The notes under the pieces are model-generated. The model was given only the letters and a program-made list of their open reading frames with translations. It ran no database searches and was not told the origin of the DNA. 25,640 nt of DNA, taken from the IMG/VR virus record IMGVR_UViG_3300037245_000583, positions 1 through 25,640 of that record, one strand, 5' to 3'. This document shows, piece after piece, positions 1 through 25,640 of the stretch (position 1 is the stretch's first letter; the number at the start of each line of letters is the position of its first letter). A program made the position numbers and the translations under genes. This DNA comes from a virus.

Positions 1-2
1 AA

Positions 3-290
3 AAGAAACTTTGGGATTGTGGCAACCGTAATGGAGGCAAATCGTATCTACAAGATGTAGCCGAGATCCGTAACCAATGCAACATGGAACTAGACCGCAA
101 CGGTTGGGTTGAGCTTGATAAAGCTGTAGCTAACACCATCTTCGACAGAGATGATAGGTACGAGGCGCTGAAAGAAGGGAACCTAACTATAGCACAGCAC
201 CTAGAAGCAGCATTGAAAACCACACCGGAAAAATGGGAGCCTATCCTGCAAGGGCAGGTTAGGTGGGTAATAAGGGAACTAAAAGCATGA
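3..290 (+). CDS. 3' end of an unrecognised phage protein (partial, runs in from the left)
   Basis: The frame is open from the first bases of the window to a TGA at 288-290, giving about 95 residues of a C-terminal fragment. An in-frame ATG at 84 exists but has no Shine-Dalgarno-like sequence in front of it, so I treat the whole open stretch as the tail of a longer gene. The visible part is charged and probably helical, with many Glu/Lys/Asp residues and a short Gly-rich stretch (NRNGGKS) near its start. I do not recognise a family. Its stop overlaps the ATG of the following dCTP deaminase-type gene (ATGA), so the two are likely co-transcribed and translationally coupled on the plus strand, opposite to the structural genes. 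Confidence 0.6.
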   Translation, partial: KKLWDCGNRNGGKSYLQDVAEIRNQCNMELDRNGWVELDKAVANTIFDRDDRYEALKEGNLTIAQHLEAALKTTPEKWEPILQGQVRWVIRELKA

Positions 291-820
291 GTACATTATC
301 AGGAATAGAAATAAAAGAGTTGCTAGACCAAGGCTACATGAAGGGGTGCAACCCTGACTTTATCAATGCTTCGAGTATAGATGTTAGGTTGGGAGATACA
401 TTCTTTGTTGAGAAGGAGGTTAGCCCCAATGTTAACCTTGTAACTCTAGATAAAGGCTGTGTTACTCCTCACATGACTAAGATAAGAGGTGACATTAAAT
501 TAGCCCCTGGGAGATTCTGTCTAGCGCATACGGAAGAAGAGTTTGACTTGCCTGATGACGTGTCAGCAGAGTTTAGGCTTAAGAGCTCAGTTGCACGTAA
601 AGGCATTGACCATGCTCTTGCAGTATGGATCGACGCTGGGTTCCACGGTTCTGTTCTAACCTTAGAGCTGAGGAATAACCTTAGATTCCACACTACTCTA
701 CTCAAGACCGGTGACAAGATAGGTCAGATTGTGTTCCACAGGCACAGTGACGCTGGAGAGTATAGCTACCGAAAGAAAGGCAGCTACAACAACTCTAAGT
801 CAGTGACTAGAGCGAACTAA
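287..820 (+). CDS. dcd: dCTP deaminase family protein (dCTP deaminase/dUTPase superfamily)
   Basis: A protein of 177 residues, close to the roughly 190 of bacterial dCTP deaminases. The family converts dCTP to dUTP, feeding dTMP synthesis, and acts as a cytoplasmic trimer. The SSVARKG segment at residues 100-106 matches the family's RSSLARLG motif. The block at 114-131 (WIDAGFHGS, then LELRNN) carries the expected catalytic Glu at 127. The Arg104 to Glu127 spacing equals that of E. coli Dcd (Arg115 to Glu138). I chose the ATG at 287 because AGGGA lies just upstream and it overlaps the previous stop; an in-frame GTG at 263 is less likely. Some relatives also hydrolyse dUTP, so a bifunctional enzyme is possible. 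The gene ends at a symmetrical hairpin that faces the convergent lysis genes. Confidence 0.85.
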   Translation: MSTLSGIEIKELLDQGYMKGCNPDFINASSIDVRLGDTFFVEKEVSPNVNLVTLDKGCVTPHMTKIRGDIKLAPGRFCLAHTEEEFDLPDDVSAEFRLKSSVARKGIDHALAVWIDAGFHGSVLTLELRNNLRFHTTLLKTGDKIGQIVFHRHSDAGEYSYRKKGSYNNSKSVTRAN

Positions 821-825
821 ACAAT

Positions 826-850
826 AAAGGCACTCAACTTGAGTGCCTTT
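826..850. terminator. Bidirectional hairpin terminator between convergent operons
   Basis: A perfect 12-bp inverted repeat (826-837 pairing with 839-850) has A-rich and T-rich ends, so it reads as an A-flanked stem followed by T on both strands. It sits exactly between the convergent stop codons of the dCTP deaminase gene and the M15 peptidase gene and would end transcription from both sides. Confidence 0.8.
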
Positions 851-853
851 TAC

Positions 854-1222
854 TTATTTATCTAACCACATAACATCTTGCGGGAGTTTTGGGTCGTCAT
901 CAGCATGAATGAAAGTACCATAAATGCCTATTCGAGTGAACCCTTCCATAATTAGAGCTTTTACTATGATAGCCCTGGCGCAGGAGTTAGAGCATTGAAT
1001 GTCCAAAGCCCGTGAAAATCCGTCACTATCTATTAAATGCGCTGAATTGTCCACACCGCCTACAGCCTTGTTACGAGAGTCGCACCTACTAGCGCAGTTA
1101 ATCACAAACGGGATGTCGGCTCTGTGCCTGGCTCTGTTTGCCCTCATTAATGTGTCAGGGTGTAGTTTACCTTTACGGCAGCAATTACACGACTGCTCTT
1201 TATCAGAAAAATAGTTTCTCAT
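854..1222 (-). CDS. Endolysin, M15-family zinc peptidase (D-Ala-D-Ala carboxypeptidase-like)
   Basis: A protein of 122 residues matching the compact phage M15 peptidases that cut peptidoglycan peptide cross-links at lysis. An N-terminal Cys-rich segment (C12, C14, C15) is followed by a substrate-binding region with PFVI, a Cys/Arg pair and NKAVGG (residues 38-56). The zinc ligands are H62 in SAHL, D74 in ALDI and H106 in FIHADDDP. The usual SxHxxGxAxD spacing is stretched here by about five residues between His62 and Asp74. No signal peptide is visible, so release would depend on a holin-type protein. The start has AGGAGAG seven bases upstream, 8 bp after the previous gene. It is the last gene of the minus-strand lysis cassette and ends at the shared terminator. 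Confidence 0.85.
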   Translation of the reverse strand: MRNYFSDKEQSCNCCRKGKLHPDTLMRANRARHRADIPFVINCASRCDSRNKAVGGVDNSAHLIDSDGFSRALDIQCSNSCARAIIVKALIMEGFTRIGIYGTFIHADDDPKLPQDVMWLDK

Positions 1223-1230
1223 ATTCTCTC

Positions 1231-1611
1231 CTAGTGGTTACACTGCTTAATTGGATATCCATCACCGTCATTGAACTCTAGCGCTTCGTACAACTCTCTA
1301 GCTTTACCTTTAAAATACATTCTAGAGAACCAATTACCTGCTTTGTCCGCTTCAGCCATGCACATGTCATAGAATGTCTTGTCAACTCTAGTACGCCAAA
1401 TGACAAACCACTCACTCAGTTTAGGCCCTTGGTGGACTGCCATATCGTGCCAGTCTGATGCAGGCCTAAACCTGTCGCAAGTGAAAGGTAGGATAAAACC
1501 CACTAGTTGAGTAAGAAGCCTCTGCCCCGAACTCCTGGAGCTCCCTATACCATTCAGTCTAACGCCTCTGCCACACTGAGGGCAGTCTTTAATTACTGTT
1601 TTCTGACCCAT
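1231..1611 (-). CDS. Small protein with CxxC knuckle and possible phospholipase A2-like His-Asp site
   Basis: A protein of 126 residues from the ATG at 1611, which has a strong GGAGGTGAC in front of it; an upstream in-frame ATG at 1632 lacks one. It overlaps the end of the preceding membrane protein gene. Residues 10-13 form CPQC, like half a zinc ribbon. A central segment reads SDWHDMAVHQGP (52-63), followed about 20 residues later by VDKTFYDMC (76-84). A His-Asp pair, then Asp, Phe and Cys in a following helix, resembles the active-site layout of phospholipase A2-type folds. A basic helical C-terminal part follows. It lies directly upstream of the endolysin, which suits a role in membrane or wall breakdown. 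The PLA2 assignment is an inference from motif spacing only. Confidence 0.55.
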   Translation of the reverse strand: MGQKTVIKDCPQCGRGVRLNGIGSSRSSGQRLLTQLVGFILPFTCDRFRPASDWHDMAVHQGPKLSEWFVIWRTRVDKTFYDMCMAEADKAGNWFSRMYFKGKARELYEALEFNDGDGYPIKQCNH

Positions 1612-2353
1612 TGTCACCTCCGTAAAACTCAATCTCTTCTGCCTCTAAGGAGAATACTAGCTTAGGCTCCAACTTATCCCACGCTTTCTCCAAAGTCTTT
1701 TTGTCATTACCCATCCACTTCTTTGCTGATCCGAGCACAATAGACACAAACCTATCCATAGCAAGCTCGACGTCCTCCTCATTAAGAGCTGTAGGGTCTT
1801 TCTTTGATATCTTCCAGTGGTTATCAAACAGTTGTTCGGCTATCCTGTTAAACAGCATGTCACCACCTTGAGAGTTGAGGAAGCCACTGAGAGTGCGCCC
1901 GTTTATCTTGCATGTGTAGCCATTGAGATCTACATAGAACTTGCCTGACACTTCTTCCGCACACCATTGGTATCTACCTAGCACATTGTGCCTAGTCTCA
2001 GAAGAGAGTCCATTCTTGCGTATTCTCTCATGGTACTTTGATATCATTAGCAGGAAAGCAAATTTAGTAGAGGTGTGGAACTGTTTCATGCATTTAGCCT
2101 CACCGAGCATCCCTTCTTTCTCTACGTTGGATATTTGACGGAGTATTGCTGTCTGCTGAGACAACACCTCGTTCAATATCACTGTCTGTTTTCTAGCTTC
2201 TTCTAGTACAGGATCTTTCGAGAAGAACCTCTTTATCCACCCGCCTAATGGTAGCAATATAAAAAAGAAGATAGCCCAGTAACCATAAGTCACCAGGCTA
2301 TCTAAGCTCATTTGCTGTGGATTCATTACATCTACTACTGAGCCAGTGGACAT
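1589..2353 (-). CDS. Unknown protein with one N-terminal membrane segment
   Basis: A protein of 254 residues. Residues about 20-40 are a single hydrophobic span rich in Phe, Leu and Ile, followed at once by a positive patch (K41, R42, K46). The N-terminus before it has no Lys or Arg, so the positive-inside rule predicts an outside N-terminus and a cytoplasmic C-terminal domain of about 210 residues. That domain is helical at first (residues 50-110, Gln/Glu/Lys rich, possibly coiled coil), then mixed and acidic at its end. No known family is recognised. Its place in the lysis cassette invites a holin or accessory lysis role, but the predicted topology is the reverse of T4-type holins. The start follows the previous stop by 3 bp and has no clear Shine-Dalgarno, so coupling is likely. 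Confidence 0.75.
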   Translation of the reverse strand: MSTGSVVDVMNPQQMSLDSLVTYGYWAIFFFILLPLGGWIKRFFSKDPVLEEARKQTVILNEVLSQQTAILRQISNVEKEGMLGEAKCMKQFHTSTKFAFLLMISKYHERIRKNGLSSETRHNVLGRYQWCAEEVSGKFYVDLNGYTCKINGRTLSGFLNSQGGDMLFNRIAEQLFDNHWKISKKDPTALNEEDVELAMDRFVSIVLGSAKKWMGNDKKTLEKAWDKLEPKLVFSLEAEEIEFYGGDNGSENSN

Positions 2354-2356
2354 GAA

Positions 2357-2719
2357 CTAGTCGTCGTCGCTCTTAATAGCTTCTAGTGCAGCTTCAATAC
2401 CTTGTTGATTAATGTCGAGCACTGAAGGGTCATACACAAAATCGAAGTTCTGTGTAAATGATCTCTTCACTATTTCTTCACCGTCCACTAATCGAATAGA
2501 TGTGATGCGAACACCTGCAATACCTCTAAGAGTAGTCTCTACCCTCTCAGGCACAACAATAGTGTCTTCGCCCTCTACGTCAGAGTCAATAGTTGTCTCA
2601 GGAGTTACTTGGTAGCTGATATCATTCCATGCACGTAGGAGTTCTACGTCCAAAATGTCAACTCTACCACCGGAGAAATATAGATCTGTCAGTCGGTGAT
2701 TATATACTGGATTAGGCAT
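2357..2719 (-). CDS. Hypothetical acidic phage protein
   Basis: A protein of 120 residues with no recognised domain. It is acidic, with an Asp/Glu-rich middle (residues about 43-58) and an Asp-rich end. The pattern of alternating hydrophobic residues (for example VRITSIRLVDG near 70-80) suggests a beta-rich core, followed by a short helix at the C-terminus. The start codon overlaps the stop of the preceding small gene as TAATG, and the next gene begins 3 bp after its stop, so it belongs to the same transcript as the lysis genes. It could be a small virion or tail-associated protein, since it lies just after the tail fibre gene, but nothing in the sequence decides this. Confidence 0.75.
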   Translation of the reverse strand: MPNPVYNHRLTDLYFSGGRVDILDVELLRAWNDISYQVTPETTIDSDVEGEDTIVVPERVETTLRGIAGVRITSIRLVDGEEIVKRSFTQNFDFVYDPSVLDINQQGIEAALEAIKSDDD

Positions 2720-2928
2720 TACTTGGCCTCCGTCTTAGGTTTTACTTTTGTTTTGCCTTTGGGTGCTGGCTTACTTCTAGTTTTCTGTTCTTGCGCTGCC
2801 TGAGCCTGTCTTTGGCACTCACCTCCGATAAACTGGATGGCTTGCATGCTCTCTTTTGCTGGTAGCTCTTGTAGACCTTTTAGTACCAAGTGTACTTGTG
2901 CTTCGTCTAATTGTAGATTGAATTTCAT
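2719..2928 (-). CDS. Small helical phage protein with basic Lys/Pro-rich tail
   Basis: A protein of 69 residues. The first 50 or so residues look like two helices, starting MKFNLQLDEAQ, with a Leu-rich stretch and an Ala/Gln-rich end. The last 20 residues are strongly basic and Lys/Pro rich. Short proteins of this shape are common beside phage tail and lysis genes, but I cannot name a function. The basic tail could bind nucleic acid or an acidic partner, such as the acidic protein encoded next. It has a good ribosome-binding site (GAGGA a few bases upstream) and is the first gene downstream of the strong promoter at 2957-2985. Confidence 0.7.
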   Translation of the reverse strand: MKFNLQLDEAQVHLVLKGLQELPAKESMQAIQFIGGECQRQAQAAQEQKTRSKPAPKGKTKVKPKTEAK

Positions 2929-2956
2929 ACTGTCCTCGCATTGTTGATTTTAAGTA

Positions 2957-2985
2957 AATATAAGCCCTTGCGGTTAAGTAGTCAA
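2957..2985 (-). promoter_or_regulatory. Strong sigma70-like promoter for the lysis cassette
   Basis: On the minus strand TTGACT (2985-2980) is separated by exactly 17 bases from TATATT (2962-2957); each hexamer matches the consensus at five of six positions. Transcription would start near 2950, about 20 bp before the first lysis-cassette gene. Both hexamers lie inside the hairpin of the tail fibre terminator. Confidence 0.65.
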
Positions 2986-2995
2986 GGGCTTATAT
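2958..2995 (-). terminator. Hairpin terminator after the tail fibre gene
   Basis: A perfect 13-bp stem (2983-2995 pairing with 2958-2970) with a 12-base loop begins 5 bp after the tail fibre stop codon. On the minus strand the second arm ends in TATAT and runs into TTACTTAAAAT, a moderate T-rich tail. It overlaps the lysis promoter. Confidence 0.75.
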
Positions 2996-2999
2996 CGAG

Positions 3000-5603
3000 T
3001 TACTCTATATACACTTCGCCTTCTGTAGTTATGGACAGCGACCCGGCTTTTGTCTTTCCTGCAGGGAGTCCGGAAGGTAATGCCTCCAGTGCTACTCCCC
3101 CCTCACTCTTTAAACTTTCAAATATTCCGCCTGTTGTTCCATCGTCTGTGACTGAGCCTTGGAGGATTCTAGGCACTTTCGTATCATAAAACACATCAAA
3201 GCCAAAGCCGTAAGAGGCACTAAACACTGTCTGTGCGTTAGCGCCTAGAGAATCCCTTAATTGTAGAGTCAAATTTGAGCCATTATTACTAGGTGTTGAC
3301 TCTAAAGCAAATCTACGGGTTCCGTTATCACGAAAACCAACCCACCCCATATATCCATCGCCCTTTGAAGATAAATGAATAGCTGAGGCTAAAGGGTTTT
3401 GTTCTAATTCTAGAGCGTATTGATTTGTGTCGTTAGTTTGTACCTTTAAGGTATCGCCAAAAGTAGCCCCAGTAGTAGTGGATATGCTTTCAAACTGCCC
3501 ACCTGTTACGCCATCATCTGTAACTGAGCCTTGGAGGATTCGGCCTGTTAAATCAATGTCAGGAACTATCTCTAATTTAGCACCATGCTGATACGAGAAT
3601 ATATTGATAGCATTTGCTCCAACATTGTCATAAACAGCTAGTTTTATATTAGAACCGCTCCCAAATGGACCAGACTCCATTACGAATCTACGAGTTGAGT
3701 CCGCTCTAAACCCTAATATATTTTGGTAACTGTCACCTTTCAAATGATAACCATGTGACGATGGACTTTCTATTAGTACATCACCTCCAAAAGTAGCCCC
3801 AGTAGTAGTGGATATGCTTTCAAACTGCCCACCTGTTACGCCATCATCTGTAACTGAGCCTTGGAGGATTCTAGATGTTGCGTTTATTACCCCACCAAAA
3901 GTAGCAGGGCCATCTTGATTAGATAAACCATCAACTTGTAAGGATGCAGTTGTTAACTTTGCACTTACAAAAGTCTCATCAATTAAATGTATCTCATCAA
4001 CTGCTGATTGGTCTGCTTGTAAAACCAAACCTTGCGTGTCAGTCGCATAAATAAAACCTTGTAGAGTTCCATTAGAATCATAATAACTATCAATAGCCTT
4101 ATGACGAATAGGAGCGTTTGCGTTTATTGGAGCTTGAGCATTTGTAATATTATTTAAGTTCGTAACGCCATTGAAATCAACCTCACTTTCTAAACTCTGA
4201 GCCTCTGTTTGCGCCTTATCTAATTTATCTGTCCAAAGAGTAGTCAGAGCCTCAGTTAGAGTTCCATTGTTAGTGACAGGAGATAAGTCTAGAACTGTAT
4301 CAGTAGTCTGCTGTACTGGGATATTAAAAAAACTTCTATATGCGGCACCTGTGTATAGGCTGAGGGCTGTAGACCCGCCTCCTGACACTTTAGTTACGCT
4401 GACGGTAAGCCTGATCCTATCCCCAATATCTTGATCAAGACTATTAGCTAAGGTATTACTAAGTAGTATTGGCAAAGTGCTATTCCTAGCCATGCTGATA
4501 ACTCCTGATGTGAGTTCAGCTAGAGTGTTCTTGACTGTAGTACCATCAGACTCCATTTGCTCAAACTGAGCTTGCCATAAATATGTCTCGTTAGCAGAGT
4601 CAGTCCTGCACATGAGCTGCATCTCATAGAACCCTGCTTGTATGACTCCCGGTGTGATAAACTCTCCACTTATGAACTTCTTAGTGAAGGAAGTCTTATT
4701 CCCCGAAGTCACATTTAATGTCTGTATCTCCTCAACCACTACGCCCGCGGTACTACCTAATGACAACCACGGAGGGTTAATCGGGTCTATGTCTGCAGTA
4801 AGGAATACCTCCGATGTCACACCCGCAGAAGATCCAGGGCCTTTAGTTTGATTTGTATTGTCCCAAAATAGCTGCAGAGTGTTTGTGAACACTCCTGTTA
4901 GATACTCATACTCTACAAGGCCGGTACCTAGATAGTCAGACTGGGTATGCGCATACACTCTTCTTATTCTAACCAAAGGTGAGTCGCCCGTTAACTCTCC
5001 AGGTGCTCCCGCTTGTGAGCCTATATGCACTTCACAAAAGAAGTCCACTGTACCTGAGTTAAGGGTAAGCGTTGTGTTCTCAATACTAACAGGTAAGCCA
5101 GTTACGCGCTTGTGGCCAAACACTGTAATTAAGTCATCTACTGGAGCGAACACTTCCTCTTGTACATGAACTGTCGAGAATGCGCTCGACTGCATTGCGT
5201 TCTTGAACTCTGCCCATGTAGCCACATTGATAGTGTTAGATTGTAGCCAATAGTTAACTCCTGCCACGCTAGAGTATGTTCTGACTGATCCATCGGTCAT
5301 GGAGATTGACTGGCCTTCAGCAGCAGTCCAAAACTTCCATGAGTCGTCGCCACCGTATGCAACGCTAGACCAATAAGACAGCCTGCCTGCCTGCCCATTG
5401 AAATCTCCTACCGGAGATGCCCCCACTATGTATACGTCATTGTTTGCAGGGCTTGAGATAGTGGATGGGTCATTAACAATCGCTTTCGCTGGGTTGGCTA
5501 CAAGCCTATCCACAGTATTAAAGTTATTGTTAACGTCAGAGCCCCATTCGTCATCTCCTGGGTCCCACCCCCATGCCTGTATCTTACCAAAGTTAGCTGC
5601 CAT
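3000..5603 (-). CDS. Tail fibre / receptor-binding protein with DUF2793-like N-terminus and repeated modules
   Basis: A protein of 867 residues, last of the tail genes. Residues 1-125 resemble the DUF2793 phage tail domain: an N-terminal segment with DDEWGSDVNNNFNTVD, then NNDVYIVG, GQAGRLSYW, a Trp-Lys-Phe-Trp patch and GVNYWL. The middle (about 130-560) is Ser/Thr/Asn rich with beta-strand periodicity. The C-terminal third has three copies of a linker starting RILQGSVTDDG (near residues 578, 688 and 812) separated by two diverged modules that share LGFR or VGFR, TRRF, ES, GSN and GANA blocks. These modules probably form trimeric shaft or binding repeats. The N-terminus should attach to the tail tip, and the C-terminus should meet the host. 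AGGAG precedes the ATG. The end (SITTEGEVYIE) shows no intramolecular chaperone signature that I recognise. Confidence 0.8.
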   Translation of the reverse strand: MAANFGKIQAWGWDPGDDEWGSDVNNNFNTVDRLVANPAKAIVNDPSTISSPANNDVYIVGASPVGDFNGQAGRLSYWSSVAYGGDDSWKFWTAAEGQSISMTDGSVRTYSSVAGVNYWLQSNTINVATWAEFKNAMQSSAFSTVHVQEEVFAPVDDLITVFGHKRVTGLPVSIENTTLTLNSGTVDFFCEVHIGSQAGAPGELTGDSPLVRIRRVYAHTQSDYLGTGLVEYEYLTGVFTNTLQLFWDNTNQTKGPGSSAGVTSEVFLTADIDPINPPWLSLGSTAGVVVEEIQTLNVTSGNKTSFTKKFISGEFITPGVIQAGFYEMQLMCRTDSANETYLWQAQFEQMESDGTTVKNTLAELTSGVISMARNSTLPILLSNTLANSLDQDIGDRIRLTVSVTKVSGGGSTALSLYTGAAYRSFFNIPVQQTTDTVLDLSPVTNNGTLTEALTTLWTDKLDKAQTEAQSLESEVDFNGVTNLNNITNAQAPINANAPIRHKAIDSYYDSNGTLQGFIYATDTQGLVLQADQSAVDEIHLIDETFVSAKLTTASLQVDGLSNQDGPATFGGVINATSRILQGSVTDDGVTGGQFESISTTTGATFGGDVLIESPSSHGYHLKGDSYQNILGFRADSTRRFVMESGPFGSGSNIKLAVYDNVGANAINIFSYQHGAKLEIVPDIDLTGRILQGSVTDDGVTGGQFESISTTTGATFGDTLKVQTNDTNQYALELEQNPLASAIHLSSKGDGYMGWVGFRDNGTRRFALESTPSNNGSNLTLQLRDSLGANAQTVFSASYGFGFDVFYDTKVPRILQGSVTDDGTTGGIFESLKSEGGVALEALPSGLPAGKTKAGSLSITTEGEVYIE
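3112..3168 (-). repeat. Third, diverged copy of the fibre linker repeat
   Basis: This stretch aligns with the last two thirds of the 84-bp repeat and ends in the same sequence (ACTGAGCCTTGGAGGATT on the plus strand), but with several substitutions. It encodes a RILQGSVTDDGTTGGIFES version of the linker near residues 812-831 of the fibre protein. Confidence 0.8.
3457..3540 (-). repeat. 84-bp perfect direct repeat in the fibre gene, copy 2
   Basis: Every base is identical to 3787-3870, 330 bp away. It encodes the linker RILQGSVTDDGVTGG and what follows to ATFG (residues about 688-716). The modules on either side are only loosely similar to each other, so identity over 84 bp, including third codon positions, points to recent duplication or gene conversion. 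Confidence 0.95.
3787..3870 (-). repeat. 84-bp perfect direct repeat in the fibre gene, copy 1
   Basis: This is the partner of 3457-3540 with the same frame and the same encoded linker (residues about 578-606). Together the two copies bracket one module of the C-terminal fibre region. Confidence 0.95.
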
Positions 5604-5640
5604 ATATAGTCTCCTGTTTTTCTGCTGTGTTAAATATAAA

Positions 5641-5664
5641 TAATAAAGGGGCTTGTAGCCCCCT
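5641..5664 (-). terminator. Hairpin terminator between tip protein and tail fibre genes
   Basis: On the minus strand GGGGCT, a three-base loop and AGCCCC (5662-5648) are followed by TTTATTATTTATATTT. It lies 10 bp after the stop of the tip protein gene and before the tail fibre gene, in a 71-bp gap, so it would lower fibre expression relative to the tail genes upstream. Confidence 0.7.
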
Positions 5665-5674
5665 CACTTTTACC

Positions 5675-8536
5675 TTAGTTATCCCAGTTGTTAGACCAGT
5701 CTGTGTTCCATCCGTCACCTGGAATGTTATCTCCATAGGACATCACGTATTCATACCTCTGCCAAGAGGTATTGTTGTTGCCTGTGTCTAGCCCTTCGAT
5801 AACTACTCGAACAGTCAGAGGCTCAACGCCGCCATTATCAGATATCATGTCAACACTGCTATAGGTGTAACTCAACCCTGTCGTAGTGTCAGACTTGGCT
5901 TCAGTCTCGCTTCCATCGAAATAGAATAGAACGCGGTATGTGTTTCCATCTGTAGTACCATCTAAGCTTAAGAAGTGTTTAGGCGATTCTGATTTGAAGT
6001 CATCTCCGTGGTTCCGGTGGTTCCAAGTTAGAGAAGCATCCCCTCTCAGCACTGACGGGTCATAGCTACCATTAACCTTCACATTAGTGGGCGTTGGAGG
6101 TAAGAATTGTCGGCTCCCCTCAACTGGGTTCCATGTATTATACTCTACCTCGTCCAGCTCTTGCGTGATTAAGCTGTTGTTTGTGTTGAGCACTTTAAAG
6201 TCCGAACTAGGCCCTATTGGAGGTACTGCACTTATTATAGATGCCCACTGCCTAGTAGTCTGTACTTTTTTGAGGAGCGTGACTTTTGTATCAACGTCAT
6301 GCGCAGCTGGAACAGTGTCGTGACACCCACGGTCTATGAATACAATAGCACTTTGTGTTTTGCTCGATATATTAGTGACTTTTACCATTTCATCGCCTAT
6401 CATGAGCAGGCTGTTTAGTGGTGGGAAGAACCCAAAACCCTGAAGGCTGAAATACGCGTCCTGCTTACCTATTGCATATCTAAGGTCTGCTATGGGAGTA
6501 AACTCAGATTTAGCTCTAACTTCAGCAGACTCAAAAGTTGGCACTTGGAAATGTTTATGCTCTTGGTTAGGGGCAGAGGCTTCTATGCTCACAAAGGGTC
6601 TAAGAGGCATATCATTCTCATTATATGGGTTTAGCCTGTGGGATATCTCCAAATATGAAGATCCTGTAGCTCTTATGAAAGGTGAAGACACTGGGTATGC
6701 AGAAATAGTAGCAAGTAGTGATTCGGTCCTCTTGTAGTATGGCGTTGATGCGTTACCCCAAGTGTCAGTGACTAGAGTTAGGACTAATGTACCTTTTGTT
6801 TGCTCAGACTCAGTTACGCCCAACACTCGGTATTTACTTTGCGGTATTGAATATTCATTAAACCCAACTGTGATTACATCCCCTATCTCCAGTGACCTAA
6901 ATCCACCGTCAATAGGCACTGCGGCGCTATTAGAAGCTACCGTCACTCGCACTCGGGCAGTTCTAGATGTCATAACCTTAGCAGACCTAGCGAGCACTTT
7001 ATCTGCTACACTAGAATCGTTTATGTAGGGCGATTCAATAGTGAAAGCGTCTGCCGACCCACCGCTGTTGTTGCGTGAGTACTTAACGAGCTTTTGGGCA
7101 TCGTCATCAGAATACTGTATGTCTACTGCTTTCGGAGTCTCTTCGTACCTAGATACAGTTAAGTGTGCAAGAGATACAATATCAGAATCTCCTATCACAA
7201 GCCCACTGTCTTGACCTTCGCGCATCAGTTCTATCTTTATGAGTCCTGTATCTCTACTTGTGAACATCACCATATCTGCAGCAGTCGCACAGTTGTCAAA
7301 TATTGTCTTTAGTGAGTCTCCACTAGATGCAAAGTTTACCCAAATGTCTTCGTCGTACAGTATCTGAGCGTTGTCTATGAAATTGTCTGCATCTAAGGAG
7401 TCTTTAGGTAGACCTAATCCCCATTCAGTATTGACCAATATCTCAGCAATAGCAACTATGGGGTTGGCACCTACCAAATCCCCAGGGTAAGCTACTTGAA
7501 TCTCACCGTTAACGTCATCTCGTACAGTAACAGTAGTGTTTATTACCTTCTGAAGGTGGTCTAGGTGCCTATACCCATCAGTGCTAACTATGCCAGTTAC
7601 AGACTTTCTCTCAGCTTTAAAGAAGAAAGATTTGTCATCCCCGTGTTGACCTGACTTAGCAAGTACTCCCACATTCGCACAGGCATACCCTTGATAGTTA
7701 GAAGAGTCTGCATCTCTGAGCTTACTGTCAACTGCGACTTCCCATGAAAGGTTTGAATAGAACATCTTATCAGTGTTCACAGTAGGGGTGTTAGACACTA
7801 CTGGGTCTTGCTCGTATTGGGTGAACGATAATATAGGCTTAGTTGGGAGTATGCCTTCTCCTGGCATGCCATTGGGGAATATTGTGAAATCAATACTCTG
7901 ATCCATCACGCTAGTTGATAGAACCACTGACTTAGATGAGTCATTAACGCCGTCTAGGTCAGCGTCATACCTCTTCTCCCACTCTACATTAACTGCACCG
8001 TACTGCTCGGTCAAGACTGCGGTATGTCGTATGTTCGGGTAGTGGCCATATACACTGGTGTAGTCGAACTGTTTTATGTTTGGGTTGTACTCATACGATA
8101 GCTTAGACCTGCCTAGCTTCTTAGGGGTGTATATTATCCAGTCTTCTCTACGATATGTATAGTTGCCAAGGGGGTCAAGCAAATCACCCCGACTAACGCT
8201 TTTTATTTTACTATATACTTCTGTAACTCGGTCTACCTCTGAAGCGAATACATATAGGCCTGATCGCATCCACATGGGACTATCATTGTAAGTTATGCCG
8301 GACAACTCCGACGCACTAGACTGTCTAACTAAGTTCCCTGGCACTAACTTAGATCCGAAAACCACTGGTATGTCACTCCCTATCACAGCGTTAGACAGAG
8401 GGGCTAGAGAGCTTATCCAGTCCTGTTTTTGTTTAAACACATCCTCGCGCCTCTGCTGTATCTGATCTTCTTCTTCGATAGCCGTTAGCGCTCGGTTGAC
8501 TACTACTGATGCAGCCCATATAAGTAATCCTGACAT
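5675..8536 (-). CDS. Tail tip / host attachment protein (lambda gpJ-like position)
   Basis: A protein of 953 residues, in the gpJ position after the tape measure and gpL-like genes. The N-terminus has a hydrophobic helix (MSGLLIWAASVVVN), then a charged helix, then a segment around IGSDIPVVFGSKLVPGNLV typical of central tail-tip hub proteins. In the middle, ANPIVAIAEILVNTEWGLGLP is the hallmark block of phage tip proteins of this kind (a domain often written NPADVLYDLLTNPxWGLG). The C-terminal 150 residues look like an Fn3-type beta domain (TPTNVKVNGSYD, then YRVLFYFDG). It should cap the tail tube, contact the fibre and help in DNA release. It starts 2 bp after the upstream stop with AAGGTG as ribosome site. 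A terminator follows it. Confidence 0.8.
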   Translation of the reverse strand: MSGLLIWAASVVVNRALTAIEEEDQIQQRREDVFKQKQDWISSLAPLSNAVIGSDIPVVFGSKLVPGNLVRQSSASELSGITYNDSPMWMRSGLYVFASEVDRVTEVYSKIKSVSRGDLLDPLGNYTYRREDWIIYTPKKLGRSKLSYEYNPNIKQFDYTSVYGHYPNIRHTAVLTEQYGAVNVEWEKRYDADLDGVNDSSKSVVLSTSVMDQSIDFTIFPNGMPGEGILPTKPILSFTQYEQDPVVSNTPTVNTDKMFYSNLSWEVAVDSKLRDADSSNYQGYACANVGVLAKSGQHGDDKSFFFKAERKSVTGIVSTDGYRHLDHLQKVINTTVTVRDDVNGEIQVAYPGDLVGANPIVAIAEILVNTEWGLGLPKDSLDADNFIDNAQILYDEDIWVNFASSGDSLKTIFDNCATAADMVMFTSRDTGLIKIELMREGQDSGLVIGDSDIVSLAHLTVSRYEETPKAVDIQYSDDDAQKLVKYSRNNSGGSADAFTIESPYINDSSVADKVLARSAKVMTSRTARVRVTVASNSAAVPIDGGFRSLEIGDVITVGFNEYSIPQSKYRVLGVTESEQTKGTLVLTLVTDTWGNASTPYYKRTESLLATISAYPVSSPFIRATGSSYLEISHRLNPYNENDMPLRPFVSIEASAPNQEHKHFQVPTFESAEVRAKSEFTPIADLRYAIGKQDAYFSLQGFGFFPPLNSLLMIGDEMVKVTNISSKTQSAIVFIDRGCHDTVPAAHDVDTKVTLLKKVQTTRQWASIISAVPPIGPSSDFKVLNTNNSLITQELDEVEYNTWNPVEGSRQFLPPTPTNVKVNGSYDPSVLRGDASLTWNHRNHGDDFKSESPKHFLSLDGTTDGNTYRVLFYFDGSETEAKSDTTTGLSYTYSSVDMISDNGGVEPLTVRVVIEGLDTGNNNTSWQRYEYVMSYGDNIPGDGWNTDWSNNWDN

Positions 8537-8538
8537 AG

Positions 8539-9375
8539 CTATACACCTTCTACTGAAATCTTGGGGAAACCGCCAAAACTAATTAAATTGTTAAACCTAT
8601 CTAGACACTCATCTTGACTCTTGTTGCACCCAAAGGATATGTTGGCTTCGTCGCCTACAGACACTCCGGTAAGTACAGTAGGGTCAGTGAGAGTGAAAGT
8701 ATACTCAGTGACTCCTTCAGTACTTTGTATAACTGATGTCCGACCTCCTACTTCTATCTCCCCGCCGACATAGCTCTCGTGGTCGTAGTACGATATCTGT
8801 GGGTCTAGGGTCACAACACCGTTAAACTCATCGAGTACACCTGTTACTAGTGCCAGTTGAGTGTTGCTTGCAGACTTTTGTGCCTTACATCTACTGCTGT
8901 ATACTTGCCAGGGGCACGTCACTTCAATGCTTTTTGTTCTTAGGCTTCGCTTAAGTTTCTCTAGTACCGACACGGCAGTTAGTTTTATGTCGGTAGGCTT
9001 ATATACTGCTTGAGTAATGTATCCTGTCCACCTAACCGCGAGGGACTCATCAGGCGCCATCTTCATAATAGTGAGAGTCACTTCACTACCGTATTCACCT
9101 AAAGAAAGCCTTTTTGCAAACTCACAATTGGGATGAGCTTTCATGCTAATAGTAGATGACGCACCGACTACTGGAGTTACAATAGGCCCTCTGCTTATGG
9201 CATCCGCAACAAATATCACTTCATCGTTAGGAGCAACCGGAACTGTCACAGTAACATCACTAGGGGAGCTCGTAAACCCAAAAACTTCAAGAGTGTCGCC
9301 TGTACCTATAGTAGTGAATAGATACAGCTCAACCTCATCAACTTGATCTTGGCTATCATAGATGCTAAATGACAT
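8539..9375 (-). CDS. Tail tip assembly protein, gpL-like (DUF2163 / phage BR0599-type)
   Basis: A protein of 278 residues. The C-terminal half (about 145-278) matches the BR0599-type phage domain: CPWQVYSSRC, then YVGGEIEVGGR, a GD-containing strand, GCNKSQDEC and the ending RFNNLISFGGFPKI. The four cysteines C154, C163, C250 and C257 form C-x8-C and C-x6-C pairs. Lambda gpL is known to bind a [4Fe-4S] cluster with four C-terminal cysteines, so a cluster is plausible here, though I infer it only from the pattern. The protein would sit between the distal tail ring and the tip hub. The ATG overlaps the previous stop (TAATG), and the next gene follows after 2 bp, indicating coupled, matched expression. 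Confidence 0.8.
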   Translation of the reverse strand: MSFSIYDSQDQVDEVELYLFTTIGTGDTLEVFGFTSSPSDVTVTVPVAPNDEVIFVADAISRGPIVTPVVGASSTISMKAHPNCEFAKRLSLGEYGSEVTLTIMKMAPDESLAVRWTGYITQAVYKPTDIKLTAVSVLEKLKRSLRTKSIEVTCPWQVYSSRCKAQKSASNTQLALVTGVLDEFNGVVTLDPQISYYDHESYVGGEIEVGGRTSVIQSTEGVTEYTFTLTDPTVLTGVSVGDEANISFGCNKSQDECLDRFNNLISFGGFPKISVEGV

Positions 9376-11855
9376 TATCCCCCCTCGTTTATGTCCCTGA
9401 CTGCTATACTGGCTGTGCTACGTGTAAACCCTTGAATATCAATACTTATCGAGTCCGAAGCTAACCTAGATGCTCTGACATTGGAGATAGTATCTGAAGT
9501 AAATATAGACTCTATTAAGGCCTTATCAAGTGATAACCTGACGCCACCCGCCACATTGGCCATGTCAGTTATCTCATACACTTCATCACTACTCCATGCA
9601 CGACCTCTTATGACAGTGAATCTTGTGCCTACTATAGTTAGTACCTGAAGTCCGGGATCAGCTACATCTAGATACGTCCCGCCTTGAGGCGCATCAGTTA
9701 GTAATGCTAAGTCGCACTTAAAAGAAGCAGAATCAAAAGCGTTCTTGCGTCCTCTACATCTAGCTAGAAAATCCAGCATGTTTAAATATTCATCTCGGTT
9801 TTGGTTATCCCATGCCTGTGTCGTACTTACTGTAGGCACAGACCGCATAGAGTTGACCTTAACTACTCCGCCTACTGACTTAACAGTGTTGAGATGTAGA
9901 GAGTAGCTGTTGCTTTTCTTCGACTTAATAGGCACTTCAGTCAACTTAGGGTCTTCAGGATATGGACCTGATGGCGCGCCTGATGGGGGAGATATTTCAA
10001 TTGTGCCTTGAACAGCACCACCTATCCAACCTTGTTTTATCTCACCTTGAGTAGCTCCACCTATCCAATCAGACAGTGGAGCATCAGGAGGGTTCTGTGT
10101 GAATAGTTCTTGTCCTGTTGCGTACTGAACAATAGTAGAAGGGTCTATTGCTAGAGGATTGTCGCTAAAAGTAAACTCAGAGATTTCACCATCTATATAA
10201 GAGTAGGAACTGCTAGAATTAGCTCTACCATACCCTAAGTTGATTGTGCTTGATATAGGGACAGGTGTTGTGTTTACATCACCTACTAAATTTGAACCTA
10301 CTGAAGTGCTGTCTATGAACATCCCACCTGTATGACTCAGCACGTTGACAAAAACAGAAATTCTATGCTTTACACCAACAGTTAAAGCGTTATTTGGTGA
10401 AGTAATACCTAAAGTGGTAGATGTGTTACTTCTATGTATAAAGAAAAGCACTCGCCCGTTGCTGATTAATGACAGACCTACTGAATAATTGTTGGTGTTG
10501 TCGATGTCTTCAATAATCAGTAATCTACCTGAATGCGAATCAAGCGTAACATAAAAATCAAATGCTATTGACGCGAAGCTTGACCCGATATTATGAGTTT
10601 TATCCAAGCCGCTATCAACCCCATTACCGATAAATGTATTATATACTTCAGGTACTACATCAGGAGGGTTTTGTGTAAATAGTTCTTTACCTGTGTAATA
10701 AGGCCTATTATCTTCTAGTGTGTTAGGTGGTTCATTATATGAAGCTATTGAGCTAGGTAGCGCAAAATTAGGGTCTATTGAGTAATAAGTGTCCCAAATT
10801 TCACAAGATGCGCTACTACCAAGAAGTCTAGAAATACCAATTGTGATATTGTTAGGGATCTGTAGCGGGTTAATAGATGGTAATGTCCCTACTGTCCTTG
10901 TAGTGTTTATCTGTAATCCATTTAAGTAAAAGTCAAATTCCCTGTTGTCAGCAGATTTAGTGAATACCTGCAACCTATATGTTTTACCCTCCTCCAACAC
11001 TCCAACATCAGAATCAACAACACTATTATAACCAGTAGTAGAACTATATAAGCAACTATATACACCGATACTGCCATCGGTTCTAATAAATAAGCTCAAG
11101 GTAGCTTCTGTACCACTTGGAACACCTGCATCATCAGTATATAAATAAATAATAACTTGTGTAGTATCTAAGCTATTCACTGTAAAGTATGTCACTACCC
11201 CCCAAAAGCTAGACAATAGATTTTGTGGTGCAGGTGTGACAACGCCACTATCAACTCCATTACCTATAAGAGTATCAGCGTACACACCCGGGATAACTCC
11301 GCCTCCTGCTGTGCTTAAAGGTCCATCTAGTCTCTTAACCGTCACAGAGTAGTTAAGTTTAGTGTTGCGGTTACGGTCTGTGCTAGTGCTGGGAGAAGAG
11401 GCCATAAAGCCCTCCTCAACGGGGGCAACACACACCCAATCAATACTGTTTATGCCGAACTTGACATAGGCGGGGTTGACTTGCTCCACTTCTACTATCT
11501 GCCACTCAGTGTCAGACTTCCATAACATGACAAGAGACCCTACTTTGTAGAAGGTCTTATCTGTGGTTGGCATGCCCACTTCAGTGTCACTGATACGCTC
11601 AGTAGCCACGTCTTGCCACATTGGTATCAGAACCTCTTGCTCAAGGTCACGTAGTACTCTGTCAGTAGCAAACTGAAGCCCTGCACCCTTTAAGAGCGCA
11701 GAGTAGTTCACAGTGAATTGTGGGTGCTCTTTGGACAGGCTTCTAGTTTTTACACTAGATATAGTGTCCATGAGAGCTGTGTTCCATCTTATGTCCATCT
11801 TCATGCTCGAAGGAGAGAACGGTAGGACGTACCTACCTGCATATTTCCAAACCAT
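9375..11855 (-). CDS. Distal tail protein (gpM/Dit position) with an inserted pair of LamG-like domains
   Basis: A protein of 826 residues. Residues 1-175 and 645-826 look like the two halves of a common phage structural protein found between the tape measure and the gpL-like gene. The first half has beta strands ending in VCVAPVEEGF and KLNYSVTVKRLDG. The second half has EYLNMLDFLARCRGRKNAF, a Cys-Asp-Leu strand and RLASDSISIDI at the end. Between them are two LamG/concanavalin-like modules (about 195-398 and 407-590). Each opens with (T/F)LIGNGVDSG-type sequence and closes with TG(K/Q)ELFTQNPPD, and the first includes YLNG and ITIG strands typical of LamG. A short tandem repeat (WIGGATQGEI, WIGGAVQGTI) follows. 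LamG folds often bind sugars, so this may aid adsorption. Both ends overlap neighbours as TAATG. Confidence 0.75.
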   Translation of the reverse strand: MVWKYAGRYVLPFSPSSMKMDIRWNTALMDTISSVKTRSLSKEHPQFTVNYSALLKGAGLQFATDRVLRDLEQEVLIPMWQDVATERISDTEVGMPTTDKTFYKVGSLVMLWKSDTEWQIVEVEQVNPAYVKFGINSIDWVCVAPVEEGFMASSPSTSTDRNRNTKLNYSVTVKRLDGPLSTAGGGVIPGVYADTLIGNGVDSGVVTPAPQNLLSSFWGVVTYFTVNSLDTTQVIIYLYTDDAGVPSGTEATLSLFIRTDGSIGVYSCLYSSTTGYNSVVDSDVGVLEEGKTYRLQVFTKSADNREFDFYLNGLQINTTRTVGTLPSINPLQIPNNITIGISRLLGSSASCEIWDTYYSIDPNFALPSSIASYNEPPNTLEDNRPYYTGKELFTQNPPDVVPEVYNTFIGNGVDSGLDKTHNIGSSFASIAFDFYVTLDSHSGRLLIIEDIDNTNNYSVGLSLISNGRVLFFIHRSNTSTTLGITSPNNALTVGVKHRISVFVNVLSHTGGMFIDSTSVGSNLVGDVNTTPVPISSTINLGYGRANSSSSYSYIDGEISEFTFSDNPLAIDPSTIVQYATGQELFTQNPPDAPLSDWIGGATQGEIKQGWIGGAVQGTIEISPPSGAPSGPYPEDPKLTEVPIKSKKSNSYSLHLNTVKSVGGVVKVNSMRSVPTVSTTQAWDNQNRDEYLNMLDFLARCRGRKNAFDSASFKCDLALLTDAPQGGTYLDVADPGLQVLTIVGTRFTVIRGRAWSSDEVYEITDMANVAGGVRLSLDKALIESIFTSDTISNVRASRLASDSISIDIQGFTRSTASIAVRDINEGG
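10086..11273 (-). repeat. Duplicated LamG-like module region inside the distal tail gene
   Basis: Two diverged modules of about 200 codons lie in tandem. Their boundaries keep DNA similarity: 10082-10119 and 10657-10694 are nearly the same, as are the GNGVDSG-coding stretches near 10611-10640 and 11250-11275. The inner DNA is AT-richer than the flanking tail genes, consistent with a later insertion and duplication. Confidence 0.7.
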
Positions 11856-14092
11856 TATATCGCCTTGTATGAGTCAGAGGTGGACAGTACATTTACCATA
11901 GTGTCTTCGCCCTCTTTAGTGTTTAAGTATTCACCTACTACTGCAGGATCAATTACATTGACTACGTTAACTTTAGCAGAAGTGTTAACCCTAGGAGAGA
12001 AGCTCGGCACTGCTGGAGCACTAGGAGCTTGCACCCTACCAAAAGATGCTATCTCAGGTCCGCTCATTGTCGCAGCGTCACCCATGTAAGTGCTACCACC
12101 CCCGGCAGCTCCAAGCCCTGCCACACCTGTTCTCATATAATCAAACAGAGGGTCAGTCACAAAGGACTTAGTGCCCATAACTGCTATGTCTCTTGCGATG
12201 GACTTAATCACGCCTTTGACTATATCACCGAAGTCCGCCCACCCTTTTCCGGACTGAAACAATAGCTCGGTCATGTCAACTAGACCCTCAGCAGTAGTTT
12301 GGCTGAACCCATCCATAGCATCGTGCAGTTCTTTTATGAATCCTGTAAGCTCAACAGTCTTGTTCTGCATCTTGTCTATCTCAGCATTATAGCTCTCCAT
12401 GTGGATAGCCTGCGCAATAGTGAACTCTTGGCTTGTTATCATTCCTTTAGCTAGAAGCTCATTATATCCTGCAAGAGCTATCTGCCCTTGCTGATATGCT
12501 TTGCCAATATCATCTTGAGACTTAGCTATGTCTTTGTTGAAATCAATCAACTTCTTATCTAAGTCTAAGCTTTTCTGCTTCGCATCTATTTCTTTAGCTA
12601 TGTCCTTAAGGTCTTGATTAGTGGCCTTCTTCTTCTGAACGCGAGTCATGTTTATGATCTCACCTTGAATCTGAGACTCTTTAGTGATGCGCCCCATCAT
12701 CTCCAGTTCGTCTTGGAGAGACTTCAATCTGTCGCCTATTGGATCTTTGTCTTTCTTAGTTTTGCCTTTTCCTGCTCCGGATATATTCTTTATAAGATCC
12801 TCAAGCTCTTTTTTTATTGACTCGATAGTTATCTTAGGTTTCTTAGCATTCTTCTCTACTGCGTCCCAATAGTCCTGAGCTGCCTGCTCTGCTTGAGCGA
12901 AAGCTATACGGTTTCCGAGTGCTGCTTCATTAACTCTATCCATACTCAAAGGCTTGCCTCTGACAGTGTTCCACATATTCTCCCAACCTGATAATATGTA
13001 AGCAAAGCCTAACTCTATCTTAGCTACTAGAGATCTGAACTGAGCCCCTATTGACTGTAGGCCAGCCTCAAAAGCTGGGTAGCCGTCCCAAAAACCCGCA
13101 AATATTAAGCCTACTGCACCTGCCACCAATCCTACAGATGCAACCAAAGCTATCATAGGAGCGTTAGCAGCCATGAAAGCTACAGCAAAACCTGATATGG
13201 CTGGCACTGCTGCTACTAAAGCACCTACTAGTACTGTACCAATCATGGGGACTATTATATGCAAGTTGTCTGCTATTATCATAAATATCGCAGCTAGTCC
13301 TTCAGATACCTTAGTCACTTCTAGTATCTTACCTGTGACTAAGGTTAGATTATTCATTAATACTGTCAAAGCCCCTCCTATAGTAGGAGATATGCTCTTT
13401 GATTCTTCCCTGAGTTTCTCCAGTTCCATAACTAGTGCGGGTAGCACTTTCTCTGCTGTTATCTTGCCTTCTGCTCCTAGTTCTTTCAACTTAGACGTTG
13501 ATACTCCCATCGCGTCAGCGAATATCCTCTGAAGCCTTATGTTTCCCTCTAGTATATTCTTAAGCTCATCTCCATCAAATTTACCTTTCGCTAGACCCTG
13601 AGTAAACTGTATTATCCCACTCTTAGACTCCTGAGAAGTGGACCCGGATATCCTTAACGTCTGAGAAAGTGCCTCTGTTACAGCCAGCACTGAGTTGGCT
13701 TGTATATTATACTCCTTCATTGAAGTAGATATACGGTTGAATAGCGTTGCATTAGCTTCTAAGTCTGTGTATGTACGGGTACTTATGTCATTAAGCCCCC
13801 TTATGACATCTGCTCTGTCCTCTTCAGACTTGGTGACAAGCTTGATCCTAGAGTTTAGGTTAGTGTAGGAGTCAGACATTTTTGCTATGGCAGATATACC
13901 TGTACCGACCACTATCGCGTTCATGGCAGTCCTAAAGATGTTAATACTGGAGGTCATAGAGGCTAGACTATGGTTAGCTTTCTTGGTTTGCTTCTCGAAG
14001 CCTTTAATCTTATTCTTAAGAGCCTCTACTTGATCTTTGGCCTTACTAGCGTCAACGGTAATCCTTATGACTCTCTCTGTATTCTTTGCCAT
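11855..14092 (-). CDS. Tail tape measure protein
   Basis: A protein of 745 residues. The N-terminus is charged and helical (1-45). The conserved tape-measure N-terminal domain follows at about 70-235, with LFNRIS, LSQTLRISGSTSQES, FTQGLAKGKFDGDELKNILEG and AEGKITAEKVLPAL. A hydrophobic stretch (about 265-335, Ala/Val/Ile/Gly rich) could insert into the host membrane during ejection. Long charged helices lie at about 430-590. The C-terminal region with GDIVKGVIKSIARDIAV and a Gly-rich linker is typical of lambda gpH-like proteins. No lytic domain is seen. At about 0.15 nm per residue the length predicts a tail of roughly 110 nm. The gene follows the frameshifted chaperone, with AAGGGG as ribosome site, and its stop overlaps the next start. 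Confidence 0.92.
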   Translation of the reverse strand: MAKNTERVIRITVDASKAKDQVEALKNKIKGFEKQTKKANHSLASMTSSINIFRTAMNAIVVGTGISAIAKMSDSYTNLNSRIKLVTKSEEDRADVIRGLNDISTRTYTDLEANATLFNRISTSMKEYNIQANSVLAVTEALSQTLRISGSTSQESKSGIIQFTQGLAKGKFDGDELKNILEGNIRLQRIFADAMGVSTSKLKELGAEGKITAEKVLPALVMELEKLREESKSISPTIGGALTVLMNNLTLVTGKILEVTKVSEGLAAIFMIIADNLHIIVPMIGTVLVGALVAAVPAISGFAVAFMAANAPMIALVASVGLVAGAVGLIFAGFWDGYPAFEAGLQSIGAQFRSLVAKIELGFAYILSGWENMWNTVRGKPLSMDRVNEAALGNRIAFAQAEQAAQDYWDAVEKNAKKPKITIESIKKELEDLIKNISGAGKGKTKKDKDPIGDRLKSLQDELEMMGRITKESQIQGEIINMTRVQKKKATNQDLKDIAKEIDAKQKSLDLDKKLIDFNKDIAKSQDDIGKAYQQGQIALAGYNELLAKGMITSQEFTIAQAIHMESYNAEIDKMQNKTVELTGFIKELHDAMDGFSQTTAEGLVDMTELLFQSGKGWADFGDIVKGVIKSIARDIAVMGTKSFVTDPLFDYMRTGVAGLGAAGGGSTYMGDAATMSGPEIASFGRVQAPSAPAVPSFSPRVNTSAKVNVVNVIDPAVVGEYLNTKEGEDTMVNVLSTSDSYKAI

Positions 14093-14096
14093 ATAG

Positions 14097-14414
14097 CTAT
14101 TTCCCCTTAGACTTCTTCTTAGCCCATTCTATTGTTATTAAATCTAGCTTTTTTATGCAGAACCATAGCATATCAAAATCAAAATTGTCTAAATCATTGA
14201 GTGTAGCCCACTCCTTTACGACAGTCCAGGGTACCGGGTTGATACCCTCAAAAGCAGGGGGTCTACAGGTGGACAAATCAATAAACGCCTCCCACACCCA
14301 CTCTAAACCTGTTATTTCAGGCAAAGAGAGAAGCGCGGCAGGCGTATATTTATCAGTAATTAAGTCAGTTAGGAAATCTGCCGACTCGCTCCACTCGTAG
14401 TGCCACTCTAGGAA
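14097..14414 (-). CDS. Tail assembly chaperone C-terminal extension (gpT-like, reached by -1 frameshift)
   Basis: The -1 frame is open from about 14471 through the end of the upstream chaperone gene to a TAG at 14097-14099. It has no ATG with a ribosome site; its only nearby initiator is a TTG at 14324. Reading it by a -1 slip at 14414-14423 adds about 105 residues beginning FLEWHYEWSESADFL and ending in a Lys-rich tail, giving a fusion of about 242 residues. This is the gpG/gpGT arrangement of lambda-type phages, in which the longer product links tube protein and tape measure during tail assembly. The conserved position, directly between tube protein and tape measure, supports it. The extension has a Trp-rich helical character, as such domains often do. 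Confidence 0.8.
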   Translation of the reverse strand, partial: FLEWHYEWSESADFLTDLITDKYTPAALLSLPEITGLEWVWEAFIDLSTCRPPAFEGINPVPWTVVKEWATLNDLDNFDFDMLWFCIKKLDLITIEWAKKKSKGK

Positions 14415-14824
14415 TTTCCCAAAGTGTCTGCAACACCTCCATGAGTATCGGCGTTGAACGTATCTTTGTCTTCAGCATATTCCTTGATCTGCTCGAACAG
14501 GTCAGGTAGGTCATTGAATAACTTAACCGCACTATCAAAAGAGAACTCAATCTCTTTTCCCTCACGGTCTGTTACGCCTTCCCATCCTAGAACTACGGCT
14601 TCAGCAAACACCTTAACTAGTATCTCCTGTGCCATCTTGTCGTCTAGTGTTCCTGCGCGAATAGCAAAAAGAAACGGCTTAGTCCTCTTTCGAGAAGCTT
14701 TAGCAAAAGCAGGATTTGATTTACCAGCTCTTGCAACTTTAAAGATTACTCCATCTCCGAAGTCTAGTTCAACTCCTCCCACCTCCGCTTTCGCGTCAGT
14801 TTCGTACTTTTTATATAAACTCAT
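14408..14824 (-). CDS. Tail assembly chaperone (gpG-like)
   Basis: A protein of 138 residues located between the tube protein and tape measure genes. It resembles phage tail assembly chaperones with a conserved ARAGKSNPAF block (residues about 31-40), then LGWEGVTDREGKEIEFS (about 79-95) and NDLPDLFEQIKEYAEDKDTF (about 104-123). These proteins coat the tape measure and recruit the tube protein, and are absent from the virion. Most ribosomes should stop at the TAG at 14410-14408, but a small fraction should slip back one base at the tandem slippery site just before it. The start has GGAGGA as its ribosome site. Confidence 0.85.
   Translation of the reverse strand: MSLYKKYETDAKAEVGGVELDFGDGVIFKVARAGKSNPAFAKASRKRTKPFLFAIRAGTLDDKMAQEILVKVFAEAVVLGWEGVTDREGKEIEFSFDSAVKLFNDLPDLFEQIKEYAEDKDTFNADTHGGVADTLGNS
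14414..14423 (-). promoter_or_regulatory. Tandem -1 ribosomal frameshift site (TTTGGGAAAT)
   Basis: On the minus strand the zero frame reads ACT TTG GGA AAT TCC TAG. Both T TTG GGA and G GGA AAT fit the X XXY YYZ rule in the correct phase. GGGAAAT differs from lambda's GGGAAAG only at the last base. A stop follows within two codons, and the -1 frame leads into the long gpT-like frame. Confidence 0.85.
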
Positions 14825-14844
14825 GGCGTGTCCTCCGAGTTATG

Positions 14845-15978
14845 TTAAGCTAAGTCAATCTGTATCTGACAACCAGTTACAGGATCAAGTTTAGCTGTGA
14901 AATCAAGTTCCTGCATGATATCAGTATCAATACCTGATGCAGCAACCGGGTTACTTGTAATCTTAGCACTTGGCACAGTAACTCGCAAGGCGTTACCTGC
15001 TGAATCTCTGAAACCAAAGGATATAGCAATATCTGTGTGGTTTAAGAATATGTCAAGTAGTGCTCTGTTTTTGAAGTATGCAGTAAGTGAGCCTGTTACC
15101 TCTAATTGGCCATACCCAATACCAACCGCATACTTGGTACATACTGCATCTTGCTGTCTAAGTTTGTTGTCAATAGACACACTTACTTTTTGGATAGGTG
15201 TGTCAGATACAGCACCGTCCACCTGCACACAGCCCATATCTGTAGTAGCATTGACAACCTCTGAAGAAGTAGGCGCGCCTAACGAGGACACGAAAGAAGA
15301 GTCGCCCACCTCCGCAGAAGTCCCCATAAACTCAAAATTAAGTGTAGCAATCTGTTTGGCAGTAGCTTCTACTGTCATTTTACCTAGACGCATACCTACG
15401 AATTTTTCATACACGCTCACATCATTAAAAGCTTTCTCAAAAGCAAAAGATGTTTGTGTCACTCCGTTCTTGATGGAAGTGCCTTTGATTGTGACTGTAT
15501 CACTAGCGTCTACCAAAGATGAGCTCACTTGCACTAAGTCGTCCGATGCACGTGCTACTACTAAGTGCCACCCATTATTGGAAGCTTCACTCGATCCTTG
15601 TACTTCTATATACTGACCGACCACTACATCGGCAAAAGCACCCACAGAAACTATATCACTACTGCTTGCCGTAAATGTCGCAGACCCCGAAAAGTCAGTA
15701 GTTGCACCTGGCAGACCACACAGAGCTGACTCAAAAAACTCATCATAGGTAGTCAAGGATAGTTCCCCGTCCACTGACCCGCCTGAACTAGCCCCTACCT
15801 CAATAACATCAGAAATGTTACGGTCAGACCTAATCTCTTTTGAAGTCTCAGTAGCTTTATCTACTACTAAGGACTCACTTGTTAATCTCATAGTAGTGGC
15901 GCTTGTCAAATCGCCATCACCGAAAACAGTCTCTTTTGCATATGCAATTCCGACTCTATTTGATTCTGCTAAACTCAT
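14845..15978 (-). CDS. Major tail tube protein (phage tube family 2 type)
   Basis: A protein of 377 residues, with the ETVFG segment near residue 17, LRLTSESL, an SDRNISD block, GGSVDGELS and YDEFFESAL at the positions expected of the Phage_tube_2 family. These proteins polymerise in rings as the tail tube around the tape measure. A Ser/Ala-rich stretch at about 95-165 looks like an added domain or loop, possibly surface exposed (it contains IEVQGSSEASNNGW). AGGAG lies six bases before the ATG, one of the strongest sites in the operon, which suits a protein made in large amounts. It is followed by the frameshifted chaperone gene. Confidence 0.88.
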   Translation of the reverse strand: MSLAESNRVGIAYAKETVFGDGDLTSATTMRLTSESLVVDKATETSKEIRSDRNISDVIEVGASSGGSVDGELSLTTYDEFFESALCGLPGATTDFSGSATFTASSSDIVSVGAFADVVVGQYIEVQGSSEASNNGWHLVVARASDDLVQVSSSLVDASDTVTIKGTSIKNGVTQTSFAFEKAFNDVSVYEKFVGMRLGKMTVEATAKQIATLNFEFMGTSAEVGDSSFVSSLGAPTSSEVVNATTDMGCVQVDGAVSDTPIQKVSVSIDNKLRQQDAVCTKYAVGIGYGQLEVTGSLTAYFKNRALLDIFLNHTDIAISFGFRDSAGNALRVTVPSAKITSNPVAASGIDTDIMQELDFTAKLDPVTGCQIQIDLA

Positions 15979-15979
15979 C

Positions 15980-16408
15980 TTATTCTCCTAAGATATCATA
16001 ATTGTAATCTACTGCGATCATCGCGCCGAACCAGTTGCCCAGTTTCGGTAGTCCACCCCCCTCTTCAAGGTGAGGAGGGTCAACGTCAAAAAGTTTAAGG
16101 CCGTCAAACCTCTTACCCCTAAAATATAGCCTAAGTGACTCGGCTTTGTCCAATATATCTGATATTGGTGTGCTGTTTGGTGCGACTATATGTACCACTG
16201 CTGATCCCATCTCTCTATAGAGATTTGAACCTGGAGTGCCTAGTGACCTAGCTTGCTCAACTGATGCTGTGTATTGGACTCCGACAAACATACCTGTTTT
16301 CACACTCGGAGGGCTGAAAGCCGTGGGGTCATATATCTGAACAAGGGGCAGCTCACCCCATATACCTATCTGTTTAGCAAATTCTGCTCTTACTTCTTTA
16401 CTACTCAT
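15980..16408 (-). CDS. Tail terminator / tail completion protein
   Basis: A protein of 142 residues in the slot just before the tube protein gene. It has an N-terminal helix, then a strand-rich region with MFVGVQYT, GSAVVHIVAPN, a helix with DILDKAESLRLYFRG, and a final strand pair ending MIAVDYNYDILGE. This pattern fits the gpU/DUF4128-type proteins that cap the tail tube and join it to the head. Its start overlaps the previous stop by ATGA, and its stop is 1 bp from the tube protein start region. The assignment rests on fold pattern and place in the operon. Confidence 0.7.
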   Translation of the reverse strand: MSSKEVRAEFAKQIGIWGELPLVQIYDPTAFSPPSVKTGMFVGVQYTASVEQARSLGTPGSNLYREMGSAVVHIVAPNSTPISDILDKAESLRLYFRGKRFDGLKLFDVDPPHLEEGGGLPKLGNWFGAMIAVDYNYDILGE

Positions 16409-17148
16409 AGTTTAGTCCCTGACGAGAACGCAATCCTTATCATAGGATATCTATTCTGTTTACTTGTGCCTGCGCTCTTACCTCTTGTAACTCTAACAGT
16501 ACGAGCACTTTCCATAGTCCTAAATGTATATTTTATAAACGCAGTATTGCCATACTGTTGTTTTAAAAGTCTTGCTACTAGCCTGTACACACCCTGCGGT
16601 GCTTGAGATGACTGAGGCTTACGCTTACGAGGCGTACCTTTCTTAGTCCTTCCTCCTCCTGCTATATCATACCCCTCCATCTTACGTGCATATTCTGACA
16701 CGTTGACAAGCTGGATTATGTCATCCGGACTTAGTACAATCTGATCTATGGCATGGAGTGGCAACTCTTTGCCATTTACCATTATTATATGGTTCAGCAT
16801 GTAAGTACCGTATTTAACTGGTGATACTTTCCTAAGCAATGTAACTGCTTTCTGAACTATCTCAGGCATGCCGGCTTTACGCACAAAGCTCACTACTCCA
16901 TAGTCTTTAACTGAAGCTAAAGCTAGGTCGTATTTTTTATCAACAACAGTACGATAGTCAGTCTTCTTATGCGGAAACTCACGCCTGTTAGTAAGTCTCT
17001 TCCTCTCATCTTCAATAAGCTGTACTTGGTACCCTCGTATCTCTTCCGTGGACCATTCAGTAAAGTCATCACTCTCTAAAATGGTTACATTCTTACCTAG
17101 AGAGTGAGCCTTAAACTTATGCTGTTGCCTTGGGAATGCGTAATCCAT
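16405..17148 (-). CDS. Neck / head-tail joining protein, HK97 gp10-like position
   Basis: A protein of 247 residues from the ATG at 17148, which lies 1 bp after the previous stop; an in-frame GTG at 17169 would add seven residues and cannot be ruled out. It is very basic, with many Lys/Arg, especially at about 163-185 (Gly/Arg/Lys-rich linker) and at the C-terminus. No catalytic motif is seen. Position between the head closure gene and the tail terminator suggests a neck or minor tail component. The length is greater than that of usual gp10-like proteins (about 130-150), so there may be an extra N-terminal domain. The function is inferred from order. Confidence 0.6.
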   Translation of the reverse strand: MDYAFPRQQHKFKAHSLGKNVTILESDDFTEWSTEEIRGYQVQLIEDERKRLTNRREFPHKKTDYRTVVDKKYDLALASVKDYGVVSFVRKAGMPEIVQKAVTLLRKVSPVKYGTYMLNHIIMVNGKELPLHAIDQIVLSPDDIIQLVNVSEYARKMEGYDIAGGGRTKKGTPRKRKPQSSQAPQGVYRLVARLLKQQYGNTAFIKYTFRTMESARTVRVTRGKSAGTSKQNRYPMIRIAFSSGTKL

Positions 17149-17149
17149 G

Positions 17150-17473
17150 CTACCCAAACGTCCTGACACGATACCCTACTGATGTAGAGCTCTCCCAAAG
17201 AGGTGAGATTTCATTTATGGTACGCTCAACCCCACCAGCGTCTTGTATGACATCATTTACTTTAGGCAGGGCTGTACCATCGAACTCTTTGGCGTCATAC
17301 CAATATTCTTGTTGTTCCTGCTGTAGGTTCCCGAGCGTTTGCTCCGGGTGGTTAGTCCTAAAATCTCTAGACGCAGCTTTAAATACAAACTCTGTATTCT
17401 CAGGCACACGATAAAGAGTGACCTCACGACTGTTGCGCGATATCACTCTTTGGAAGGAGGGTATTATGCTCAT
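17150..17473 (-). CDS. Head closure / head-tail adaptor protein
   Basis: A protein of 107 residues placed right after the connector gene, sharing an ATGA overlap with it. The sequence is short and beta-rich, with an N-terminal RVISRNSREVTLYRV segment, a Tyr/Trp-containing central turn and a closing strand (SVGYRVRTFG). This fits the stopper or closure proteins of SPP1/HK97-type phages that seal the packaged head and receive the tail. No single signature motif is present, so order is the main evidence. Confidence 0.6.
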   Translation of the reverse strand: MSIIPSFQRVISRNSREVTLYRVPENTEFVFKAASRDFRTNHPEQTLGNLQQEQQEYWYDAKEFDGTALPKVNDVIQDAGGVERTINEISPLWESSTSVGYRVRTFG

Positions 17474-18051
17474 ACTAAGGCCTTACTTGATACATAACCA
17501 TCCAATATAGGCATATAAGGGCCTAACAGAGGATTGTCATCAAAAGCTTTTGACCTTTCATAGATATAGTTGGCCACATCAGGAATACCCTCTGAGCGAA
17601 TACGTCTAGTGGGGTCATTTATGAACTTGTTCGCGTACCTAGAATGTACCAGGTCTGAAACTACTCGCTGTATGTCAGCAGGTATAGGATCATAACCACC
17701 GATATATTCAATGTCAACGCTGTCGTAGTCACAGAACGCACCCTCTTTTAGTGATAATGTACCGCTCTCGCGAATAATCTTAACCGGAGTATCAGAGAGG
17801 TCAAGTGCATCTCCGTCTAAAGTAACTGACACTAACGACTCGATAGGGTAACTGTTAGTGATAACAGTCAGCCCATCGTGGTAGTCGAGTACGTCAGTAT
17901 AGGTTGCTTTGGTGAACTCTCTAGCACAGTATTTCTCTACAATAGCAGACATAGACGTAAGCTCATTAGTGAGATACGCGTCATCATCTGTATTGCCAGG
18001 ATCAATGCCTAGTAAGGCCTTCATTTGTTCGAGAGATACTAATAGTGCCAT
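17470..18051 (-). CDS. Head-tail connector (gp6-like adaptor)
   Basis: A protein of 193 residues. The N-terminus (LVSLEQMKALLGIDPGNTDD, then a helix with IVEKYCAREF at about 36-45) is characteristic of the phage head-tail connector family that forms a ring under the portal. A beta region with LDYHDG and YPIESLVSVTLDG follows, then IEYIGGYDPIPADIQRVV, a pattern shared by gp6-like adaptors. The order capsid, small protein, connector, closure is the usual one. It lies 3 bp after the small protein gene and overlaps the next start. Confidence 0.85.
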   Translation of the reverse strand: MALLVSLEQMKALLGIDPGNTDDDAYLTNELTSMSAIVEKYCAREFTKATYTDVLDYHDGLTVITNSYPIESLVSVTLDGDALDLSDTPVKIIRESGTLSLKEGAFCDYDSVDIEYIGGYDPIPADIQRVVSDLVHSRYANKFINDPTRRIRSEGIPDVANYIYERSKAFDDNPLLGPYMPILDGYVSSKALV

Positions 18052-18054
18052 TGA

Positions 18055-18312
18055 TTACCCCATAGCCTTAAGTGCTTCGTTTTCTTCTTTAAGTGCTTTA
18101 ATTTCGTCTGCCATAGCTTTCTCAGACAGACCTACTAAATCACCCTTATATTCTTCTACAAAGCCCGCTTTAAGTAGCTCTGCTACCTGTAATGGCTTTG
18201 GTAAGTCTTTCTGCGTTACAATGTCACCTGCTTGGAATATGCCCATCTTTGAACTACCGAAAGATGTAATAACCTTAACTCTTATCTCGACTGGTGCTGT
18301 CTTCTTAGCCAT
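18055..18312 (-). CDS. Small capsid-adjacent protein with C-terminal coiled coil
   Basis: A protein of 85 residues between the capsid and connector genes. The first 55 residues resemble small phage proteins with a Val-rich strand, a FQAGDIVTQ turn and a helix with LLKAGFVEEY. The last 25 residues form a heptad-like coiled coil (EIKALKEENEALKAMG). Such genes are common after HK97-type capsid genes and may encode minor head components, but I know of no proven role. It is the first gene after the capsid terminator and has AGGGGG as ribosome site. Confidence 0.7.
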   Translation of the reverse strand: MAKKTAPVEIRVKVITSFGSSKMGIFQAGDIVTQKDLPKPLQVAELLKAGFVEEYKGDLVGLSEKAMADEIKALKEENEALKAMG

Positions 18313-18328
18313 GTGGCCCCCTGAAAGT

Positions 18329-18363
18329 AAAAAAGCCTACCTCACACTAGGCAAGGTAGGCTT
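18329..18363 (-). terminator. Hairpin terminator after the major capsid gene
   Basis: On the minus strand a 10-bp perfect stem (18363-18354 with 18342-18333) and an 11-base loop run into TTTTTACTTT. It lies 14 bp after the capsid stop codon. Partial termination here would let the capsid gene be expressed above the downstream connector and tail genes. Confidence 0.85.
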
Positions 18364-18376
18364 AAGTGTTTTATGC

Positions 18377-19549
18377 TTATGCGATTACTAGTTTCTTAAT
18401 AGCTTCGTTAATAAGAAGTTTAGCATCTACACGCTCTTTAACTAAGAACCCAACTTGACCTGATACAGCGTAAAGTTCGTTCATGCGTTGCATAGAGCGT
18501 TTTGCTCTGTCAGCGATGATATACTCTTTAAAGTCACCGAACAATACTGCCGCGTTACCCGTTGCAACATCAGCCATTTGATCATTGTAGTAAACTTCTT
18601 TACCAAGTAATGTATCAGAAGCACCTGCTTTAACACCTGGCTGCCAAATGTATTGACCGTTAGAATCTTTAAGTAGGTCAAGTGACAACTTAGCAGTTTT
18701 GTTCATCATGAACTTACCGCGTGATGCGTAGCCAGTTTTAAGCGATGCTTCGAGGTTTTTGATGTCATCAAAAGAGATAACATTAGCTACCGCAGAAGTG
18801 TACCCTAGCTCCGCAGAAGTAACTACACCTGTAGGTTTACCTGAACCGTCACCTGTTGTCATAGCTACTTCTTCAAGTAGTCCTAACTGCTTACCAAATG
18901 CGTAACCAATGTAGTTAACCATGTCAGAGATACTGTCTTGCAACAACTCATCAGAGATTTTAATCAATGAAGTAGCTTTGTATGCGTCAATTTGCTTACG
19001 AGTGAATGTAGGAGTAGTCTCAGTAGAATTACCTTCTTCAGCAGTCCAAAGAGCTGTACCGATAGCATCTTCAAGAGTGAATTGCTCAGAAGACTTAGTA
19101 GTGATAACACGACCTACTCTACGCATCACATTATTCTCTTCTAACTTCTTAAGAATAGCAGCGTTAAGCTTAGTTGGAACAGTGAAACCACCGTTCTCAT
19201 CAGTACCGACAGTCAATGAGTTCATAAACTCAGTCGGAGTATTAACTCCTTGACGTGCCATTGCTTGAAAGGCTTCCATGTAGCCATCAGAGCTGAAAGC
19301 GTTAACACTCTCGATAATGCCTGATGCGCCATGTCCTGACTGAGCTTTCTCAGCGTCAGCTTGGATAGATGCTTCTAGATTCTCAAGGTTTGTGAGGTTT
19401 TCAATCTCAGTACCTAAAGTCATAGCGTCTTTAGACATCTGATGTGCTGCCTCAATCTGCTCAGGGCTAGAAAGTTTGTTTTCGATAGTTGCGCGAGCGT
19501 CTAGTACAAGTTTATTGCGCTCGGCTACAAGTTTTTGGATTTTAGACAT
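18377..19549 (-). CDS. Major capsid protein, HK97 family
   Basis: A protein of 390 residues, typical of HK97-fold capsid precursors. Residues 1-100 are helical and charged (the delta or scaffold domain), probably removed by the protease encoded just upstream. From about 105 the family core follows: LTVGTDENGGFTVP, VMRRVGRVI, LWTAEEGNSTETTPTF, ISDELLQDS and DGSGKPTGVV. The ending with LFGDFKEYIIADRAKRSMQRM is typical of the P and A domains. Cleavage is inferred, not seen. AAGGGGA is the ribosome site. Its transcript is likely trimmed by the terminator at 18329-18363. Confidence 0.95.
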   Translation of the reverse strand: MSKIQKLVAERNKLVLDARATIENKLSSPEQIEAAHQMSKDAMTLGTEIENLTNLENLEASIQADAEKAQSGHGASGIIESVNAFSSDGYMEAFQAMARQGVNTPTEFMNSLTVGTDENGGFTVPTKLNAAILKKLEENNVMRRVGRVITTKSSEQFTLEDAIGTALWTAEEGNSTETTPTFTRKQIDAYKATSLIKISDELLQDSISDMVNYIGYAFGKQLGLLEEVAMTTGDGSGKPTGVVTSAELGYTSAVANVISFDDIKNLEASLKTGYASRGKFMMNKTAKLSLDLLKDSNGQYIWQPGVKAGASDTLLGKEVYYNDQMADVATGNAAVLFGDFKEYIIADRAKRSMQRMNELYAVSGQVGFLVKERVDAKLLINEAIKKLVIA

Positions 19550-19558
19550 AATGTCCCC

Positions 19559-20257
19559 TTATTTGATAGCCTGTAATTGGCAATTTGTGAGGTTTCTTAA
19601 GACCTCGGCTCTAACACTATCGGTCGTGTCAGTGTTTTGAGGCTTTTCTTTGCTACTCATAGTCGCAAAGCCTTTGGCTACAGCGTCTTCAGCAGAAAAG
19701 AAAGTCTCGTCATCCATGTAATCAGTAAGCTCTTGAGAGCTTAGTCCGGTTGCATTTTCGTAAATTTTAACTAAGTCACCAGTGATACTCTCAACTAAAT
19801 TGGCAGTCTCACGTAAAGCTCTATGGTCTCCTCCTGCAAAAACGCTTGCATTATGGATCATAAACCTAGTACCAGTGGCCATTTCAGGCTTATTACTGCC
19901 ACCAAGTGCAATAATAGAGGCAATAGAAGCAGCAAGACCAGTAACTTTAACATTGATGTCACCTTCATGGTCCTGCATAGCGTTGTATATAGATAGACCA
20001 TCAAATACGCTCCCACCGGGTGAGTTAACATGCATTGTAATAGCTTTGCCTTTTGACTCATGTATGGCTTTTACCACAGTAGAAGCATCAAGCCCATAAA
20101 ACCCATTGATCGCATCATCAATATATAAATCAACAGATCCGTCTTCATTAGACTCAGCTTTAACCTCTTTGAGGTCAACTTTAGGCGAGTTGCCTGACGT
20201 AGAAGCTTTTAGGGCCTCTACCCCTGACCAAAACGCTTTATCTCCGATCTTATTCAT
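19559..20257 (-). CDS. ClpP-like prohead maturation protease
   Basis: A protein of 232 residues of the ClpP/S14-type family used as head protease. NSPGGS (78-83) forms the oxyanion-side loop. The nucleophile is Ser111 in GLAASIAS, and the His is His135 in RFMIHNA. The third triad position aligns with Glu184 just before FFSAEDAV, where bacterial ClpP has Asp, so an acidic residue is kept. It should trim the capsid delta domain and portal during prohead maturation. It overlaps the portal gene by 8 bp and has a strong GGGGGAGGA site. No fused scaffold domain is seen, in agreement with the capsid protein carrying its own helical N-terminus. Confidence 0.92.
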   Translation of the reverse strand: MNKIGDKAFWSGVEALKASTSGNSPKVDLKEVKAESNEDGSVDLYIDDAINGFYGLDASTVVKAIHESKGKAITMHVNSPGGSVFDGLSIYNAMQDHEGDINVKVTGLAASIASIIALGGSNKPEMATGTRFMIHNASVFAGGDHRALRETANLVESITGDLVKIYENATGLSSQELTDYMDDETFFSAEDAVAKGFATMSSKEKPQNTDTTDSVRAEVLRNLTNCQLQAIK

Positions 20258-21515
20258 TGTTGTCCTCCCCCGAGGTATCTGTCTTAGTCATATCTTTCTC
20301 TTTATCAGGGTTTTGCAAGTTATCTAAGTTATCTACAGAAGCCATGTTCTGCTGAATGTATAGTTTGTCTGCACCCTCATCATCAAATCTAGGTAAATTC
20401 ATGTCTTTTCGGGCTTCATTAGGAGTCATAAGACCTCCCTGCACCATATTTCTAAGGAATTTAGATGTGGAATCTAGATCGCCTCTAGTTAAAGACTTGA
20501 AGTTGTGGTTAAATACATATTTTCTTGTGTCACTGAACTTAAGGAGCTGGTTTCTCCATGCGTGTTCAAATCTCTCAGCTAGTGGCCTAAGACCAAAATC
20601 AACAAAAGATAGATGCTGCTGCTCTGCAGTAGAGTAAGTAGAATCCATAGTCTGCTGTATCATAGCAGGAGGTACATTGAATATCCTACAAACGTCAGCT
20701 ACTTGGAATTTACGAGACTCTAGAAACTGAGCATCAGTATTACTCACGTTCATGGCACTAAATTCCATGCCCGCATCAAGTGCTATAGTTTTCCAAGCAT
20801 TTAATTTGCCAGCTGCTCTATCGTCGAACCTTTTCTCTACGTTCTTAAGGGACGTCGGAGATATTTTCTTTTCGGTAGTTATTACACCACCTGGCATAGC
20901 TCTACGCTTACCAAAGGATTGATCTTGATGCTCTGACATAGACATGTCTATGGATATAACCTCCGCACCAAATGCAAGAGGCGATATTGGAGTAGTTATG
21001 TCAGAATATAAGCCGCGTACGTGTAGCATATCAGACTGGTTAACAGTGCGAATAGATTGATCCGTAGGGTCTGTGACATGATATTTCAAGGCTCCGCTCG
21101 GTAGCATTTCTAACTGGACATTACCAGCGGGGATAGGAACCAGTCCTGTTACGTCCCCTCTACTATCTCGGAATATGCGAGCATAAGCTGCGCCCCTCAA
21201 AACTAAATTATACGCCATTATCTCTTTGAAGGAAAAGGCGTCTTGCCACCTATTTGCACGTACATTAAGCACATACCAAATAGAGGGGTCTTTTGTGTTT
21301 GTTAAGAAGTCATCTTCGTCTACTTCAGCAAGATTCACCGGCATAGAAGCCATAGCAGAAGATATGAGCCTGACACACGCAGAAACAGCAGACTGCCTCA
21401 TAGCGGTCTGCTCAGTAACTACATTGACAGCACCGCTTAAATCAAAGTCGTCGCCGTACACGTCTGCAGTAGTTATCGCGTTGTAGATACGCTTAATTGG
21501 TGAAAATATGCCCAT
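20250..21515 (-). CDS. Portal protein, HK97 family
   Basis: A protein of 421 residues, normal for the HK97-type portal that forms the dodecameric DNA channel. Typical blocks are VSACVRLISSAMASMP (about 44-59), the YNLVLRGAAYARI segment, the MPGGVI turn, and FQVADVCRIFNVPPAMI with the following STAEQQHLSFVDFGLRPLAERFE (about 270-320). The C-terminus is acidic and probably flexible. It begins the head gene series, 6 bp after a VRR-NUC gene rather than after a terminase gene. Its ribosome site is weak (GAGA), suggesting coupling with the upstream gene. Confidence 0.95.
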   Translation of the reverse strand: MGIFSPIKRIYNAITTADVYGDDFDLSGAVNVVTEQTAMRQSAVSACVRLISSAMASMPVNLAEVDEDDFLTNTKDPSIWYVLNVRANRWQDAFSFKEIMAYNLVLRGAAYARIFRDSRGDVTGLVPIPAGNVQLEMLPSGALKYHVTDPTDQSIRTVNQSDMLHVRGLYSDITTPISPLAFGAEVISIDMSMSEHQDQSFGKRRAMPGGVITTEKKISPTSLKNVEKRFDDRAAGKLNAWKTIALDAGMEFSAMNVSNTDAQFLESRKFQVADVCRIFNVPPAMIQQTMDSTYSTAEQQHLSFVDFGLRPLAERFEHAWRNQLLKFSDTRKYVFNHNFKSLTRGDLDSTSKFLRNMVQGGLMTPNEARKDMNLPRFDDEGADKLYIQQNMASVDNLDNLQNPDKEKDMTKTDTSGEDNNE

Positions 21516-21521
21516 TAGTTC

Positions 21522-21896
21522 TCAACTCAAAGATAAGTACTCTTCTAATATAGACCATGCTTGCTCTTTTGTCAAAGCAATTTCACATAAATATCCGACT
21601 TTGCTCAGACTAGCCATGATTCTTTTTTGGTCTTTGGACACAACACCTTTGCCATCAGGCCTTTTAAACTCAATAAGCAGGCCACAGTACATAGAATTAG
21701 GATAGAGCATAATCCAATCAGGTATTCCTTTCTTCCCGCCTTCTTTCTTGATCCTAACCGCTTCCTTGATGTCACGTTTCCCTCCATTAGGTACTGCAAA
21801 CCAGTAGTCGTTAAGCTCAGGCTTAATGCATTTAAGCATATTGATAAATCCGCACTGCTCTCTGTGTTCTGTATGTGTTGGTTTCTTTTTCATCAT
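21522..21896 (-). CDS. VRR-NUC domain nuclease (PD-(D/E)XK fold)
   Basis: A protein of 124 residues, almost entirely one VRR-NUC domain. PNGGKRD (36-42) and the loop GKKGIPDW (54-61, with catalytic Asp60) are followed by LIEFKRPDG (74-82, Glu76 and Lys78 as the E-x-K pair), the GVVSKDQ block with Gln90, and GYLCEI. Stand-alone VRR-NUC proteins in phages are thought to cleave branched DNA such as Holliday junctions before packaging. Here it stands first in the structural operon, right before the portal. ATGATG at the start gives two possible starts three bases apart, and no strong ribosome site is visible. Confidence 0.88.
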   Translation of the reverse strand: MMKKKPTHTEHREQCGFINMLKCIKPELNDYWFAVPNGGKRDIKEAVRIKKEGGKKGIPDWIMLYPNSMYCGLLIEFKRPDGKGVVSKDQKRIMASLSKVGYLCEIALTKEQAWSILEEYLSLS

Positions 21897-21907
21897 ACCT
21901 ATACAAT

Positions 21908-21937
21908 AGAAAAGCCCCTCGAATTACCAAGGGGCTT
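21908..21937 (-). terminator. Hairpin terminator in the leader of the structural operon
   Basis: On the minus strand an 8-bp GC-rich stem (21937-21930 with 21919-21912) and a 10-base loop are followed by TTTTCTATTG. It lies downstream of the small acidic gene at 21996 and of the promoter at 21981-22009, and about 15 bp before the VRR-NUC start. Confidence 0.75.
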
Positions 21938-21980
21938 CAACCAACGAACACAGGAAGGAAGGTAACTGCATTGCATCATA

Positions 21981-22009
21981 ATACTACTTAACTAATCAAA
22001 CATTGTCAA
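21981..22009 (-). promoter_or_regulatory. Sigma70-like promoter upstream of the structural operon
   Basis: On the minus strand a perfect TTGACA (22009-22004) is 17 bases from TAGTAT (21986-21981, four of six). It overlaps the end of the small acidic protein gene. Transcription would start near 21974, about 40 bases before the terminator hairpin. Confidence 0.6.
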
Positions 22010-22262
22010 CCCCATATACATATAGAGGGGTGTGAGGTCCTAGATACGCACCTTCGATATTATATGCCAGGTGCTCCAGCGCATCAGAAAACTCCATTTC
22101 CATTTCCTCATCTTCTATCATAGACTGTAGCATCTTGTCTGCATTATACACAACTCTCATCTCAGGGTGTGACACCATACCCAATATGCAATCGTCGTAC
22201 CCATCGCAAAACAATACTCCTTCTTCACCTTCACAAAACTCTTCTGCTTCTTCTCTAGTCAT
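21996..22262 (-). CDS. Small acidic phage protein
   Basis: A protein of 88 residues, strongly acidic, with Asp/Glu clusters at about 3-15 and 50-57. The C-terminal part, DALEHLAYNIEGAYLGPHTPLYV, resembles a short block found in small unknown phage proteins near replication genes. No function is known to me. Its start overlaps the previous stop as TAATG, so it is coupled to the replication transcript, of which it is the last gene before the terminator. A highly acidic protein of this size could act as a DNA mimic or a protein inhibitor, but nothing in the sequence shows that. Confidence 0.7.
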   Translation of the reverse strand: MTREEAEEFCEGEEGVLFCDGYDDCILGMVSHPEMRVVYNADKMLQSMIEDEEMEMEFSDALEHLAYNIEGAYLGPHTPLYVYGVDNV

Positions 22263-22552
22263 TACATGCCTCCTGTAGGACTAACCAAAATTGGTTTCTT
22301 AAAATAGTTTTTGTAGTGCTCTAGCATAGCTGATATGTTTGCTTCTGCTCCTACTTCAGATACATCCAAATATGCGCCTATCAATCGAGATAGTAGGTCC
22401 CTATTGTAGACAAAGGCACCTGTCTCGGTGTCAACTCCTATTAAAGCATCATCGAACATGTCAGGCAGTCTTACTGGCTTGGCATATACATTTTGCATTT
22501 TCAATTTACTGGAAGCTATTTTCTTAGCTCTGTTTTCGTCCCATTCTAACAT
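22262..22552 (-). CDS. Small hypothetical protein of the replication operon
   Basis: A protein of 96 residues from the ATG at 22552, which overlaps the primase stop (TAATG) and has AAGGAG upstream; a GTG at 22561 would add three residues. It begins MLEWDENRAKKI, with a basic first third, then GVDTETGAFVYNRDLLSRLIGAYLD in the middle and a final helix with KNYFKKPIL. No domain is recognised. Coupled expression with the primase-helicase suggests a replication accessory role, which is inference only. Confidence 0.7.
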   Translation of the reverse strand: MLEWDENRAKKIASSKLKMQNVYAKPVRLPDMFDDALIGVDTETGAFVYNRDLLSRLIGAYLDVSEVGAEANISAMLEHYKNYFKKPILVSPTGGM

Positions 22553-24807
22553 TAGAAACACTCCTTCACACTAAGTAGAGCTTCTTTGTTATCTAAGTCC
22601 TGTGATTTCTTATAGAACTTGGGGAAGTCCATGAGCATAGCCATGTGGTCAATAGCATAATATCTAAATAGTCCATATCTACCGAATTGTTTAGGTGCCT
22701 CTGATCTATTTAAGAAGGCTATTGACTTAAGCAAGCCATTCACTCTAGTCCTGTCCTTTTGAGGTAGTTGAGACCACTTTATCCCCAGCACTTGCTCACT
22801 TATCTCTTTAGATGTGACATTCTCTCGCACCATTAGTTCTTCGGACATATCCCCTCCCTCGTAGAAGTTCTTAGGGATCGGTGTGGATATATAGTTAATT
22901 ATCTCAGGTAGATCTGGATCTTCATAAGTGCGAGATGACCGCATCTCAGCGACTAATGCTTCTGACTCTCTGCTCAAGTACAATTTATAGCACATGTCTT
23001 TATTATGGTTGTGCATCACCTCTGCCCAAATCTGATCCACTACTTTTTTGAGCCCTTTAATGTCAATATCACCTTGCCCCTGCCTAATAGGTAAGTACCG
23101 TCTGTTACCGGAAGAGTCTTTCAAGTATTCTGAGTCATTTGTCGTGCCCATAAAGATACTCGACCTCTTGACATCAATTATCTTCTTCTCATAAGGTGGG
23201 CGGTAGCTGTCTTCAGACCTTGTGATGACAGCTTTGAGTTTGTTCACATCAGCGAACTTAAGTCCGGACATCTCACACATCTCAATGAACCAGTATCTAG
23301 ACAGTTTTGCCAATGCATCTTTACCTTCTAGAGTAGTCTCATCTGAAGTGAAGTGACCCTTAGCTAGTACTTCTAATAGTGTTGACTTACCTGTGCCTTG
23401 AGGACCTTCAATGATGGTCACATAGTCAAACTTACATCCTGGGTAGATAGCTCTAGTAACTGCAGCGTCTAGGACCAACCGACCTGCTTCTCTATAGTAA
23501 GCATTATCTTCAGTACCGAGAAAATCAATAAGCCAAGTGTCTGCTCTCTCTACCCCATCCCATGTACCTTGCATATCTTCCAAGTAATCTACTACTGGGC
23601 TATAACTATTATCAATGGCACACAGATTGAATATTGTCTCGATAACATCTAATGAGAAGTTGACCTTGTATGTCTCATTAATGTATCTGCGCAGTGCTGC
23701 GAAGTCATCTCTCACTGGCTGCCAAACAGTTATGTCACGCTTACGCCATGGGATCTCCCCTCTCATCTCGTGTTTATGACCCAACTCATTATAGGCCGGA
23801 GTGGGCAGCTTCTCATCGAACTTAAGTATCAGCTCTAGATTGGACTCAATCTTCATGAGTTTCTCAGGCTCTCCATTCTCACCCTCGGGAGCATACACTA
23901 GTCTCTCCCTCCAATTTTCTTGATCCGGTGCCGGCCTGATCCAGCCGCCTTCTTTGGCTAGTATAATAAGGGTACCAAATGTGACAGGGTTGCCTTGACC
24001 GTTCTTGTCCATCCTATTATAGGTAGCTTCCATGTGAGCATCATCAGCAATTTTATCCGGATTCTCTGCGCGCTTGGACCATGCACTAAACATCTCAAGA
24101 CCTCTACCACCGAAGGTATGGTTAAGGCACATGGCCACTTTAACCCAAGTCTCGTTATCACAATCAGGGCTAATGAAATTAAGCATCTCCTCTGCCTGCA
24201 CCCAGTCGTCTTCAGACCCAGCAGCAAACCAAGACTCTACTAGCTCAGGAGCATCTTTACTCTTTTCATCCTCGGTTCCTGGGATCTTTGTGTATTTAGT
24301 TAGGCGGTCTGACCCTGTGATTATGTCCTCCGTCCAAGTAAGAAACTGAGAATATTGGTATGTCTCCACTCCTCCTCGGTTCCATCGTATTGCTTTACCT
24401 TTGAAAAATCCGTGTACTCCTGTCCTACTAGGAGACATCTCCCAATAGCCAGGGTTGAGCTCCATGATAGACTTGCACCTGTCATCGAACACAGGCTCTC
24501 CATCTTTATATGTGACACATCCATCTAAATCTACTGCAACTATATCCCCATCGCCAGGGAGCATACAGTACCCAATACCTTCATAACCACCCTTCTCCCA
24601 AAGCTCAACTGCCTTGTCATAGGTAACTAATTTACGCCTATCCTCTTCATTGCCCTGTACCCCTAATCTAGGAGATCCATCCACTGCGTAGTAGGGCAAC
24701 TTAGCAGGCTTTTTACCTGCACCTTTATCTACTAATTTCCACATTATCCAGTGAGGGTTGTTGAGCAATTCATGAGGTATTTCGTCTTTTTGCATGCCGT
24801 AAAACAT
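22552..24807 (-). CDS. Primase-helicase with prim-pol-like, PriCT-2 and VirE-type ATPase domains
   Basis: A protein of 751 residues. The N-terminal part (about 10-170) resembles archaeo-eukaryotic prim-pol domains, with AVDLDG at 91-96 (metal-binding DxD) and SRTGVHGFF at 127-135 (motif II His132). A PriCT-2-like segment spans about 200-290. The C-terminal VirE/D5-type P-loop ATPase has Walker A EGPQGTGKST (467-476), Walker B WFIEMCEM (506-513), a sensor GTTND (554-558) and GNRRY (567-571). Such fusions prime and unwind phage DNA. No DNA polymerase gene is in the window. AAGGACAG precedes the ATG. The gene is transcribed away from a noncoding region with repeats that may hold the origin. Confidence 0.9.
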   Translation of the reverse strand: MFYGMQKDEIPHELLNNPHWIMWKLVDKGAGKKPAKLPYYAVDGSPRLGVQGNEEDRRKLVTYDKAVELWEKGGYEGIGYCMLPGDGDIVAVDLDGCVTYKDGEPVFDDRCKSIMELNPGYWEMSPSRTGVHGFFKGKAIRWNRGGVETYQYSQFLTWTEDIITGSDRLTKYTKIPGTEDEKSKDAPELVESWFAAGSEDDWVQAEEMLNFISPDCDNETWVKVAMCLNHTFGGRGLEMFSAWSKRAENPDKIADDAHMEATYNRMDKNGQGNPVTFGTLIILAKEGGWIRPAPDQENWRERLVYAPEGENGEPEKLMKIESNLELILKFDEKLPTPAYNELGHKHEMRGEIPWRKRDITVWQPVRDDFAALRRYINETYKVNFSLDVIETIFNLCAIDNSYSPVVDYLEDMQGTWDGVERADTWLIDFLGTEDNAYYREAGRLVLDAAVTRAIYPGCKFDYVTIIEGPQGTGKSTLLEVLAKGHFTSDETTLEGKDALAKLSRYWFIEMCEMSGLKFADVNKLKAVITRSEDSYRPPYEKKIIDVKRSSIFMGTTNDSEYLKDSSGNRRYLPIRQGQGDIDIKGLKKVVDQIWAEVMHNHNKDMCYKLYLSRESEALVAEMRSSRTYEDPDLPEIINYISTPIPKNFYEGGDMSEELMVRENVTSKEISEQVLGIKWSQLPQKDRTRVNGLLKSIAFLNRSEAPKQFGRYGLFRYYAIDHMAMLMDFPKFYKKSQDLDNKEALLSVKECF

Positions 24808-24872
24808 ATTCTGTCCTTATTGTTGGTTTAGTTCTGAAATAAAAGATACATCTAAATAGTTTATAAAACAAG

Positions 24873-25174
24873 TGTAATTTTGTAAATATTGTAATAACCT
24901 GCGTTTTTCTATTACCGCTTTATTTTTAGATACAGATCCGTACACATTCCGTTAGGACTGTAACCCCCCATATCTTATGAAGTTACCAGGGGTCAAAATA
25001 CATAATTACGATTTTCACACACTTCTCTATAAAGGGGTAATCCCCCTGCCCCTGCCCCCTCTCTATATAATATAAAAATACCCTTTAAATGGTTATTTGT
25101 AACATTGTAAGAAAGCCCACGAGACCTTATAGAATAAGGGCTAAACAGATTACGAGCACTGTAACACGCTGTAA
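24873..25174 (+). repeat. Cluster of eight TGTAA direct repeats
   Basis: TGTAA begins at 24873, 24881, 24890, 24959, 25098, 25106, 25160 and 25170, always on the plus strand. Three sets are spaced 8 to 10 bp, about one helical turn. The copies at 25098, 25160 and 25170 extend to TGTAACA. No TTACA occurs on the same strand in this gap, so the bias is real. They resemble iterons or operator half-sites. Confidence 0.55.
25105..25133 (+). promoter_or_regulatory. Weak candidate promoter for the HNH gene
   Basis: TTGTAA (25105-25110) is 17 bases from TATAGA (25128-25133), each a four-of-six match. It is the best plus-strand candidate in the gap, 90 bp before the HNH start, and its -35 contains one of the TGTAA repeats. 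A small hairpin (CCTTAT-AGA-ATAAGG) overlaps the -10 region. Confidence 0.3.
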
Positions 25175-25222
25175 CAAGGGTTTTTTGACTATATTTCCTA
25201 CTAAAACCAAAGGAGAACGAAC

Positions 25223-25576
25223 ATGGCAAAATCTATGAGGGTTCACAAAACACCCCCTACCCGTCTGAAGTCTCACGCTAAGGCAGTGGCTAGAAAAACA
25301 GAACAAAAAAGAAGTAATCAAAAAAGTAAAGTATACAATCACGACTGGAGAAGTCTTCGAGCGCACTTCCTGGCACTCAACCCGACTTGCAAACTTTGTG
25401 GTGCTATGGCTGTCCATGCCGATCACATAAAAACTGCTAAGGAATTTCCGGAGCTTCGTCTGTCGATCTCAAACCTCCAGCCACTTTGCCACTCTTGCCA
25501 CTCGAGGAAGACTGCCAAGGAAGATGGAGGGTTCGGAAACGCCAAAAAAGTCCCATTTAGTCATTTAGCTAAATAA
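25223..25576 (+). CDS. HNH endonuclease
   Basis: A protein of 117 residues. A basic N-terminus (1-38) precedes a compact HNH fold: CKLCG (Cys56, Cys59), ADHI (Asp67-His68), SISNLQPLC (Asn84) and CHSCHSRKT (Cys89, Cys92, His93). The two CxxC pairs hold a structural zinc and His68, Asn84 and His93 form the active site. HNH proteins of this size are frequent next to terminase genes in cos phages such as HK97, where they help the terminase cut DNA ends. No terminase is seen in the window, so it is probably just downstream. The start has AAAGGAG seven bases upstream. It is divergent from the replication genes. Confidence 0.92.
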   Translation: MAKSMRVHKTPPTRLKSHAKAVARKTEQKRSNQKSKVYNHDWRSLRAHFLALNPTCKLCGAMAVHADHIKTAKEFPELRLSISNLQPLCHSCHSRKTAKEDGGFGNAKKVPFSHLAK

Positions 25577-25583
25577 CGAAATG

Positions 25584-25604
25584 TTAACCAAACGGTTAAT
25601 TTTT
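25584..25604 (+). terminator. Possible weak hairpin terminator after the HNH gene
   Basis: TTAACC, loop AAAC, GGTTAA and then TTTTT follow the HNH stop by 7 bp. The stem is only 6 bp and AT-rich, so termination would be weak. It could equally be a small operator-type palindrome. Nothing else is seen between here and the end of the window. Confidence 0.35.
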
Positions 25605-25640
25605 GATAGGGCGGATTGTTCGACATCGCGTAAATTTCAC

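Follow-up and report, generated by a model that had tools for sequence, protein, structure and literature searches.

A one-strand array of TGTAA repeats beside a VapE-type primase-helicase gene is a probable phage replication origin

Introduction

For almost every phage represented only in metagenomes, the replication origin is unknown. The linear virus record IMGVR_UViG_3300037245_000583 of IMG/VR (25,640 bp, analysed over its full length and hereafter called the window) poses this problem at one particular locus. A 415-bp gap (24808-25222) separates its primase-helicase gene, on the minus strand, from a divergent HNH endonuclease gene on the plus strand, and an earlier note on this DNA had pointed to a cluster of TGTAA repeats in the gap as iterons of a replication origin or as an operator array. 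What are these repeats for, and which protein would read them?

Results

A TGTAA array in the largest gene-free gap

According to the ORF list, the gap is indeed the largest gene-free stretch of the window, and we counted on its plus strand all eight TGTAA copies that had been reported (starting at 24873, 24881, 24890, 24959, 25098, 25106, 25160 and 25170); its minus strand has none. The start-to-start distances agree with the claimed group spacings of 8, 9, 8 and 10 bp. The excess over an expectation of about one copy was likewise borne out, since dinucleotide-preserving shuffles gave a mean of 0.91 per 415-bp gap and 0 of 3000 reached eight. The features of the locus are collected in Table 1.

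Table 1. Features of the primase-helicase/HNH region of the window.
Feature	Position	Strand	Remarks
Primase-helicase, PriCT_2 and VapE-like domain, proposed initiator	22552..24807	-	PF05272 E 9e-70, PF08707 E 4e-11
Winged-helix region, about residues 661-718, proposed iteron-binding domain	22654..22827	-	predicted model
Second AT-rich stretch, promoter or second unwinding element?	24839..24868	.	between primase start and left iterons
Left iteron group, three TGTAA (24873, 24881, 24890; spacing 8, 9 bp)	24873..24894	+	66 bp upstream of primase-helicase start
Single iteron ACTGTAAC	24959..24964	+	
C-rich tract CCCCCTGCCCCTGCCCCC	25042..25059	+	borders AT-rich stretch; L003 has CCCCCTCTCTCTATACTATA at same place
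Putative DNA unwinding element, AT-rich	25061..25090	.	between left and right iteron groups
Right iteron pair 1, TGTAACATTGTAA, spacing 8 bp	25098..25110	+	
Right iteron pair 2, TGTAACACGCTGTAAC, spacing 10 bp	25160..25175	+	last copy 53 bp upstream of HNH ATG
HNH endonuclease gene, last before contig end	25223..25576	+	PF01844, phrog_144
Right record end, probable cos side	25618..25640	.	same final base as L004, ...GTTCGRCATCGCGTAAATYTCAC

Could the repeats have clustered by chance in an AT-rich gap? The value most favourable to this comes from a stricter control, in which both strands were pooled and any 5-mer was admitted (P = 0.017). In contrast, the motif on one strand has P < 1/3000; any 5-mer of at least three different letters attained eight or more copies on a given strand in 1 of 3000 shuffles, and in the other 415-bp stretches of the window no such 5-mer exceeds six copies. 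The array is real, though less dense than some iteron arrays, and it is not significant at the 6-mer level. Its sixth base varies, with TGTAAC four times, TGTAAT twice, and TGTAAA and TGTAAG once each.

The repeats fall into two groups (24873-24964 and 25098-25175) that flank the AT-rich stretch 25061-25090, which by nearest-neighbour energy is the second-least-stable 30 bp of the window; the third-least-stable is the second AT-rich stretch of Table 1. Direct repeats above chance, a proposed initiator gene next to them and a putative AT-rich unwinding region are the general features of iteron-type origins, and all of them occur here. Promoter and terminator scans returned nothing exceeding chance, the one sigma-70-like match (minus strand, 24886-24858) being weak and not above chance. 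GC skew shows no helpful switch; the genes of the window are nearly all on the minus strand.

All copies lie on the sense strand of the HNH gene, as might be expected of repeats that act in RNA, within a structured leader of the HNH transcript. Yet the RNA of the gap folds no better than its shuffles (z -0.42), five copies are > 110 bp away from the HNH start, and the left group sits beside the oppositely directed primase gene; we regard a function in RNA as extremely improbable.

Conservation in two related phages

The collections yielded only two close relatives, L003 and L004. In L003 the primase is 67% and the HNH protein 82% identical to that of the window; in L004 the HNH protein (79%) and the portal (87%) are similarly close, but the primase-helicase is only about 40% identical. 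When viral and genome contigs were searched with the whole primase, either as the window sequence or as a two-member alignment, only L003 was recovered, and no DNA similarity between the window and named phages was found.

Conservation of the repeats in related phages had been proposed in the earlier note as a check, and the array is kept in L003, with its spacing intact and its core drifted. When the two gaps are anchored at the HNH start codon, the right-hand copies of L003 reproduce the spacing of the window (pairs of 8 and 10 bp, 54 bp between the pairs, 53 bp to the ATG). The counterpart of pair 1 is found at 5876/5884 (TGTTATAATGTTA, 8-bp spacing) and that of pair 2 at 5938/5948 (TGTCAC....TGTTAT, 10-bp spacing). 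These copies read TGTTA, TGTTA, TGTCA and TGTTA, as against four TGTAA in the window, so that the TGT_A bases are identical at 16 of 16 positions whereas the remaining 115 positions are 44% identical. None of the four copies has kept the fourth base, a pattern to be expected of sites read by a single protein whose preference has shifted. Positional conservation against so diverged a background also argues against chance clustering, which we consider very improbable.

In place of the left group, L003 has TGTTA / TGTGT / TGTAA, and ACTGTAAC is also present in L003, at 5700-5707. Overall, the plus strand of the L003 gap holds nine TGTNA (six of them TGTTA) versus 2.15 expected. On the plus strand of the L004 gap, GTGTAAT, a motif chosen post hoc, occurs four times versus 0.07 expected, with two copies in tandem at 11 bp, and the excess of TGTWA is weak (P = 0.18). 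A genome-wide scan for close-spaced TGTNA pairs in the three relatives used a pattern too loose to be informative. The low-stability stretch lies at the same relative place in the window, L003 and L004, where it adjoins a right-hand pair, and it is the least stable 30 bp both of the L003 sequence examined and of the whole L086/L004 contig. Judged from these sequence patterns, the TGTAA copies are almost certainly protein-binding repeats.

In L004, positions 3295-5514 encode a different primase-helicase (about 40% to window 22552-24807) beside a largely different gap, while the head genes and the HNH gene are 79-87% identical. This looks like an exchange of the replication module.

The neighbouring primase-helicase

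Adjoining the array is a VapE/D5-type helicase gene whose product ends in a predicted winged helix. The protein is related by sequence to PDB entries 7pds and 7ola (PriRep1; the structure names are the depositors'), which we take to be of the SaPI5 type. The link of PriRep1 to SaPI5 is supported by PMC7581432. When the C-terminal 160 residues were modelled with 37 relatives, a winged helix was predicted (pLDDT 84), the best solved match of which is PriRep1-dsDNA, 7pds (Foldseek E 1.5e-4, Z 10.3). Most other structural matches are general winged-helix proteins with lower scores, and a profile comparison of the region with the C-terminal part of PriRep1 gave E 2.8e-13.

Among VapE proteins, residues 666-667 and 705-716 (numbered as in the window protein), which belong to the first part of the winged helix and to its wing, vary with the NN pair of the TGTNNC repeats described below, above the level of shuffles that leave shared ancestry uncontrolled. 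We treat this covariation of winged-helix residues with the variable iteron bases as only a lead.

Arrays at other VapE-type helicase loci

An alignment of eleven VapE-type proteins served to fetch 160 further loci, which gave a survey set of 128 distinct loci with a complete gene end; at each, the 350 bp after the stop codon were scanned. An array was called when, with one NN choice per locus, at least four copies of TGTNNC were present at P < 0.01. Such arrays were found in the 350 bp after the gene at 64 of 128 loci, in the 350 bp before it at 0 of 124 and in a stretch inside it at 0 of 129, fractions that are not population estimates because conserved helicase peptides were used to choose the loci (L101-L274), which are weighted towards Firmicutes and partly redundant. 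Motif-free calls placed arrays similarly (79/128 after, 4/124 before and 1/129 inside the gene), and among all patterns of this shape TGTNNC came out far ahead, with at least five copies at 52 loci versus 20 for the next. The NN pair is usually TC, but AA, CA, TG, CC, TT, TA, GA, AT and AC also occur. TGTAAC, the type of the window, is present in 9-12 copies after the VapE gene in L118, L135, L166, L257 and L265; TGTTTAC directly follows the helicase gene in L247 and L273. The named phages CL31, GIW2016, Listeria LWP01 and Acutalibacter Fontainebleau show the same pattern. TGT-type iterons beside VapE-type helicase genes thus recur in many other phages, and TGTNNC with a lineage-specific NN is a possible general origin grammar of VapE phages and satellites.

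The window shares the repeat type, with eight TGTAA of which four are TGTAAC, and the spacing, since same-strand modes in the VapE-locus arrays are 8, 12 and 9 bp and the window has 8, 9, 8 and 10. It is sparser than these arrays typically are, and its sixth base is not constant, only four of the eight copies having their typical C. Arrays at VapE loci use both strands (62/62 loci), frequently as a pair, an AT-rich stretch of ~100 bp and then an opposite copy (24/57), whereas the copies of the window are on the plus strand (8/8). Nor is there an array in the 330 bp 3' of the window primase; the helicase gene abuts the next gene and so leaves no space for one behind it.

As a separate observation, the VapE-type primase gene of Rhodobacter phage RcCWillis is followed by 976 bp without annotation (L288, 3268-4243) that contain GGCCGA eight times, possibly an origin of a different motif type.

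Comparison with named systems

The experimentally backed relative is the origin of Streptococcus thermophilus phage Sfi21 (NC_000872, 34487-34784), a 302-bp gap annotated as origin of replication and phage-inhibitory sequence. Like the gap of the window, it is noncoding, adjoins a D5/VapE-type primase gene and has GTAAC-core repeats (AGTAAC nine times, GTAAC eleven times) around an AT-rich centre. It differs in that AGTAAC is on both strands and 3' of the gene, and in having a Pox_D5-type rather than a VapE helicase.

Origins of phage-inducible chromosomal islands (PICI) lie immediately 3' of the gene for the initiator and have two iteron sets, one on either side of an AT-rich region (PMC6092414). 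The window resembles these PICI/SaPI Pri-Rep origins (PriRep1, 7pds, 7ola; PMC6092414) in its related primase-helicase, C-terminal domain included, and in the short iterons in two groups around an AT-rich stretch. However, its array is 5' of the gene rather than directly 3', its copies have one orientation, and the DNA is that of a phage, with genes for head and tail, instead of a satellite. For SaPI Rep and SCCmec Cch2, binding to short iterons, 5 nt long for Cch2, is reported to go through the C-terminal domain (PMC7581432). The putative Cch2 origin shares with the window the broad helicase class, 5-nt direct-repeat iterons and binding by the C-terminal domain (PMC7581432; for the window, binding would be through the predicted winged helix), but its iteron is AAGTG, in three copies 3' of the gene.

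Among VapE modules of firmicute prophages and phages (L135, L257, L118, L166 and L265; Corynebacterium phage CL31; Paenibacillus phage GIW2016), likeness extends to TGTNNC repeats with an AT-rich centre, to TGTAAC itself in the five L loci and to pairs 8-9 bp apart; these arrays differ in lying directly after the helicase gene, in both orientations and with 9-12 copies.

The best named match to the window helicase by score is that of Croceibacter phage P2559Y, whose gene also abuts the next. Its gap at 26621-27339 has no array. About fifteen ATTGTTTAC repeats, unannotated, with 9-bp pairs and on both strands, are found in P2559Y (L290) at 42739-43153 and 1-239, adjoining the terminase small subunit gene. 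This phage and the window are therefore alike in having a VapE helicase gene without a gap behind it and, in parallel, an array elsewhere: TGTTTAC in 9-bp pairs beside terminase genes in P2559Y, TGTAA at the HNH/cos-end side in the window. They differ in motif (TGTTTAC), orientation (both) and copy number (about 15).

The HNH gene and the contig end

The window and L004 contigs (L004, 6407-6429) finish on the identical base of identical sequence, and L003 ends at 6405, about 24 bases earlier; all three ends lie about 60-100 bp past the HNH stop codon. When CATCGCGTAAATYTCAC from the contig end was searched in all viral contigs, the only true match was L086/L004; five other matches were discarded, as they fall within the coding region of an unrelated phage. 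From this coincidence of ends, the shared contig end is probably a genuine terminus of the DNA (cos), which would make HNH the final gene. We recognised no gene for a large terminase in the window; such a gene may be situated past the left end, which is incomplete. Imperfect inverted repeats follow the HNH gene at 25554-25605 (ATTTAGCTAAAT, GTTAACCAAACGGTTAAT) and are kept in L003 and L004 as TTAACCATATGGTTAA; they are possibly a terminator or part of the end structure.

An HNH gene that is the last before an end common, to the base, to the window and L004 raises the question of whether the TGTAA copies form a packaging site, bound near cos by the small terminase or the HNH protein. There is precedent in HK97, where HNH proteins help to cleave cos (PMC11331095). 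However, the small terminase of HK97 needs only 15 bp, located 15-29 bp from the cut (PMC11331095), whereas in the window about 470-770 bp, including the HNH gene, separate the copies from the contig end, where a site of the HK97 type would be within tens of bp of the cut. Moreover, when HNH genes of other phages were examined, such an array was present in 0 of 70 distinct upstream stretches of 415 bp. Given the distance and these control loci, we rejected a packaging role as a most unlikely one.

An operator array without a replication role?

A phage or host regulator might instead use the repeats solely to control the divergent primase and HNH operons. The array does lie between these operons, its outer groups being 66 and 49-53 bp from the start codons, and head-to-tail half-sites on the same strand, as seen here, are typical of OmpR/PhoB-type regulators. 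Sites of that type keep a spacing of about 10-11 bp, a constant one-turn distance that contrasts with the 8, 9, 8 and 10 bp of the window. Furthermore, the window has no regulator gene next to the array, consensus promoters occur no more often than by chance, and the same core recurs in arrays that follow VapE genes in other phages, at places lacking a divergent promoter. We therefore think it unlikely that the repeats are operators and nothing else. An operator function alongside an origin role is plausible because the left group is just upstream of the helicase gene.

Discussion

The repeats are, in our assessment, probably iterons of a VapE/PriRep-type replication origin, with the primase-helicase as their binder. 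This reading, the first of the two offered by the earlier note, gained good support from the conservation in L003, from the AT-rich stretch in the three relatives and, above all, from the survey of VapE loci together with the GTAAC-core repeats of Sfi21. We infer binding, melting, helicase loading and origin activity from the array and its conservation, the low stability, homology and the association with VapE genes. The VapE-type primase-helicase made from the neighbouring gene would bind TGTAA(C/T) through its C-terminal winged helix, assemble on the two site groups flanking 25061-25090 and melt this AT-rich stretch, then load itself as the helicase and prime synthesis. Initiators often repress their own gene. 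Binding to the left group would also repress the primase-helicase gene, and such autoregulation is probable because that group is just upstream of it.

The window departs from VapE loci in two respects: its array lies on the 5' side of the helicase gene, close to what is likely the cos end, and has a single orientation. Because it has neither the 3' position nor the mixed orientation, sequence comparison suggests that the array is most likely a variant working like a VapE/PriRep-type origin, not an ordinary member of the class. A wider proposal, which we put forward tentatively as possible rather than probable, is that VapE phage helicases share an iteron grammar of TGT, two lineage-specific bases and C, set by the winged helix; that here, and in parallel in P2559Y, the origin has left its place behind the helicase gene for the packaging end; and that the one-direction iterons of the window may make initiation one-directional.

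If VapE helicases mark origins with TGTNNC arrays, then in a large class of phages and satellites the sequence would allow origins and initiator specificity to be predicted, and the relation between the two variable iteron bases and the winged-helix residues, if true, would be a directly testable recognition code. To this the window would add that such an origin can be relocated away from its place 3' of the helicase gene, and that the iteron core can drift in step across all copies.
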